Below, one piece after another: positions 1 through 64,000 of a DNA stretch of 64,000 nucleotides; the first letter of the stretch is position 1, and every line of letters starts with the position of its first letter. Source of the stretch: Oceaniglobus roseus (GTDB lineage Bacteria > Pseudomonadota > Alphaproteobacteria > Rhodobacterales > Rhodobacteraceae); NCBI RefSeq assembly GCF_002869745.1, contig NZ_PNOS01000006.1:62001-126000 (forward strand). The letters are read 5' to 3'. The notes under the pieces were generated by a model that did not search any database, was not told the origin of the DNA, and saw only the letters and a list, made by a program, of their open reading frames with translations. The position numbers and the translations under genes are program-made.

Positions 1-332
1 CAGCGCCAGGCGAGCAGGGCATCCGAACGGATCGCAAGGTTGCGCTCGGTCCAGTCGTGGATGAGATCGAAGGCCGCGGCATCACCGAAGGTCGCGGCCA
101 TCAGAAGCCCGTACCCCTGGCTTTCGGAGTGGCTTGCCCCCTGTTGCAGCTTGTCGATCACGCGACCGCTTTCGTCGAGGAACGCCGCCTTCCACGCGGA
201 CCACGGCGCGGCCAGGGGATTGCGCGGCCCGGACAGGGCCGCCGTTCCCTGCTGCGCCCGGGCGAGGCCGGGCAGGAGCGACGCGGCAAGCCCCGAGGCG
301 GCGATCCCGCCCATCAGTGAGCGTCTGTTCAT
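1..332 (-). CDS. bcsZ: Cellulase (endo-1,4-beta-glucanase, GH8), 5' part only
   Basis: Only the first ~110 residues are present; the gene runs off the left edge. The product starts MNRRSLMGGIAASGL with a signal peptide ending near ALARAQQ, so it is exported. Around residue 68 is SESQGYGLLMA, the GH8 signature (S-E-x-Q-G-Y-G) that carries the catalytic glutamate. BcsZ trims or edits nascent glucan in the periplasm and is a usual partner of bcsA-bcsB. The start ATG overlaps the bcsB stop (ATGA), so the two are translationally coupled. The family assignment is firm from motif plus context; the catalytic aspartate lies outside the window. Confidence 0.9.
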   Translation of the reverse strand, partial: MNRRSLMGGIAASGLAASLLPGLARAQQGTAALSGPRNPLAAPWSAWKAAFLDESGRVIDKLQQGASHSESQGYGLLMAATFGDAAAFDLIHDWTERNLAIRSDALLAWR

Positions 333-2533
333 CTCTTGCGCCTTCCTCTGGTCGAAACAACGAATATCAGCGCCAGCACCACGGAGAGCAGCGTGAGTCC
401 GAACAGGACGGACACGAAATAGAGCGGCGACCAGGACGCGTAGTTGCCCGCCACGTTGCGGAAGTTCCGGAAGGTCAGCGGCTCTTTCAGGACCGGCATC
501 ATGCTGGCGTCCTGCCAGTTCTGCCACTGTCCTGCGGCGGTCAGGATCGAAACCCGCCCGCGCGGGCCGTCGGGCGAAACCCGTGCCGCCGCCAGGTCGC
601 CGGCAAGTAGCGCCGGATCGACACCGGGGGACGCGATCAGCCAGAGCGTCTCGGGATGTTCGGGGTCGGGCATCAGGAGCGCAGCCTGGGCCTTGCGTCC
701 CGCGATCCAGGTCTTCAGCGGGCCGTCGCCCGGCTTGGCCAGCTGACCGATCTGCCGCGCGAAGCCCGCCACCATGCTTTGCACCCGGCGGGCGTAGCGC
801 GGACCGCCGGAAGGGTCCTCGACGGGCTCCTGCAGCACCTCGGGGCCCCTGTCGTAGAACAGGCCCTCGAGGTCGTTGCGGCTGAGGTCCAGCGTGCCGA
901 AGGAGAACGCTCCGAGGTTGTCGGCGCCGACGACGTTCAGCCGCGCGCCGGCGTTGCTTTCCCGGCCGGAGATCGGGCGCAGCGTGGACTGGATCGCGAG
1001 GTCGAGCCGCTCCAGCCACGGGCTCCGCGCCTCCGGGGTCACAGGGACCACCTGGTCCGGGCCGAGCGAGGTGAGGGCGCTGCGCAGCCCGATGAAGGAC
1101 ATCCGCGGGGTGGGGGGGACGAGAAGCGTCGAGTCGTCGACGATCGTCAGCAGCGGGCCGGCGATCTGGGGGCAAGGCTGATCGGGAGGGTCGCCGGGGA
1201 CGATGGTGACGAACTCGAGCGCGTTCGGACCCGGATTCAGGAGGTTCGCCTTGAACCCGATATCGAGCGGTTCGAGCACTTGCCCGCCGCCGGAATCGAG
1301 GGGCAGGAGGCGCACTGTCGTGCCGTTCAGCTTGACCAGCATCAGTGCGCCCTGCGGCAATCCCTCGGCGAAGCCATAGGTCAGCCGCAGGAGCGCCTCG
1401 GCGTTCGAGAGCATCAGCCAGTCGTCCGGGAGGCGGAACACCAGCCTCTGCTCGGCGTACCTGTTGAAGGTCGTCGTATCGGTGAAGCCGAGATCCGCGA
1501 GGCTGGTCGTCACGCCCGGCACGAGCGAGGCGATATCCTGCAACGGCTCGGGCGGGGGAAGGATCGCGTCGAGTTCGGCACGCATCCCGTCCTGCGGCCC
1601 GCCGAGGACGAGCACGGCCGCGCCGTCGGCGCCACGTCGGACACCCGTCGTGGCGGGGGCCGTTTCGAGGATCGCGATGCGGGCCAGAGGAGGAGCGGCG
1701 CCGCCGACGTCATAGGGGCTTTCCAGCTTCAGGTCGACGGCACTGCCGCCCGAAAGGCCGGAAACTCGGACGGCGATGTCGTGCAGCAGATCGCTGGAGG
1801 CATCGGGATCCATCCGGATCGGCACGTTGCCTTGCGTGGCCAGCTGGCCGTTCAGCGCCGTCGCGAACCCCGCCTCGTCCATGGGGATGTCCGCGGACGG
1901 TATCCTCACGCCGCTCTGGCCCAGGTCGATCTCGGTCCAGATCGCGAAGGTCGCGTCCGGACCGCAGAAGATCCGGTGCGCCTGCCGCGCGGTGATCTCG
2001 ATCCGGTTGTGCCCCTCCCGGAGAAGCTCGACCGGCAGCTCCGCGGCCACGAACCCGTCCTCGGGGGAAAGGGTGATCGGCGGGGCCTCGGTCCCGTTGA
2101 CCGTGACAAGGAGTTCGGACCGGCTGGGAAGCACGTTGATGCTGACCCGGTAGGAAAGAACGAACGCGATGACGTCCGCGGGGGCAGGGACGTCGACGAA
2201 CAGGGTCGCGGACTGCCGCTCGCCCGACAGGCGGAGGATCCGGTTCGGGTCGTTGCGCTCGGACTTCAGCCCGGTGAGGAACGAGTCGGGGCGGGCGGGC
2301 AGGGGATCCGCCGACTCGGACGTGCGGGAGTATTCGGGGATCGTCACCGGCCCGTCGCCCTCCGCCGTGGCCGGGGGCGCGTCCCCGGGGAGCGTTTGCA
2401 GCAGCGGGTCGAGGTTGATGATCGGCACGTCCTGATCGGACGGCGGCGGGGTCTCCGTCGCCTGGGAGAAGGCCGGAGAGGCGACGGCCAGCCCAAGGCC
2501 GAAGGCCGCCATCGGGAGACATCCGCGTTTCAC
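329..2533 (-). CDS. bcsB: Cellulose synthase regulatory/periplasmic subunit BcsB
   Basis: The 734-residue product has an N-terminal signal peptide (to about residue 24, SPAFSQ), a long periplasmic part rich in beta structure, and one C-terminal membrane helix at about 697-727 followed by RGRRKR on the cytoplasmic side. This is the BcsB layout: periplasmic carbohydrate-binding and flavodoxin-like domains plus a tail anchor that packs against BcsA and is needed for activity. Its ATG overlaps the bcsA stop and its stop overlaps the bcsZ start, so bcsA-bcsB-bcsZ are coupled. The length fits alphaproteobacterial BcsB. Identification rests on architecture and position between bcsA and bcsZ. Confidence 0.95.
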   Translation of the reverse strand: MKRGCLPMAAFGLGLAVASPAFSQATETPPPSDQDVPIINLDPLLQTLPGDAPPATAEGDGPVTIPEYSRTSESADPLPARPDSFLTGLKSERNDPNRILRLSGERQSATLFVDVPAPADVIAFVLSYRVSINVLPSRSELLVTVNGTEAPPITLSPEDGFVAAELPVELLREGHNRIEITARQAHRIFCGPDATFAIWTEIDLGQSGVRIPSADIPMDEAGFATALNGQLATQGNVPIRMDPDASSDLLHDIAVRVSGLSGGSAVDLKLESPYDVGGAAPPLARIAILETAPATTGVRRGADGAAVLVLGGPQDGMRAELDAILPPPEPLQDIASLVPGVTTSLADLGFTDTTTFNRYAEQRLVFRLPDDWLMLSNAEALLRLTYGFAEGLPQGALMLVKLNGTTVRLLPLDSGGGQVLEPLDIGFKANLLNPGPNALEFVTIVPGDPPDQPCPQIAGPLLTIVDDSTLLVPPTPRMSFIGLRSALTSLGPDQVVPVTPEARSPWLERLDLAIQSTLRPISGRESNAGARLNVVGADNLGAFSFGTLDLSRNDLEGLFYDRGPEVLQEPVEDPSGGPRYARRVQSMVAGFARQIGQLAKPGDGPLKTWIAGRKAQAALLMPDPEHPETLWLIASPGVDPALLAGDLAAARVSPDGPRGRVSILTAAGQWQNWQDASMMPVLKEPLTFRNFRNVAGNYASWSPLYFVSVLFGLTLLSVVLALIFVVSTRGRRKR

Positions 2534-4884
2534 GAGGCGATCCCGGCGAGTCGGTTCTCTTCGGCGGCCTCTTCTTCCTGCCGCCGGTTCTCCTCGCGTT
2601 CCCGCTCTTCGAGGTCCACGCCGAAGGCGAGAAGGTGCGCGGGCTTGCGTGCGACGGGCGCCGCCGCGTCGATCGCGGCCCGGCGTCCCGGTTCGCGGGC
2701 GAGATCGAGCAGCAGGGCCGGAAAGCCCCGCACGAACAGCGACAGGGCATAGAAGATGCCCGCGAGCACGCCCTTGCTGGCCTGTGTCGCGACCCGGATC
2801 CGCCGCCAGTTCTCGCTGTCGCCGAAAATCAGGAAGGCCACCGCTTCCTGAACCTTCTGCGACTGGCCGGCTTCCAGAAGCAGGCCCAACACCTGGCCCT
2901 TGGGCGTCGTCTGGACGGACATCACGCGGGCAAGGACCGGCGTCTGCAGATGGGGCGACTCAGCGAAGTTCGGCCGGACGTAGACCATGCTGCCCTTCAG
3001 GTCCGTCACGCGGGGCGCGGCGACACCGGCATTCTCGAACAGCACACGGATGCCGCTGGTCGAGGCGTCGACGATCCGCACCGGCGTCTCGATCTTCTCG
3101 CCCTCGGCCCGCCACATCTGGCCGGGCAGGTTCATGCTGACCCGGGGCGAGGCGCGGCGCTGCTGCTTCTCGGCGACGGCGCGATAGGAGATCGAGACAA
3201 GGATGAAATTGAAGATCGCCCATCCCCCGACGACGCTCAGGACCGAATGATCGCCGGGAAAGAGGATCCAGCGGACGACCAGCGCGACGACGCCCGAGAA
3301 CATGGCAAGCCAGAGCAGCGTCAGCGGCCAGTGGATCGGGGAGATGTAGTCTTCGGCCAGCGTCTCGTCCTTGGCGGTCACGTTGAACTTGGCGCCGCGC
3401 GGCTTCAGGATCGTGCGCAGCACGGCCCCGGCAAGATAGGGAGCCTGGGCGACCTCGTAGATTTCCGAGATCAGCGGCCAGCGGTAGCGGCTGTAGAGCG
3501 CGTTCTGCACCATGTAGGCGATGGCGAGGTAGCTCAGCATGTAGGCCATGACGTCCTGGAACGTCGCCACGAAGATCTCGACGCCGAAGAACAGGTAGAC
3601 GAGAGGCACGTAGAGATAGGTGAGCCGGATCATCGGAAACAGCCAGAAGCTCATCGAGTTGATGTAGCACAGCCGTTGCGGCAGGCGCAGGCCGCGGCGG
3701 AACAGCGGGTTCTTCAGCATCAGCATCTGCATCATGCCTGCCGCCCACCGGCCGCGCTGCTGGATGAAGGATGCGAAGGTTTCGGGCTGCAGGCCGGCGA
3801 TCATCGCCCGGTTCAGGTAGACGCTCTTCCAGCCGGACGAATGGATCTCCAGCGCGGTCTCGGCGTCCTCCGTGATCGTCTCGCCCGCGAAGCCGCCGAC
3901 GCTGTCCAGGGCCGACCGGCGCAGCACCGCGGCCGAACCGCAGAAGAAGGCGCCGCCCCAGCGGTCGAGCCCGCGGTGGATCTGCGAGTAGAACATCTCG
4001 TTCTCCGGCGGGCACTTGTCGCTCAGCCGGAGATTGCGCTGGATCGGGTCGGGATTGATGAAGAAGTGCGGCGTCTGGACGAGGAACAGCTTCGGGTCGT
4101 CGACGAAATAGCCGACGGTGCGCGCAAGGAAATCGCGCGAAGGCACGTGGTCGGCGTCGAATACCACGACCAGATCGCCCGTAAGGCTTTCCAGCGCGGC
4201 GCTCATGTTGCCGGCCTTCGCGTTCTCGTTCCGCGCGCGCGTGGAATACTTGACGCCAAGCCCGAGGCACAGCTGCTTGAGTTCGAGGCGCCGCTTGCGG
4301 GCGCGTTCCGCCAGTTCGGGATCGGGGGAATTGCAGCGCTGGTCGGTGCCGCCGTCGTCGCACAGCACCACCGTGCGCTTGTCGGTCGGATAGATCATGT
4401 TCTTGGCCGCGGCGAGCGTCACGCTGAGCATCTCGACCGGCTCGTTGTAGGAGGGGACGAGGATGTCGACCGTCGGCAGGTTCTCGGGCGAGACCTGGGG
4501 CGGGAACCTCCGCTCGGTGGGATCGGCGGAGATGAAGGCGTTCAGCAGGAAGACGAGGATCGAATAGGTCTCGACCGCGAGCAGGATCGCGGCGACGAGG
4601 AAGGAAACCGAGAGCGAGGGCTCGGGCACGGTTTCGATGACCCGCCAGAGCCAGTAGCGCAGGACGACGACCGTCGCTGTCGCCAGGAGCATGAAGCGTG
4701 GCACGAGGTGGCGGGCGAAGGGCTTCAGCAGCGCGACGATCAGGACGGCGACGATCCCGAGGAAGGCCTGCCCCGAGGTCGAGGTCGGAACGCTGATCAG
4801 GACCGCGATCGGCACCGCCAGCAGGCACCACAGCGCGAAGACGGGCCGGTTGCGGGTGGTCTGGCCTGATCCGAGTCCCATCAT
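2530..4884 (-). CDS. bcsA: Cellulose synthase catalytic subunit BcsA (UDP-forming)
   Basis: This inner-membrane processive GT2 enzyme polymerises glucose from UDP-glucose. The 784-residue protein has N-terminal membrane helices (about 15-50, 65-115), the GT2 domain with CDDGG (175-179), DAD (243-245), FFCGSA (313-318), TED (338-340) and QQRGRW (375-380), then further membrane helices from 410. A C-terminal PilZ domain carries RRASPR (RxxxR at 577-581) and DASTSG (606-611), the c-di-GMP-binding residues. All catalytic and ligand motifs are intact, so the enzyme should be c-di-GMP activated. The start is MM at 4884; the second ATG at 4881 is equally possible and no strong Shine-Dalgarno sequence is seen. 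bcsN lies 34 bp upstream. Confidence 0.97.
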   Translation of the reverse strand: MMGLGSGQTTRNRPVFALWCLLAVPIAVLISVPTSTSGQAFLGIVAVLIVALLKPFARHLVPRFMLLATATVVVLRYWLWRVIETVPEPSLSVSFLVAAILLAVETYSILVFLLNAFISADPTERRFPPQVSPENLPTVDILVPSYNEPVEMLSVTLAAAKNMIYPTDKRTVVLCDDGGTDQRCNSPDPELAERARKRRLELKQLCLGLGVKYSTRARNENAKAGNMSAALESLTGDLVVVFDADHVPSRDFLARTVGYFVDDPKLFLVQTPHFFINPDPIQRNLRLSDKCPPENEMFYSQIHRGLDRWGGAFFCGSAAVLRRSALDSVGGFAGETITEDAETALEIHSSGWKSVYLNRAMIAGLQPETFASFIQQRGRWAAGMMQMLMLKNPLFRRGLRLPQRLCYINSMSFWLFPMIRLTYLYVPLVYLFFGVEIFVATFQDVMAYMLSYLAIAYMVQNALYSRYRWPLISEIYEVAQAPYLAGAVLRTILKPRGAKFNVTAKDETLAEDYISPIHWPLTLLWLAMFSGVVALVVRWILFPGDHSVLSVVGGWAIFNFILVSISYRAVAEKQQRRASPRVSMNLPGQMWRAEGEKIETPVRIVDASTSGIRVLFENAGVAAPRVTDLKGSMVYVRPNFAESPHLQTPVLARVMSVQTTPKGQVLGLLLEAGQSQKVQEAVAFLIFGDSENWRRIRVATQASKGVLAGIFYALSLFVRGFPALLLDLAREPGRRAAIDAAAPVARKPAHLLAFGVDLEEREREENRRQEEEAAEENRLAGIAS

Positions 4885-4918
4885 GCGCCCGGCCCGCCCG
4901 GAGTTGTCCCCGCGGTTC

Positions 4919-5629
4919 TCATTGCGGCGGGCCCGCGAGGGGCGAAAGCATCCGGTTGCCGCCGTTCGGCGCCGAGGTGTTCGAGATGGCGCCCAGCCGG
5001 ATCTGCGAGTCCCGGATCGGCGCCAGCGCCTCTTCCACGGAGCCGTTCACGCAGTTGCGCAGCAGCGCCTCCATCAGGTTCGTGCCCCGGGGAAGAAGCC
5101 GGTCACTGCCCTGAAGCCGCCGGAAGGCCAGGACGCAGTTGGTCTGGGTGCCCGCGGAATACTGGAGCCAGAAATAGGTCCCGGCGCTGTCCGACGCGCT
5201 TCGCAGGCTCTTGTCGCTCACGTTGCGGAACGGGTAGGGGGCGCCGCCGACCCGCGCCAGGAAATCGCCGAGCACGAAGCGCCCCGCCGGAAGGCCGTCG
5301 GGAAGCCGGGCGATCAGCATCAGGTAGTTGTCGCCCTCGAGCGTGGTGTCGTTCTCCAGCCCGATCAGCTGCTCGCTCTCGCGCCCGACCCTGCGCTGCA
5401 CCATGACAAGCGCCTCCGCGGGGGTCGCCCACAGCCGGTCCAGCCGCCCGAGCGCGTACTGGGCAGCGGATCTGGTCGCGCCGACACCGGCGCTGAACAG
5501 GCCCGGTGAGGCGGTGCACGCCGCGACCGCCAGGAACCCGACAAGCGCAAGCCGGTTCGCGGTGGCGGAGAGCAGGTCTGATCTCTTACTCGAAAACACG
5601 AAGATACCTCGCACGAAAGACCCCGGCAT
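4919..5629 (-). CDS. bcsN: Cellulose biosynthesis protein BcsN, putative lipoprotein
   Basis: The frame is open upstream to 5722, but the ATG at 5629 is preferred: AGGAG sits 5 bp upstream, and it places a hydrophobic leader ending in LAVAAC (lipobox) near residue 35 of a 236-residue product. After the lipobox cysteine the protein is soluble, about 200 residues, probably periplasmic. Its sequence and its position directly before bcsA match BcsN, an accessory protein described for alphaproteobacterial bcs operons; its biochemical role is not established. The lipoprotein call is from the motif only. Confidence 0.8.
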   Translation of the reverse strand: MPGSFVRGIFVFSSKRSDLLSATANRLALVGFLAVAACTASPGLFSAGVGATRSAAQYALGRLDRLWATPAEALVMVQRRVGRESEQLIGLENDTTLEGDNYLMLIARLPDGLPAGRFVLGDFLARVGGAPYPFRNVSDKSLRSASDSAGTYFWLQYSAGTQTNCVLAFRRLQGSDRLLPRGTNLMEALLRNCVNGSVEEALAPIRDSQIRLGAISNTSAPNGGNRMLSPLAGPPQ

Positions 5630-5737
5630 CCACGCTCCTGAATGAAGCGCACGCGGTGTCCTTTCCATACGACTCCATGGACCGGACGGAAATCGGGCAA
5701 AACCGTTGCGCAATTGTCTCATCCACCAAGGAAAGCG

Positions 5738-5758
5738 CTGTCTCCGCTTTGGAGACAG
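5738..5758 (-). terminator. Hairpin between galU and bcsN
   Basis: CTGTCTCC and GGAGACAG form a perfect 8-bp stem with a 5-nt loop, just after the galU stop on the minus strand. No T-run follows, so it is either a weak or partial terminator tuning read-through into bcsN, or an mRNA-stabilising structure. Confidence 0.4.
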
Positions 5759-5772
5759 TCATTGCTGTCGGA

Positions 5773-6678
5773 TCAGTCGGCAAGCTCGGCCTTTCCCTCT
5801 TCGGACGCCATCATGGCCTTCATCATGCGCCGGACCTCCGGGCCGAACTCGGGGTGGGCCAGCGCATGGGCCATGGTGGCCTCGATGAAGCCGATCTTCG
5901 AGCCGCAGTCGTAGCGCTGACCGTCGAAGCGGTAGGCGTCGATCCCCGGCCCGTCGATCAGCCGCACGATGGCATCGGTCAACTGGATCTCGCCGCCTTT
6001 CCCGGGCGCCTGGGTCTTCAGCATCTGCATGATGCGACCGTCGAGGATGTAGCGCCCCACCACGGCCAGGTTCGACGGCGCCGAGTCTGCCGACGGCTTC
6101 TCGACCATCGCCCTGACCCGGCTCAGCGAACCCTCGGACGCCATGTCCGTATCCACGATGCCGTAGCTCGAGACCTCGCTCCGGGGAACCTCCTGCACCG
6201 CAAGCACGCTGCGCCCGGTGTTCTCGTGCTGGCGCACCATCTGGGTGAGGATCGGCACCGGCCCGTTCATCAGGTCGTCCGCCAGCAGGACGGCGAAGGG
6301 TTCGTCCTCCTCGATCACGGGTGCGGCGCAGGCCACGGCATGGCCAAGCCCGAGCGCCTCGGCCTGGCGGAAGTAGATGCAGCAACAATGCGACGGGACG
6401 ATGTTGCGCAGGTAGTCCGCCATGTCGTCCTTGCCCTTCGAGCGCAGGAGCGCGTCGAGCTCCGGGTTGCCGTCGAAGTGATCGGCGATGCTGCGCTTGG
6501 TGCGGCCGATGACGAATATGAGATGAGTGATCCCCGCATCCAGCGCCTCTTCCACGGCGAACTGGATCAGCGGCTTGTCGATCACCGTCAGCATTTCCTT
6601 GGGCTGTGCCTTGGTCGCGGGAAGGAACCGCGTTCCAAGTCCGGCCACCGGGAAAATCGCCTTTCGTACGGGTCGCAT
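5773..6678 (-). CDS. galU: UTP-glucose-1-phosphate uridylyltransferase
   Basis: This 301-residue cytoplasmic enzyme makes UDP-glucose from UTP and glucose-1-phosphate, the donor used by BcsA. It begins MRPVRKAIFPVAGLGTRFLP, with the nucleotide-binding G-L-G-T-R-F-L-P-A-T-K signature; conserved later segments include KPLIQFAVEEA and VEKPS. The start at 6678 has GGAGG 5 bp upstream; a longer open frame to 7134 has no such support and would add a non-homologous tail. Upstream position in the cellulose cluster suggests a dedicated or shared UDP-glucose supply. Confidence 0.95.
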   Translation of the reverse strand: MRPVRKAIFPVAGLGTRFLPATKAQPKEMLTVIDKPLIQFAVEEALDAGITHLIFVIGRTKRSIADHFDGNPELDALLRSKGKDDMADYLRNIVPSHCCCIYFRQAEALGLGHAVACAAPVIEEDEPFAVLLADDLMNGPVPILTQMVRQHENTGRSVLAVQEVPRSEVSSYGIVDTDMASEGSLSRVRAMVEKPSADSAPSNLAVVGRYILDGRIMQMLKTQAPGKGGEIQLTDAIVRLIDGPGIDAYRFDGQRYDCGSKIGFIEATMAHALAHPEFGPEVRRMMKAMMASEEGKAELAD

Positions 6679-6994
6679 GTCTTCCTCCATTCCGGTCCGG
6701 ATACGCCGGTCACCTGGTAAACAATTCTTGCGGTTCAGGCCGATTGCCGGACCTTCCCCCGCGGTGCGATCAACCATACTTGCGAACAGGGGCCCATGGG
6801 CACAGACTGAGGCCAGTAGTAGATTCGACGATTTCTTTTGCAACTGGAAGTGGTCAAAATCATGACGACACCATTCTGCGGCGTCCCGGACACGGCCTGC
6901 GCCCTCCCCGACTGGTGCGGCCCGTACGGGACGGGCGAAGGGCGCGGCCGGGGCCCGGTATCCGTCGAAGCCGTCGTCATGAATCCTGCCCATC
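6679..6994. other. Divergent intergenic region galU / diguanylate cyclase
   Basis: This 316-bp gap separates two divergent units and must hold promoters for both. The part around 6825-6865 is relatively AT-rich and is the likeliest promoter area. I see no convincing -35/-10 pair, operator palindrome or RNA gene. Confidence 0.4.
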
Positions 6995-8659
6995 ATGGGT
7001 GAGTGTCTGCGGATCGACACGCCGAGCGGGGTGGGGCTGTTCATCTTCGCCCTGATCGCCGGCATCGCGTTGATGAACCTCTGGCTGCGCAAGCAGCCGT
7101 TCTTCCCGGGCCGGAAGCTGTTCGTCGCCTGCACCTATTCGATGATCCTATGGCTGCTCGCCGTTCTCGCCGAAAGCCTGTCGCCGAGCCTCGACTGCAA
7201 GGTGTTCTGGGCCTACGCCGCATGGCCCGCGATCGCGCTTCTGCCGTCGTGCTGGGCCCTGTTCCTTCGCCGCTACGCCTACACGATCCAGCGGCCTCTC
7301 GGGCCGTGGGAACTTGTCTTTCTCGTCGCCGGACCGCTGATCATCACGGCCATGGCCTTCAGCAATCCCTGGCATGGCCTGTTCTATGGCGATGCGACGC
7401 GGCTGGCCGACATCGACGGCCATGCCGGTGCCGTGTTCGATCACGGACCGTTCTTCGAACTTGCCGTGGGTTATCTCTACGTGGTCATGGGCGCGGCCAT
7501 CGGCGTGGTCATCGCGGGCATTCGCCGCTCGGACAGGACGCACCAGTCCTATTTCATCTTCCTGCTGGCCCTGTCCGTGATGCCGCTCGTGGCCAACTCG
7601 TTCTATGTCGTGTTCGGGTTCACGATCGCGGGCCTCGACCCGACGCCCTTCGCATTCACCGCGGTCCTCGGAATGATCGTGTGGCTGATCTATACCGAGC
7701 GCCTGTTCGATATCGCCGCGATTGCCAAGGACCTGCTCTATTACGGGTCCTGGAACTCGGTTCTCGTGATCGGCGCCGACGGACGCATCATCGGCGGCAA
7801 TCCGCGCGCGAAGGCATTGCTCGGACTTGATGCCACGAGAATCGGGATGCCGGTCGAGAGCCTTCCGCATCTTTCGGACTTTGCGGGCACCGCGCGTGCC
7901 TTCGCCGAGGACCGCCTTCCCGAGAGCCTGAAGATCGGACACCGTCACATGTCCGTCCAGGTCACGCCGATCCTGCGCCCCTTCGATTACGGGGCCGCGC
8001 CGATGGGCTTTCTCATCCAGCTGAACGACACGACCGAACTGCGACTGGCGAACATGAAGCTTCAGGCTGCGCTGAACCTGAACGAGATACGCCTGAAGGA
8101 AATCTCCGAACTGCGCGACGATCTGGAACGCCAGTTGCTCGTGGATCCGCTGACGGGCGTCCTGAACCGTCGCAGCATCGAGGCGACCTTCACGCGTCTC
8201 GCCGACGCCACCCGCATCGAGAAGAGCAGCTTCGTGGTCGCGATCATCGACATCGACCATTTCAAGAAGATCAACGACAATTACGGGCACGCGGTCGGCG
8301 ATCGGGTGCTTCGGGATTTCGCCCGATTGCTGCGCGCGCGGCTCGATGTCGAATGGCCGCTGTTCCGGGTCGGGGGCGAGGAGTTTGTGGTCTTCTTTCC
8401 GCGCTGCCGGATGGAATGGGCTGCCGAACTTCTCGACCGTTTCCGCTCCGACCTGCAGACGGATGCCTTTCCCCGCCTGCGCGATCCGGTTTCCGTCACC
8501 TTTTCGGCGGGGCTTGTCGATGTGGACGGGGAAAATCCGGGTTTCAGCGAAATCTACAAGAAAGCCGACGAAAGAATGTACCGTGCCAAGATGGAGGGGC
8601 GCGGGCGGACCATCTATTGGGACGATGTCCTTCCGGAATTCCGTTCGGACCTGGCTTGA
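6995..8659 (+). CDS. Membrane diguanylate cyclase (7TM-PAS-GGDEF)
   Basis: The 554-residue protein starts with about seven membrane helices (residues ~10-240) like the 7TM histidine-kinase sensor region (PF16927 type). A PAS-like segment (~250-350), a short coiled linker (~352-385) and a GGDEF domain follow. The active site reads RVGGEEF (GGEEF at 460-464), and the metal and substrate residues D419-I-D and KKINDNYGHAVGD are present, so c-di-GMP synthesis is expected. The usual RxxD inhibitory site, which should lie five residues before GGEEF, is absent. Position next to galU-bcs suggests it feeds the PilZ domain of BcsA. The sensed signal is unknown. Confidence 0.92.
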   Translation: MGECLRIDTPSGVGLFIFALIAGIALMNLWLRKQPFFPGRKLFVACTYSMILWLLAVLAESLSPSLDCKVFWAYAAWPAIALLPSCWALFLRRYAYTIQRPLGPWELVFLVAGPLIITAMAFSNPWHGLFYGDATRLADIDGHAGAVFDHGPFFELAVGYLYVVMGAAIGVVIAGIRRSDRTHQSYFIFLLALSVMPLVANSFYVVFGFTIAGLDPTPFAFTAVLGMIVWLIYTERLFDIAAIAKDLLYYGSWNSVLVIGADGRIIGGNPRAKALLGLDATRIGMPVESLPHLSDFAGTARAFAEDRLPESLKIGHRHMSVQVTPILRPFDYGAAPMGFLIQLNDTTELRLANMKLQAALNLNEIRLKEISELRDDLERQLLVDPLTGVLNRRSIEATFTRLADATRIEKSSFVVAIIDIDHFKKINDNYGHAVGDRVLRDFARLLRARLDVEWPLFRVGGEEFVVFFPRCRMEWAAELLDRFRSDLQTDAFPRLRDPVSVTFSAGLVDVDGENPGFSEIYKKADERMYRAKMEGRGRTIYWDDVLPEFRSDLA

Positions 8660-8743
8660 CTTTGGCGCAGCCTTTTCGCGTTTTACCGCAACGTCATTCG
8701 AATGATCCTTGCCGGATGATGGCGCCTTCGTCATTTACGCTGC

Positions 8744-11700
8744 ATGACTGACGCGCAGAGAGACCAGACGCCGGAGGCGCAGCGGGCGCGGCAGGATTAC
8801 TTTGCCACGATGATGCGCCTTGCGCTCAGCGCCACCGGCGTGAACGTGACCGAGTCGGTCGAAACGGCCCTGCGCCACACGGTCGAGCACTACGGTGCCG
8901 ATTCAGCCTATGTGTACCGCCTGCACAGGGATGGTTCCTTCCGCCGGTCGGCGTTCTGGTTCCGACAGGGGACCGAACGTCAGGACAAGGTTGCCGAGGT
9001 GCTGCCGGCCAGGGCCATCGCCCGCTGGCGCGACCTTCTGGACGACGGGGTCAGCGTGCACGTCCCGCCCGGCTCGGAGCTTCCGCATCCGACGGTCGGG
9101 GTTGCCTTCCTCGTTCCCATGAACGGCGAGCAGGGCCTGACCGGCGTTCTCGGGCTCGAGAACGTGAGCCCCGCGATGATCGACAATGCGGAAGAACAGA
9201 GCACGCTCGGAATCGTCGCGGAACTGATCCAGACGATCATGCTGCAGCTCGGCGCGTCGAACGAGTTCGATCGGCAGGAGAAGGCCGTACCGGACGACGA
9301 GCTGCCGGACGATGGCCGGACCAACCAGCCCGATTTCCTGTTCGAACTCGACAGCGAAGGCCGCTTCCGCAGGGCGGTCTTCGCCGATGCCGCGGCGCAT
9401 ACCCGGCAGCCCGAACAGCTGCTGGGGGCGCTTCTGGAGGAGGTCCTGCCGCCCGAGATCGTTCGCGAAACCCGGCAGCACATGCGCGACATCGACGCCC
9501 ACGGTCAGATCCTGGGCCGGGTCATGGAGGTGAAGACCAGCAAGCGCAATCTCTGGTACGCGCTGTCCGGATATACCGCCGAAGCAAGCGCGCCGGGCGG
9601 AGAAACCGGTTATCTCTTCCTGCTCAGGGACATCACGGCCCGGATCAAGGACGAGGCCGAGATGACGCGCCTTGGCCGGATCGTCGAGATGATGACCAAC
9701 CTCGTCGTCATCGTCGATCCCGAACAGCGGATCGTCTGGGCGAACAAGGCCTTCGAGAACCAGACCGGGCACCGGCTGAGGGATATCCGGGGGCTCGATC
9801 TGGGCGATCTCCTGCACGGCGAGGCCAGCAACCGCGACACGATCGAGGCGGTGCGCGCCGCCATGGCGCGGGGAGAGGGATTCGAGGGCGAGAACATCAA
9901 CTATTCGAAGGACGGCGTCCCCGACTGGGTCACGTTCAACATGCAGCCGCTGCGCAGCGCCGACGGCGAGATCACGGGTTTCGTCTTCGTCGAGACGGTG
10001 ATCACCGAGCGGAGGGGACTCGAGGTCGCACTCCGGGCCGAGCGCGATTTCCTCGCGGCGCTCACGGAAAGCAGCGTCTCGGCCATCGTGGCCTGCGACG
10101 CGCGCGGGGGCTGCGTCTTCGCCAATTCCGAGGCGAAGGCCCTTCTGCAACCGAAGGGGCGGCGGAAGTTTCCGAGGGCCGATACCTGGCCCCTGGAAAG
10201 TATCGAGGCACAGGGCAATTCCGACACGGGATCCCCCTTCCGGCGCGTCATGCGCAGCGGCAGGCCGGTGCGCAACATGACGGTCGCGCTGAACCGCAAG
10301 GGCCTGCCGCGGCGCGTCCTCTCGGTCAACGCCATGCCGCTGGCCGGGGTGGCGTCGTCGGCCCGCGTCGTCATCACCCTGACCGACATCACCGCCCAGT
10401 ATGAGGAGAAGGAGAGAAAGCGCGAGGCCGCGGCCAGGGCGCTCTACGATGCCGAGCACGATCAGCTGACGGGCCTGCCGAACCGGCGTCACCTGACACG
10501 AGTCCTGCAGGAGATGTTCCAGGCCGACCCGTCGATGAAGACCGACCTTCACGTGATGCTGGTCGACCTCGACAAGTTCAAGTCGATCAAGACCGTTCTG
10601 GGGAACGAGGTCGGCGACGACCTGGTGCGGGCCATGGCCGACCGTCTGGGGACCGTGGCCTCGGGCCGGGCCTTTCTTGCGCGTGCCGAAGCCGACTGTT
10701 TCATCCTCTTCGCGCAGGTGGACGGCGCCGCGGCCGACGAGATCGCCGTGAACATCAAGGCGGCGACGGTCCAGCCCTTCAATCTCGACAACTTCAACAT
10801 ATTCATCACGGCGAGCGTCGGCGTCACCCGCCGAACGGCGCGCAGCGAAACCCCGGACCACCTGATCCGGCAGGCCGAGATGGCAAGCTTCGCGGCCAAG
10901 TCGGACGGCGGCAACCGGCACGCGCATTATTCGCCCGAGATGGAGCGGAGCATCTCCCGGCGCAGCGCCATCGTCCAGGCGCTGCGCGAGGCGCTCCAGA
11001 GCGACCAGTTCGAACTCGCCTTCCAGCCCAAGTACTCGCTGGAGGACGGATACCCCCTGTGCGGCGCCGAGGCCTTGCTGCGCTGGCACTCTCCGACCCT
11101 GGGAACCATCGGGCCCGGAGAGTTCATTCCGATCGCGGAGACCGCGGGCGTGATCTCGGACATCGATTTCCATGTCGTCGGCATCTTCGCCCGCCAGCTC
11201 GGGCACTGGAAACGGCAGGGAACCGCGGTGTCCGCCAGCATAAACCTGTCGCCGGTCAGCTTCGAGAACCCGACGCTGGCGCCGCGCCTCCTGGCCCTCC
11301 TTGCCGACGAGGGCGTGACGCCGTCCGACGTGACCGTGGAGATCACCGAGACCTCGCTCGTCTCGACCTCGCAGCATGCGCTGGAGAACATCGAGAGGTT
11401 TCGCCGCGCCGGGGTCAGCCTGTCGATCGACGATTTCGGGACCGGCTATTCCTCGCTGAGCTACCTCCAGCGCCTGCTCGTCTCGGAAGTGAAGATCGAC
11501 CGGAGCTTCATCCACAGTCTCGGCTCCACCCCCGAGGCGGGCAAGCCCGAGGCCATCGTCCGGGCCATCCTGATGCTTGCCCGCTCCTTCGGGCTGCGCA
11601 CGGTGGCGGAGGGCGTCGAGAACATGCAGCAGCTCGAATGGCTCAGGCAGGAAGGGTGCCATGCCATCCAGGGCTACATCGGCGGCAAGGCGACACCGCC

Positions 11701-11755
11701 GGTGGTTTACGAGAAATCGGTGCTGGCCCAGGGCAGCCTGTTCGCGAAGGCGTGA
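8744..11755 (+). CDS. GAF-PAS-GGDEF-EAL protein, probable c-di-GMP phosphodiesterase
   Basis: The 1003-residue soluble multidomain protein has a GAF-like domain (~20-160), three PAS-type segments (~195-305, 315-425, 430-550), GGDEF (~565-720) and EAL (~745-990). The GGDEF active site is degenerate: the GG(D/E)EF position reads RAEADCF, so cyclase activity is unlikely. The EAL domain keeps E776-A-L-L-R-W, SINLSP, VEITET, DDFGTGYSS, KIDRSF and a QGY-type loop, the set needed for c-di-GMP hydrolysis. It probably opposes the upstream cyclase. The 84-bp gap between the two genes fits one transcript, but a promoter there is possible. Confidence 0.92.
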   Translation: MTDAQRDQTPEAQRARQDYFATMMRLALSATGVNVTESVETALRHTVEHYGADSAYVYRLHRDGSFRRSAFWFRQGTERQDKVAEVLPARAIARWRDLLDDGVSVHVPPGSELPHPTVGVAFLVPMNGEQGLTGVLGLENVSPAMIDNAEEQSTLGIVAELIQTIMLQLGASNEFDRQEKAVPDDELPDDGRTNQPDFLFELDSEGRFRRAVFADAAAHTRQPEQLLGALLEEVLPPEIVRETRQHMRDIDAHGQILGRVMEVKTSKRNLWYALSGYTAEASAPGGETGYLFLLRDITARIKDEAEMTRLGRIVEMMTNLVVIVDPEQRIVWANKAFENQTGHRLRDIRGLDLGDLLHGEASNRDTIEAVRAAMARGEGFEGENINYSKDGVPDWVTFNMQPLRSADGEITGFVFVETVITERRGLEVALRAERDFLAALTESSVSAIVACDARGGCVFANSEAKALLQPKGRRKFPRADTWPLESIEAQGNSDTGSPFRRVMRSGRPVRNMTVALNRKGLPRRVLSVNAMPLAGVASSARVVITLTDITAQYEEKERKREAAARALYDAEHDQLTGLPNRRHLTRVLQEMFQADPSMKTDLHVMLVDLDKFKSIKTVLGNEVGDDLVRAMADRLGTVASGRAFLARAEADCFILFAQVDGAAADEIAVNIKAATVQPFNLDNFNIFITASVGVTRRTARSETPDHLIRQAEMASFAAKSDGGNRHAHYSPEMERSISRRSAIVQALREALQSDQFELAFQPKYSLEDGYPLCGAEALLRWHSPTLGTIGPGEFIPIAETAGVISDIDFHVVGIFARQLGHWKRQGTAVSASINLSPVSFENPTLAPRLLALLADEGVTPSDVTVEITETSLVSTSQHALENIERFRRAGVSLSIDDFGTGYSSLSYLQRLLVSEVKIDRSFIHSLGSTPEAGKPEAIVRAILMLARSFGLRTVAEGVENMQQLEWLRQEGCHAIQGYIGGKATPPVVYEKSVLAQGSLFAKA

Positions 11756-11857
11756 GCGACGCGGTTTTCGCAGACGCCCGTCGTGTCACGCCCCTGGACC
11801 GGCCGAGGGCGGCGACGAAGCGGGACGCGAGGCTCGGCATGACGGCCCGTGCAACGC

Positions 11858-11891
11858 GGACGGCCCGGACGAGGGATCGCGCGGGCCGTCC
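11858..11891. terminator. Convergent-gene hairpin
   Basis: GGACGGCCCG and CGGGCCGTCC form a perfect 10-bp stem with a 14-nt loop, between the stop of the EAL gene (11755) and the stop of the convergent membrane-protein gene (11898). There is no T-run; it is best read as a bidirectional, imperfect terminator. Confidence 0.5.
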
Positions 11892-11897
11892 ACCCGG

Positions 11898-12659
11898 TCA
11901 GTGCGCGGGTTCCGCGGCTTGGTCCGCGCCGCGGAAGGTCATCACGGCGACCGTGGCGGCGATGACGGCGAGGAACATCAGGCTGGTGTCCACCGTCCCG
12001 AGCCCGAGTCCGCCGTGGTCTCCGGGCTGGGAGAGGAGGTCGCCGAAGGAGGCGCCAAGCGGCCGGGTCAGGATGTAGACCAGCCAGAAGGCGAGAATCC
12101 CGTCGAGACCGAGCGCGAAGTAGCCGAGCGAGAGGCTGGCGATGACCGCGCCGAAGAGGATCCCGGCGGCGAGGTAGCCGAGGGCGAACTGCTCGGAGAT
12201 CAGGTCTCCGACCGCGGTGCCGAGGGCGAAGGTGAAGAGGATCGCCAGCCAGTAGAACGCCTCGCGCCGGACATTGGTGACGGCGTGGATCGAGAGCGTG
12301 CGCTCCATCCGGTACCAGACCGCGAAGGTGAGCGCGAGCAGCACGCTGAACACCCAGGTGCAGGTGACGAGGCTCACACCGAGGTTGTCCACCAGGTTGT
12401 CGGTGACGAGCGTGCCGACGATCGAGACGAGCAAGACCGCCAGCCAGTAGGTCCAGGGCACGTAACGGTCGCGCGCGAACTGGAGCGCGAGGGCGCCGCA
12501 CAGCACGGCGGCCATCACGATCGAGGTGGTGGTAAGACCGAGGCCGAGATTGACGGCAAGGTAGTCGGCGGCGGTCTCGCCCATGGTGACGGCCATCAGC
12601 TTGATCAGCCAGAACCCGGCGGTGACCTCGGGGACCTTGTTTGCGGTTTCGGTGTGCAT
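11898..12659 (-). CDS. COG4705-type repeat membrane protein
   Basis: This 253-residue integral membrane protein has four internal repeats, each built round a segment such as KLMAVTMGETAADYL, VTDNLVDNLG and ILFTFALGTAVGDL. The repeated (G/T)E/D-x-x-D pattern is typical of COG4705/DUF347 proteins, whose function is unknown. The start at 12659 has AGGA 8 bp upstream; an ATG at 12674 overlapping the previous stop is the alternative. Such proteins often sit beside PepSY proteins and two-component systems, as here. A transport or metal-related role is conjecture. Confidence 0.75.
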   Translation of the reverse strand: MHTETANKVPEVTAGFWLIKLMAVTMGETAADYLAVNLGLGLTTTSIVMAAVLCGALALQFARDRYVPWTYWLAVLLVSIVGTLVTDNLVDNLGVSLVTCTWVFSVLLALTFAVWYRMERTLSIHAVTNVRREAFYWLAILFTFALGTAVGDLISEQFALGYLAAGILFGAVIASLSLGYFALGLDGILAFWLVYILTRPLGASFGDLLSQPGDHGGLGLGTVDTSLMFLAVIAATVAVMTFRGADQAAEPAH

Positions 12660-12670
12660 GGTGCGGTTCC

Positions 12671-13309
12671 TCATTTTGCCAGCGCAAGCGCCTGGGCGGT
12701 GTATCGGTCGGCGCCGGCGTCGTCGTCGGCGTTGCAGCGTCCGAAGGCCTGGGACTGGAGGGCCTTCGCGGTCGGGACGTCGGCCCCGGCGATGCGCCCG
12801 TCCGACAGGGCGGTGCGCAGGTCCTTCAGCATCGCCTCGCAGGGCAGCGGGTGGCCCGCCGGATCGGTCACGTCGATCCCGGCGACCTGCCTCGTGCTGC
12901 CGCCCGTCACCGCAGCGGGGTGAGCGAGGGCGTCGCTCAGGGCGGCGAGTTTCGCCGCGGCCTCCTGCGGGTCGGGCGACGCCGCGCGCAGGGCCGAGAT
13001 CGCCCCGTCGGCGGCGGCGTCCACGGTGCCCCAGGCGGCGGGGTCCATCGGTTGCAGCTTCGGCTGCGCCTCGTCCCAGGCCGTCTCGAAATCGGTGATC
13101 CGGGCCGTCGCGCCTTTCAGATCGTTGGCGTCCACGAGGCGTGCCGTGTCGGCGGCGATGGCGTCGAGGCCGGAGAGATCGCCGAGCGGCGCGGCCGTGG
13201 CCTGCGCGGTGGCCGGGGGCGGGGCGGCAGGCAGGACGAAATGCTCGACCGCCGCGAAGACGCCGATCGGCACGACGATGAGGGTGGTGGCAAGGAGTAT
13301 CTGTTTCAT
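12671..13309 (-). CDS. Membrane-anchored periplasmic protein of unknown function
   Basis: The 212-residue product starts with an uncleaved or signal-type hydrophobic segment (MKQILLATTLIVVPIGVFAA), followed by an Ala/Pro-rich linker and a helical domain rich in Ala, Asp and Leu. There are two cysteines in the C-terminal half (CEAML and GRCNAD). I do not recognise a family. It directly precedes the COG4705-type gene (ATGA overlap possible), so the two are one operon, divergent from the PepSY/two-component operon. Confidence 0.7.
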   Translation of the reverse strand: MKQILLATTLIVVPIGVFAAVEHFVLPAAPPPATAQATAAPLGDLSGLDAIAADTARLVDANDLKGATARITDFETAWDEAQPKLQPMDPAAWGTVDAAADGAISALRAASPDPQEAAAKLAALSDALAHPAAVTGGSTRQVAGIDVTDPAGHPLPCEAMLKDLRTALSDGRIAGADVPTAKALQSQAFGRCNADDDAGADRYTAQALALAK

Positions 13310-13372
13310 TGCGGTGCTCCTGTTTCGGGATGGGCGGAGGGTGGAGCAGCGACCGGGCGGCCACGTGATCGG

Positions 13373-13425
13373 AAGATTGGGAAACGGTAATGTGGGGCGT
13401 TTCCGGATTACCGATTCCCAATCTT
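13373..13425. promoter_or_regulatory. 18-bp inverted repeat between divergent operons
   Basis: AAGATTGGGAAACGGTAA (13373-13390) is matched on the other strand by 13408-13425 with one mismatch, separated by 17 bp. It lies between the start of the membrane-protein operon (13309) and the PepSY gene (13511), where a regulator would control both directions. The response regulator encoded at 13932 is the obvious candidate, though OmpR-type regulators more often use direct repeats. Confidence 0.65.
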
Positions 13426-13510
13426 TCGGTCAGGCCCCGGCGAGACCCGGGTTCGACATCTGCTGCACCGGGCGATGATGCCCGCAGCAACCAGAGAAGA
13501 AGGAACACCC

Positions 13511-13870
13511 ATGAAACGCATGCTGACCCTCGCCGCCGTTCCCGCGCTGATCCTCGCCGCCGGAACCGGCTATGCCGCATCCCCGGGCGGCGAGCCCACC
13601 GACCGGGCCGAGATGCAGTCCTTCATGTCCGCCGACATGAGCATCGGCGACGCCGTGTCGAAAGCCGAGGCCCAGGGCGGCAAGGCCGTCTCGGCCGAGT
13701 GGACGCTCGAACAGGACGGTTCGGCGGGCTACGAGGTGGAGATCGCCGATGCCTCGGGCGGGACGAAGACCCTGTTTGTGAACGCCAGCGACGGCTCGGT
13801 CATGGCCGCGCCCGAAAGCAACGACGATCACGAGGGCTCCGACGGCGACGGCGAGGAGCAGAACGACTGA
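13511..13870 (+). CDS. PepSY-domain periplasmic protein
   Basis: The 119-residue precursor has a signal peptide (MKRMLTLAAVPALILAAGTG, cut near YAAS), a PepSY-like core and an acidic C-terminal tail (ESNDDHEGSDGDGEEQND). The core has the pattern SIGDAVSKAEAQGG followed by AEWTLEQDG and YEVEIADASG. PepSY proteins next to two-component genes are thought to modulate proteases or sensing in the periplasm; the acidic tail could bind cations. The ATG at 13511 with AAGGA upstream gives a proper leader, unlike the ATG at 13475. It is first gene of the operon with the regulator and kinase. Confidence 0.85.
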   Translation: MKRMLTLAAVPALILAAGTGYAASPGGEPTDRAEMQSFMSADMSIGDAVSKAEAQGGKAVSAEWTLEQDGSAGYEVEIADASGGTKTLFVNASDGSVMAAPESNDDHEGSDGDGEEQND

Positions 13871-13931
13871 CCTCTCGCCGCGGATCGTGTAAGGCAAGGG
13901 TCGGCGTTTCGCGCCGGCCCAAGGAGACGCC

Positions 13932-14603
13932 ATGAGAATACTCGTCATCGAGGACGACCCGACCACCGGCGACTACCTCGCCACCGGCCTGCGCCAGGAG
14001 GGGCACGTCGTCGACCTGGTACCCGACGGGCGCGACGGTCTCCTGCGCGCCTCGACCGCAAGCTACGACGTGATCGTGCTGGATCGGATGGTGCCATCGC
14101 TCGACGGTCTGTCGGTGCTGCGCACGCTCCGGGCGTCGAAGAACCCGGTGCCGGTGCTGGTCCTGACCTCGCTCGACGGGATCGAGGACCGGATCGAGGG
14201 GCTGAACACCGGGGCCGACGATTACCTCGTGAAGCCCTTCGCCTTCGGCGAGCTTTCGGCGCGCGTCGCCGCGCTCTGCCGCCGTCCTCCCCCGGCGGAC
14301 GAACCCACGCTGCTGCGGGTGCGCGACCTGGAGATGAACCTGCTGACCCGCAAGGTCCGGCGCGCCGGACAGGAGATCGACCTTCAACCCCGCGAGTTCG
14401 CGCTCTTGGAGTTCCTGCTGCGCCGCAAGGGCCGGGTGCAGACCCGCACCATGCTGCTGGAGGGCGTGTGGGACTTGCATTTCGACCCGATGACGAACGT
14501 GGTCGAAACCCACATCAGCCGCATCCGTTCGAAGGTGGAAAAGCCCTTCGGTTCGCCCCTGATCGAGACGGTGCGCGGCGCGGGCTACCGGATCGTCGAA
14601 TGA
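13932..14603 (+). CDS. OmpR/PhoB-family response regulator
   Basis: The 223-residue protein has a receiver domain with acidic pocket EDD (residues 7-9), phosphoacceptor D51 (VIVLDRMVPSLDG) and K102 (VKPF), then a winged-helix DNA-binding domain (about 128-222) ending GAGYRIVE. AAGGAG precedes the ATG by 5 bp. The following kinase gene overlaps by ATGA. It probably controls the flanking PepSY and membrane-protein genes. Confidence 0.95.
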   Translation: MRILVIEDDPTTGDYLATGLRQEGHVVDLVPDGRDGLLRASTASYDVIVLDRMVPSLDGLSVLRTLRASKNPVPVLVLTSLDGIEDRIEGLNTGADDYLVKPFAFGELSARVAALCRRPPPADEPTLLRVRDLEMNLLTRKVRRAGQEIDLQPREFALLEFLLRRKGRVQTRTMLLEGVWDLHFDPMTNVVETHISRIRSKVEKPFGSPLIETVRGAGYRIVE

Positions 14604-15928
14604 CCGGCCTCGCCCCCCGCTCGACCCCGCTGCGCCTCGCGCTGGTGGTGATCGGGGTCTTCGTGCTGTTCCTGGCCGCGGGGCTGACCGTCGCCTATGC
14701 GACGCTGCGCGGCACGCTGACGGAGGAGACGGCGGGGCGTCTGGAACAGATCGTCTCCGAGATCGCCGTCATCCCCGAAGCCGAGGAGCGGATCGAAAGG
14801 GTCCGCGAACTCGCCGCCGCCGCGGATCCCGAGCGGCTGCTGATCTCCTATGCCGCGGAGGGGATGTCGGCCGGCAACGTCGCGGCCCCGCGCTTCGACG
14901 GATACGGCAGCTTCGGCGGCGACGACCTGGGCCGGGGGGGCGAGCGGGCCGAACGCTATGCGGGCTGGTCGGGTACGGTGGGCGGCGGACGCCTGACGGT
15001 GCTGGTGGGGCAGGAGGCCCTGGCCGAGTTGAACGCCATCTTCGCCGCCATCCTCGGCCTCAGCGTCGTGCCTGCCACGCTGCTGACCAGCGCCATCGGC
15101 CTCGTCGCCGCCCGCCGCGCCGGTGCGCGGGTCGACGCGATCCGCACCACGCTCGGGCGCCTGCGGGTCGGCGACCTCGCCGCCCGCGTGCCGCCGGGCA
15201 GGGCCGGAGCCCCGGACCTCGACGAGATCGCGGCCGACCTCGACCGCATGGCCGAGGCGCGGCAGGCGGCGACCGAGGCGCTGCGACAGGTCTCCTCCGA
15301 CATCGCCCATGACCTGCGCACGCCGATCCAGCGGGTCGCGGTCCTGCTCGAACGGCTCTCCGAAACGTTGCCCGACGGCGAGGCGGCAGCGCTGGCCGAC
15401 CGCGCCCGGGACGCGACGGCCGGGGTGATCGAGACCTTTCGCGTGCTGCTCCAGATCGCGCAACTCGAAGGCGGGCAGGGCCGCGGCCTGCTCGGCCCCG
15501 TCGATCTTGGCGCACTTCTTAGGGACATCACCGAGGTCTACACCCCGGCGGCCGAGGAGAGCGGCCACGCCATCGACCTGCGGATCGAGGACCCCGTGCC
15601 GGTTCTGGGCGACCGCACCCTCCTGTCGCGGCTGGTGGCCAACCTCGTGGAGAACGCGCTGAAGCACACGCCCGGCGGGCGGATCGCCCTCGCACTGCGC
15701 GGCACCGAGCTGACCGTGCGCGACGAGGGCCCCGGCATCCCCGAGGCCGAACACGCCGCCGTCCTGCGCCGCCTCTACCGCCGCGAGTCCAGCCGCACCA
15801 CGCCGGGCTCCGGCCTCGGCCTCGCCCTGGTGAAGGCCGTCACGGACCTCCACGGAGCGGAACTCGCCCTGTCGGACGCCGGACCCGGACTGAAGGTCAC
15901 GGTCCGCCTGCAAGCCCATGCCGCATGA
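14600..15928 (+). CDS. Sensor histidine kinase
   Basis: This 442-residue inner-membrane kinase has TM helices at about 12-35 and 140-170 with a ~100-residue periplasmic sensor between them, a HAMP segment (~172-225), a dimerisation domain with SSDIAHDLRTP (H237), and a catalytic domain with the N-box LVENALKHTP, DEGPGIP and GSGLGLALV. All ATP-binding boxes are intact. The start ATG overlaps the regulator stop; the longer open frame from 14468 only overlaps the regulator gene. The stimulus is unknown; the PepSY partner suggests a periplasmic cue. Confidence 0.95.
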   Translation: MTGLAPRSTPLRLALVVIGVFVLFLAAGLTVAYATLRGTLTEETAGRLEQIVSEIAVIPEAEERIERVRELAAAADPERLLISYAAEGMSAGNVAAPRFDGYGSFGGDDLGRGGERAERYAGWSGTVGGGRLTVLVGQEALAELNAIFAAILGLSVVPATLLTSAIGLVAARRAGARVDAIRTTLGRLRVGDLAARVPPGRAGAPDLDEIAADLDRMAEARQAATEALRQVSSDIAHDLRTPIQRVAVLLERLSETLPDGEAAALADRARDATAGVIETFRVLLQIAQLEGGQGRGLLGPVDLGALLRDITEVYTPAAEESGHAIDLRIEDPVPVLGDRTLLSRLVANLVENALKHTPGGRIALALRGTELTVRDEGPGIPEAEHAAVLRRLYRRESSRTTPGSGLGLALVKAVTDLHGAELALSDAGPGLKVTVRLQAHAA

Positions 15929-16208
15929 AGATGCCGGGCGACGATGTCTCCACCCCGACCGGAGGGAGCGGGCAATGGGTGCGCGGGGGCGCTCCTCCGC
16001 AGGGTCCGGCGTAGGAGAATGACCGCCGTCTCAGCGTGCCTGGCGGCATCTCTGATGCCAGCAGTGCAGGCGGTGCCGCGCCGCTTCCTCACGCCCAGAG
16101 CAGGAGCGCGCCAGTGGAAATCGCGCCGATCCTGCCCTGAGACGGCGCCTTTCCGGGCCACTCTCGCCGGTTTTCGGGGCGGCAAGGATTTTCGGGCCAA
16201 GGACAGAA

Positions 16209-16290
16209 TCGCCTTGTACCCCCTATGTTTCCTTGGCTATACGCGTCGGCGGAGACGTGGCCGAGTGGTCGAAGGCGCTCCCCTGCTAAG
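16209..16290 (+). repeat. Left arm of 82-bp inverted repeat (tRNA-Ser promoter plus 5' half)
   Basis: This arm matches the reverse complement of 17626-17707 with 4 mismatches in 82 positions, all in the upstream part; the 40 tRNA positions are identical. Identity stops at the anticodon loop (CTGCTAAG), a classical integrase crossover position in tRNA genes. Confidence 0.9.
16251..16290 (+). pseudogene. Truncated tRNA-Ser(GCU) 5' half
   Basis: From GGAGACGTGGCC to CCCTGCTAAG this is identical to the first 40 bases of the intact tRNA-Ser at 17665-17576 (acceptor strand, D arm, anticodon stem and loop). It then changes to unrelated sequence (CGAGCATACTTTTC), so it cannot fold as tRNA. The upstream region is also duplicated, so a stub transcript ending at the hairpin at 16311 may still be made. 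Confidence 0.88.
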
Positions 16291-16310
16291 CGAGCATACT
16301 TTTCAGACAA

Positions 16311-16337
16311 GTCGCTGATTTTCAGCGGCTTTTTTGT
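16311..16337 (+). terminator. Intrinsic terminator after the tRNA stub
   Basis: GTCGCTGA and TCAGCGGC form an 8-bp stem (one G-T pair) with a 3-nt loop, followed by a run of T. It would end transcripts starting at the duplicated tRNA promoter. The sequence 15929-16208 before it shows no gene; 16338-16541 holds only unsupported reading frames. Confidence 0.75.
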
Positions 16338-16541
16338 TTGCCTAATTTCCGATTCCCAAATCTTGCCCATCATGCCTGGAACTCCCAGCCATGCGCCAGA
16401 ACGCGATCCTTGAGGTCGGCCGGCGGGGGCTTGCGATAGCGCCTTTGGCTGCTTCATCTTCGGCCTTCCACCGCTCGACCTGCTCCTGCGCGCGCTCTGC
16501 GACGCCTTTCGGGCAGGCTTCTGGGACAGCGATTTCTTCAT

Positions 16542-16862
16542 TTGGAATACGGCACGTCTGCTGATACGCGCGCAAACCGCGGCTACGAGGTCATCGTCAA
16601 GCAATCCGCCGCACGAGCGACAGCCGGTTTGTCGAAGCCCACGTGGTTCGTCTGCGCACGGCGCATCATAGTGCACGTCAACCACAGAGGCTTCGACGGC
16701 AGGACGAAGGGGCCTCATATCATCGGTCGTCTCGATGAAGTCCTGCTGGAGCGGATGAATGCCGTCCGGGCACGGATCCAGGCCGAAGCCGACATCGCTG
16801 CCTACTACCGCGAAGAAAAGTGGGGGGAAGAGCAGGCGCGCGAAGACCGCGGTTTCCAATAG
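16542..16862 (+). CDS. Hypothetical island protein
   Basis: This is a possible 106-residue product starting at TTG. The C-terminal half (LDEVLLERMNAVRARIQAEA then YYREEKWGEEQ) looks like a real charged helix, with coding-type codon use; the N-terminal half is less convincing and the true start may be internal. It is followed 54 bp later by another unknown gene in the same direction. Codon use is less GC-biased than the chromosome around it, consistent with acquired DNA. No family is recognised. Confidence 0.4.
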   Translation: MEYGTSADTRANRGYEVIVKQSAARATAGLSKPTWFVCARRIIVHVNHRGFDGRTKGPHIIGRLDEVLLERMNAVRARIQAEADIAAYYREEKWGEEQAREDRGFQ

Positions 16863-16916
16863 GGAACCGCGCTTTCGCCGCTGCTCCTCCCTTTCAATCA
16901 ACACAAGGAAAGACCA

Positions 16917-17357
16917 TTGGATATGCCATTCAAATCCGCCTCCGAGATCACCGCCATGGCCGCCTCGTGCTTCCCGCTGGCGCGGGCCGCTGCCACCGGG
17001 ATCGACCAGGACGTGCTCGACCTCGTTGCGCCGAAGCCGAAGCAGGAGGCCAAGAAACTCGCCACGCTGCTGCGGGCTGGCAAGATCTTCGACAAGGGCA
17101 TCCTGGCGATGCTGCACGAGCTGGTCGGCGTCCTCGACGCCGAGATCGCCGAAGGCACCTACGTCGAGCCGCGCTACGACCACAGCCCGGAGAACGTCTC
17201 CGACTACAAGACCTGGGGCCAGGAGCGGCTCACGCCGGAGGCTGATCGCCTGTCGAACGCCCTCGCGGTGCTGATCGAGCTCTACGCCACCCTCTCGGCG
17301 GTGCACGACATCCTGCGCGCCGAGAAGGCCTTGGAGGGGCTGCGCTCCGCAGCCTGA
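16917..17357 (+). CDS. Hypothetical helical protein of the tRNA-Ser island
   Basis: The 146-residue cytoplasmic-looking protein is mostly alpha-helical, with segments such as KQEAKKLATLLRAGKIFDKG and LSNALAVLIELYATLSAVHD. It has no signal peptide or membrane span. The TTG start at 16917 has AAGGA 7 bp upstream; ATG at 16923 is the alternative. Third positions are strongly G/C, so it is well adapted to the host. I do not recognise it; location between inverted tRNA-Ser halves suggests island cargo. Confidence 0.65.
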   Translation: MDMPFKSASEITAMAASCFPLARAAATGIDQDVLDLVAPKPKQEAKKLATLLRAGKIFDKGILAMLHELVGVLDAEIAEGTYVEPRYDHSPENVSDYKTWGQERLTPEADRLSNALAVLIELYATLSAVHDILRAEKALEGLRSAA

Positions 17358-17575
17358 TGAGACACGCGGGCCGGAACACCCGCCTCAGGGCGCGCCGACG
17401 AACCTTCTGCTGCTACAGATGTCGGCGCGCCTGCTTCACTTTCTGCTTCATACTGGCGGAGCGGTCTCCGGAAATGTGTAGCAAATTGTGTAGCAACGCC
17501 CAGGCCGCTTTCAGGGCAGGATAACGTTAAGCCTTTGTTATTATTTTATATTTCCGGCCTTACAGGCAGCGAAAA

Positions 17576-17665
17576 TGGCGGAGACGAAGGGATTCGAACC
17601 CTCGAGACGGTTTCCCGCCTACTCCCTTAGCAGGGGAGCGCCTTCGACCACTCGGCCACGTCTCC
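17576..17665 (-). tRNA. tRNA-Ser (anticodon GCU)
   Basis: The gene is 90 nt with encoded CCA: a 7-bp acceptor stem GGAGACG/CGTCTCC, D-arm GCCGAGTGGTCGAAGGC, anticodon loop CTGCTAA (GCU), a long variable arm typical of serine tRNA, and T-arm GGGTTCGAATCCC. It is the only intact tRNA seen here. Its promoter and 5' half are repeated in inverted orientation at 16209-16290. Confidence 0.97.
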
Positions 17666-17707
17666 GTCGACGCGTATAGCCAAGCAAACATAGGGATTAC
17701 AAGGCGA
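17626..17707 (-). repeat. Right arm of 82-bp inverted repeat (tRNA-Ser promoter plus 5' half)
   Basis: This is the partner of 16209-16290, read on the minus strand; it covers the promoter region (TCGCCTTGTA...) and the tRNA down to the anticodon loop. Here the 3' half of the tRNA follows, so this arm belongs to the functional gene. Confidence 0.9.
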
Positions 17708-17812
17708 AACTGCCTTCTGAGCGAGAAAACTCCCTTACATCGAAAACCGCCTCAAGTGGCACTGAGAGGCACCGAGCGGCACCAAGTTTGGGCAAGATCT
17801 GGTCAATTTCCC

Positions 17813-18560
17813 TTACAGCAGAAGCGGCTTCGCCGCGCTGCAAGCTGCCAGCAGATGGATCGCATGATTGTTGATTTCCAGTGAGAAGTGCCCCATCATC
17901 TCACCGCTGACATCCATACGCTTCGTTTCTGCGAGGATCCGGCTCTCCCACGTATGCCGAACGCCTCCGATGGTGTGCTTTGATGACGGCAGCAGCCCGT
18001 TGTTCCGCAAGTATTGGTTCATCGTTGCCGAGTAGGTGCTCTTGCCACGGTAGCGCGGGAAGCCGTCGGCGTGGCGCTTCGCCGCAGCCAGCGCCACCCC
18101 GACCAGGGGTACCTCGCGAACAGACGACGTGTTCTTGATCTCGCGCCGGTTCTCGCCTTCTTCGAACTTCAGCCGAAGATGCGGAATCGGGTGATCCAAC
18201 ACGATCGCCTCTGGCGGCAGGTCGCAGATCTCCGACTGACGACATCCGGTCTCGACAGAAATCAGCAGGATGTCCCGCGCTTCATCGTTGGTGCCGTCGA
18301 ATGCGCCGGGCGCGAACCACTTCTCTGTGATCCAATCTACGGGGATCTGGTTCTCGCTCTTGTAGCGGTTGTCGTGGGCCGCGATACGCTCGACCTCTTC
18401 GACGAGTCCGGAGAGCCGCAGAGCAGGCTCCTCCACAGCGCCGAGGAGCGCCTTGGCGGTCTCTGTCGCGGGATCGGCAAAGGATGCCTCCACGCGCTCC
18501 AGAACGTCTTCCAGAGGCGCCTCCAAGAGGTCGGAAAGCGGCCTGTAGGCAAAGCCTCGG
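17813..18560 (-). pseudogene. Tyrosine recombinase (phage/island integrase), broken
   Basis: The C-terminal ~240 residues of a tyrosine integrase are readable: GCRQSEI (catalytic Arg I), IGGVRHTWESRI (H-x-x-R box) and MMGH. No tyrosine follows at the nucleophile position; the frame ends AACSAAKPLLL, so the tail is altered. The N-terminal part is missing because the IS256-type element begins at about 18560. The gene lies just upstream of the tRNA-Ser promoter, where an integrase using this tRNA would be expected. It is very probably inactive. Confidence 0.82.
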
Positions 18561-18570
18561 GCCTGGTCGA

Positions 18571-18584
18571 GGTGGAGTTTGGCG
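18571..18584 (+). repeat. IS256-type left terminal inverted repeat segment
   Basis: GGTGGAGTTTGGCG matches the reverse complement of 19847-19860 (GGTGTAATTTCGCG) at 11 of 14 positions. It lies just before the transposase start. Confidence 0.5.
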
Positions 18585-18614
18585 ACTTCAACCACGGACC
18601 ACACGGAGACCCCG

Positions 18615-19828
18615 ATGACCAAGACGAACATGGACCTTTCCGAGCTTCTGGCAAAGCACGACCAGGGCGATTTCCTACGCGCTGTCGCTGAGGCGGTTCT
18701 GCAGCTGATCATGGAGGCCGATGTCGAGGGCCTGATCGGCGCCGGTCGGCACGAGCGCAGCGGCGAACGCACGACCTGGCGAAACGGGTATCGGGAGCGC
18801 GCCCTCGATACCCGTCTGGGAACGCTGAACCTGCGGGTGCCGAAGCTCCGGCAGGGCAGCTACTTTCCCGGCTTCCTCGAGGCCCGCAAGACCTCGGAGC
18901 AAGCGCTGGTCGCGGTCATTCAGGAGGCGTGGATCGGCGGGGTATCGACCCGGCGTGTCGATGATCTGGTCCAGGCGATGGGGCTCTCGGGCATTTCGAA
19001 GAGCACGGTTTCAAAGCTCTGCAAGGACATCGACGAGCGCGTCGGCGAGTTCCTGAACCGCCCGCTCAGCGGCGAGTGGCCCTATCTCTGGCTGGATGCC
19101 ACCTATCTCAAGGTCCGCCAGGGCGGGCGCATCGTGCCGGTCGCAGCCATAATCGCCGTCGCCGCCAACACCGAGGGGCGGCGCGAGATCATCGGTCTGG
19201 GGATCGGACCTTCGGAGGCCGAGACCTTCTGGACCGAGTTCCTGCGCTCGCTGAAGGCCCGTGGCCTCGGCGGTATCAGGTTGGTCATCAGCGATTCGCA
19301 TACCGGTCTCAAGGCCGCCATTGCCCGGGTCTTTGAGGGTGAGCTTGCGAACGGCAAAGATGTCGCGTTCACTGGATGAGGCACGCACTCGCGCATGTCT
19401 CCCGCGGTCAGCACACCGTCGTCGCCGCCGCGATCCGGCAGGTCTTCGACCAGCCCGACCGCGCCCATGCCGGCGAGACCTGGCGCAAGGTCTCCGAGCA
19501 GCTGCGTCCACGCTGGCCCAAGCTCGCCGACCTGATGGACGCAAGCGAACACGACGTGCTGGCTTACACGTCCTTTCCCCGACAGCATCGCACGAAACTG
19601 CATTCGACCAACCCGATCGAACGCCTCAACAAGGAGGTGAAGCGCCGGGCAGACGTCGTCGGCATCTTTCCGAACGAGGCTTCCATCATGCGCCTGATCG
19701 GCGCGGTGCTGTTCGAACAGAACGACGAATGGCAGACCGCAAGCCGCTACATGATGGTCGAGGCCTTCGCCCAGATCGACACCGAAGAGATCGACCCCAT
19801 TCTCAGCATCACAACAGAAGCCGCCTGA
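18615..19828 (+). pseudogene. IS256-family (mutator) transposase, frameshifted
   Basis: The first part (18615-19379) has the N-terminal region MTKTNMDLSELLAKHD, GERTTWRNGYRER, the first catalytic Asp in WLDATYLKVR and the second in VISDSHTGLKAA. The second part (19376-19828, another frame) has the C-terminal segment with the catalytic Glu in STNPIERLNKEVKRR. The DDE triad is thus split. Around 19337-19370 the expected stretch between ARVF and HWMRNAL-type sequence is replaced by unrelated sequence about 8 nt longer, which shifts the frame and stops at 19379. The ATG at 18615 has GGAG 6 bp upstream. It is probably inactive unless recoding occurs. Confidence 0.85.
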
Positions 19829-19846
19829 TCATGCACTCAGGCCATC

Positions 19847-19860
19847 CGCGAAATTACACC
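19847..19860 (-). repeat. IS256-type right terminal inverted repeat segment
   Basis: This segment, CGCGAAATTACACC on the plus strand, lies 19 bp after the transposase stop and pairs with 18571-18584. Confidence 0.5.
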
Positions 19861-19949
19861 AACTTGACGGACGTGACCCGCGACTTGGCACAGATGCTGG
19901 CATTTTCGCCGGGCTGACCAGCCACCAAACAGCGAGCCATCTCAAGACG

Positions 19950-19980
19950 AGCCGCCAAGGGAGCCCTTGGCGGCTTTTTC
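19950..19980 (+). terminator. Strong intrinsic terminator
   Basis: AGCCGCCAAGGG and CCCTTGGCGGCT form a perfect 12-bp stem with a minimal loop, followed by TTTTC. It is oriented for plus-strand transcripts and lies just beyond the IS element. Confidence 0.85.
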
Positions 19981-20513
19981 GTTTCGAGACTTCGCGGCTC
20001 GACAGGCCATGAATTTCGCTGTATCCATTTGGTGATCGCGCAGGCCACGGCGCGCACTGTAAGTGCGCAATATTACGGGAAAAATGCGCATTGCTCTGGG
20101 CGAAGGTCGCGCAAGCCTTCGGGCGCAGTTCGATGATTTTCTCCAATGAAATCAAGCAAGGGTGCGCACGGTTACGCGGCATCCTACAAGGTATGTGAGG
20201 CCGCGCAAAAGCATTTTGTATACCATCGCTTGAAGAACTCCGGTGCAACCGCAGGGATCATAGCAGAAGGCCCATGCCGAAGTTGGCTGAATCCGACCTC
20301 GACCCGCCGACTTTGCGTGTCTGTCGGTCGGAATATGGGTGTGACCGACGTGTCCTTGCGAACTGATCTCTGGAGGAGGCGCCTCCTGAAGAGTCTCCAA
20401 ACGCCCCTCTCAGCCGGAGCATCGTGCCCGCCAAGCGATCGGTGACACCTTGCACCGTGCATGGCCAAGGGCAGGGTCCGGCGGCCAGGCCAAGGTCCAC
20501 GACGGCCCACCAA
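19981..20513. other. Gene-poor gap between IS element and kdpE
   Basis: This 533-bp stretch has mixed composition. Several short open frames exist on both strands but none has a ribosome-binding site, coding-type codon use or recognisable product. I see no RNA gene or clear regulatory palindrome. Confidence 0.5.
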
Positions 20514-21209
20514 TCACCCGCCGCGGGACGTGGTCTCGCTCAGGCGGTAGCCGATGCCCGGCTCGTTCTGGAGCAGCGTCGGGCTTGCCGGATCGTCCTC
20601 CAGCTTCTTGCGCAGGGACCGGACCGTCACGCGCAGGTATTCGATGCGGTCGGTATGGGCCGGGCCCCAGACCTCGCGCAGGAGGTGGGTATGGGTCAGC
20701 ACCTTGCCGGGATGGGCGGCGATCTGGGCGAGCAGGTCGAACTCCTTGGGCGTCAGCTTCACCTCGACACCGGACTTGCGGATGCTGTGCGCGTCGAGGT
20801 CGATCTCGACCCGGCCGACGACGATCTTCCGCGCCATGCCCCCGCTCCGGTCGGCGCGGCGCAGGCAGGAGCGGATGCGCGCCAGCAGCTCCTCGCTGTC
20901 GAAGGGCTTGGTCACGTAGTCGTCCGCGCCAAGATCGAGCGCCGCGACCTTCTCGGCCGAACCCTGGCGCGCGGTCAGGACGATGATCGGTACGCCCCTC
21001 TCCCGGAAAGGTCCGATCAGTTCCAGCCCGTCGCGGTCCGGCAGGCCGAGATCCAGCAGGACAAGGCGCGGCGGCCGCACCGCGAGCGCCTTCAGCGCGG
21101 CCGCCGCTGTGGCGGCTTCCTCGGTCTCGTAGCCACAGCGCTCGGTCGAGACGCGCAGCAGGCGCCGGATCGGCATCTCGTCGTCGACGATCAGGATGCG
21201 GCCGCTCAT
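20514..21209 (-). CDS. kdpE: Kdp operon response regulator KdpE
   Basis: This 231-residue OmpR-family regulator has a receiver with DD (9-10), D53 (LVLLDLGLPD) and K105-type KPFDSEELLAR, then a winged helix with KLTPKEFDLLAQIAAHPGKV and VRSLRKKLEDD. These segments are characteristic of KdpE. It is the last gene of the operon and its start overlaps the kdpD stop by 4 bp. Phosphorylated KdpE activates the kdp promoter when potassium is scarce. Confidence 0.95.
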   Translation of the reverse strand: MSGRILIVDDEMPIRRLLRVSTERCGYETEEAATAAAALKALAVRPPRLVLLDLGLPDRDGLELIGPFRERGVPIIVLTARQGSAEKVAALDLGADDYVTKPFDSEELLARIRSCLRRADRSGGMARKIVVGRVEIDLDAHSIRKSGVEVKLTPKEFDLLAQIAAHPGKVLTHTHLLREVWGPAHTDRIEYLRVTVRSLRKKLEDDPASPTLLQNEPGIGYRLSETTSRGG

Positions 21210-23857
21210 GCGATGTCCTCCAGCGAGAGCTGGACGATGGCCTCGGCCGGAATGCGGATGGTGAAGCGCGATCCGCCGCGCTGGCGTCGCGCCGCTTCCA
21301 CCGAAAAGCCCATGGCCTGCGCGAAGCCCTTCACGATGGCAAGTCCGAGGCCCGAGCCGCCGGTGCGGTCCGAGGTCTCGCCCCGGGCGAAGCGGTCGAA
21401 GATCCGCTGCTCGGTCCCTTGCGGGATGCCCGGGCCGCGGTCGAGCACATCGATCACCGGGCCGCGCCGACCCATGCGGGCGACGACCTCGATCGGCTCT
21501 TCGGCGGGCGAATACTTCGCCGCGTTGTCGATCAGGTTCAGGATCGCGTGGTGGAGAAGCACCGCATCGGCCCGGACCAGCGGCAGGGTCGGGTCGATGG
21601 AAATGCCCACCTGCCGGTCCTTCAGCGGCCCGGACAGGTCGGCGACGGCGGAGGCTATGGCGTCGGTCAGGTCGATCGGCGCGAGGTCCGGCGTCACCGC
21701 GCCCTCCTCGATGCGCGTCAGGTCGAGCAGGTCGGAAAGGAAGCGGTTCAGCCGCCGCGCCTCGGTCCGCACCGTCCGGACGAGGTCGGCTTCCGGGCCG
21801 CTCGCATCCAGCGCCTCGGCGGCGGCGGTGACGGCGGTCAGCGGCGTGCGCAGGTCATGGCTGAGCGAGGCCAGCAGCGCGGCGCGCAGGGAATCGCGCT
21901 GGCGGACCACCTCCATCTCGCGCATGTCGGTCTCGAGCTTCAGCCGTTCATGGGCCAGCGCCGCCTGGTCGATCAGGCTCTCGGCCAGCGCCGCCCGCTC
22001 CGTCGGGATGGCCTCGCGCCCCGCCGGGCTGCGCAGGCCGAGGACGGCGAGGGTGCCGAGCGCGGTCCTGAGCGGGCGGAACTGCCAGTCGCTCGCCGTC
22101 AGAGTATCGGTGCCGCGCCCCGCAGGTTCGCCATGGTCGAAGGCCCATTCCGCCGCCGCGCGGTCCACCGCGGAAAGCTCGGGCCGGGTCTGGCCCGAGG
22201 CGGTGATCCTCAGCCCCTCCCTCGTCTCGTGCAGGATCATCGCCTGCACGGCGATGAGCGCGCGCACCTCGTCGCAGACGATCTGCGCCGTCTCCTCCGT
22301 CGTGCTGGCCGCGCCAAGGCGGGTGGCGAAGCGGGCCAGCGCCGCGTTCTCCCGCGCGCTCCGCATGGCGAGTTCGGCGGCGGTCCTGGCCCGGGCGGCG
22401 AGCTGGCCGGTGATGATCGCGACGATCACCAGCAGGACCGCGGTGATGACGTTCGCCGGACTGTAGATGATGAAGGTGTAGACGGGCGGCAGGAAGAAGA
22501 AGTTGTAGGCAACGCCCGCGGCGATTGCCGCGACGAGGCCGGCCCGGAAGCCGAAGAAACTCGCGCTGGCGATCACGGGGACGAGGTAGAGAAGGTCGAT
22601 CGGCCCGCGCCCGAGCCAGGCCTGCGCGGTGTAGAGGGCAAGGGTCATCGCGCCGACGGCTGCGAGCGCGATGAGGTCGCCCCGCCATGGCCCCCGCGGG
22701 ACGAAGCGGCGCCAGGGCTGTCCGGCTTCGGGTTCGCTGATCGGGATGACGTGGACGGCAAGCCCCGTCGTGCGGTCGAGGATGTCCTGCACGATCCGGT
22801 CGCGCCGCCGGAAGACGCCCTGCCGGGATCGCGACTTGCCGAGGACAAGCTGCGTCGCGCGCAGCTCCCTCGCCTGGGCGAGGACCGCCTCCTGGACCGA
22901 GGTGCCCGGCACCGACTGAAGGACCGCGCCGAGCGAGGAGGCGAGCGACAGCGTCCGGGCGAGCTGCATCCTGTCCGCGTCGGAGGACTGTCCCGCCGTG
23001 GTCGTCTCGACGTGAAGCGCGGTCATCGGCGCCTTCAGCGCGTCGGCCAGGCGCTTGGCCGCACGCACCACCTGCTCACCCCCCGCCGCGCCCGAGACGG
23101 CGACGAGGATGCGCTGCCCGCCGCCTTGCGCGTCGCGGCCGGTGACGCCTTGGTGTTCCCTGATCCGCGCGTCGACATATTGCGCGGCGTGGCGCAAGGC
23201 GAGTTCGCGCAACGCCAGCAGGTTGCCCTTGGAGAAGAAGTGGTCGAGCGCGCTGCGGGCCTGGTCGGGAACATAGACCTTGCCCGATTCCAGCCGCTTG
23301 ATCAGGTCCTCCGGCGGCAGGTCGATCAACTCGATCTCGGCGTTCTCGAACACCTTGTCGGGCACCGTCTCGCGCACCCGGACCTGGGTGAAGGAGCCGA
23401 CGACATCGTTCAGGCTCTCGACATGCTGGATGTTCACCGTCGTCATCACGTCGATCCCGGCGGCCAGCAGTTCTTCGATGTCCTGCCAGCGCTTGGGATG
23501 GCGGCTGCCGGGCGCGTTGGTGTGGGCCAGTTCATCGACGAGGACGATCTGCGGGCGGCGCCGGAGGACGGCGTCGATGTCCATCTCGGTCAGGGTCTGA
23601 CCCTTGTAGTCGAGCTTCCTGCGCGGGACGACCTCGTGCGGCGCGACCAGCGCCTCGGTCTCCCTGCGCCCGTGGGTCTCGACAATGCCGACGACCACGT
23701 CCGCACCGGCCTCGCGCTTTTCGGCGCCTTCCAGAAGCATCTCGTAGGTCTTGCCCACCCCCGGGGCGGCGCCGAGGAAGATCTTGAGGCTGCCACGCCC
23801 CTCCCGCTCCGCTTCGCGGAGAAGGGCTTCGGGGGAGGGGCGGGCATCGTCGGTCAT
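21206..23857 (-). CDS. kdpD: Osmosensitive potassium sensor kinase KdpD
   Basis: The 883-residue inner-membrane sensor kinase has an N-terminal KdpD domain with Walker A GAAPGVGKTYEML and the signature DELAHTNAPGSRHPKRWQD, a universal-stress-like domain (~240-370), four closely spaced membrane helices (~390-485), a GAF-like segment, and a kinase core with SLSHDLRTPLTAV, NLIDNAAKYSP, DRGPGIP and GGSGLGLAIV. All boxes are intact. It lies 9 bp after kdpC and is coupled to kdpE. Length matches E. coli KdpD (~890). Confidence 0.97.
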   Translation of the reverse strand: MTDDARPSPEALLREAEREGRGSLKIFLGAAPGVGKTYEMLLEGAEKREAGADVVVGIVETHGRRETEALVAPHEVVPRRKLDYKGQTLTEMDIDAVLRRRPQIVLVDELAHTNAPGSRHPKRWQDIEELLAAGIDVMTTVNIQHVESLNDVVGSFTQVRVRETVPDKVFENAEIELIDLPPEDLIKRLESGKVYVPDQARSALDHFFSKGNLLALRELALRHAAQYVDARIREHQGVTGRDAQGGGQRILVAVSGAAGGEQVVRAAKRLADALKAPMTALHVETTTAGQSSDADRMQLARTLSLASSLGAVLQSVPGTSVQEAVLAQARELRATQLVLGKSRSRQGVFRRRDRIVQDILDRTTGLAVHVIPISEPEAGQPWRRFVPRGPWRGDLIALAAVGAMTLALYTAQAWLGRGPIDLLYLVPVIASASFFGFRAGLVAAIAAGVAYNFFFLPPVYTFIIYSPANVITAVLLVIVAIITGQLAARARTAAELAMRSARENAALARFATRLGAASTTEETAQIVCDEVRALIAVQAMILHETREGLRITASGQTRPELSAVDRAAAEWAFDHGEPAGRGTDTLTASDWQFRPLRTALGTLAVLGLRSPAGREAIPTERAALAESLIDQAALAHERLKLETDMREMEVVRQRDSLRAALLASLSHDLRTPLTAVTAAAEALDASGPEADLVRTVRTEARRLNRFLSDLLDLTRIEEGAVTPDLAPIDLTDAIASAVADLSGPLKDRQVGISIDPTLPLVRADAVLLHHAILNLIDNAAKYSPAEEPIEVVARMGRRGPVIDVLDRGPGIPQGTEQRIFDRFARGETSDRTGGSGLGLAIVKGFAQAMGFSVEAARRQRGGSRFTIRIPAEAIVQLSLEDIA

Positions 23858-23866
23858 GGTCGCAGC

Positions 23867-24445
23867 CTATTGGGTCGGTGCCGCACCGGAAAGTTCGGAG
23901 TCGAGCGCGAGGTTCGCCTCCAGCACGTTCACGATGCGGCCCTCGGTGAACGGCCCGCCGGGAGCGAAGGCGAGCCGGTCGAACAGCACCTTGACCTGGC
24001 CCACGTCGACCCCTCGCGCTTCGGCGATGCGGGGCGCCTGGAACAACGCGCCCTCCAGCGAGACGTGGGGATCGAGACCCGCGCCCGAGGCGGTGACGAG
24101 TTCGGCCGGGATCGGGCGGGCCGCGCTTGCCCCGCCGTAGGCTGCGATCAGGCCCTCGGCCCGCGTCGCGAGTTCGGGATTGGCGGGCGAGAGGTTCGAT
24201 CCGCCCGCGCCTGCGGCGTCGTAGTCCACGGCCGAGGGGCGGGGCCAGAGGTGGCCGGGCGCGGTGAAGCCTTGGGCGATCAGGCGGCTGCCGATCACGG
24301 TGCCGTCGTCGCGCACGATCAGCGATCCGTTGGCGGTGGCCGGGGACACGGCCTGCGCAACGCCGAGGACGACAGCGGTGTAGCCGCCCACGCAGAGGGC
24401 CATGGTCGCCGCCGCGACGCGCAGGCCGGAAAGAAGATCGGACAT
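23867..24445 (-). CDS. kdpC: Potassium-transporting ATPase subunit KdpC
   Basis: The 192-residue protein has one N-terminal membrane helix (about 9-35) and a periplasmic domain with conserved segments NGSLI, GSRLIAQGF, FWPRPSA-like LWPRPSAVDYDA, SNLSPANPEL and VTASGAGLDPHVS. KdpC stabilises the KdpA-KdpB complex. It lies 24 bp after kdpA. Confidence 0.95.
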   Translation of the reverse strand: MSDLLSGLRVAAATMALCVGGYTAVVLGVAQAVSPATANGSLIVRDDGTVIGSRLIAQGFTAPGHLWPRPSAVDYDAAGAGGSNLSPANPELATRAEGLIAAYGGASAARPIPAELVTASGAGLDPHVSLEGALFQAPRIAEARGVDVGQVKVLFDRLAFAPGGPFTEGRIVNVLEANLALDSELSGAAPTQ

Positions 24446-24469
24446 GTGCAGTTCTCCAGTTTCAGCCGC

Positions 24470-26125
24470 TCAGGGCAGCGAGAAATGTTCGGCGAGCGGC
24501 CCGAGCGCCGCGGCCGGAAGGAAGGTGAGCGCGCCGAAGATGACGACGGTCAGCGCCAGCATGGTGCCGAAGGTGGCATCCTCGACGCCGAGCGTGCCCG
24601 CGCTTTCGGCCGCGCGCCGCTTGGCCGTCAGGCTGCCGACGATCGCGAGGGGCAGGATGATCGGCAGGTAGCGGCCGAGCAGCATCACGATCCCGGTCGC
24701 GATGTTCCAGGCCCCCGTGCCGTCACCGAGGCCCTCGAAGCCCGAGCCGTTGTTCGCGGCGGCCGAGCTGAACTCGTAGAGGATCTCGGAAAAGCCGTGC
24801 GGCCCCGCCTCCTGCACCGTCGCCTGGCCGAGCGCTGTGCCCGCGAAGAGCGCGGTGCCGCCGAGGATCAGGATGGCATGGGCGAACAGCGCGAGGATGG
24901 CGAAACGCACCTCCTTCGCCTCGATCCTGTGGCCGAGGTATTCGGGTGTCCGCCCGACCATCATCCCGGCCACGAAGACCGCGACGACGATGTAGAGGAA
25001 CATGTTGATCATGCCGACACCGACGCCGCCAAAGGTCGCGTTGAGCCACATTCCGATCATCGGCATCAGCCCGGTCAGCGGGTTCAGGCTGTCGTGCATC
25101 GCGCCGACCGAGCCGTTCGAGGTCGCCGTCGTCAGCACCGCCCAGAGCGGGCCGCCGGTCGCGCCGAAGCGCAGTTCCTTGCCCTCGAGGTTGCCCGTCG
25201 CCTCGGACACCGGAAGCCCGGCGAAGGCGGGGGTCGGCCCGCTCTCGAACGCGACGGAGCCCGTGATCTTGACCAGAAGGAACACCGCCATCACCGCGAA
25301 GATGACCGACGCGTGGCGCATCCGGCCGAGTATGCGGCCGAACATCCAGACGCAGGCCATCGGGATCAGGACGATCGCGACCATGGCCAGCGCATTGGTC
25401 CAGAAGGTCGGGTTCTCCAGCGGATGCGTGGCGTTCGGGCCGAAGAAGCCGCCGCCGTTGGTGCCGAGCTGCTTGATCGCCAGGAAGGCCGCGACCGGGC
25501 CCCGTGCGATGGTCTGCGCCGCACCCTCGAGCGTCGTCGCCTCCGCCGCGCCCTTGAGCGTCATCGGCATGCCGCCGAAGACCATCAGCAGCGCCACGAC
25601 CGCCGCCACCGGCAGGAGCACGAGGAAGCTCGCCCGCTGCACGTCGATCAGGAAGTTGCCGAGGGACGCCCGCCCCGCGATCCCGCGCGCCGTCGCGGCC
25701 AGCGCCGCGATCCCCGTCGCCGCCGAGACGAACTGGAGCCACATCAGGCCCGCCAGCTGGCTCAGGTAGCTCATCGAGACCTCGCCTGAATAGTGCTGGA
25801 GGTTGGTGTTGGTCGTGAACGAGGCCGCGGTGTTGAACACCAGCGTCGGGTCGAGCGCGCCCTTGCCGTCGGGGTTGAGCGGCAGCCATTGCTGGAGCGC
25901 GAGGATCGCGAAGGTCACGGTGAACATCACGGCGTTGAAGACGAGAAGCGTCACGAGATACCGCTTCCAGTCCTGCTCGTCCGAAGCGCCACCGATCTTG
26001 CAGAAGAGGGTCGTCCAGCGGTTTGGGGATTGCGGGTCCATGGCCCAGGCCATGTAGCGGCCGAGGGGGAACGACAGCAGCGCGGCGCCGCCGACGATCA
26101 GCGAAACGAGAAGGATGTGGTCCAT
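24470..26125 (-). CDS. kdpA: Potassium-transporting ATPase subunit KdpA
   Basis: This 551-residue channel-like subunit, with about ten membrane helices, binds and passes K+. Filter-loop segments are seen: TNLQHYSGE, LGTNGGGFFGPNATHPLENP, TATSNGSVGAMHDSLNPLTG and ANNGSGFEG. All four resemble the SKT filter regions of KdpA. Here it is encoded after kdpB, not before it, and 5 bp after a 26-residue ORF. Confidence 0.96.
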   Translation of the reverse strand: MDHILLVSLIVGGAALLSFPLGRYMAWAMDPQSPNRWTTLFCKIGGASDEQDWKRYLVTLLVFNAVMFTVTFAILALQQWLPLNPDGKGALDPTLVFNTAASFTTNTNLQHYSGEVSMSYLSQLAGLMWLQFVSAATGIAALAATARGIAGRASLGNFLIDVQRASFLVLLPVAAVVALLMVFGGMPMTLKGAAEATTLEGAAQTIARGPVAAFLAIKQLGTNGGGFFGPNATHPLENPTFWTNALAMVAIVLIPMACVWMFGRILGRMRHASVIFAVMAVFLLVKITGSVAFESGPTPAFAGLPVSEATGNLEGKELRFGATGGPLWAVLTTATSNGSVGAMHDSLNPLTGLMPMIGMWLNATFGGVGVGMINMFLYIVVAVFVAGMMVGRTPEYLGHRIEAKEVRFAILALFAHAILILGGTALFAGTALGQATVQEAGPHGFSEILYEFSSAAANNGSGFEGLGDGTGAWNIATGIVMLLGRYLPIILPLAIVGSLTAKRRAAESAGTLGVEDATFGTMLALTVVIFGALTFLPAAALGPLAEHFSLP

Positions 26126-26130
26126 TGCAT

Positions 26131-26211
26131 CAGTCCTTGAAGAGTTGGGACACGGCGCCGATCAGCGCGGCGAACACGAGTATCCCGAGGGCATAGGTGA
26201 GAAGGATCATG
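26131..26211 (-). CDS. 26-residue single-span membrane peptide between kdpB and kdpA
   Basis: ATG at 26211, with GGGAGAG 6 bp upstream, opens a 26-codon frame: MILLTYALGILVFAALIGAV then SQLFKD and TGA. It starts 13 bp after the kdpB stop and ends 5 bp before the kdpA ATG, so translation is expected. It is a single hydrophobic helix with a short charged tail, like KdpF in size, but lacks the KdpF ending (R-P-E-R-F) that the upstream kdpF has. It could be a second small subunit of the Kdp complex. Function is unproven. Confidence 0.7.
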
Positions 26212-26224
26212 TGAGGCTCTCCCT

Positions 26225-28237
26225 TCAGGCGAGGCCGAGGCCCGAGACGGCCAGGTCGATCAGCTTGATGCCGAGGAACGGCGCGATCAGGCCGCCCGCC
26301 CCGTAGAGGACAAGGTTGCGCACAAGCTGACGCGCGGCCGATTGCGGTCGGTAGGCCACGCCGCGCAGCGCCAGCGGCACGAGAAGCGGGATGATCAGCG
26401 CGTTGAAGATCAGCGCCGAGAGGATCGCGCTTTCCGGGCTCGCCAGCCCCATGACGTTCAGCGCGCCGAGGCCCGGATAGAGCGCCACGAAGATCGCCGG
26501 CAGGATCGCAAAATACTTCGCCACGTCGTTCGAGATCGAGAAGGTCGTGAGCGCGCCCCGGGTCATCAGGAGCTGCTTGCCGATCCCCACGATCTCGATG
26601 AGCTTGGTGGGGTTGTTGTCGAGGTCGACCATGTTGCCGGCCTCACGCGCGGCCTGGGTCCCGGTGTTCATCGCGACGCCCACGTCGGACTGCGCCAGCG
26701 CGGGCGCATCGTTCGTCCCGTCGCCGCACATCGCCACCAGCTTGCCGCCCGACTGTTCCTTGCGGATCAGCTCCAGCTTGTCCTCGGGCGTCGCCTCGGC
26801 GAGGAAGTCGTCCACCCCGGCCTCGGCCGCGATGGCCGCCGCGGTCAGGGCGTTGTCCCCGGTGATCATCACCGTGCGGATGCCCATGCGCCTGAGTTCG
26901 GCAAAGCGCTCCTTGATGCCGGACTTCACGATGTCCTTCAGGTGGATCACCCCCAGGAGCCGCTCCCCATCGGCCACCGCCAGCGGCGTGCCGCCCGCCC
27001 GCGCGATCCGCTCGGTCAGCGCGCGCAGCTCGCGCACTGCGGCGGGTTCGAACGCGTGCAGCTTCAGCACTGCGTCCACCGCCCCCTTGCGCACCCGGCG
27101 CGTGCCGATGTCGAGGCCGCTGACCCGGGTCTGTGCCGTGAAGCCGACCACCTCCGCACCCTCCGGGGTCGCCTCGCCCCGTCCGGCCAGGGCGATGATC
27201 GAGCGGCCCTCGGGCGTCTCGTCGCCCAGCGACGAGAGCCGCGACGCCTCCATCAGCTCCGCGTCGCGGATGCCCGAGAGCGGCAGGAACTCGGTCGCCT
27301 GCCGGTCGCCGAGCGTGATCGTCCCGGTCTTGTCGAGCAGCAGCGTGTCGATGTCGCCCGCGGCCTCCACCGCGCGGCCCGACTTCGCCAGCACGTTGAA
27401 CCGGATCAGCCGGTCCATGCCCGCGATCCCGATGGCCGAGAGCAGGGCCGAGATCGTGGTCGGGATCAGCGCCACGAAGAGCGCGATCAGGACGGGAACC
27501 GCGATCGTCCCACCGGCATAGGCGGCGAAGGCGGGCAGGGTGCCCACGGCGATCAGGAAGATCAGCGTGAGACCCGTCAATAGAACTGTCAGCGCGATCT
27601 CGTTCGGGGTCTTCGCGCGGCTCGCCCCTTCTACGAGTGCGATCATCCGGTCGAGGAAGCCCGTCCCCGGCTCGACCGTCACCCGGACCTTGATCCAGTC
27701 CGAGATCACCCGCGTGCCCGCCGTGACGGCCGACCGGTCGCCGCCCGCCTCGCGGATCACCGGCGCGCTCTCGCCCGTGATGGCGGCCTCGTTCACCGAG
27801 GCGACGCCCTCGATCACCTCGCCGTCGGCGGGGATCGGGTCGCCGGTCTCGACGAGCACGACGTCGCCCTTGCGGAGCTCGCTCGCGGGCACCTCCTGCG
27901 TCGCGTCGCCCTTGACGCGCTTGCCCCGGAGCTCGGCCTTGGTCGAGCGCAGCGCGGCCGCCTGCGCCTTGCCCCGCCCCTCGGCCAGCGCCTCGGCGAA
28001 GTTGCCGAAGAGGACGGTGAGCCAGAGCCAGAAGACGATCTGAGCCTGGAACAGGACGTCGCCGCCGACAAGAACGGTGCGGACGAAGAGGACCGTGGCG
28101 AGGAGCGCGACGGCTGCGGTCGTGAACATGACCGGGTTGCGGACCAGCTGGCGCGGATCGAGCTTGACGACGCTCTGCCAGAGCGCCGGCCCGACAAGGT
28201 CGGCCGAGAAGACGGATCGGTTGGATGTGCTGGACAT
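26225..28237 (-). CDS. kdpB: Potassium-transporting ATPase subunit KdpB (P-type ATPase)
   Basis: The 670-residue P-type ATPase hydrolyses ATP to drive K+ uptake through KdpA. The actuator motif TGES is at 154-157, the phosphorylation site D302 lies in [11 protein letters not shown], and the hinge [12 protein letters not shown] and membrane segment [15 protein letters not shown] are present. All catalytic residues are intact. It follows kdpF by 10 bp and precedes the small ORF and kdpA; in the usual order kdpA comes first. Confidence 0.97.
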
Positions 28238-28247
28238 GATGCGCCCC

Positions 28248-28337
28248 TCAGAAACGCTCGGGCCGCATCAGCACGGCCAGCAGGTAAACGAGAAGCGCCG
28301 CGGCGACGAGGCCGCCGAGCATGAGATCGAAGCCCAT
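28248..28337 (-). CDS. kdpF: KdpF small membrane subunit
   Basis: This 29-residue single-span peptide starts [20 protein letters not shown] and ends MRPERF; the Y-L-x-x-x-L-x-R-P-E-R-F pattern is diagnostic of KdpF, which stabilises KdpABC. GGAGG lies 8 bp before the ATG at 28337. It is the first gene of the operon. Confidence 0.9.
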
Positions 28338-28421
28338 GGAAGGACCCTCCGGATACGGAACGATTGGCCAGTATCTATGGGAGGGGTCCGTAAGGTCGCC
28401 ATGCGAAGTTCCGCGCATTCG

Positions 28422-28438
28422 CATAAGGAAGCCATAAG
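28422..28438 (-). promoter_or_regulatory. Probable KdpE-binding direct repeat
   Basis: On the minus strand CTTATG occurs twice with 11-bp periodicity about 85-100 bp upstream of kdpF, a spacing typical of OmpR/PhoB-family sites. The rest of 28339-28731 shows no gene; the Rrf2 gene starts divergently at 28732. Confidence 0.5.
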
Positions 28439-28731
28439 AATGCTGACCGGGTGACCTGCGCGCAGGCGGCTCCCTCGGAACGCGGGCCAGACGCGGGCGG
28501 ACAGGTCTGCGACCATTCAAACACTCGCCTTTGCTGCGTGACGCGGGCTTCCACGGCAGGCCGTGGCGCTTTCGACCACATCGGGGCAATGCCAGCCAGA
28601 CTTCTTGCGAAGGCCCCGGAAACCGTCGGCTTTCGCAAGAGAGCCGCCGCCGTGCCCGAATGGTCTCGCAACCTGAGGTGATCCTGATAAAATCGACCGT
28701 GTTGGTCGCACTTTTCCCGGAGACCTGATGC

Positions 28732-29199
28732 ATGATCACCCAGAAGACGAAGTACGCCCTGAAGTCGCTGATGGTGCTCGCCGACGAGAAGGCCGGGGAC
28801 GCCGAGGCGCTGCGCATCGAGGAGATCGCGGAACGATCCGGTGCGCCCAAGCGCTTTCTCGAGCACATCCTGCTCGACCTGAAGCGTGCCGAACTGATCG
28901 GCAGCCGACGCGGGCGAAAAGGGGGCTATGAACTCATAAAGGACCCGCGACAGATGTCGCTCGCGGAGGTCCTGCGGCTGATCGACGGTCCGCTTGCGCC
29001 GTTGCCCTGCCTGTCGCGTCGGGCCTACAGACGCTGCGATGATTGCAAGGACGAGCAGACTTGCCGCGTCAGGGCGGTCTTCGGCGGGTTCTACACGGCC
29101 TATGTCCTGATGATCGAATCGCTGACACTTGCCGATCTCATGGAGGATGCGCGTCCGCTGGAGGTCTTTGCCGTGGATGCACCGGCGCCCGGAGAATAG
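28732..29199 (+). CDS. Rrf2-family transcriptional regulator with cysteine cluster
   Basis: The 155-residue DNA-binding protein has an N-terminal winged helix typical of Rrf2 (TKYALKSLMVLADE, IAERSGAPKRFLEHILLDLK, RRGRKGGYEL). The C-terminal half carries four cysteines: PCLSRR then RRCDDCKDEQTC, the region where IscR/NsrR-type proteins bind an Fe-S cluster. A CymR/CysR-like role in sulfur control is inferred from its position directly before the sulfate transport genes. A dyad lies immediately downstream at 29208-29232. Confidence 0.85.
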   Translation: MITQKTKYALKSLMVLADEKAGDAEALRIEEIAERSGAPKRFLEHILLDLKRAELIGSRRGRKGGYELIKDPRQMSLAEVLRLIDGPLAPLPCLSRRAYRRCDDCKDEQTCRVRAVFGGFYTAYVLMIESLTLADLMEDARPLEVFAVDAPAPGE

Positions 29200-29207
29200 G
29201 ATTCTAA

Positions 29208-29232
29208 AATCACGACCAACAAGAGCGTGATT
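29208..29232. promoter_or_regulatory. Dyad upstream of the sulfate operon
   Basis: AATCACG (29208-29214) and CGTGATT (29226-29232) are exact inverted repeats with an 11-bp spacer in an AT-rich region, between the Rrf2 stop and sbp. This is a plausible operator for the Rrf2 protein; the AT-rich DNA at 29230-29275 is the probable promoter region. Confidence 0.55.
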
Positions 29233-29380
29233 ATTCCTTTGCAAAACACGATTAACTCTGTCGTTATTTTGATGTCAGGCGGCGCTGGCGGCGCGACCAT
29301 GTGCGGGGACCCCTCGCGACAGGTGCACGCCCCCGCCGACCTGGCACCAGAGTTCGACCGGGAACAGCAAAGGACAGGTC

Positions 29381-30568
29381 ATGTATCGCACCATCCAGTT
29401 CGGCGGGCATGCGCTCGCCCAAGGCATCTTCCTCCGAAGTCGCGGCAATGGCCGGACCGAGATCGACGTCGGCCACAAGCGCCTGTCCGGCCGTCCGGTC
29501 ACGGTTTCTGGGCCGCGGACGGGGGGCCGTTTCCATCGCGCGCTCAGCAAGGCTCTGGAAAGCGGCCATCTGCGTGCGGGGCTCGTCGTTGCGGTCGCGG
29601 CGCTCGGACTGACCTCGGCCGGCACTGGTCCTGCTGGGGCACAGGAGAGTGTCGAGATCCTCAACGTCTCCTACGATCCGACCCGGGAGTTCTACCGGGA
29701 GTACAACGAACTCTTCAACGCATGGTGGATCGCGCAGGGCAATTTGCCGGTCACCATCCAGCAATCGCATGGCGGAGCGGGGGCGCAGGCCCGCGCCGTG
29801 ATCGACGGGCTCGAGGCAACCGTCGTCACGCTCGCCCTCTCGGCCGACATCGACCAGATCGCGGAGCGCACGGGCAGGATCCCGGCGGACTGGCAGGCGC
29901 GATTGCCGCACAACTCCTCGCCCTACACTTCGACGATCGTGTTCCTCGTGCGCGAGGGCAATCCTAAGGGAATCGAGGACTGGGACGATCTCGTCACCGG
30001 CGAGGTGCAGGTCGTCACGCCGAATCCGAAGACGAGCGGCGGGGCCCGGTGGAATTTCCTCGCGGCCTGGGCCTTCGCCGAGCGAAGCGGGCTCGACCCG
30101 ACAGAGTTCGTCACCGCACTCTACCGGAACGTGCCCGTGCTGGACTCCGGCGCCCGCGGCTCCACGACCACATTCACGCAACGGGGGGTCGGCGACGTCC
30201 TTCTCGCCTGGGAGAACGAGGCCTTCCTTGCGCTCGCCGAGCTCGGCGAGGACAAGTTCGACATCGTCGTCCCCTCGGTCTCGGTGCTGGCCGAGCCGCC
30301 GGTGACGCTTGTCGACGGCAATATCACCTCGGACGCCCAGGGCGCCGCGGCATCGGCCTATCTCGAGCATCTCTACAGCCCCGAGGCACAGGCGCTGGCG
30401 CTGAAGCATTATTACCGTGCCTGGGACACCTCGAAAGCAGCACCCGGGGACGTGGCCCGCTTCCCAGACCTCGACCTCGTCACCATCGCCGACTTCGGCG
30501 GCTGGCCGAAGGTCCAGCCGGAATACTTCGGCGACGGCGGCGTCTTCGACCAGATCTACCGGGAGTGA
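29381..30568 (+). CDS. Periplasmic sulfate-binding protein (Sbp/CysP family)
   Basis: The mature part resembles Sbp: [39 protein letters not shown] and [14 protein letters not shown] line the sulfate site in this family. The 395-residue frame starting at 29381 (AAAGGA upstream) puts the hydrophobic leader only at about residues 66-85, cut near GPAGAQ, so the N-terminal region before the signal is unusually long; an internal start cannot be excluded. It heads the operon with cysT, a small membrane protein, cysW and cysA. Confidence 0.9.
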
Positions 30569-30571
30569 TCC

Positions 30572-31411
30572 ATGAAGGCGGGCCTTCTCCGCTCGCCCTC
30601 ACCTCTCCCGGGGTTTGGGCTGAGCTTCGGGATCATGATGACGATGCTCTCCATCGTGGTCCTTCTTCCCATCGCGGCCCTTCTGGGACGCGGTCTGATG
30701 ATCGGTCCCGGAGCGTTGTGGGACATGGTGAACTCGGATCGGATCTGGGCGGCACTGTCGCTGTCCTTCCGCGCGGCCCTGATCGCATCGTTCTTCAACC
30801 TGGTGTTCGGGCTGATGCTGGCCTGGGTGCTGGTGCGCTACCGCTTCTGGGGTCGGCGATTCATCGACGCGGCGGTGGACCTTCCCTTCGCTCTGCCCAC
30901 CGCGGTGGCAGGGATCGCGCTGACCGCGCTCTATGCACCGAACGGCGTCTTCGGGCAGGCGCTGGCGCCGCTCGGCCTCAGGGTCGCCTATACCGAAATC
31001 GGCATCTGGGTGGCGCTGGTGTTCATCGGGCAGCCCTTCGTCGTGCGCACGGTCCAGCCGGTGATCGAGGAGCTCGATCCGGATCTCGAAGAGGTCAGCG
31101 CGACGCTCGGCGCCCGCCGCCTCCATACCCTGCGCCGGGTGATCCTTCCCACGCTCACCCCGGCGTTGCTCACCGGCTTCGCGCTCGCACTGGCGCGCTC
31201 GGTCGGCGAATACGGCTCGGTCATCTTCATCGCGGGAAACATCCCCGGGGCGACCGAGATCGCGCCGCTGCTGATCGTGATCCGGCTCGAGGAATACAAC
31301 TGCGACGCCGCTGCGGCGATCGGGATCACCATGCTCGTGATCTCCTTCGCAATGCTGCTCGCCATCAACGCCATCCAGATCTGGAGCAGACGGAGGATCG
31401 GACTTGTCTGA
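30572..31411 (+). CDS. cysT: Sulfate ABC transporter permease CysT
   Basis: This 279-residue inner-membrane permease has about six helices and an EAA-type loop (EELDPDLEEVSATLGARRLH). Segments VDLPFALPTAVAGIALTALY and LARSVGEYGSVIFIAGNIPG are hallmarks of CysT/CysU. It begins 3 bp after sbp with GGGAG upstream. The stop overlaps the following small gene by 8 nt. Confidence 0.95.
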   Translation: MKAGLLRSPSPLPGFGLSFGIMMTMLSIVVLLPIAALLGRGLMIGPGALWDMVNSDRIWAALSLSFRAALIASFFNLVFGLMLAWVLVRYRFWGRRFIDAAVDLPFALPTAVAGIALTALYAPNGVFGQALAPLGLRVAYTEIGIWVALVFIGQPFVVRTVQPVIEELDPDLEEVSATLGARRLHTLRRVILPTLTPALLTGFALALARSVGEYGSVIFIAGNIPGATEIAPLLIVIRLEEYNCDAAAAIGITMLVISFAMLLAINAIQIWSRRRIGLV

Positions 31412-31706
31412 TTATTTTGACCAGCACTGCACCTGTGCGACCGACCAGCGCCCGCCGCCGGGCGCGGGCCTTGCCCTTGCCTCTCTCGTCGGGCTGGGCG
31501 GCGTCATTCTTGCCATCCTCGTCTGGAGCCTGACCGGCGCATGGCTCTGGGCCCTCATTGCCTGGTTCTTCGTCAGCCCCGCATGTCTGCTGGCCAAGCT
31601 CTTCTGGGACATCAAGGTCAATGCCCGCCATCTGTCGAAATGCGACAACGCGAGGTGTCTGTTTCGACTCTGGCCATCCTCTCGGAACGGAGCCGTGAAT
31701 GTCTGA
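31404..31706 (+). CDS. Unrecognised small cysteine-containing membrane protein
   Basis: The 100-residue product starts at TTG 31404, with GGAGG 7 bp upstream inside the end of cysT, and ends by overlapping the cysW start by 8 nt. The N-terminus has HCTCATDQRPPPG, then two hydrophobic helices (about 22-43 and 46-68), and a C-terminal segment with KCDNARC. The coupled overlaps on both sides (TTGTCTGA and ATGTCTGA) argue for real translation. No equivalent is part of the classic CysPTWA transporter. Metal or thiol chemistry by the cysteines is only a guess. Confidence 0.72.
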   Translation: MSDYFDQHCTCATDQRPPPGAGLALASLVGLGGVILAILVWSLTGAWLWALIAWFFVSPACLLAKLFWDIKVNARHLSKCDNARCLFRLWPSSRNGAVNV

Positions 31707-32562
31707 CATCGCCCTTTCCCGCCCGGTGCCCGTCACCACCGAGCCGACGTTCGCGCGCATGGCTCTGATCGGTCTGGCGGTCGTCTTCGTTGCGCTCTTT
31801 CTCTTCGCGCCGCTTGTGACCGTGTTCGCAGAAGCACTGGCCGAGGGCTGGTGCGGGGTGATCGCCGCGCTGACGCTGCCTGACGCGCGGGCCGCGATCG
31901 GCATGACGCTGACCATCGCCGCCATTGCCGTACCTCTCAACGCGGTCTTCGGCATCGCGGCGGCATGGGCCATCGCCAAGTTCGACTTCCGCGGCAAGGC
32001 CTTCCTGATCACCCTGATCGACCTGCCGTTCTCGGTCTCTCCCGTGGTGGCTGGCCTCATGTTGGTGCTGCTCTTCGGCGCCAATTCGACCCTTGGCGCC
32101 TGGCTGATCGCGAACGACATGCGCATCGTTTTCGCCTTTCCGGGCATCCTCCTGGCCACGCTCTTCGTGACCTTCCCCTTCGTCGCCCGCGAGCTGATCC
32201 CGGTCATGATCGAGCAGGGAAAGGCGGAAGAAGAGGCCGCGCTCACGCTCGGGGCGTCGGGATGGCGGACCTTCCTCACGGTCACGCTGCCCAACATCCG
32301 CTGGGCGCTGCTCTACGGCGTACTGCTCTGCAATGCGCGAGCCATGGGAGAGTTCGGAGCGGTCGCCGTCATCTCCGGCAAGATCCGGGGCCAGACGGCC
32401 ACCATGCCCACCATGGTCGAGATGTTCTACAACGAGTATCTGTCGGTCGCGGCTTTCTCTCTGGCCGCCGTGCTGGCGATGCTGGCCCTTTTGACCCTCC
32501 TCCTGAAATCCCTGCTCGAATGGCGCCATGCGGATCTGCTGGCGGCCACGCGGCGTCATTGA
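31699..32562 (+). CDS. cysW: Sulfate ABC transporter permease CysW
   Basis: The 287-residue permease has an initial helix (about 25-45), the EAA loop segment KAEEEAALTLGASGWRTF, and CysW-typical IDLPFSVSPVVAGLMLVLLF and RAMGEFGAVAVISGKIRG. It pairs with CysT to form the membrane channel. Its ATG lies inside the end of the preceding small gene. Confidence 0.95.
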   Translation: MSDIALSRPVPVTTEPTFARMALIGLAVVFVALFLFAPLVTVFAEALAEGWCGVIAALTLPDARAAIGMTLTIAAIAVPLNAVFGIAAAWAIAKFDFRGKAFLITLIDLPFSVSPVVAGLMLVLLFGANSTLGAWLIANDMRIVFAFPGILLATLFVTFPFVARELIPVMIEQGKAEEEAALTLGASGWRTFLTVTLPNIRWALLYGVLLCNARAMGEFGAVAVISGKIRGQTATMPTMVEMFYNEYLSVAAFSLAAVLAMLALLTLLLKSLLEWRHADLLAATRRH

Positions 32563-32577
32563 GAAAGGACACCCTCC

Positions 32578-33297
32578 GTGAACATCGAGATCGAGGAACT
32601 GGCCAAGGAATTCGGCACATCGCGGGCCCTGCACCCGGTGTCGCTCTCCATCCCCTCGGGCGCGCTGATCGCGCTCCTCGGGCCGTCCGGATCGGGCAAG
32701 ACGACGCTCCTGCGCATCCTCGCGGGGCTCGAGTTCCCGACATCAGGGCGCGTCCTGTTCGGCGGCCAGGACGCGACGGGGCTCAGCGTGCAGGAGCGCA
32801 GTGCGGGTTTCGTCTTCCAGTCCTACGCACTCTTCCGGCACATGACCGTGTTCGAGAACGTCGCCTACGGGTTGCGCGCGCGACCACGGAAGGAACGCCC
32901 GACCGAGGCCGAGATCGGACGCCGTGTGAACCGCCTCCTCGACCTGATCCAGCTGCCTGACATCGGGGCCCGCTATCCCAACCAGCTCTCGGGCGGCCAG
33001 CGGCAGCGCGTGGCGCTGGCCCGCGCCCTGGCCATCGAGCCGCGGATGCTGCTTCTCGACGAACCCTTCGGCGCACTCGACGCCAAGGTGCGCAAGGAAC
33101 TGCGCCAGGGGCTGCGCGAGATCCACGACCGCACCGGTCTGACGACGGTCTTCGTTACCCACGATTAGGAGGAGGCAATGGGCCTCGCCGATCTCGTCGT
33201 GGTCATGTCGATGGGACGCATCGAGCAGGTGGGCAAACCGGCCGAGATCAGATCGCGGCCCGCGACCGAGTTCGTTCGGTCCTTCACGGCGGCCTGA
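32578..33297 (+). pseudogene. cysA: Sulfate ABC transporter ATPase CysA with in-frame amber stop
   Basis: The frame reads Walker [12 protein letters not shown]-loop FQSYALF, signature [15 protein letters not shown], Walker [12 protein letters not shown] and H-loop VFVTHD, then TAG at 33166-33168 where the family has Gln (THDQEEA). In the same frame the gene goes on with [20 protein letters not shown] to TGA at 33297. The piece before the stop has 196 residues; read through, 239, still lacking the C-terminal regulatory domain of typical CysA (~340-365). AGGAGGAGG directly follows the TAG and precedes an in-frame ATG at 33178. Start is GTG with AAGGA 8 bp upstream. It may be a pseudogene, a split gene, or a sequencing error. 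Confidence 0.8.
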
Positions 33298-33786
33298 GTG
33301 CAGGACCCCCCGATGGGCAAGACCGACCTTGACCGGATCGATCGCAAGATCCTCGCCGAACTGATGAAGGATGCCACCCTGCCGATCGCCCAGCTGGCCG
33401 AGCGCGTCGGCCTGTCGCAGACACCCTGCTGGAAGCGCGTGCAGAAGCTTGAGGCGACAGGTATCATCGAACGCCGTGTCGCCATCGTCGATCCGGACAA
33501 GATCGGCCTCGGTCTCGCCGTCTTTGTCGAGATCGAGGCACTCGATCATACGCCGGAATGGCGGGATACCTTTCGCGAGGTCATCAAGAGCTTTTCCTGT
33601 ATCGTGGAGGTGCATCGGATGTCGGGGGATGTCGATTACCTGATCAAGGTCAGGGTCGAGGACATGGGCCAATACGATGCATTCTACCTCGCGCTGACCC
33701 AAGCGCTCCCCTGCCGGAACGTGACTTCGAAGTTCTCGATGGAGACCATCTTTCACACCACCGCATGGCCGATCCCGATTCATTGA
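33298..33786 (+). CDS. Lrp/AsnC-family transcriptional regulator
   Basis: The 162-residue protein has an N-terminal helix-turn-helix (LDRIDRKILAELMKDATLPI then LAERVGLSQTPCWKRVQKLE) and a C-terminal RAM/AsnC ligand domain (VFVEIEALDH, VVEVHRMSGDVDYLIKV-like IVEVHRMSGDVDYLIKV). The start may be GTG at 33298, right after the cysA stop, or ATG at 33313. Its ligand is unknown; position at the end of the sulfate operon may be incidental or reflect cysteine/amino-acid sensing. Confidence 0.92.
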   Translation: MQDPPMGKTDLDRIDRKILAELMKDATLPIAQLAERVGLSQTPCWKRVQKLEATGIIERRVAIVDPDKIGLGLAVFVEIEALDHTPEWRDTFREVIKSFSCIVEVHRMSGDVDYLIKVRVEDMGQYDAFYLALTQALPCRNVTSKFSMETIFHTTAWPIPIH

Positions 33787-34008
33787 CCCAAAACGCGGAC
33801 ATGCCCGTCCCGCCGCCGATCTCCGTGTGCCCGGTGCGGCTGTCAGGAAAGCAAAATTGCAGCCGGTGCCCAGGGTCACCAAAATCTGCAAGGCAGCGAG
33901 AACGGGAGCGTTAATGACGCGATTCAATGATCGACCCGGATACCCAAGCAAGCTTCGCCGGTATCGCCGTCGGTGCCGAGGGTGCGGTGATCTTCTTCGT
34001 CGCCTGAA

Positions 34009-34659
34009 TCAGCCCCGGTGCCGAATCCTGCCGTCGGCAAGGACGATGCAATCCATCGGGACGTCCCAGGGCATCGGGAAGATGGTCGTGATCCCGCAGT
34101 CGGGCCAGCCGACGCCGATGGTCCGCGGGGACGGCGCAAGCCGGGCCAGCGTGCGGTCGTAGTAGCCGCCGCCGTTGCCGAGCCGGAAGCCTCTTTCGTC
34201 GAAGCCGACAAGCGGTGCGATGACCACGTCCGGGTGCAAGGCCGGGCCGTCGCTCGGCACCGGAATGTTCCAGATGCCGCGCTCCATCGCGCAGCCGGGT
34301 GCCCAGGCGCGGAACACCAGCGGCGCCGCTTTCTCCAACACGACGGGCAGAAGGATCGTCGCACCGGCAGCATGGGCGCGAGCCATCCACTCGCGCAGGT
34401 CCGGTTCGCCGCGGATCGGCCAGTAGGCCGCGATCTTCAGCCCCGGCCGGATCGTCACCTCTCGGCCCAGCGCCTGCGCGAGGACCGGGGTCATGGCAGC
34501 GCGGTCCGCGGTGGTGATCCGCCGGCGCGCCTCCATAAGCCGGGCCCGCGCCGCGCGGCGGAAGCGGGCCACGTCGCGGGCGGTGTCGGGATCGACGACG
34601 TGCCCGTCGACGATCCGATGCGCGAGGCAGACGTTCGATCCACCCTTGTCCTCGTCCAT
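34009..34659 (-). CDS. 5-formyltetrahydrofolate cyclo-ligase family protein
   Basis: The 216-residue cytoplasmic protein converts 5-formyl-THF to 5,10-methenyl-THF with ATP. Segments typical of the family: YWPIRGEPDLREWM, ILLPVV, PDVVIAPLVGFDERGFRLG and NGGGYYDRTLARL (the G-x-G-x-Y-D-R signature). An N-terminal ~30 residues are extra compared with short homologues. Its ATG shares one base with the stop of the PACE gene (TGATG), so the two are coupled. Confidence 0.88.
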   Translation of the reverse strand: MDEDKGGSNVCLAHRIVDGHVVDPDTARDVARFRRAARARLMEARRRITTADRAAMTPVLAQALGREVTIRPGLKIAAYWPIRGEPDLREWMARAHAAGATILLPVVLEKAAPLVFRAWAPGCAMERGIWNIPVPSDGPALHPDVVIAPLVGFDERGFRLGNGGGYYDRTLARLAPSPRTIGVGWPDCGITTIFPMPWDVPMDCIVLADGRIRHRG

Positions 34660-35096
34660 CAGTGCCTCCCCGACCCTTCGGCACGCGTCTCCGCCGGGAA
34701 GAGCGTATCATAGGCCCAGGTGAACACGAAGGCGTAGACGGCGTAGAAGGCGGCGAAGGACAGGTCCATCAGCACCGCCTCGACCAGCGAAATCCCGAGC
34801 CACCAGGCGAAGAGCGGCAGCAGCAGCGCAAGCAGCGTCGCCTCGAACAGGATCGCGTGCACGACGCGGGACGATACCGTCTTCGTTGTCCGGCCCGTGA
34901 GGCATCGCAGCGCGTGATCGAAGCCGAGGTTGTAGAAGTAGTTCCACAGTGTCGCCACGGTGGCCCCGAACAGCGCAAGGAGTCCGATCTCGTCCAGCGG
35001 ATGCGCAAAGACCCGGGCGAACAGCGGCGTTGCGATCAGCAGGCCGACGATCTCGAAACTGACGGCCTGGCGGATACGGTCGAAGGTGGTGCGCAT
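34659..35096 (-). CDS. PACE-family multidrug/biocide efflux protein
   Basis: This 145-residue inner-membrane protein has four helices made of two bacterial transmembrane pair (BTP) units. Each starts with a conserved motif: RIRQAVSFEIVGLLIATP with the key glutamate in the first, and VVHAILFEATLLALLLP in the second; LWNYFYNLGFDH also matches. AceI-like PACE proteins export chlorhexidine and small amines with proton exchange. GGAG lies 6 bp before the start. Confidence 0.9.
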   Translation of the reverse strand: MRTTFDRIRQAVSFEIVGLLIATPLFARVFAHPLDEIGLLALFGATVATLWNYFYNLGFDHALRCLTGRTTKTVSSRVVHAILFEATLLALLLPLFAWWLGISLVEAVLMDLSFAAFYAVYAFVFTWAYDTLFPAETRAEGSGRH

Positions 35097-35196
35097 GAAG
35101 GACTCCGGTCTGTCTCCGGGCCGTCCCGAGCGCTGCCCCGATGATCGGGCGAGGTCGTCCTCGTCCCTCCCGACCTAACGACCGGACGGGCGTGCT

Positions 35197-35511
35197 TCAA
35201 GTCGCATGGCGATAGACGGCAGGCTTGTTTCCGCACAGGGTTCGCCCCGCCATGGCATGCAAGTCCGCTGCCGGGATCGGCGCGGGGACGGGTCGATGTC
35301 CGGTGGCGCAGGTGCAGTCCGGGTCGTCCACGGGCGGATCTTGGGCGCATGAAGCCGGAGGGAGCGAACCTCTTCTCGACTTGCGCTGCGTCGCGGAAAT
35401 CTTCTGCTCGAATGCAGGATCGGGTCGCGGGGGCGCGGGATCGGCGTCGGCCACCGCCGCAAGGAGGGTCTCCACCCTGGGTGCCTCGGGACGGGTACCC
35501 TCGCGACACAT
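35197..35511 (-). CDS. Possible small cysteine-containing protein
   Basis: An open frame of 104 residues with moderately GC-rich third positions ends DLHAMAGRTLCGNKPAVYRH plus AT. A conspicuous DCTCATGHRP motif and further cysteines occur. The C-terminal half looks more protein-like than the N-terminal half, and no clean ribosome-binding site fits the first ATG, so the start is doubtful. No family is recognised. The motif CTCAT-x-x-R-P also occurs in the small membrane protein at 31404. Confidence 0.4.
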   Translation of the reverse strand: MCREGTRPEAPRVETLLAAVADADPAPPRPDPAFEQKISATQRKSRRGSLPPASCAQDPPVDDPDCTCATGHRPVPAPIPAADLHAMAGRTLCGNKPAVYRHAT

Positions 35512-35563
35512 CTCCCTTGTGGCGCCGTCCAGTTGAGGCTTAATCCTTGCGAAGCTTCAAAGA

Positions 35564-36772
35564 GTGACCGCCTTGACCATTGCCACGCCTGCCCGGACCT
35601 ACCTCGTCGTACTGACCGCGCTCGGCGCGACACACCTTCTGAACGACCTGATGCAGTCGCTCATCCCCGCGGCCTATCCGATCCTGAAGGAGGCCTACGG
35701 GCTCGACTTCGTGCAGATCGGCCTGATCACGCTGACCTTCCAGATCGCGGGATCGCTGCTGCAACCGGTGATGGGGATGGTGACGGACCGCTACCCGGCG
35801 CCCTATTCGCCGGTCGTCGGCATGGCCTTCACCCTGTCCGGGCTGGTCTGCCTGGCCTTCGCGGGAAGCTATGCCGCGATCCTCGTCGCGGTGGCGCTGA
35901 TCGGCATCGGCTCCTCGATCTTCCACCCCGAGGCGACGCGCATGGCGCGCTATGCCGCGGGCGACCGGCAGGGGCTGGCGCAGGGGATCTTCCAGGTCGG
36001 CGGACAGTCGGGCGGCGCGCTCGGTCCCGTCCTCGCCGCGCTGATCATCGTGCCCTGGGGGCAGCCGAGCCTGGCCTGGTTCGCGGTGCTCGCGCTTCTC
36101 GCGATGGCGGTGCTGGCCTGGATCGGGCGTCAGCAGCACCGGATCCGGGCCGAGTTCACCGACCGTTCCGCCCGCCGCCGGGCCGAGAGCCCCGTGCCGC
36201 AGCAGTCCGCCGCGACCATCGCCCTGGGGCTGACGGTCCTCACCTTCCTCATGTTCACCAAGAACACCTACGGCGAGAGCTTCCGCTCGTTCTACACCTT
36301 CTACCTCATCGAGAAGTTCGGCCTGTCGATCCCGGCCTCGCAGATGATGCTGTTCGTCTTCCTGATCGCCGCGGCCGTGGGCGTGTTGATCGGTGGCATC
36401 GTCGGCGACGCCATCGGGCGGCGGCGGATCATCTGGATCTCGGTGCTGGGGCCGCTGCCCCTGACGCTGATCCTGCCCTATGCCGACCTGTTCTGGACCG
36501 GGGTGCTGACGGTGGGGATCAACCTGATCATGGCCAGCGCCTTCGCCTCGATCCTGATCTACGCCATGGACCTGCTGCCGAACCGCATCGGTCTGATCGG
36601 CGGGCTGTTCTACGGCCTGAACTTCGGCCTCGGCGGGATCGCGGCGGCGCTGCTGGGCGTCATGGCGGACAGTTACGGGGTCGAGGCGGTGTACCGGCTC
36701 TGCGCCTTCCTGCCGCTGGCGGGGCTGGCCGTCTGGTTCCTGCCGCCGATCGAGGAGCGGCGCGTCAGGTAG
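35564..36772 (+). CDS. MFS exporter, fosmidomycin-resistance (Fsr) type
   Basis: This 402-residue major facilitator has about 12 helices. Fsr-like segments: GATHLLNDLMQSLIPAAYPI, FQIAGSLLQPVMGMVTDRYP and GIGSSIFHPEATRMARYAAG. The likely substrate is unknown; Fsr relatives give fosmidomycin resistance in E. coli. The start is GTG at 35564 without a strong ribosome-binding site. Confidence 0.9.
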   Translation: MTALTIATPARTYLVVLTALGATHLLNDLMQSLIPAAYPILKEAYGLDFVQIGLITLTFQIAGSLLQPVMGMVTDRYPAPYSPVVGMAFTLSGLVCLAFAGSYAAILVAVALIGIGSSIFHPEATRMARYAAGDRQGLAQGIFQVGGQSGGALGPVLAALIIVPWGQPSLAWFAVLALLAMAVLAWIGRQQHRIRAEFTDRSARRRAESPVPQQSAATIALGLTVLTFLMFTKNTYGESFRSFYTFYLIEKFGLSIPASQMMLFVFLIAAAVGVLIGGIVGDAIGRRRIIWISVLGPLPLTLILPYADLFWTGVLTVGINLIMASAFASILIYAMDLLPNRIGLIGGLFYGLNFGLGGIAAALLGVMADSYGVEAVYRLCAFLPLAGLAVWFLPPIEERRVR

Positions 36773-36884
36773 GCCCGGCCACCGGCAGGTCCGACGCGCG
36801 ACTCCGGGCGGGGTGCCCGGCGCCGCCCCCGCGGTCCGCGGGGACCAAGGAAGCGATCCTGCCGGGTGCCCTTGCCTGGGGACG

Positions 36885-38000
36885 TCAGGCGTGGCCCGGC
36901 TGCGGCAGGTAGGCCTCGATCGGTCTTCCGACCCCCGCGGCATAGTCCCGCCCCACCTGCGCCCAATCCACCTCGGCCGCCCGTGACCAGTCGCTGCCGG
37001 AACTCCAGCCCTGCGCGTCATTACGGGCGTCGGCCGGCGCATAGACGATGTCCCTCCGGCCCTCCTCGAACCGCGCCAGCGTCTGGTGCCAGTCCTCGTC
37101 CGGCCAGATCAGCCGGAGCGAGCGCTCCAGCGGATCGTACTCGGCGGTGAACAGCGTGCCGAACCCCTCGGAATAGCGGTCCTGCCGCAGCGGCGCGCGG
37201 GTGAAGTCGGCGTGCAGATCGCGGACGCCGGTGCGCAGCGCGCTGAGGTGCCTGTGCCGTTCGTAGGTCCGGGTGAAGGGGGCGCGATCGGGAAGGGTGC
37301 CGCCGCTCTGATGGTTCGTCGCGATGGCGCGGGGCATCCGCCGTGCGCCGCCACCGGGGCTCAGCTCGACGCTGGCGATCGCCCCCGAGGCGTCGGCCAG
37401 CACGATGTTGTAGGCCATGTGCGACGGCACCCGGTCCAGCACGCCAAGCGCCTCCTCCACCGTGTCGCAGACCTCGAGCACGTAGCGCAGGATGGTCGTG
37501 ACGCCGAAGCCCTCGCCCGTTTCCGAGCGCCCGCCATAGGCCAGCGCGACGCTCAGCCCGGCCTCGTTGATCCCGTCCGACACGCCCCAGAGGAATTCGA
37601 TCATCCCCATGACGGGCCTGCCGGTCCATTCGCTGCGCAGAAGCAGTCCCTCGTTCAGGTCCGGCGAGAGGTCGTAGTTGCGCAGCAGGCGCACGTCCGT
37701 CCCATCGGACATCGCGGCCAGGGAGCAGCCGTTCAGATACCGCGGCGGACACCAGGTGGTCAGGAACCGCGCCGCGCGGTCGCCGCCCCCCGCCAGCGCG
37801 ACAAGCCGGCGATGCACCGGCAGAAGTTCCGGCATGTACCGCGCCAGGGCCGCCTCGCAGGTCTTCCGGTCCGGGCCGGCATCGCCGCCGCGGGCAAGGA
37901 ACCACGCCTCGTAGGCGGGCCAGGAGCGCATCCAGCGGGCGCGCCACTTTTCGCCGGGCGTACTTTCGCTGACGGCGTCGAAGGTGAGTGTCATCGTCAT
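36885..38000 (-). CDS. C45-family autoproteolytic acyltransferase/hydrolase
   Basis: The 371-residue product resembles acyl-CoA:6-aminopenicillanate acyltransferase-like enzymes (peptidase C45). The nucleophile is probably C92 in YLNGCSLAAMSDG, where self-cleavage between Gly and Cys frees the catalytic cysteine. Supporting segments are LLRNYDLSPD, GMIEFLWGVSDGINEAGLSV and ATNHQ. The ATG at 38000 overlaps the esterase stop (ATGA). Substrate cannot be told from sequence. Confidence 0.85.
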   Translation of the reverse strand: MTMTLTFDAVSESTPGEKWRARWMRSWPAYEAWFLARGGDAGPDRKTCEAALARYMPELLPVHRRLVALAGGGDRAARFLTTWCPPRYLNGCSLAAMSDGTDVRLLRNYDLSPDLNEGLLLRSEWTGRPVMGMIEFLWGVSDGINEAGLSVALAYGGRSETGEGFGVTTILRYVLEVCDTVEEALGVLDRVPSHMAYNIVLADASGAIASVELSPGGGARRMPRAIATNHQSGGTLPDRAPFTRTYERHRHLSALRTGVRDLHADFTRAPLRQDRYSEGFGTLFTAEYDPLERSLRLIWPDEDWHQTLARFEEGRRDIVYAPADARNDAQGWSSGSDWSRAAEVDWAQVGRDYAAGVGRPIEAYLPQPGHA

Positions 38001-39082
38001 TTCAGCGTGTCCTTGGAGTCGAAGAAGAAGCGGATCATTTCCGCGCTGGCATCGGGCCCGCGCGGGTCGGTATAAGTGCCGCCGGGCCGGCCGCCCGACC
38101 ATGCATGACCAAGTCCGTCGATCACCCAGTGTTCCATGTCGGTGCGCCCGTCCGGGCCGATGGAACTCGTCACGGTGTAGGTCCGCCCGTTTTCCGTGCC
38201 CTTGCGGGTGGTCTGGAGGCTGGGCGACGGAGCCGACCGCTCGGCGTCCCGGGCGATGATGTCGCCGTTCGACAGGTGCACCGTGGCGTCAGCCGCGCCG
38301 TGGAAGACGATGGTGCGGACGCCTTTTTCCGACGGCGTGCCCTGTTGTCCCGGCCCCCGGCCCGCCATGGCGGCAAAGGCCGAGGCGACGTCCTTCGCCG
38401 AGCCGTAAGGCAGACCGGAATGGGCGCCGGCCGCGGCGAACACGTCCGGGTAGGTCGCGCCGAGGATCACGGCCATGGCCGCTCCGGCCGACAGGCCCGC
38501 CACGAAGGTGCGGTCCGGCGGAATGCCGTACTGCTCCATCGCCGCCCGCGCCATGCCGGCGAGGATCTCCGGCTCGCCCCGGTCGCGGTGCTGGTCGTTC
38601 GGGCTGAACCAGTTCCAGCAGGTCTGGGCATTCGACCCGCGCGACTGCTCGGGGTAGAGCACGACGAAGCCGTGACGCTCGGCAAGCGCGTTCATGCCCG
38701 TGCCGATGGCGAAATCCTCGGGCGTCTGCGTGCAGCCATGGAGCATCATCACCACGGCAGCAGGGTCGGAGGCGGCGGAGGCGGGCACGTAGGTGCGGAA
38801 GGCGCGCGATCCGCTCTTGCCGCGATGGGTGGCGGAGAGGAACCGCGCTCCGTCGGGCACCTCGACGCGGCGCGGATCGGATCGTGGCGGCGTCGCCCCG
38901 CCCTGCGGCGCAAGCCCCCGCTGCAACACGTCCATCAGGCCGTGTGTGCCGGGCAGCTGCGACGGGGCCGCAAGTCCGTGCCGGGCGAGGGTGCGCTGCA
39001 CCAGCGCCTGCGCATCGGCGAGCCTTTCGGCGCGCGCGTCATCGTTGACCGGACGCCGTGCGCCGGTTCTGAAATCGAACAT
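37997..39082 (-). CDS. PHB-depolymerase-family esterase
   Basis: The 361-residue alpha/beta hydrolase has oxyanion segment MMLHGCTQTPEDFA, nucleophile S198 in GLSAGAAMA and catalytic His in GLGHAWSGG. It lacks a signal peptide, so it could act on intracellular polyester or another ester; LpqC/polyhydroxybutyrate depolymerase relatives include feruloyl esterases. The ATG at 39082 has AAGGA 8 bp upstream; the frame is open to 39541 but overlaps the regulator gene there. It is coupled to the C45 gene. Confidence 0.88.
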   Translation of the reverse strand: MFDFRTGARRPVNDDARAERLADAQALVQRTLARHGLAAPSQLPGTHGLMDVLQRGLAPQGGATPPRSDPRRVEVPDGARFLSATHRGKSGSRAFRTYVPASAASDPAAVVMMLHGCTQTPEDFAIGTGMNALAERHGFVVLYPEQSRGSNAQTCWNWFSPNDQHRDRGEPEILAGMARAAMEQYGIPPDRTFVAGLSAGAAMAVILGATYPDVFAAAGAHSGLPYGSAKDVASAFAAMAGRGPGQQGTPSEKGVRTIVFHGAADATVHLSNGDIIARDAERSAPSPSLQTTRKGTENGRTYTVTSSIGPDGRTDMEHWVIDGLGHAWSGGRPGGTYTDPRGPDASAEMIRFFFDSKDTLK

Positions 39083-39111
39083 GAATCTGGTCCTTGGGTG
39101 AGGGTGTGTCG

Positions 39112-39528
39112 TTATCGAATGCGGTCGGCGAGCGCCTTCTTCACCTCCGGTGGGGCTTGCAGGGCGCCCAGAACGGTGATCGAGCCGATGGTCTGCACCG
39201 CGAGCTCCGGGCTGACGTCCGGGTCGATCCGGGCCAGCCCCACGACCTTGACGTGCAGCACTTCGCCCGCGTCGCGCAGCGCTTCCAGATCGGCCCGCGT
39301 GTAGTCGCGCAGGCCAAGCTCCATGGTGTGCCGCTCGACCGACCTGGTCACGACATCGGCGTGGCAGCCAAGCTGGTTGCGGATCGCGGTCCGGATGAAG
39401 TCGCTGCGGTTGGAGTAGAAGCCCTCCTGAACCAGCAGGTCGATGCGGCCGAGGTCCACATAGCCCAGGTTGATGGTGATCTTCTCGCTCTCGGGGGTCT
39501 TCTCGCGAAGCTGTCTGATGTTGCTCAT
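39112..39528 (-). CDS. CopG-like ribbon-helix-helix regulator
   Basis: The 138-residue protein has an RHH segment (KITINLGYVDLGRIDLLVQE then NRSDFIRTAIRNQL) followed by a ~70-residue domain, longer than minimal CopG. It probably represses its own operon with the esterase and C45 genes: a perfect 7-bp dyad sits 9 bp upstream of its start. Confidence 0.85.
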   Translation of the reverse strand: MSNIRQLREKTPESEKITINLGYVDLGRIDLLVQEGFYSNRSDFIRTAIRNQLGCHADVVTRSVERHTMELGLRDYTRADLEALRDAGEVLHVKVVGLARIDPDVSPELAVQTIGSITVLGALQAPPEVKKALADRIR

Positions 39529-39537
39529 GGTGTTTCT

Positions 39538-39553
39538 CCATCCATGTGGATGG
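39538..39553. promoter_or_regulatory. Palindrome upstream of RHH regulator
   Basis: CCATCCA and TGGATGG are perfect inverted repeats with a 2-bp spacer, ending 10 bp before the regulator start. RHH dimers bind such short dyads, so autoregulation is likely. Confidence 0.6.
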
Positions 39554-39928
39554 TATATGGAATCAAAACCGCTTTGCGCAAGCCCTGAACGTCAGAACTG
39601 CGGTCATGCGACTGAATGACGATCGCCTTGTCGCGCAATCGCGGGGGGGGGGGGCGCACGCACCTGAGCACTCGACTCCAAGGACCCTCGATGTCAGGAA
39701 GTCGGATCGCGCAGATCCGGCCGCGTCCCCCAGCGACCGCGGCGCACGCCGAAAGAGAGACAGGACCGACCCGGCAGCCTGCGGGGCAGACGCCATCGAA
39801 ACGGGCCGGATGCGGCGATCACGGAACGGCAGGCGGCCAGCGTCACCGCTGCGATCACGCGCCCAACACCCGGATCTTGCGTAAGCTCACCTTGGTAGAC
39901 GGTTGCGCGGTGCCTCCGACAGCGCGCC
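39554..39928. other. Intergenic region with G12 tract
   Basis: This 375-bp gap lies between the RHH gene (transcribed leftward) and the stop of the oxidoreductase operon. It holds a run of 12 G at 39643-39654 and no supported gene; frames through it lack ribosome-binding sites. Confidence 0.5.
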
Positions 39929-40996
39929 TCAGCCGAAGCGACCGGGCGCGAGCCCCGCGACGATGTCTCCGGGAAGCTCCGACGCGCGCCCGCCAACGAG
40001 ATCGGCCAGCAGCTGCGAGGCCGCGGCGCAGGTCTGGAAGCCGTAGCCGCCCTGGCCTGCGCACCAGAAGAACCCGGGCGCCCCCGCATCCGGCCCGATC
40101 ACCAGCGTCCTGTCCGGCGCGAAGGTGCGCAGGCCGGCCCATGTCGTCTCGACCCTCACCACGGGCTCCGTCACCATCTCGGAGTAGCGGTCCAGCCCCT
40201 CGGCGATCACCATGTCGTCGGTGAAGGCGTCGTGGGGGTCCATCGGATCCTCCTCCGAGGGCGAGACGATCCAGCCGCCCGCGTCGGGCTTCGCGTACCA
40301 CCGCCCCTCGACACCGTCGACGAAGGGCCAGTGCTTCGTGTCGTGGCCCCCCGGCGCGGGCAGCCGCGCCATCGACCTCCGGTAGGGCTGAAGCCCGAGC
40401 GGCGCCGCCCCGGCCATCCGCGCCACGCCGTCCGCCCAGGCCCCGGCCGCGTTCACCAGCAGATCGCCGGTGGCCTCGCCGCCGGGCCAGCGGACCACCC
40501 AACCGCCGCCCTCGCGCGAGATCGAGGAGACCCGCGCGCCGGTCACGAAGGTCGCGCCGTTCGCCCGCGCCTGCCGCGCGAAGCCCTGGATCAGCAGGTC
40601 GGTGTCGATGTCGTCCACGTCGGCGCGATAGCCGACATGGGCCACCGTGGCGGGGTTCAGGATCGGGAACATGCCCTGCGCCTCGTCCACGGCCAGCCGC
40701 TCCATCCCGAAGCCGATCCGTTCCTCCTCGAAGCTCGGCTCCTGATCGGCGCGGGCCAGCATCATCAGCCCGCGGGGCTTCGTCACGCCCTCCTGCGCCG
40801 CGAGGTAGCCGCGGCTGGCCCGGTTCAGCGCCTTGACCGAGTCGTTGCCGTAATCCTCGATGAACAGCGCCGCCGAACGGCCCGAGGCGTGGTAAGCCAG
40901 CGCGCTCTCCGCCTCCAGCACCGTCACGGGCCCGAGGGCGGAAAGCCGTGCCGCGGCCGAGACTCCGGCGATGCCGCCGCCGATGACGAGGATCAT
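39929..40996 (-). CDS. FAD-dependent oxidoreductase (DAO family)
   Basis: The 355-residue flavoprotein has an N-terminal Rossmann motif VIGGGIAGVSAAARLS with E30-type LEAESALAYHASGRSAA, and a C-terminal FAD segment GFFWCAGQGGYGFQTCAA. It resembles D-amino-acid dehydrogenases such as D-arginine dehydrogenase (HASGRSAALF motif), so oxidation of a D-amino acid or similar amine is likely. The ATG at 40996 overlaps the aldo/keto reductase stop; the longer frame to 41245 lies in that gene. Confidence 0.88.
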   Translation of the reverse strand: MILVIGGGIAGVSAAARLSALGPVTVLEAESALAYHASGRSAALFIEDYGNDSVKALNRASRGYLAAQEGVTKPRGLMMLARADQEPSFEEERIGFGMERLAVDEAQGMFPILNPATVAHVGYRADVDDIDTDLLIQGFARQARANGATFVTGARVSSISREGGGWVVRWPGGEATGDLLVNAAGAWADGVARMAGAAPLGLQPYRRSMARLPAPGGHDTKHWPFVDGVEGRWYAKPDAGGWIVSPSEEDPMDPHDAFTDDMVIAEGLDRYSEMVTEPVVRVETTWAGLRTFAPDRTLVIGPDAGAPGFFWCAGQGGYGFQTCAAASQLLADLVGGRASELPGDIVAGLAPGRFG

Positions 40997-41928
40997 GCCT
41001 CCTCCAGCCGGTCTGTGGCCGGGGCGGGGGCGGGCGACAGCGCGCTCACCCGGGCGTAAAGGTCGTCGTCCATCTCGAAGCCGAGCGCGTCGAGCGAGGG
41101 TTGCAGCTGCTCCGCCGTCCGTCCGCTGATGATCGGCGCGGTGACGCCCGGATGGCGCGCGGCCCAGGTCACCGCCAGCACGACGGGCGAGACGCCGACC
41201 TCCTTCGCCAGCTCCGACAGCGCGGCGGCGGTGTCGTACATCCACCGCTGACCGTAACGCTTGCCGTACATCCGGTTGCTCTCCAGCCGCCCGCCGCCGC
41301 CCGAGGCGTATTTCCCGGTCAGCAAGCCGCCCCCGAGCGGCGAATAGGGCACCACGGCGAAGCCCTCGGCCCGCGCCATCGGCAGGATCTCGACCTCGAC
41401 CTGGCGCTTGACGAGGTTGTACATCGGCTGGATCACCGCAACGCGTGTGCCGAGCTTCCGCGCCACCGCATCGGCCTTCATCACCTGCCAGGCGGCATAG
41501 TTCGACACGCCGATGTGGTCGAACTTCCCGGCCTGCTGTGCCTCTGCCAGTGCCTCGAAGGTCTCTTCCAGCGGCGTCTCGTCATGGAAGCGGTGGAGAT
41601 AGTAGACCTCGACCTTCTCCGTCCGCAGGCGTTCCAGCGACTCGGCGATGCTGCGTTCGATGACCGCGCGGGTGCCCCCCTTTGCGAAATCGTGCTTCGT
41701 CGCGATCACCAGCTTCCCGCGCTCGCCCTCGGCGAATTCGCCGAGGAACTGCTCGGACTTGCCCCCGGTGTAGCTGTAGGCCGTGTCGAAGAAGTTGATG
41801 CCCGCCGCGCGGCAGGCGTCATACATGGCACGGGAATCGGCGTGGGACGCGCCTTCCCCGAACTGCATGGTGCCGAAGGCGAAACGGGAGGCGGGGCTGC
41901 CGTCGGGGGCGGTGATCTGGTGTGTCAT
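40993..41928 (-). CDS. Aldo/keto reductase
   Basis: This 311-residue TIM-barrel NADPH oxidoreductase has catalytic residues in FFDTAYSYTGGKSE (Asp, Tyr), VIATKHD (Lys) and YYLHRFHDE (His), and an NADP-binding end (IISGRTAEQLQ). It is co-transcribed with the FAD oxidoreductase gene. Substrate unknown. Confidence 0.93.
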   Translation of the reverse strand: MTHQITAPDGSPASRFAFGTMQFGEGASHADSRAMYDACRAAGINFFDTAYSYTGGKSEQFLGEFAEGERGKLVIATKHDFAKGGTRAVIERSIAESLERLRTEKVEVYYLHRFHDETPLEETFEALAEAQQAGKFDHIGVSNYAAWQVMKADAVARKLGTRVAVIQPMYNLVKRQVEVEILPMARAEGFAVVPYSPLGGGLLTGKYASGGGGRLESNRMYGKRYGQRWMYDTAAALSELAKEVGVSPVVLAVTWAARHPGVTAPIISGRTAEQLQPSLDALGFEMDDDLYARVSALSPAPAPATDRLEEA

Positions 41929-41991
41929 GGCGCAGAGACTGTCACAGCCCCCGCGCCCTGAAAAGCCCCGCCCCGCCCGCGGGCGACGTCG

Positions 41992-43167
41992 TCAGGCCCG
42001 CCGCTGCTCGGGCGTCCGGCGCAGCTGGGTGACGCTGCCCGCGCTCTCCTCGTCCGCGACGCGCAACTCGGTCCGGACCTTCGGCAGGGCGCCCGGATGC
42101 TCGGACTGGAGCCATTCCAGAACCGCCTCGCGCACCTCGCAGCGCAGCTCCCACGCGGTGGGCGAGTTCTTCGCGCTCATCAGGCCGCGCACCTCGACCG
42201 TATCGCGCGAGGTCTCGATCACCTGCAGGTTCACCACCTTGCCATCCCAGCGGCGGGAAGCGCGCACCGTCTCCTCCAGCTTCTCGCGGATCGCCTTGAT
42301 CGGGGCGGTGTAGTCCAGGTGGAACGTGACCGAGCCGATGATGGTGCCCGAATCCCGCGTCCAGTTCTGGAACGGCTGCTCGATGAAGAAGGACAGCGGC
42401 ACGACGAGCCGCCGAAGGTCCCAGATGCGGATGACGACGTAGGTCGCCGCGATCTCCTCGACCCAGCCCCATTCGTTCTCGACGATCACCACATCGTCGA
42501 TGCGGATCGGCTGGGTGATCGCGATCTGGATGCCCGCGATCAGGTTCGCCAGCACCGGGCGCGCCGCGAACCCGAGGATCAGGCCCGCCGCCCCGGCCGA
42601 GGCGAAGAGCGAGACGCCGAACTGCCTCACCGGCTCGAAGGTCCAGAGCACCAGACCGGCGGTCAGCAGCCCGACCAGGATCCGGCCGATCCGCTGCAGC
42701 ATGCGGATCTGCGTGGCCTGCGCCCGGGCGGCCACGTTGTCGTCCTCGTCGTCGAGCCTCAGCTTCGCGGCAAAGCGGTCGGCGGCGGTGTCGATGCCGA
42801 CGATCACCACCCAGCCCGCGATCACCAGCAGGATCGCGGCCGATCCTTGCGACAGCCAGGCCCGCCAGTTGAAGTCCAGCCCGGCGGTGTTGACCAGCAC
42901 GTTGAACACGCCGACCAGCAGGAACAGCCGCGACGGGCGGCGCAGGCGGCGCACCACCGACACCCACAGCCCGGAATGGCCGCGCAGCGCCCGGGTGACG
43001 CCGCGCCAGATCAGTCCGTGCAGGGACACGGCCAGCATGACGCCGAGGGTGATGATCACCCAGGGCCAGAGCACCTCGGGCACATAGCCCGAGAGCCAGC
43101 CGACGGTGGTCTCGACGTGCTTTTCCACGGCATCCACCGTGTCTTCGACGGAATAGATCGAGTCCAT
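41992..43167 (-). CDS. MscS-family mechanosensitive channel
   Basis: The 391-residue protein has membrane helices at about 32-55, 75-95, 105-125 and 160-185, then the pore helix with small-residue packing (SLFASAGAAGLILGFAARPVL) and a cytoplasmic beta domain with ITQPIRIDDVVIVENEWGWV and VPLSFF. These mark an MscS channel that releases solutes on hypo-osmotic shock. It has an extra N-terminal helix pair compared with E. coli MscS (286 residues). Confidence 0.93.
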   Translation of the reverse strand: MDSIYSVEDTVDAVEKHVETTVGWLSGYVPEVLWPWVIITLGVMLAVSLHGLIWRGVTRALRGHSGLWVSVVRRLRRPSRLFLLVGVFNVLVNTAGLDFNWRAWLSQGSAAILLVIAGWVVIVGIDTAADRFAAKLRLDDEDDNVAARAQATQIRMLQRIGRILVGLLTAGLVLWTFEPVRQFGVSLFASAGAAGLILGFAARPVLANLIAGIQIAITQPIRIDDVVIVENEWGWVEEIAATYVVIRIWDLRRLVVPLSFFIEQPFQNWTRDSGTIIGSVTFHLDYTAPIKAIREKLEETVRASRRWDGKVVNLQVIETSRDTVEVRGLMSAKNSPTAWELRCEVREAVLEWLQSEHPGALPKVRTELRVADEESAGSVTQLRRTPEQRRA

Positions 43168-43362
43168 GGGGTCTTCCCCTCTTTTTGCTGCCGTGCAGCA
43201 AAACTAGGGAATGCGGCCGGAGATGGAACCCCCTGCTCCCGGATCGGCCGACGGGTTCCGGCCCTCTGCCGCAGCCTTGTGCAGCTTTCCGCCCGATGGC
43301 GGACGATCCGGCAGGGCAGGGGCCGCCTGCCCCGGTGCGCGGACGCAAGCTTCGCCGGGGCG

Positions 43363-44298
43363 TCACACGTCGAAAACCACCCGGAACCCCATGTGCGGGG
43401 TCGCGCTGTCCGGCGAGTTGCCGGAGCGGGCGGCGATCCGGTAGCGCCAGCAATAGCTGCGGTGGCACAGGAACGAGCCGCCCTTGGCGACGCGGTATCC
43501 CGCCATCGCCCGCAGCCGCGCCTTCACCGCGGTCTTCAGCGACCGGATCCGGTAGGCGTCCGCCGTCCATTCCCAGACGTTGCCCACGCAGTTGAACAGG
43601 CCGTACCCGTTCGGCGCGAAGGACAGGGCCGGGGCCGTGGCGCGATAGCCGTCGGCGGCCGTGTTGACCTGCGGAAACCGTCCCTGCCAGATGTTGCAGG
43701 GCAGGGTGGCGGTGTCGTCGGGCTCTGCCGTGCCCCAGGGATAGGGCACGTCGCCGAGGCCGCCGCGCGCGGCATGCTCCCACTCGGTCTCGCCGGGAAG
43801 GCGCCCGCCCGCCCAGGCGGCGAAGGCGGCCGCGTCGTTCCAGGACACCTGCACCACGGGATGGTCGGGATGCCACGCCGTTTCGGCGGTGCCGGGGCCG
43901 TTGATGTCGCGCCAGGTCGCGCCGTCGATCCGGCGCCACCACTCGATCCCGGCGACGCCCTGCGAGACGGGAATGTGCTCGGGCACGTCCGACCAGAAGA
44001 CGAAGGACCAGCCGAAGCGTTCTGCCTCGGTGACGTATCCGGACTCCGCGACGAAGGCCGCGAAGTCGGCGTTGGTGATCGCGCCCGGTGTGATCCGGAA
44101 GGCGCGCAGCGCAGCGGCACGGCGCAGCCCCTCGCCATCGTCGGCGATCCGCGGAACCGCGGTGCCGAGGACCGGGCGCGCGGCTGCCGGAATTGCGACG
44201 GTGGCAAGCTCCGCGCGACCCCGTTGGGGCAGGGGGGGCGGAGCGCCCCCGCCGTTCCGCGCGGGCGCGCAGCAGCCAGTCCGATCCGTCTCGTCCAT
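43363..44298 (-). CDS. Formylglycine-generating enzyme (SUMF1/FGE family)
   Basis: The 311-residue protein matches true FGEs. Near the end is GGSFLCHRSYCWRYRIAARS, with the two copper-binding cysteines (about C278 and C283) spaced exactly as in human SUMF1, then NSPDSATPHMGFRVV. Other family segments: FGWSFVFWSDV, VVQVSWNDAAAFAAWAGGRL, PGETEWEHAARGG and GNVWEWTADAY. FGE oxidises a Cys in C-x-P-x-R of sulfatases to formylglycine. No sulfatase gene is in this window. The ATG at 44298 is chosen by an upstream AAAGG; the frame is open to 44436. No signal peptide. Confidence 0.92.
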   Translation of the reverse strand: MDETDRTGCCAPARNGGGAPPPLPQRGRAELATVAIPAAARPVLGTAVPRIADDGEGLRRAAALRAFRITPGAITNADFAAFVAESGYVTEAERFGWSFVFWSDVPEHIPVSQGVAGIEWWRRIDGATWRDINGPGTAETAWHPDHPVVQVSWNDAAAFAAWAGGRLPGETEWEHAARGGLGDVPYPWGTAEPDDTATLPCNIWQGRFPQVNTAADGYRATAPALSFAPNGYGLFNCVGNVWEWTADAYRIRSLKTAVKARLRAMAGYRVAKGGSFLCHRSYCWRYRIAARSGNSPDSATPHMGFRVVFDV

Positions 44299-44470
44299 CG
44301 CACCTTTCCGATCCGGCCACTGCACCCTCGGCCCGGTGACGCACTCCGGGGTTCCGGCGACACTCTCGATAGGCAAGACGCGCCCCTTCGGCAACGCCGC
44401 GCTCTGCCTCGGGGCCGCAGACCTCCTGCCCGGCAACGGTCGCGCGGCGCTGCAAAACGATCGAAACGGG

Positions 44471-44500
44471 TTGACGAAACCGGTTTCGTAAGCGCAATAT
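44471..44500 (+). promoter_or_regulatory. LacI-type operator within a promoter
   Basis: ACGAAACCGGTTTCGT (44474-44489) is a perfect 16-bp palindrome of the LacI/GalR kind. It overlaps TTGACG (44471-44476), which with CAATAT (44495-44500) 18 bp later makes a plausible promoter. The predicted start would fall about one base before the ATG at 44508, so the mRNA may be leaderless. The site suggests autorepression of the downstream operon. Confidence 0.7.
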
Positions 44501-44507
44501 CACGCCG

Positions 44508-45557
44508 ATGAAGCCGAACCGCCCGATATCCGCGGCCACGCGCCGACCGACGATCCAGGACCTGGCCAGGTCGCTGGGCCTGTCCAAGGGCACCGTGTCG
44601 CGGGCGCTGAACGGCTATACCGACATCAGCCCGGCCACCCGTCAGCGCATTTCCGAAGCCGCCGAAGCCCTGGGCTATGCGCCGCTCTCCCACGCCCAGG
44701 CGATCCGCACCGGGCAGGTGAAGGCGCTGGGCCTCGTCCTCCAGATGGAGCAGCACGATTCGCAGCGGCCCTTCCTTGCCGAGTTCCTGCGCGGCATCAC
44801 CCAGGCCGCCTCGGCCCGCAGCTGGACGCTGACCATGGCCACGGCGGAAAGCGAGGAGGAGGGGCTCGACACCTACCGCCGCCTGATCCGCGAGCGGAAG
44901 GCCGACGGCTTCATCCTGCCCCGCAGCCAGTGGCACGACCCGCGCGTGGCGCTGCTGCGCGACGAAGGCTGCCCGTTCGTGCTGTTCGGCCGCACCGGCG
45001 ATGCCGAGGGCTGCGCCTGGTTCGACATCCGCGGCGGCGCGGCGATGGAGGACGCGGTGGCGCGCCTCCACGGCTTCGGCCACCGCCGCATCGGCTTCGT
45101 CGGCGCCGACGATGCCTTCACCTATGCCAGGAAGCGGCGCGACGGCTATCTCGCCGGTCTCGCCGACGTGGGCCTGTCGGAAGACCCCGCCCTGATCCAC
45201 CGCGGCGGCATGACGGCAGAGGATGGCGCGGCGGCGGCCGGCCGGATGCTGGAGCTGTCCAGGCCCCCCACCGCGCTGATCTGCGCGACCGACCTGCTGG
45301 CCATCGGCGCGATCCGCGCCGCCCGCGCCCGCGGCCTTTCCATCGGCCGCGATCTCTCGGTCATCGGCTACGACGGCACCCGCGAGGGCCAGCTGCTCGA
45401 CCCGCCGCTGACCAGCTACGCCGTGGACCAGACCGCCGCGGGGGCGCGGCTGGCCGAACTCCTGATCGCGCGCATCGGCGGCGCCGATCCCGAAACCCTG
45501 CGCGAGACGGCGGATGCCGTCCTGCGCCCGGGCGGCACCGACGGTCCGCCCGCCTGA
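44508..45557 (+). CDS. LacI-family transcriptional regulator
   Basis: The 349-residue repressor has an N-terminal HTH (TIQDLARSLGLSKGTVSRAL), hinge (ATRQRISEAAEALGYAP) and periplasmic-binding-like sugar domain (LGLVLQMEQ, HRRIGFVGADDAFTYARKRR, DLSVIGYDG). It heads the carbohydrate ABC operon, 26 bp before the binding-protein gene. No Shine-Dalgarno precedes its ATG. Confidence 0.95.
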   Translation: MKPNRPISAATRRPTIQDLARSLGLSKGTVSRALNGYTDISPATRQRISEAAEALGYAPLSHAQAIRTGQVKALGLVLQMEQHDSQRPFLAEFLRGITQAASARSWTLTMATAESEEEGLDTYRRLIRERKADGFILPRSQWHDPRVALLRDEGCPFVLFGRTGDAEGCAWFDIRGGAAMEDAVARLHGFGHRRIGFVGADDAFTYARKRRDGYLAGLADVGLSEDPALIHRGGMTAEDGAAAAGRMLELSRPPTALICATDLLAIGAIRAARARGLSIGRDLSVIGYDGTREGQLLDPPLTSYAVDQTAAGARLAELLIARIGGADPETLRETADAVLRPGGTDGPPA

Positions 45558-45583
45558 CACCGGAAAAACCAAGGGAGGCTCAC

Positions 45584-46930
45584 ATGAGACATTCGAAACT
45601 GATCCGCATGGCACTGGCCGGAACGGCCCTCACCGTCCTCGCGGCCCCGGCCATGGCCGACATCCGCTTCTGGACCACCGAGGAACAGCCCGAGCGGCTG
45701 GAGCGCCAGCAGCAGCTTGCCGCCGATTTCAAGGACAAGACCGGCATCGCGGTGGAGGTCATCCCGGTCACGGAAAGCGATCTCGGCACCCGCGCCACCG
45801 CCGCCTTCGCCGCGGGCGACCTGCCGGACGTGATCTACCACACGCTCCAGTACGCCCTGCCCTGGGTCGAGGCCGGCATCCTCGACGCCGACGCCGCCAC
45901 GGAAGTGATCGAGAACCTCGGCCCCGACACCTTCGCCCAGGGCGCCCTCTCCTTCGCCAAGACCGACGAGGGCTGGGCCGCGGTCCCGGTGGACGGCTGG
46001 ACGCAGATGATCGTCTACCGCAAGGACCTGTTCGACGAGAAGGGGCTGGAGCCGCCCAACTCCTACGCCAACGTCACCGCCGCGGTCGAAGCGCTGCACA
46101 ACCCGCCCGAGATGTTCGGCTTCGTCGCCGCCACAAAGGTCGACGAGAACTTCATGTCCCAGGTGCTGGAGCACGTTTTCCTCGCCAACGGCGCCAGCCC
46201 GGTCGGCCCCGACGGCTTCACCGGCTTCGACGAGAAGAAGACGACCGAAGTCCTCGAATTCTACAAGACCATCGCCGAGGCCTCGCCCCCGGGCGAGCTC
46301 TACTGGGACCAGTCGCGCACGCTCTATTTCTCGGGCAACGCGGCGATGATCATCTGGTCGCCCTTCATCCTCGATGAACTCGCGGGCCTGCGCGACAGCT
46401 CGCCGCCCACGATCAACGACGATCCCACCTCGCCCGAGCTTGCCTCGAAGACCGGCGTCGTCACCAGCTTCTCGGGGCCCTCGAACCCCGACGGCGCTGC
46501 CTGGGCCGACATCCGGTACTTCGGCATCACCGCCGACGCCGACATCGACGAGGCGCAGCAGTTCGTCGAATACTCGCTGAGCGACGGCTACACCCAGACC
46601 CTCGCCATCGCCCCCGAGGGCAAGTTCCCGGTCCGCCGCGGCACCGCCGACAACCCCGAGGAATATGTCGAGGCCTGGTCGAAGCTGCCGGTCGGCGTCG
46701 ACCGCAAGGCGGCGCTCTCCGACCTCTACGACCCGGCGATGATCGACGAGATCGTCGGCGGTCTCGACACGGCGCAACGCTGGGGGATCAAGGACGGCCA
46801 GCTCGCGCTCGCCTCCAAGATCGTCAACAGCCAGGTCATCAACCGCACCGTCCGCGCTTACCTCGACGGCGAGATCGACGCCGCCGCGGCCGTCAAGCGG
46901 ATGAACGACGAACTGGCCGCCATCGAGTGA
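45584..46930 (+). CDS. ABC transporter sugar-binding protein
   Basis: This 448-residue family 1 extracellular solute-binding protein has a signal peptide cut at APAMA-DIRFW, then WTTEEQPERLERQQQLAADF and TAAFAAGDLPDVIYHTLQYA, typical of CUT1 binding proteins. GGGAGG lies 8 bp before the ATG at 45584. The operon context (two permeases, hydrolase, ATPase) suggests an oligosaccharide or glycoside; which one is not visible. Confidence 0.93.
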   Translation: MRHSKLIRMALAGTALTVLAAPAMADIRFWTTEEQPERLERQQQLAADFKDKTGIAVEVIPVTESDLGTRATAAFAAGDLPDVIYHTLQYALPWVEAGILDADAATEVIENLGPDTFAQGALSFAKTDEGWAAVPVDGWTQMIVYRKDLFDEKGLEPPNSYANVTAAVEALHNPPEMFGFVAATKVDENFMSQVLEHVFLANGASPVGPDGFTGFDEKKTTEVLEFYKTIAEASPPGELYWDQSRTLYFSGNAAMIIWSPFILDELAGLRDSSPPTINDDPTSPELASKTGVVTSFSGPSNPDGAAWADIRYFGITADADIDEAQQFVEYSLSDGYTQTLAIAPEGKFPVRRGTADNPEEYVEAWSKLPVGVDRKAALSDLYDPAMIDEIVGGLDTAQRWGIKDGQLALASKIVNSQVINRTVRAYLDGEIDAAAAVKRMNDELAAIE

Positions 46931-46988
46931 GCGGGGCAGGGCGCGGGGTTCGTCCCCGCGCCCGGGAAGACCGAAGGGAGGAGGCACC

Positions 46989-48221
46989 ATGACACACGCC
47001 GTGCCGCCAAGGGGCCGCGGCCCGCTGGCCGCCCGCGAGGCGCGCCTCGCCTGGGGGCTCCTGCTGCCCACCATCGCCATCGTCTCGGCGGTGGTGATCC
47101 TGCCGCTGATCGCGATCTTCTGGATCTCGTTCAAGCCCATCGGCCTCGCCGACCTGCGCCCGCCCGCCCCCGTGGTGCGCGAGAACCTGCGCGGCGACGG
47201 CGAGGACCTGCGCCTGCAATACCGCCTGCGCAATTCCTCCCAGGACATCGCCATCACCGGCGTCACCCTCTCCGACACCCTCCCCGAGGGCCTGACCCTG
47301 CGCGACGCCGACGACCGCTGTACCGTCGACGGCGCCGACATCTTCTGCGACCTCGGCGACCTCGACGCCGGCGGGCGCGACGAGATCGAGCTGTTCGTCA
47401 CCGCCGAGGGCGATACCGGCCCGCTCGGCGACCTGGCCGAGTCGAGCCCGCCGCGCCTGACCGGCGACGCCCCGAACATCCTGACGAACCTCGACTTCAC
47501 ACTGGAAAACTTCACCCGCATCTTCGACGGCTCCGAGTTCTGGGGCGTCCTCGGCGTGACCCTGTTCTACACCGTCTTCGGCACCCTCGGCGCGCTGCTC
47601 GTCGGCCTCTTCGCCGCGCTCCTGCTGGATCGGTCGTTCCGCGGCCAGGGCATCCTGCGCGGACTCTACCTGTTTCCCTACGTCGCCCCGGTGATCGCCG
47701 TCGCCTTCACCTGGATCATCCTGTTCGATCCCTTCTCGGGCTCGGCCAACGCGCTGCTCCTCCAGATGGGCGTCACCCGGAACGCCATCAACTTCTTCGG
47801 CGACCGCCCCCTCGCCCTCGTCATGGTCACGGTGTTCGAGATCTGGCGCTACTTCCCGCTGTCCTTCCTGTTCATTCTCGCCCGGATGCAGTCGATCCCC
47901 GAGGACATGTACGAGGCCGCCGACATGGACGGCGCCAGCCCGTTCCAGAAGTTCTGGTACCTCTCGCTGCCGCAGCTTCTGGGCATCCTGTCGGTGCTGT
48001 TCCTGCTGCGCTTCATCTGGACCTTCAACAAGTTCGACGACATCTTCCTGCTGACCGGCGGCAACGCGGGCACCCGCACGCTGACCGTCAACGTCTACGA
48101 ACAGGCCTTCGCCGTCTCCAACATCGGCGCGGGGGCCGCCGTGGCGGTGGTGATCTTCGCCTGCCTGCTGCTGTTTTCGGTCTTCTTCTTCAAGGTCATC
48201 AGCCGGGAGGAAGGCCTGTGA
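46989..48221 (+). CDS. ABC sugar permease (MalF-like) with DUF11-like periplasmic insertion
   Basis: The 410-residue CUT1 permease has TM1 at about 20-49, then an insertion at ~62-160 before the other helices (185-210 onward), and EAA loop EAADMDGASPFQKFWYLSLP. The insertion (LQYRLRNSSQDIAITGVTLS, DTLPEGLTLRDADD, LGDLDAGGRDEIEL) resembles the DUF11 Ig-like repeat of surface proteins and has a cysteine pair (111, 120) that could form a disulfide. It occupies the place between TM1 and TM2. MalF also has a periplasmic domain, but between other helices and of another fold. Confidence 0.92.
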   Translation: MTHAVPPRGRGPLAAREARLAWGLLLPTIAIVSAVVILPLIAIFWISFKPIGLADLRPPAPVVRENLRGDGEDLRLQYRLRNSSQDIAITGVTLSDTLPEGLTLRDADDRCTVDGADIFCDLGDLDAGGRDEIELFVTAEGDTGPLGDLAESSPPRLTGDAPNILTNLDFTLENFTRIFDGSEFWGVLGVTLFYTVFGTLGALLVGLFAALLLDRSFRGQGILRGLYLFPYVAPVIAVAFTWIILFDPFSGSANALLLQMGVTRNAINFFGDRPLALVMVTVFEIWRYFPLSFLFILARMQSIPEDMYEAADMDGASPFQKFWYLSLPQLLGILSVLFLLRFIWTFNKFDDIFLLTGGNAGTRTLTVNVYEQAFAVSNIGAGAAVAVVIFACLLLFSVFFFKVISREEGL

Positions 48222-49420
48222 AACGCCTCTACCACGGCCACATCACCGCCGCGCTGATCGGCGCCCTCTGGACCCTGACCGCCGCCGTCACCGTGGCCGT
48301 CGCCATGTCCTTCGTCACCGGCGACGCCTTCCGTCCCGCAGGGCTCGTCTCGCTGGTCCTCGGCGCGCTTGCCGGGATCGCGGCGCTTTACGGCCGCCTG
48401 CCGCTGGCCGCGGCGTCGCTCGTCGTGGCGGCGCTCGGGCCGGTGGGCATCGGACCCGTGCTCTCCCAGGGCGCGGGAACCGTCGCCCAGGCCGTCGCCG
48501 TCCTCGCCCTCGCCGCCGCCATCGCGCTCGGCCTCGGCGGAATGCTGAGGGGCCTTGGCACCGGCGCCCTCACCCGGCACGAGTTCGAGGATGCGGTGAT
48601 CCGCTTCCTCACCGGCTTCGGCTACGTCTTCTTCACGGCCATCGTCTTCATCCCCTTCTACGTGATGGTGATGACCAGCCTGAAGAACCAGCAGCAGCTG
48701 GTGCAGAACCCGCTCGACTTCAGCCTCGACCTCTCCCAGGGCTGGCACCTGTTCGACAGCTATGTCGAGCTTCTGACCCGCTTCAACTTCGGCTCCTACC
48801 TCTGGACCAGCTTCTACATATCGGTCCTGACGGTCCTTCTGACCCTCGCCTTCTCCATCCCCGGCGCCTATGCCGTGGCGCGGCTGAGGTTCCGGGGTGC
48901 GGCGGTGTTCTCGCGCTCGATCCTGCTGATCTACATGGTGCCGATGATCGTCCTCGCCCTGCCGATCTACATCGGCTACTCGATGCTGGGCCTTCGGAAC
49001 TCGATCCTCGGGATCGTGCTGATCTACCCGGTCACCACCATCCCCGTCGCGCTCTACATGCTCCAGGGCTACTTCCGCGGCCTTCCGGCGGAGGTGGAGG
49101 AGGCGGGGCTGATGGACGGCCTCTCGCGCCTGCAGGTGATCTGGAAGATCACGCTGCCGCTGTCGCTTCCGGCCCTCGCCTCGGTTTCGCTCTACGTCTT
49201 CATGATCGCCTGGAACGAGTTCCTGCTGGCCTTCATGCTGCTCGACGATCCGTCGAAATTCACCCTCACCCGGGGCATCGCCTCGCTCAACTCGTCCGAG
49301 ATCCCGCGCCAGCACCTGATGGCGGGCGCGGTCATCGCGACGGTGCCGATCATGGTGCTGTTCCTCGGACTCGAACGCTTCATGACCCGCGGCCTCACCG
49401 CCGGGTCCGTCAAGGGATGA
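48218..49420 (+). CDS. ABC sugar permease (MalG-like) with N-terminal extension
   Basis: The C-terminal ~270 residues are a normal CUT1 permease (VFIPFYVMVMTSLKNQQQL, EAGLMDGLSRLQVIWKITLP EAA loop). The N-terminal ~120 residues add about four hydrophobic helices (MKRLYHGHITAALIGALWTL, GLVSLVLGALAGIAALYGRL, AVAVLALAAAIALGLGGML) not present in typical 270-300-residue MalG proteins. Start overlaps the previous stop by ATGA. Confidence 0.92.
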   Translation: MKRLYHGHITAALIGALWTLTAAVTVAVAMSFVTGDAFRPAGLVSLVLGALAGIAALYGRLPLAAASLVVAALGPVGIGPVLSQGAGTVAQAVAVLALAAAIALGLGGMLRGLGTGALTRHEFEDAVIRFLTGFGYVFFTAIVFIPFYVMVMTSLKNQQQLVQNPLDFSLDLSQGWHLFDSYVELLTRFNFGSYLWTSFYISVLTVLLTLAFSIPGAYAVARLRFRGAAVFSRSILLIYMVPMIVLALPIYIGYSMLGLRNSILGIVLIYPVTTIPVALYMLQGYFRGLPAEVEEAGLMDGLSRLQVIWKITLPLSLPALASVSLYVFMIAWNEFLLAFMLLDDPSKFTLTRGIASLNSSEIPRQHLMAGAVIATVPIMVLFLGLERFMTRGLTAGSVKG

Positions 49421-50670
49421 CCATGCAGACAGACGACCTCGATTCCATCGCCCGCGATATCCTGCGCCGCAACGACCGCGGGACCTACACGATCCCCACC
49501 AGCGGGCTCTATCCGTTCCAGTGGAACTGGGATTCCGCCTTCGCCGCCTGGGGCTTCGCCACCTTCGACCCCTCCCGTGCCTGGACCGAGCTTGAAACCC
49601 TGTTCTCCGCCCAATGGGACACCGGCATGGTGCCCCACATCATCTTCCACCGCGACGACGAGGGCTATTTCCCCGGTCCCGGCGTCTGGGGCACCGGCAC
49701 CACGCCGCCCTCCTCCGGCATCTCGCAGCCCCCCGTCGCCGCGATCCTCGCCCGCCTGATCCACGACAGCGCGGGCGGCACCGACCGCCTGCGGGCGCTC
49801 TACCCGAAGATGCTGGCCTGGCACCGCTGGTGGCAGCGCGCGCGCACCGTGAACGGCACCGCCTGCATCACCCACCCCTGGGAATCGGGCCGCGACAACT
49901 GCCCCGACTGGGATCCCGGCATGGCCAACGTCGACGGCTCGAACGTCGGCCCCTACCAGCGGCGCGACACCGGCCACGTCGACCCCTCCATGCGCCCGGG
50001 GAAAGAGGATTACGACCGCTACCTCGCCATCGTCCAGTTCGGCCGCGCCTGCGGCTGGGACCAGGACACGATCCTGAACGACGGCCCCTTCCTCATGGCA
50101 GACCCGGCGATCCACTTCATCCTGATGCGCGCCAACCGCGACCTCGCCGCCCTCGCCCGCACCCTGGGCGAGGACCCGGCCGAGCCCGAGGCCATGGCGG
50201 CCGAACTCGAAGCCGCGCTGCCCTCGATCTGGAACGACCACCTGCAAGCCTACTGCGCCCGCGACATGAAGACCGGCACCTTCGCCGAGAGCCTGTCCTC
50301 CGGCGCCGCCCTCGGCCTCCTCGCGGGGGTCGAGAACGCGGCCATGGAGACGAAACTGGCGGCCATGTGGGACCGGGTCGCCTACGGCATCCCCTCGAAC
50401 GACCCCGCCGCCCCCAGCTTCAACGCGCGGCGCTACTGGCGCGGCCCCACCTGGCCCGTGGTCAACGCGCTGATCGCCATCGGCCTTCGTTCCGCCGGGC
50501 GCCACGCCGAGGAGACGCGCCTGCGCGCCGAAACCGCGGCCCTGATCCGCCAGGGCGGCTTCTTCGAGTACTTCGATCCGCAGGACGGCACCGCCTGCGG
50601 CGGCGACAACTTCACCTGGACCGCCGCCATCTGGCTGGCCTGGGCGAACGGGGCGAACGGGAGGGACTGA
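49417..50670 (+). CDS. MGH1/GH63-like glycoside hydrolase
   Basis: The 417-residue (alpha/alpha)6-barrel enzyme lacks a signal peptide, so it acts in the cytoplasm on imported glycoside. Key segments: [41 protein letters not shown] (acidic residue region), [16 protein letters not shown] and [20 protein letters not shown]. These match the mannosylglycerate/glucosylglycerate hydrolase-like family. Substrate could be such a compatible solute or another glucoside. It is coupled to the permease gene (ATGA) and sits 2 bp before the ATPase. Confidence 0.88.
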
Positions 50671-50672
50671 CC

Positions 50673-51719
50673 ATGGGCGCCATCGCACTGAACGGCATCG
50701 AGAAATGGTTCGGCGACCTCCAGGTCATCAAGGGCATCGACCTCGACATCCGCGACGGCGAGTTCGTCGTCTTCGTCGGCCCCTCCGGCTGCGGCAAGTC
50801 CACGCTGCTCCGGATGATCGGCGGGCTGGAGGAGATCAGCCGCGGCGCCCTCGTCATCGACGGCCGCGACGTGACCTCGGACCCGCCCTCGAAACGCGGT
50901 CTGTCGATGGTGTTCCAGTCCTACGCCCTCTACCCGCACATGTCCGTGCGCGACAACATGGGCTTCTCGCTGAAGACCGCGGGCGCCCCGAAGTCCGAGA
51001 TCGACGCCAAGGTGGACGAGGCCGCGCGGGTGCTGAAGCTGAACGACTACCTCGACCGTCGGCCCAAGGCGCTTTCGGGCGGGCAGCGGCAGCGCGTCGC
51101 CATCGGCCGCTCGATCGTCCGCGACCCCACGGCGTTCCTCTTCGACGAACCCCTGTCGAACCTCGACGCCGCTCTCCGGGTCGAAATGCGCTACGAGATC
51201 GCCAAGCTGCACCAGTCGCTGGGGCGCACGATGATCTACGTCACCCACGACCAGGTCGAGGCGATGACGCTGGCCGACCGGATCGTGGTGCTGGAATACG
51301 GCACCATCGCCCAGGCCGGCACCCCGCGCGAGCTTTACGAACGCCCCGCCAACCTGTTCGTGGCCGAGTTCATCGGCTCCCCCGCCATGAACATCCTGCC
51401 CTGCACCACCGAAGGCGGGCGGGCCACGGTGGCGGGCGGCGCGTCGCTCGACTTCCCGGGCAGCCGCCCGGCGGTCAAGCTCGGGATCCGCCCCGAACAC
51501 CTGGCGACCGCGGCCCCCGGAGAAGGCCTTGTCGGCGGCACGGTCGAAGTGGTCGAATACCTCGGCGCCGACAGCTTCCTGCTGGTCGAGACCGAAAAGG
51601 CCGGCCGCATCACCGTGCGCACCGCCGACACCGAAGGCCGCAAACCCGGCGACCGCATCGGCATCGCGCCAAGGGGCGATTTCCACTTCTTCGACAAGGA
51701 CGGCCTTGCCATCCGCTAG
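50673..51719 (+). CDS. Sugar ABC transporter ATPase (UgpC/MsmK-like)
   Basis: The 348-residue protein has Walker [15 protein letters not shown]-loop [11 protein letters not shown], signature [16 protein letters not shown], Walker [14 protein letters not shown]-loop [10 protein letters not shown], and a C-terminal TOBE regulatory domain ([10 protein letters not shown] onwards). The ATG at 50673 is taken because the upstream open frame lies within the hydrolase gene. It ends the operon; a convergent hairpin follows. Confidence 0.95.
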
Positions 51720-51752
51720 GCCCGCGCGTCACCCCGCATCTCCCGAACGAAA

Positions 51753-51783
51753 AAGGGCGCGCCCCTCGCAGGAGCGCGCCCTT
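51753..51783 (-). terminator. Bidirectional hairpin, T-run on minus strand
   Basis: AAGGGCGCGC and GCGCGCCCTT form a perfect 10-bp stem with an 11-nt loop. On the minus strand TTTTTCG-type sequence follows, so it terminates the BMP-binding-protein operon; on the plus strand the T-run is short. Confidence 0.8.
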
Positions 51784-51804
51784 CGCCTGTCACGGAACAG
51801 GCCC

Positions 51805-52887
51805 TCAGTTCGGGATGTCGCCCGTCAGACCCTCGACGTAGAAATTCATGCCCAGCAGCGTGCCGTCGTCCGCCGTCTCGCCCTCGGCCAGCCAGTCCGA
51901 CCCGTCCTGCTTCTTCAGGGGCCCGGTGAACGGGTGATACTCTCCGCTCGCGATCTTGTCCTTCAGCGCCAGCGCCTCGGCCTTCACCTCTTCCGGCACG
52001 GCCGAGGAGATCTCGCCGATCTTCACCATGCCCGCGCCGATCCCGTCCCAGGTGTCGTCGCTTTGCCAGGTGCCGTCCATCACTGCGCGGACCCGCTCGA
52101 TATAGTAGGGCGCCCAGTTGTCGATGATCGAGCTGACCCGCGGCATCGGCGCGAATTCCGCCATGTCCGAGGCCTGCCCGAAGGTATAGACGTTTCCGGC
52201 CTTCTCCGCCGCCGCCTGGGGCGCGGTGGAATCGGTGTGCTGCAGGATCACGTCGTTGCCCTGCTCGATCAGCGCGGTGGCGGCGTCGGCCTCCTTCGCA
52301 GGGTCGAACCAGGTATAGGCCCAGACCACGTTGAACTCGACATCCGGGTTCGCCTTCTTGGCGTGGATGTAGGCCGAGTTGATGCCGCGGATCACCTCGG
52401 GGATCGGGTAGGACCCGATATAGCCGATCTTGTTCGTCTTGGTCAGCTTGCCCGCGATGTGGCCCTGGATCGCGCGCCCCTCGTAGAAGCGGGCGGAATA
52501 GGTGCCCACGTTGTCGGTCCGCTTGAAGCCGGTGGCGTGTTCGAACTTCACGTCCGGGAACTTGGCCGCGACGTTGATCGTCGGGTCCATGTAGCCGAAG
52601 GAGGTGGTGAAGATCAGCTTCGCGCCCGACAGCGCCATCTGCGTCATCGCCCGCTCGGCATCCGCGCCCTCGGGCACGCTTTCCTGGTACACCGTCTCGA
52701 CCTTGTCGCCGAACTCCTCCTCGACCGCGAGGCGCGCCTGGTTGTGCTCATACGTCCAGCCGCCGTCGCCGATCGGCCCGACGAAGATGAAGCCGACCTT
52801 CAGCGGCCCGTCCTGGGCGACGGCCAGATTGGCGCCGGCGAGTACGGCTGCCGCGGCCGCGGTGCCCAGAAGTGTTCTGCGTTGCAT
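51805..52887 (-). CDS. BMP-family ABC substrate-binding protein
   Basis: This 360-residue periplasmic protein has a signal peptide MQRRTLLGTAAAAAVLAGAN cut near LAVAQDG. Family segments: VGFIFVGPIGDGGWTYEHNQ, FTTSFGYMDPTINVAAKFPD and KIGYIGSYPIPEVIRGIN. BMP proteins bind nucleosides or purine bases. As last gene of the cluster with xdhABC, a purine ligand is likely. GGGGAAG lies before the ATG. Confidence 0.93.
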   Translation of the reverse strand: MQRRTLLGTAAAAAVLAGANLAVAQDGPLKVGFIFVGPIGDGGWTYEHNQARLAVEEEFGDKVETVYQESVPEGADAERAMTQMALSGAKLIFTTSFGYMDPTINVAAKFPDVKFEHATGFKRTDNVGTYSARFYEGRAIQGHIAGKLTKTNKIGYIGSYPIPEVIRGINSAYIHAKKANPDVEFNVVWAYTWFDPAKEADAATALIEQGNDVILQHTDSTAPQAAAEKAGNVYTFGQASDMAEFAPMPRVSSIIDNWAPYYIERVRAVMDGTWQSDDTWDGIGAGMVKIGEISSAVPEEVKAEALALKDKIASGEYHPFTGPLKKQDGSDWLAEGETADDGTLLGMNFYVEGLTGDIPN

Positions 52888-52953
52888 GGTTCTTCCCCTG
52901 TTGAACGCCCCGGCTTCATACCGGGGTCTTGATGAACGAACTGTCAAGTTTCC

Positions 52954-53886
52954 TCACGAGGACGCGTGGAAAACGCGCCCCAGCATGGCCGGTGCGGCGG
53001 TGGAGGCGCGGCCGCGTCCCGCCGACATGATGACGAGCACGACGATGGTTAACACAAAGGGCGACATCGACAAGACCTCGACCGGGACCGGCAGCTGCGC
53101 CGCCTGCAGGTTCAGCTGGAGCACGGTCATCCCGCCGAAAAGATAGGCCCCGAGCAGGATCCGCCCGGGCCGCCAGCTGCCGAAGACGACGATGGCCAGC
53201 GCGATCCACCCCGCCCCCGCGGTCATCCCGTCGGTCCACTGCGGCACCCTCACGAGGCTGAGATACGCCCCGCCAAGCCCCGCGCAGGCGCCGCCGAAGG
53301 CGATGGCGGCAAAGCGGATCGCCACCACCTTGTACCCCAGCGCATGGGCCGCGTCGTGGCTTTCGCCCACCGCCCGCAGCACCAGCCCGGCGCGGCTGTA
53401 GCGCAGGAAGAGCCAGACGCCGAGGGTCAGCGCGAGGCCGAAGTAGACCACCCAGTCGTGCGAGAACAGGAGCCGCCCGAGGAACGGGATCTCCGACAGC
53501 GGCCCGAGATCCAGCCGCGTTGTCGGCGGCGGCTTCACGCCGCGATAGCCCTGGCCGATCAGGGCCGAGATGCCGATGCCGAACAGCGTCAGCGCCAGCC
53601 CGCTCGCCACCTGGTTCGCCAGCAGAAGCTGCGTCAGCACCCCGAAGAGCAGCGCCAGCAGCGCCCCCCCCGCCGCCGCGCCGAGGAAGCCAACCAGCGG
53701 AGAGCCGGTCTCGACCGCCATGGCGAAGCCGCAGATCGCGCCGGTGATCATCATCCCCTCGACCCCGAGGTTCAGCACGCCCGACTTCTCGCAGACCAGT
53801 TCGCCGATCGCCGCCAGCAGGATCGGCGTCGCCGCGACCATCAGCGAGGCAAGCAGGACGGCGGGGGAGATGACGCTCAGATCCAT
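52954..53886 (-). CDS. BMP-type ABC transporter permease (second)
   Basis: The 310-residue RbsC-like permease has 8-9 helices; typical segments are GELVCEKSGVLNLGVEGMMI and NQVASGLALTLFGIGISALI. It works with the permease at 53936 and the double ATPase at 55148. Confidence 0.92.
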   Translation of the reverse strand: MDLSVISPAVLLASLMVAATPILLAAIGELVCEKSGVLNLGVEGMMITGAICGFAMAVETGSPLVGFLGAAAGGALLALLFGVLTQLLLANQVASGLALTLFGIGISALIGQGYRGVKPPPTTRLDLGPLSEIPFLGRLLFSHDWVVYFGLALTLGVWLFLRYSRAGLVLRAVGESHDAAHALGYKVVAIRFAAIAFGGACAGLGGAYLSLVRVPQWTDGMTAGAGWIALAIVVFGSWRPGRILLGAYLFGGMTVLQLNLQAAQLPVPVEVLSMSPFVLTIVVLVIMSAGRGRASTAAPAMLGRVFHASS

Positions 53887-53935
53887 TGCCGATCCCCCCG
53901 TGGGCGGTGCGGATGCATGACTTCGACCGGGGTCC

Positions 53936-55015
53936 TCACGCCATCGCCCTCCCGAACCGAACGCGGAAATTGATCAGCACGTCGACCGCCAGCAGGAAGA
54001 ACAGCAGCATCCCCTGGAACGCCTGGATCGCCGCGGCGGGCAGGCCAAGCGTCGACTGCGCCGCCTCGCCGCCGATGTAGGTCAGCGCCATCAGGAGGCC
54101 GGCCAGCAGGATCCCCACCGGGTGCAGCCGCCCGAGGAAGGCGACGATGATCGCCGTGAACCCGTATCCGACGTTGAAGTCGATGGAGATCTGCCCCGCG
54201 GGCCCGGTCAGCTCGAACAGTCCCGCGAGCCCGGCAAGGGCGCCGGAGACCGAGAAGCAGAACAGCACCAGCCGCGACGGCGACACCCCGGAAAACCGTG
54301 CCGCCCGGGGCGCCTGCCCGGCCAGCCGGATGTGGAACCCGGTCATGTGCCGGTTCAGCAGCACATAGGCGAAGATCACCGCGATCATCGCCGCCACCAC
54401 CCCCCAGTGCATCCCCGTCCCCGCGATCAGCTCGGGGTTCGAGGCCGCGGGATACTGCGCCAGGTTGCGCGATCCGGGAAACCCCTGGCCTTCGGGATTC
54501 TTCAGCCACCTCAGGGCGCTCGCCGCCAGCAGCTGCTCGGCCACGTAGACCAGCAGCAGCGAGACGAGGATCTCGTTGGTGTTGAACCGCGTCTTCAGGA
54601 TTCCCGGGATCATCGCCCAGAGCCATCCGCCAAGCGCCCCGGCGACCACCATCAAGGGGAAGATGTACCACCCCTCCGCCGGGTAGAAGGCCAGCCCCAC
54701 CGCCCCGCCGCAGAGTGCGCCGACGATGTACTGGCCTTCGGCCCCGATGTTCCAGACCCCCGCGCGGAACCCCAGCGATAGCCCCACCGCGATCAGCACC
54801 AGCGGCGCCGCCTTCACCAGAAGCTGGCCGCGGTAGTAGAAGGCGTATTCGCCGAGGATCGGATCCCAGAAGATCGTCTTCATCGCGACGAACGGATCCT
54901 TGCCCAGAAGCGCGAACAGGGCACCGCCTGCGATCATCGTCAGGACCACCGCCAGAACCGGCGTCAGCGCCGTCCATCCTCGCGAGGGCTCGGGGCGCTT
55001 CTCCAGCCGGATCAA
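53936..55015 (-). CDS. BMP-type ABC transporter permease (first)
   Basis: This 359-residue permease, longer than its partner, has N-terminal helix at about 18-40 and segments SLGFRAGVWNIGAEGQYIVG and TRFNTNEILVSLLLVYVAEQ typical of nucleoside-type permeases. It lies 49 bp before the second permease. Between its start and the ATPase stop is a copy of the dispersed repeat. Confidence 0.92.
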   Translation of the reverse strand: MIRLEKRPEPSRGWTALTPVLAVVLTMIAGGALFALLGKDPFVAMKTIFWDPILGEYAFYYRGQLLVKAAPLVLIAVGLSLGFRAGVWNIGAEGQYIVGALCGGAVGLAFYPAEGWYIFPLMVVAGALGGWLWAMIPGILKTRFNTNEILVSLLLVYVAEQLLAASALRWLKNPEGQGFPGSRNLAQYPAASNPELIAGTGMHWGVVAAMIAVIFAYVLLNRHMTGFHIRLAGQAPRAARFSGVSPSRLVLFCFSVSGALAGLAGLFELTGPAGQISIDFNVGYGFTAIIVAFLGRLHPVGILLAGLLMALTYIGGEAAQSTLGLPAAAIQAFQGMLLFFLLAVDVLINFRVRFGRAMA

Positions 55016-55042
55016 TGAACGGCTCCCGTCGCGCCCGAAGAG

Positions 55043-55087
55043 ACTTTTTGCCTCCGGCGGGGATATTTATGAAGCAAAGATGGGGGG
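55043..55087 (+). repeat. Dispersed GGATATTT repeat, copy 1 (intergenic)
   Basis: The core CGGGGATATTTATGAAGCAA then AGATGGGGG matches copies at 58681 and 60786 (consensus GGATATTT-2N-GAAGCAAAGATGG). It lies between two ABC genes. Confidence 0.8.
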
Positions 55088-55147
55088 GTGGCGCACTCCG
55101 GCTCCATCCTCGCCTTCCAGGTATCCCGGCCCGAGGAATTGAATTCT

Positions 55148-56677
55148 TCACGCCGTCCCATGCGCCGCCTCCAGGTCGTGGGCGCCGCCCAGCATCAGCC
55201 CGATCTCCTCGACGCTCAGCCCCTTCGCGGGGCGCGGCGGCGACAGACGCCCCTCGTTCAGGGCGCAGAAGCGGTCGGAAATCTCCATCAGCTCGTCCAG
55301 GTCCTGGCTGATCACGACGATCGCCGCACCCCGCGCCGCAAGGTCAAGCAGGGCCTGGCGGATGGACGCGGCGGCGCTGGCGTCGACGCCCCAGGTTGGC
55401 TGGTTCACCACCAGCACCCGCGGCTCCTGCAGGATCTCGCGGCCGATCACGAACTTCTGCAGGTTCCCCCCCGACAGCGAGCGCGCCGCGTGGGAGGGGC
55501 CCGGCGTGCGCACGTCGAACTCCGCGATGATCCGCTCGGCGAAGACCCTTGCCTTGCGCCAGTCCAGAAAACCCCTCGTCTCCAGCCCCATGCGTCCCGA
55601 CCCGGTGAGCATGGCGTTCTCCGTCAGGCTCATGTCCGGCGCGGCGGCATGGCCCAGCCGCTCTTCCGGCGCCGCGAGAAGCCCGAGCCTGCGCCGCTCG
55701 ACCGGGCCGAGCGCGCCGACGTCCCGGCCGTCGACCCGCACCGCCCCCGCCGCCACCGGCGCCTCGCCCGACAGCACTGCCAGCAGCTCGTCCTGGCCGT
55801 TGCCCGCGACGCCGCCGATGCCCAGAACCTCGCCCGCGCGCACCGAGAAGCCGATGTCCTTCAGGCTGGTGCCGAAGGGCGTGGCGGGGCGCAGCGACAG
55901 ACCAGAGACCTCCAGCACCACCTTTCCGCCCTCCGCCGCGGCCCGCGTGGGGGTGATCAGGGTCTGGCCCACCATCATCTCGGCCAGCTCCCGCGCCGAG
56001 ACCTCGGCGGGCGTGCAGTTCGCCACCACCTTGCCGAGCCGCAGGATCGTCGCCCCGTCGCAGAGGCTGCGGATCTCCTCGAGCTTGTGGGAGATGTAGA
56101 GGATCGCGGTGCCCTCGGCGGCAAGCTGGCGCAGGGTGGCGAACAGGATCTCCACCTCCTGCGGCGTCAGCACCGAGGTCGGCTCGTCCATGATCAGCAG
56201 CTTCGGCGACTGGAGCAGGCAGCGCACGATCTCGACCCGCTGCCGCTCGCCCGCACTGAGGTCGCCGACGGTGCGGGCGGGGTCCAGCGGCAGGCCGTAG
56301 GCCTGCGAGACCTCGCGGATCCGCTGCGCGAGCGCCCGGCGCGGCGGCGGGTTCTCCATCCCAAGCGCCACATTCTCGGCCACGTCGAGCGCGTCGAACA
56401 GCGAGAAGTGCTGGAACACCATGGCCACGCCCGAGGCGCGGGCGGCATTCGGGTTCGGCGGCGCATAGGGCGCGCCGTTCAGCTGCATCCGCCCCGCATC
56501 CGGACGCACCAGCCCGTAGATCATCTTGACCAGCGTCGACTTGCCGGCCCCGTTCTCGCCCAGCAACGCATGGACCCGGCCCGGCCCGACGGAAAACGAC
56601 ACGTCGCTGTTGGCCACGACGCCCGGATAGGCCTTGGTCAGCCCCTCGATCCGCAGCAGCGGTTCCGCCTCGCTCAC
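55148..56677 (-). CDS. BMP-type ABC transporter ATPase (two nucleotide-binding domains)
   Basis: The 509-residue protein has two ABC domains. Domain 1: GENGAGKSTLVKMIYG, LSAGERQRVEIVRCLL, LLIMDEPTSVLTP. Domain 2: a degenerate Walker A GVAGNGQDELLAV, signature LSGGNLQKFVIGREIL and Walker B VLVVNQPTWGVD with Asn-Gln in place of Asp-Glu, as usual for the second half of nucleoside-type ATPases. The start is GTG at 56677, overlapping the xdhC stop (GTGA), which links transport to purine oxidation. Confidence 0.93.
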   Translation of the reverse strand: MSEAEPLLRIEGLTKAYPGVVANSDVSFSVGPGRVHALLGENGAGKSTLVKMIYGLVRPDAGRMQLNGAPYAPPNPNAARASGVAMVFQHFSLFDALDVAENVALGMENPPPRRALAQRIREVSQAYGLPLDPARTVGDLSAGERQRVEIVRCLLQSPKLLIMDEPTSVLTPQEVEILFATLRQLAAEGTAILYISHKLEEIRSLCDGATILRLGKVVANCTPAEVSARELAEMMVGQTLITPTRAAAEGGKVVLEVSGLSLRPATPFGTSLKDIGFSVRAGEVLGIGGVAGNGQDELLAVLSGEAPVAAGAVRVDGRDVGALGPVERRRLGLLAAPEERLGHAAAPDMSLTENAMLTGSGRMGLETRGFLDWRKARVFAERIIAEFDVRTPGPSHAARSLSGGNLQKFVIGREILQEPRVLVVNQPTWGVDASAAASIRQALLDLAARGAAIVVISQDLDELMEISDRFCALNEGRLSPPRPAKGLSVEEIGLMLGGAHDLEAAHGTA

Positions 56678-57468
56678 GCGCTGTCCCTCGCCGCGTTTTC
56701 CCCTTGTCGCTGTCTGAGTAGCGCGGCGATGACCCCGACGGCAATGGCCCGCGGGTGTTTCCCGAGCTCCGGTCGCCCGATCGGGCAGCAGATGCGCGAA
56801 ATCGCGGCATCGGAGTGCCCGAGCTGGCGCAAGCGGCTTTGGAACCGCGCCCATTTCGTGGCAGAGCCGATCAGGCCGATGGACTCCACCTTTCGCTCCA
56901 GCAGCGCCGAACAGAGCGCGAGGTCGATGTCGTGGGAATAGGTGAAGATGAGATGGTCGGCGTGCACCTCGGATCTGCGCGCCAGGACCGGCATGTCGGC
57001 GGCGGGAACGGCCTTCACGCCCCGCGGAACGCGGTCCGGAAATCGATCTGGTGCGCTGTCGACCCAAGTCACCTTGAACGCCTGGGGCGGGAGTTCGCGC
57101 ACCACCGCACGTCCGACGTGGCCGGCCCCCCAGAGCCACAGGTGCCGCGGATGCAGTCGCGCCGTCTGACACATGTAGTCGCGCATGACATGCAGATCGT
57201 CGGCGTCTGTTCGCCGCGGCTCCCGGGTGAACCGCAGGGTGACCGCCCCGCCACAGCACTGGCCGAGGTCGGGACCCAGCGGAAAGGTTCGCGTCACCTC
57301 CGGCCCCTCGCGCGCCAGAATGTCGCGGGCCAGTGCGATGGCCCGGTGCTCCAGCGCTCCGCCGCCGATGGTGCCGCGGGTCGTCTCGACCGTGACCTCC
57401 ATCGCCGTACCCGCATCGCGCGGCGTCGAGCCGCGCGTGCCGACGATCTCGACCCAGAGCCTGTTCAT
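56674..57468 (-). CDS. xdhC: Xanthine dehydrogenase accessory protein XdhC
   Basis: The 264-residue protein loads sulfurated molybdenum cofactor into XdhB. It shows WVEIVGTRGSTPRDAGTAM, GTIGGGALEHRAIA, GQCCGGAVTL with the conserved cysteine pair, and a Rossmann-like C-terminal half (LWLWGAGHVGRAVV, GLIGSATKWARF). Start ATG overlaps the xdhB stop. Confidence 0.93.
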   Translation of the reverse strand: MNRLWVEIVGTRGSTPRDAGTAMEVTVETTRGTIGGGALEHRAIALARDILAREGPEVTRTFPLGPDLGQCCGGAVTLRFTREPRRTDADDLHVMRDYMCQTARLHPRHLWLWGAGHVGRAVVRELPPQAFKVTWVDSAPDRFPDRVPRGVKAVPAADMPVLARRSEVHADHLIFTYSHDIDLALCSALLERKVESIGLIGSATKWARFQSRLRQLGHSDAAISRICCPIGRPELGKHPRAIAVGVIAALLRQRQGENAARDSA

Positions 57469-59933
57469 CCGCGCACCCGCTTCACCGACGCCAGCACCCG
57501 TTCCGGCGTGGCAGGTGCGTCTAGCGCGGGATACGGCGCATCCGGCCCGCCGCAGGCCGCAACGGCATCGGACAGCGCCATCAGCACCGAGATCCCCAGC
57601 ATCAGCGGCGGCTCCCCCACCGCCTTCGAACGATAGACCGTCGCCTCGCGGTTCTCCCCGTCCCAGAGCGCGACGTTGAAGATGTCGGGCCGGTCCGACA
57701 CCGCCGGGATCTTGTAGGTCGAGGGCGCGTGGGTCCTGAGCCGCCCGCGCTCGTCCCAGACCAGCTCCTCGGTCGTCAACCAGCCCGCGCCCTGGACGTA
57801 CCCTCCCTCGATCTGTCCGATGTCGAGCGCCGGGTTCAGCGAGGCGCCGCAGTCGTGCAGCAGGTCGGCGCGCAGGATCCGGTTCTCGCCGGTCAGGGTG
57901 TCGATCACCACCTCGCTCACCGCCGCGCCGTAGGCGAAGTAGAAGAACGGACGTCCCCTGCCCGCGATCCGGTCCCAGCTGACCTTGGGCGTCGCATAGA
58001 AGCCGGTGGAGGACAGGCTGATCCGGTTCTGATAGCACAGCGCGGCCGCCTTCGCGAAGGCATAGACCTCGCCGCCCACCCGCACCTCGCCGCCCGAGAA
58101 GACGACGGTTGCGGGATCGGCCTGATGCAACCCCGCCACGAACTCCGCCATCCGCCCGCGGATCGTGTCGCAGGCCGCCTGCACGGCCATCCCGTTCAGG
58201 TCGGACCCCGAGGAGGCGGCGGTGGCCGAGGTGTTCGGCACCTTGCCCGTGTCCGTCGGCGTGATCTTCACCGCCGAGACATCGACCCCGAACCGCGCCG
58301 CCGCCACCTGCGCCACCTTCTGGAACAACCCCTGTCCCATCTCGGTGCCGCCGTGGTTCATGTGGATCGAGCCGTCCTGGTAGACATGCACCAGCGCCCC
58401 GGCCTGGTTCAGGTGGGTCAGCGTGAAGGAGATCCCGAACTTCACCGGGGTCAGCGCCAGCCCCCGCTTCAGCAGCGGGTTGGCCGCGTTCCAGTCGGCC
58501 ACCGCCTGCCGCCGCGCGGCATAGCCCGCGCTCTCGGCCAGCCGGTCGACCAGGGCGTTGACGATGCAATCCTCGACCGCCATGCCGTAGGGCGTCGTCT
58601 GGATGCCGCCCGCCGCAACCTCGGGATGCCCCTCCGCCGGGATCTCGGCCGCCGCCCCGCGGGAGGCGAGGTCGAGACCGTCCTCCATCTTTGCTTCGGA
58701 AATATCCTCGGGGGAAGCAGCCGCAGGCTGCGGGGGGGCAGACAGCCCCCCGCCTGCGCGCAGCGCAGGCATGTCGGCGTAGAAGTTCAGCCGCCGCACC
58801 TCCAGCGGGTCGCGACCGACGGCGTGGGCGACGTGGTCCAGCACCCGCTCGATCCCGACCATCCCCTGAGGTCCGCCGAAGCCGCGGAAGGCGGTGGCGG
58901 ACTGGGTGTTGGTCTTCAGCCGGTGCGATTCGATCCGGACGTTGTCGAGGCTGTAGGCATTGTCGGCGTGCAGCATCGCCCGGTCCGCCACCGGCAGCGA
59001 CAGGTCCTGCGCCCAGCCGCAGCGGGCGTACTGCACGAACTCGATCCCCAGCAGCCGCCCCTCGGCGTCGTGGCCGACGCGGTAGGCGATGCGGAAGTCG
59101 TGCCGCTTGCCCGTCACCACCATGTCGTCGTCGCGGTCGTACCGCATCTTGCAGGGCCGGCCCGTCGCCCGAGCCGCCACGGCGCAGATCACGGCCAACG
59201 CGTTGCCCTGGCTCTCCTTGCCGCCGAAGCCGCCGCCCATGCGCCGCACCTCGCAGCGCACGGCGTTCATCGGCACGCCCAGGGCCTCGGCCACCTTGTG
59301 CTGGATCTCGGTCGGGTGCTGGGTCGAGGAATGGATCACCATGTCCCCGCCCTCCTGCGGCAGGGCAAGCGCCGCCTGGCCTTCGAGGTAGAAATGTTCC
59401 TGCCCGCCGATCTCGATGCTGCCCTCGGTCACATGGGGTGCGGCGGCGATGGCGGCGGCGGCGTCGCCCTTGCCCCAGACCCGCGGCGCATCCTCGAACC
59501 GGCTGTTCGCGGCCAGCGCATCGTCGATGGTCAGGAGCGCGGGAAGCGGCTCGATCTCCAACTTCCCCAGCCGCACCGCCTTGCGGGCCGCAAGGTGCGA
59601 GGTCGCGGCGACGGCAAAGACGGGCTGGCCGACGTAGTGGACGGTGCCGTCCGCCAGCAGCGGCTCGTCGTGGATCGAGGGCGAGACGTCGTTGGCGAAG
59701 GGCAGGTCGTCGGCGGTGAAGACCGCGACGACCCCCGGCGCGGCCCGCACTGCGTCGAGGTCCATGCCCGCGATCCGGCCATGGGCGGTGTCGGACAGCC
59801 CGAAGGCCAGGTGCAGGCAGTTGGCGGGCACGGGGATGTCGTCGACATAGCGTGCCGCGCCGGTGACGTGCAGGCGCGCGGCGTCGTGGGGCAGGGGGCG
59901 CGCGACGGCGTCGGGGGTGGCGCTGTCCTTCAT
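57465..59933 (-). CDS. xdhB: Xanthine dehydrogenase molybdopterin subunit
   Basis: This 822-residue molybdenum-cofactor subunit oxidises hypoxanthine/xanthine. Conserved segments: [56 protein letters not shown] and the catalytic glutamate in [11 protein letters not shown]. Compared with the family there is an extra stretch, [20 protein letters not shown], between LNFYADMP and [11 protein letters not shown], which is exactly the dispersed repeat read in frame. It is coupled to xdhA and xdhC by ATGA overlaps. Confidence 0.95.
58681..58770 (-). repeat. Dispersed GGATATTT repeat, copy 2 (inside xdhB)
   Basis: On the minus strand: a GC-rich hairpin part (GCAGCCTGCGGCTGC) then CCCCCGAGGATATTTCCGAA and GCAAAGATGGAGG. 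It is translated as part of XdhB without breaking the frame, in a loop not conserved in the family. Confidence 0.8.
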
Positions 59934-61333
59934 GGCGCGACCTCCCGCACCCGCACGGGGGTGCCGAGATCCTCCAGCAGGTAGCGCGACAGCAGCCCCC
60001 GCGCGGCGTCGAGCCGGTAGGCCGCCGAGGCGCGCATGTCGCTCATCGGCCGGAAGTCCTGCTCCCAGGCGCCCTCCGCCGCCTCGACGGTCTTACGGTT
60101 CCACGTCTGGCCCACAAGCGCGGCCTCGACCGCCGCCGCCCGCTTCGGCACGCCCGCCATGCCGCCGAAGACGATCCGCGCCCCGGTCACGGTGCCGTCC
60201 TCGACGCGGATCGAGAAGCAGCCGCAGACGGCGCTGATGTCCTGGTCGAAGCGCTTGGAGATCTTGTAGCATCTCAGCCGGTCCGGCTGCCGCGGGATCG
60301 TCACCGCCTCGACGAACTCGCCCGGTGCCCGGTCCTGCTTGCCGTAGGCGAGGAAGAAGTCTTCCAGCGGCATCGACCGGCGCGCGTTCCCGTGCCGGAG
60401 GTGCAGCGTCGCGCCGAGGGCGATCAGCGCCGGGGGGCTGTCGCCGATGGGCGAGCCGTTGGCGATGTTGCCGCCGATCGTGGCGGCGTTCCTGACCTGG
60501 ACGCTGCCGTAGCGGTCGAGCAGCGCGGCGAAATCCGGATGGTGGGGCGCGATGGCCTCACGCAGGGCGGTGAGGGTGACGCCCGCGCCGATGCGGATTT
60601 CGTCCTCGCCGATGTCGATGCCCTGAAGGTCCGAGATGCCGTTCAGGTAGCAGACCCTGCCGAGGTCGCGCAGGCCCTTCGTGACCCAGAGGCCGACGTC
60701 CGTGGCGCCCGCGATCAGTGTGGTGTCGGGGTTGTCGGCGTACCAGCGCGCCAGCTCGTCCGCCGTCGCGGGGCGGTAAGCGTCGAGGGGGCTTTCCGCC
60801 CCCCGCGCCTGCGGCGCGTCCCCCGAGGATATTTGGGAAGCAAAGATGGAGGGAGTCATCCACTGCGGCACCGGCTGCGCTTCGGCGGCCCTCGCCGCGC
60901 GGATGATCGGGGCGTAGCCGGTGCAGCGGCAGAGGTTGCCGGCGAGCTGGATGTCGTGGTCGGTGCGACCGTTCAGATGGGCGGTGGCCATGGTGACGGC
61001 GAAGCCCGGAGTGCAGAAGCCGCATTGCGAGCCGTGGTGGTCGACCATCGCCTGCTGGACGGGGTGAAGCTCGCCGTCCGGGCCGGAGAGGCCCTCGACC
61101 GTGGTCACGGCCTTGCCCTGGAGCTGGGGCAGGAACAGGATGCAGGCGTTCAGCGCGCGGTGGCCGGTGTCGTCGCTGACCATGACGGTGCAGGCGCCGC
61201 AGTCGCCCTCGTTGCAGCCTTCCTTGGTGCCGGTCAGGCCCCTCGCCTCGCGCAGCCAGTCGAGCAGGGTGGTCGTCGCCGGAACATCGCCCGGCGACAC
61301 GGTCTCTCCGTTCAAGCGGAACGTGAGTGGCAT
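59930..61333 (-). CDS. xdhA: Xanthine dehydrogenase FeS/FAD subunit
   Basis: The 467-residue small subunit has a plant-type [2Fe-2S] domain ([16 protein letters not shown]), a second [2Fe-2S] domain ([19 protein letters not shown]) and an FAD domain ([40 protein letters not shown]). The linker between the iron-sulfur and FAD parts carries [20 protein letters not shown], encoded by a dispersed repeat in reverse orientation. The ATG at 61333 ([10 protein letters not shown]) is chosen by homology; the frame extends to 61450. Confidence 0.95.
60786..60854 (+). repeat. Dispersed GGATATTT repeat, copy 3 (inside xdhA, antisense)
   Basis: GC-rich hairpin part (GCGCCTGCGGCGC) then CCCCCGAGGATATTTGGGAA and GCAAAGATGGAGG on the plus strand, opposite to xdhA. 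It matches copy 2 over the core with two changes. It is open in the xdhA frame. Confidence 0.8.
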
Positions 61334-61462
61334 TTCGAAAATCCGCCGCCTTCTCTGCGAGGGGCCCCATGCGCCCCCGCCCGATGCGGCGTAAAGCGGG
61401 GTGCGCGGCCCGTGCACGCGCAGCAAAGCGCGATTTCCGGGGCCGCGCAAGGGGCCGGTTCG

Positions 61463-61939
61463 TCAGAGTGTGCGGGCGAGCGTCTCGAGCTGCGTCGTGG
61501 CGGTGCCCCAGCCGTCGTGAAAGCCCATGGCGGCATGGGCCTCGGTATGTTCCTTCGTGGCGTGGCGCACCGTGGCGGTGTAACGGCAGCCGCCGTTCTC
61601 GGGCTCCATCAGGATCTCGGCCGAGAAGCCGAAGTCCATGGGCCCGGTGCCGATGACGTTCGGCACGAAATCGGGGCCGAGGCAGTTGGTCCAGACCAGC
61701 CGTGTCGCCGGTTCGGCGACGAGGATGCAGCCGGGATCGCCCGCCATGGTGCCGTGCTCGGGCACCACCATCACCGTGCGGAAGATGCCGCCGGGGCGGG
61801 GGTCGATCTCGGCCTCCGTGGTCTCGACCGGCTTCGGCGCGAACCACTGGCGCAGCAGGTCCGGTTCGGTCCAGCAGCGCCAGACCGTTGCCGGGCTGGC
61901 CTTGATGTGGCGGGTGAAGGTGAGGGTGGTGTCGGTCAT
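61463..61939 (-). CDS. SRPBCC/AHSA1-family protein
   Basis: The 158-residue START-like fold protein begins LTFTRHIKASPATVWRCWTE and ends GFHDGWGTATTQLETLA, the pattern of AHSA1-type ligand-binding proteins. Its ATG overlaps the ArsR-type regulator stop; such pairs are common. Ligand unknown. Confidence 0.9.
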   Translation of the reverse strand: MTDTTLTFTRHIKASPATVWRCWTEPDLLRQWFAPKPVETTEAEIDPRPGGIFRTVMVVPEHGTMAGDPGCILVAEPATRLVWTNCLGPDFVPNVIGTGPMDFGFSAEILMEPENGGCRYTATVRHATKEHTEAHAAMGFHDGWGTATTQLETLARTL

Positions 61940-62286
61940 TCCTGCGCTCCATCGGGGGTCCGTTCACGGTCGATGCGTTCGGCGAGCCCCGCCAGCCGGT
62001 CGCCCCGCGCCTCCCACACCGCCCGCTGGCGGGCGAGCCATTCGGCAAGGGGGGCCAGGGCGGCGGGTTCCAGCCGGCAGATCCGCTGGCGGCCCTCCTT
62101 GGCCGTGCGGATCAGGCGGACGCGTTCCAGCACGCCGAGGTGCTGGAGGAAGGCGGGCAGGGACATGCCGTGGGGTCCGGCCAGCTCCTTGACCGCGGCG
62201 GGCCCCTGCGACAGCCGCTCGATCACCGCCCGGCGGGTCGGATCGGCGAGGGTGGCGAGGAGGGAATCGAGGTCATGGTTAGGCAT
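61936..62286 (-). CDS. ArsR-family regulator
   Basis: This 116-residue winged-helix protein has LLATLADPTRRAVIERLSQG, VKELAGPHGMSLPAFLQHLG and VLERVRLIRTAKEGR. No metal-binding cysteines are seen, so it is of the metal-free ArsR type that partners SRPBCC proteins. The ATG at 62286 fits homologues; 62307 is an alternative start. Divergent from dnaE. Confidence 0.9.
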   Translation of the reverse strand: MPNHDLDSLLATLADPTRRAVIERLSQGPAAVKELAGPHGMSLPAFLQHLGVLERVRLIRTAKEGRQRICRLEPAALAPLAEWLARQRAVWEARGDRLAGLAERIDRERTPDGAQE

Positions 62287-62392
62287 GTGCCTAAGTAACA
62301 TGATCATGGGCCCGAGGCGACAAAATGGTCAGGCGCTCCCTTGGGTATTTCTCTGCTTCCGGTTGCCGCCCCCGCGCACTACGTTCCCCGCC

Positions 62393-64000
62393 ATGACAAG
62401 CTCTCCCCGATTCATCCACCTGCGCCTGCACACCGAGTATTCGCTGCTGGAGGGGGCCATGCGGCTGAAGAAGCTGCCGGGCCTCTGCGCCGCCGCCGGG
62501 ATGCCCGCGGTGGCCGTCACCGACACGAACAACATGTTCGCCGCGCTGGAATTTTCCGTCGCCGCCGTGGATGCCGGGGTGCAGCCGATCGTCGGCTGCC
62601 AGGTCGACGTCGCCTTCGACCCCGCCGAGCTGGGCGAGAAGCCGCGCGATCCCGCGCCGCTGGTCCTGCTGGCGCAGAACGAGGCGGGCTATGGCAACCT
62701 GATGAAGCTGAACTCGGCGCTCTATCTAGACAAGGGCGGCGCGCGGCCGGAGATCACGCTGGAGCAGCTGGAGGCCCATGCAGATGGGCTGATCTGCCTT
62801 TCGGGCGGGCCGGGCGGGCCGGTGGGGCGGTTCCTGGGCGCGGGGCACAGGGGCAAGGCCGAGGCGCTGCTCGCGCGGCTGCACCGGGCCTTCGGCGACC
62901 GGCTTTACGTCGAGTTGCAGCGCCATCCCGAGGAGGGCGGCACGCTGGGCGACCGCGAGCGGCTGATCGAGCGGGGTCATGTCGAGATGGCCTATGCGAT
63001 GGACCTGCCGCTGGTCGCCACCAACGACGTCTACTTCCCGAAGCCCGCGATGTACGAGGCCCACGATGCGCTGATCTGCATCGCCGAGGGCGCCTATGTC
63101 GATCAGGCGGGGCCGCGCCGCCGCCTGACCCCGCAGCATTATTTCAAGAGCCCGGCCGAGATGGCGGCCCTGTTCGCCGACCTGCCCGAGGCGCTGGAGA
63201 ACACCGTCGAGATCGCGCGGCGCTGCGCCTTCAAGGCGGTGAAGCGGGCGCCGATCCTGCCGCGCTTCGCCGACGACGAGGTGGAGGAGCTGCGGCGGCA
63301 GGCGAAGGAGGGCCTGGTCGCGCGGCTGAAGGTGATCCCCCATGCCGCGTCCGTGGAGGAATACGAGCAGCGGCTGGAGTTCGAGCTGGGGATCATCGAG
63401 GGGATGGGATTTCCCGGCTACTTCCTGATCGTGGCCGACTTCATCAAGTGGGCGAAGGATCACGACATCCCGGTGGGGCCGGGGCGGGGCTCGGGCGCCG
63501 GGTCGCTCGTCGCCTATGCACTTACGATCACCGACCTCGATCCCCTGCGCTATTCGCTGCTGTTCGAGCGGTTCCTGAACCCCGAGCGGGTCAGCATGCC
63601 GGACTTCGACATCGACTTCTGCATGGACCGGCGGGAAGAGGTGATCCGGTACGTGCAGGGCAAGTACGGGCGCGACAAGGTGGGGCAGATCATCACCTTC
63701 GGCGCGCTCCTGTCCAAGGCCGCGGTGCGCGACGTGGGGCGGGTGTTGCAGATGCCCTACGGGCAGGTGGACCGCCTTTCCAAGATGATCCCGGTGGAGG
63801 GGGTGAAACCCGTCTCGATCGAGAAGGCGCTGGCCGACGAGCCGCGCCTGCGCGAGGAGGCACGGAACGAGGAAGTGGTGGCGCGGCTGCTGGACTATGG
63901 CCAGCAGGTGGAGGGGCTGCTTCGGAACGCCTCGACCCACGCCGCGGGGGTGGTGATCGGCGACCGGCCGCTGGACGAGCTGGTGCCGCTCTACCAGGAT
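62393..64000 (+). CDS. dnaE: DNA polymerase III alpha subunit, 5' part
   Basis: The first 536 residues of about 1,150 are present; the gene runs off the right edge. An N-terminal PHP domain (FIHLRLHTEYSLLEGA, AVTDTNNMFAALEF) is followed by the polymerase palm with VGPGRGSGAGSLVAYAL and catalytic aspartates in PDFDIDFC, then GQIITFGALLSKAAVRDVGR. These mark the replicative DnaE1 type. Start at 62393; no strong ribosome-binding site is visible. Confidence 0.95.
   Translation, partial: MTSSPRFIHLRLHTEYSLLEGAMRLKKLPGLCAAAGMPAVAVTDTNNMFAALEFSVAAVDAGVQPIVGCQVDVAFDPAELGEKPRDPAPLVLLAQNEAGYGNLMKLNSALYLDKGGARPEITLEQLEAHADGLICLSGGPGGPVGRFLGAGHRGKAEALLARLHRAFGDRLYVELQRHPEEGGTLGDRERLIERGHVEMAYAMDLPLVATNDVYFPKPAMYEAHDALICIAEGAYVDQAGPRRRLTPQHYFKSPAEMAALFADLPEALENTVEIARRCAFKAVKRAPILPRFADDEVEELRRQAKEGLVARLKVIPHAASVEEYEQRLEFELGIIEGMGFPGYFLIVADFIKWAKDHDIPVGPGRGSGAGSLVAYALTITDLDPLRYSLLFERFLNPERVSMPDFDIDFCMDRREEVIRYVQGKYGRDKVGQIITFGALLSKAAVRDVGRVLQMPYGQVDRLSKMIPVEGVKPVSIEKALADEPRLREEARNEEVVARLLDYGQQVEGLLRNASTHAAGVVIGDRPLDELVPLYQD

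Follow-up and report, generated by a model that had tools for sequence, protein, structure and literature searches.

A probable rearranged relic of a tRNA-targeting island at inverted tRNA-Ser(GCT) 5' halves

Does a short segment of DNA enclosed by two inverted copies of a tRNA-Ser promoter and 5' half constitute a reversible switch that keeps the tRNA whole in either orientation, or does it preserve the remains of a mobile element that has been inverted? The locus lies in a stretch of 64,000 nucleotides (G000:C53:62001-126000, hereafter the window).

Inverted arms and the only tRNA-Ser(GCT) gene found

The arms, their upstream regions and the intact tRNA gene are arranged as follows.

16100-16208, plus strand: left upstream region (up'), diverged from the right upstream region
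16209-16290, plus strand: left arm, with tRNA-Ser promoter and 5' half
17576-17665, minus strand: intact tRNA-Ser(GCT) (ARAGORN; Rfam tRNA, 59.8 bits)
17626-17707, minus strand: right arm, with promoter and 5' half of the intact tRNA (arm alignment)
17708-17848, minus strand: right upstream region, common to the tRNA-Ser(GCT) genes of some relatives (sequence comparison)

The two inverted arms of 82 bp with four mismatches that the original prediction had described are confirmed, and each of them does carry a tRNA-Ser promoter and 5' half. They are identical at 78 of 82 bases, with the mismatches at 16219, 16220, 16231 and 16249 and a longest perfect run of 41 bases that ends at 16290. A repeat search stretches the inverted pair to 106 nt at 87% identity (16189-16294 / 17622-17727), and in a gapped alignment the weaker likeness of the arm flanks reaches about 16143 and 17774. 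Since the left region matches the right copy with an E value of 4e-32 in a BLAST search against its own genome, the arm pair is not a product of chance.

The intact tRNA-Ser(GCT) is the single tRNA that ARAGORN finds in the window and the sole full-length close match in the genome assembly, the next full-length match being a tRNA-Ser(GGA) at 86%. It is also the only serine tRNA gene for AGC/AGU codons found in the genome. Besides the tRNA, Rfam gives a single hit, on the strand opposite the tRNA, with a score that falls far short of the gathering cut-off. The right upstream region, about 130 bp with GGTGCC-like repeats, recurs upstream of tRNA-Ser(GCT) in some relatives across genera, and others have no match to it. 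A candidate third upstream copy at 16295-16440 was dropped, as 18 to 289 of 500 shuffles equalled the observed score over seven references (18 against G001:C23, 29 against G004 and 289 against the left copy).

Island DNA at the locus and in its relatives

Between the arms and beyond the right one, the following features were recognized.

16439-16550, no strand assigned: two stretches of island interior, brought together by loss of about 270 bp (matching L094 3654-3727 and 3995-4039, and L097 3555-3628 and 3896-3940)
16548-16862, plus strand: PemK/MazF-like gene remnant, its 5' part gone through a deletion of 5.6-5.7 kb at 16548
16917-17357, plus strand: 146-aa island gene, found at 12 loci in the genome contig collection
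17473-17496, no strand assigned: GTGTAGCAA direct repeats, also near both ends of more complete islands
17576-17598, minus strand: tRNA 3' end, the attachment core (attL), copied at the far island end in L097, L094, G014 and G001:C11
17869-17890, plus strand: 22-bp IS21-type end fused to the integrase remnant (exact match)
17888-18565, minus strand: tyrosine integrase remnant, inverted, on the 5' side of the tRNA (profile search and comparison with island relatives)
18579-19379, plus strand: IS256-family transposase gene, which cuts off the integrase N-terminus (profile search)

Comparison with relatives identifies the segment as the tRNA-proximal end of an island whose target is the 3' end of tRNA-Ser genes. 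Specifically, more complete islands in Wenxinia saemankumensis (L094) and Pseudooceanicola marinus (L097) are ordered attR, integrase, interior, 146-aa gene and tRNA-Ser(GCT), and the 23 bp of the tRNA 3' end are copied at the far end, exactly in L097 and with one difference in L094. The same layout, with the same integrase family and the 146-aa gene, occurs at tRNA-Ser(CGA) in G014 and G001:C11, where a 24-bp tRNA 3' end recurs at the far end with 23/24 and 24/24 identical bases, respectively. In the window, the tRNA 3' end adjoins island DNA as it does in L094, L097 and L100. The locus shares with L094 and L097 not only the tRNA but also its tRNA-proximal DNA (90-91% identical) and pieces of integrase DNA (87-97%), whereas those islands have retained attR, an integrase frame of full length and a further 5.6-5.7 kb. 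The L094 stretch that is missing from the window contains a MobV-like relaxase gene (43.6 bits against an NCBIfam cut-off of 100; Mob_Pre, 28.4 against a Pfam cut-off of 25.5), and a relaxase gene is absent at the locus under study. Additionally, apart from the core itself the window has no 23-mer that comes within 6 mismatches of it, and a search of its own genome, which could miss an altered copy, returned no core fragment. As no second core copy, and hence no attR, was found, the locus is the relic of an island and not an island.

The name of the PemK/MazF-like remnant comes from annotated plasmid genes under the match and from a G001 relative that scores 21.6 bits against a Pfam cut-off of 23.1; the window frame itself has no Pfam match. 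The 146-aa gene matches neither Pfam nor NCBIfam, and its relatives occur in 4 of 61 genomes, its own genome counted. Among the 12 loci with this gene, the integrase is seen only in L093, L094 and L097; in L091, L092 and L100 the contig stops before the expected integrase position, so these three are uninformative for the count. Records of 109 plasmids and 66 phages match the query, none over 80% of its length among the best 20 of each, and the best plasmid match among those 20 of 109 covers 47% of the query with island DNA that does not include the tRNA.

An integrase remnant was predicted upstream of the intact tRNA, and one is indeed there, broken and on the minus strand; it lies 5' of the tRNA, whereas L094 and L097 have a full-length integrase frame inside the island. 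Compared with the L094 frame, the remnant is without about 118 N-terminal and 99 internal residues. Its tyrosine region, which carries the catalytic tyrosine, is gone, and the 22-bp IS21-type end stands in its place, abutting the integrase at a short shared sequence (joint 17888-17890). This end is found at four further sites in the genome, three of which read as element ends, and a neighbouring transposase frame matches IS21 below the NCBIfam cut-off. By eye, a further frame to 19828 resembles a continuation of the IS256-family transposase gene. More distant relatives of the integrase, with 59-61% identity over the C-terminal part, share the strand of tRNA-Ser(TGA) and follow it at a distance of 0.4 kb (G011) and 4.4 kb (G018); going by these sequences, integrase placement varies in the wider family, and a position 5' of the tRNA, like that of this locus, was seen in none of them. 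Because the relatives of this integrase use the tRNA 3' end, the predicted crossover in the anticodon loop was rejected for it; the left tRNA piece, moreover, seems to pass the anticodon arm.

Inversion and the origin of the left arm

Seventeen other loci were tested for the integrase and the 146-aa gene together. Both genes are present in five of them (G014, G001:C11, L093, L094 and L097), on one strand in 5/5, and both lie 3' of the tRNA in all four loci whose fetched stretch includes it. In the window, the integrase remnant and the 146-aa gene lie on opposite strands with the tRNA between them, and this departure from the shared strand of the five loci means that an inversion took place. 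In line with this, once the segment is flipped between the arms in silico, the blocks of the locus, except for the inverted 5' half, follow the order of L094 and L097, and one complete tRNA-Ser(GCT) results, in agreement with the prediction that recombination between the arms keeps one tRNA complete. The earlier suggestion of mobile DNA at the tRNA followed by an inversion is thus supported by the island relatives and by the strand comparison. The proposed comparison with related genomes showed the tRNA 3' end at the island borders of the relatives but yielded no close relative with an uninverted locus among those compared, and for that reason we infer the order of events. Synteny of the flanking kinase gene was uninformative, kinase matches being present in 41/41 genomes with the best one outside its own genome 48% identical.

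The left arm runs on into a longer tRNA piece and a joint to the island DNA.

16251-16299, plus strand: truncated tRNA-Ser(GCT), comprising the 5' strand of the acceptor stem, the D arm, an anticodon arm mismatched at one stem position and the probable variable-arm start CATAC (sequence comparison)
16300-16438, no strand assigned: joint between the tRNA piece and island DNA, 139 bases, with no convincing homologue in the fetched relatives or 198 family genomes
16311-16335, plus strand: hairpin and T run, terminator-like (read from the sequence; 16313-16339 is a 27-base exact match in G205)

The arms had been thought to end at the anticodon loop, but the likeness of left and right continues through the anticodon stem (GCGAG versus GGGAG) to 16294. 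Past the anticodon arm, the left piece continues as GCGAGCATAC and the right one as GGGAGTAGGC. Directly after the stem, CATAC (16295-16299) is a known start of the tRNA-Ser variable arm: the starts among the collected tRNA-Ser(GCT) genes are TAGGC, TAGAC, TAAAC, TAACG, TATAC, CAGGC and CATAC, the last being present in L029 of the same family and in eight viral stretches that were picked with a pattern including CATAC. The left gene probably broke in its variable arm at about 16299, and this arm would have differed from the TAGGC of the right gene. Five bases are thin evidence, and we therefore infer the two alleles from CATAC rather than read them off it. The terminator hairpin predicted at the left end of the segment corresponds to the terminator-like hairpin and T run at about 16311-16335.

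Left and right copies are identical at 68 of 119 positions upstream, 36 of 40 in the promoter and 40 of 40 in the tRNA 5' half, and a comparable pattern separates the right copy from G001:C23 (81/128, 34/40 and 35/35, respectively). On this comparison, the conservation profile of the two copies is the pattern of two real tRNA genes. A conserved promoter and 5' half beside a diverged upstream region imply that the left piece belonged to a working gene not long ago, or that it is somehow still maintained. In a tree the left copy is unplaced, with surrounding support of 40 and 48.

In the same genus, G001:C23:250724-250974 (L038) likewise contains an orphan 5' half of tRNA-Ser, which is interrupted within the anticodon loop. 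The DNA that cuts it resembles, by eye, an IS5-type element at the contig end, and the only close 3' half found in the G001 assembly is that of its intact tRNA-Ser gene.

One alternative is a reversible switch. In invertible DNA switches, inverted repeats flank a segment and a recombinase drives its inversion. Here, RecA or an unknown recombinase would flip the segment by exchange between the arms; the single tRNA-Ser 3' half would join now one, now the other promoter and 5' half, and selection would thereby act on both arms. Inverted repeats do stand at the segment ends, the in silico flip preserves a complete tRNA, and the left promoter and 5' half are conserved next to a far less similar upstream region; yet a recently truncated, once functional gene yields the same conservation, and a comparable orphan 5' half exists in G001. 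The integrase remnant is broken, and neither the eight frames of at least 60 aa that overlap the segment nor frame 15944-16318 match any Pfam family, so that no recombinase gene was found in the segment among these frames. Only one orientation is in evidence. We regard such a switch as very unlikely. That the segment still flips homologously, with an essential single-copy tRNA alternating between promoters and 5' halves and both halves preserved by this, appears still less probable.

The joint of the left piece was followed further. A homologue search with 16292-16442 gave matches at E up to 0.01 in 18 of 198 family genomes, its own included; those outside its own genome span 20-52 bases, the best being the hairpin in G205. 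When one mismatch is tolerated, a 17-mer over the joint turns up in 1 of 394 family genomes, which is its own; the reversed control gave two matches (G266 and G314) against this one true match. The exact 19-mer of 5' half plus GCGAG occurs in 1 of 390 order-level genomes, again its own, and in no viral contig. Both genome sets were drawn from larger groups, and within the sets searched the left joint appears private to this genome.

These searches bear on a second alternative, in which another element inserted at the anticodon arm and supplied the right upstream region and 5' half, the left copy being the old one, after which the body of the element was deleted and the neighbourhood inverted. 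Islands that carry a 5' tRNA fragment are on record: in the Islander paper, they make up 159 of 3919 islands, and 2083 have anticodon-centred sites (PMC4383910). The right upstream region is closest to that of another genus (G030; 100/120 positions, grouping support 93/100), and CTCCC-CTGCTAA-GCGAG retains, by eye, most of the dyad of an attachment core. However, no body of such an element was found, the GCGAG 19-mer was found, within the sets searched, in this genome alone, and the tRNA-Ser likeness of the left piece seems to extend into the variable arm. The original prediction had likewise offered a replaced 5' half followed by an inversion; of these, the inversion stands and the replacement is unproven, and we consider the alternative unlikely.

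Alternatively, a single inversion with staggered breaks might have copied the upstream region and 5' half, creating pair and inversion in one step, and one such event from the L094/L097 order would give this anatomy. Copies made in this way would begin identical, yet the upstream regions differ at 51 of 119 positions and the 40 tRNA bases at none, and the left piece continues as CATAC and not TAGGC. We regard this reading as very unlikely.

A probable decayed element and known systems

We propose, with a probability of about 0.74, that the locus is what decay has left of an integrative and probably mobilizable element at tRNA-Ser(GCT), inverted, with arms that represent two alleles and with no dedicated switch. 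In this proposal, the target of the insertion was the 3' end of a tRNA-Ser(GCT) gene. The tRNA-proximal end of the element, with the attachment core and end repeats, is still attached to the intact tRNA, and the middle is deleted. The left arm would derive from a second allele of tRNA-Ser(GCT), of which it is the 5' part; this allele was presumably functional until recently and then truncated. The inversion may have come about through homologous exchange inside the arms, or else through breakage at the outer joints, on the right where the IS21-type end meets the integrase (17888-17890) and on the left before 16439. Rare flipping of RecA type between the arms could occur, and the tRNA would survive it whole. 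In all probability, the arms are two tRNA-Ser alleles, one of them truncated, and so not purpose-built recombination sites. The inverted pair, though real, seems to have come about by accident as the genome decayed, and a working DNA switch is unsupported here.

The locus is an unusual, rearranged tRNA-island relic of a known kind. With the tyrosine-integrase islands that target tRNA genes, as described in the Islander paper (PMC4383910), it shares a core at the tRNA 3' end, an island integrase and a whole tRNA; it differs in that no second core was found, in that the integrase, which is broken, lies 5' of the tRNA, and in that the tRNA fragment has the opposite orientation. According to that source, Islander rejects candidates with a tRNA fragment in the opposite orientation, and its filter would therefore reject this locus. 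A tRNA island can thus be scrambled past the criteria of a standard island finder while the tRNA stays whole, the defeating features being the opposite-orientation fragment and the integrase on the other side of the tRNA.

A small literature search found no title or abstract opening on inverted tRNA halves around an island segment, a result that leaves absence unproven, and neither showed nor excluded an essential tRNA that alternates between promoters. An active flip would place an essential tRNA gene under two promoters in turn; no such case is known to us.

Further island arrangements were seen in relatives. In Phaeobacter sp. 22II1-1F12B (L101, 10001-18486), a distance of 8 kb separates tRNA-Ser(GCT) from an island end that carries 16 bases of the tRNA 3' end, an arrangement suggestive of tandem islands. 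In L090, L095, L096 and L098, the tRNA-proximal island segment occurs with no match to the integrase of this locus. It lies about 2 kb from a tRNA-Met in L095, L096 and also L091, the contig of which is too short to show whether the integrase is present, and in L090 it stands beside a frame that by eye resembles a serine recombinase. An exchange of integration modules is possible in L090, L095, L096 and L098.
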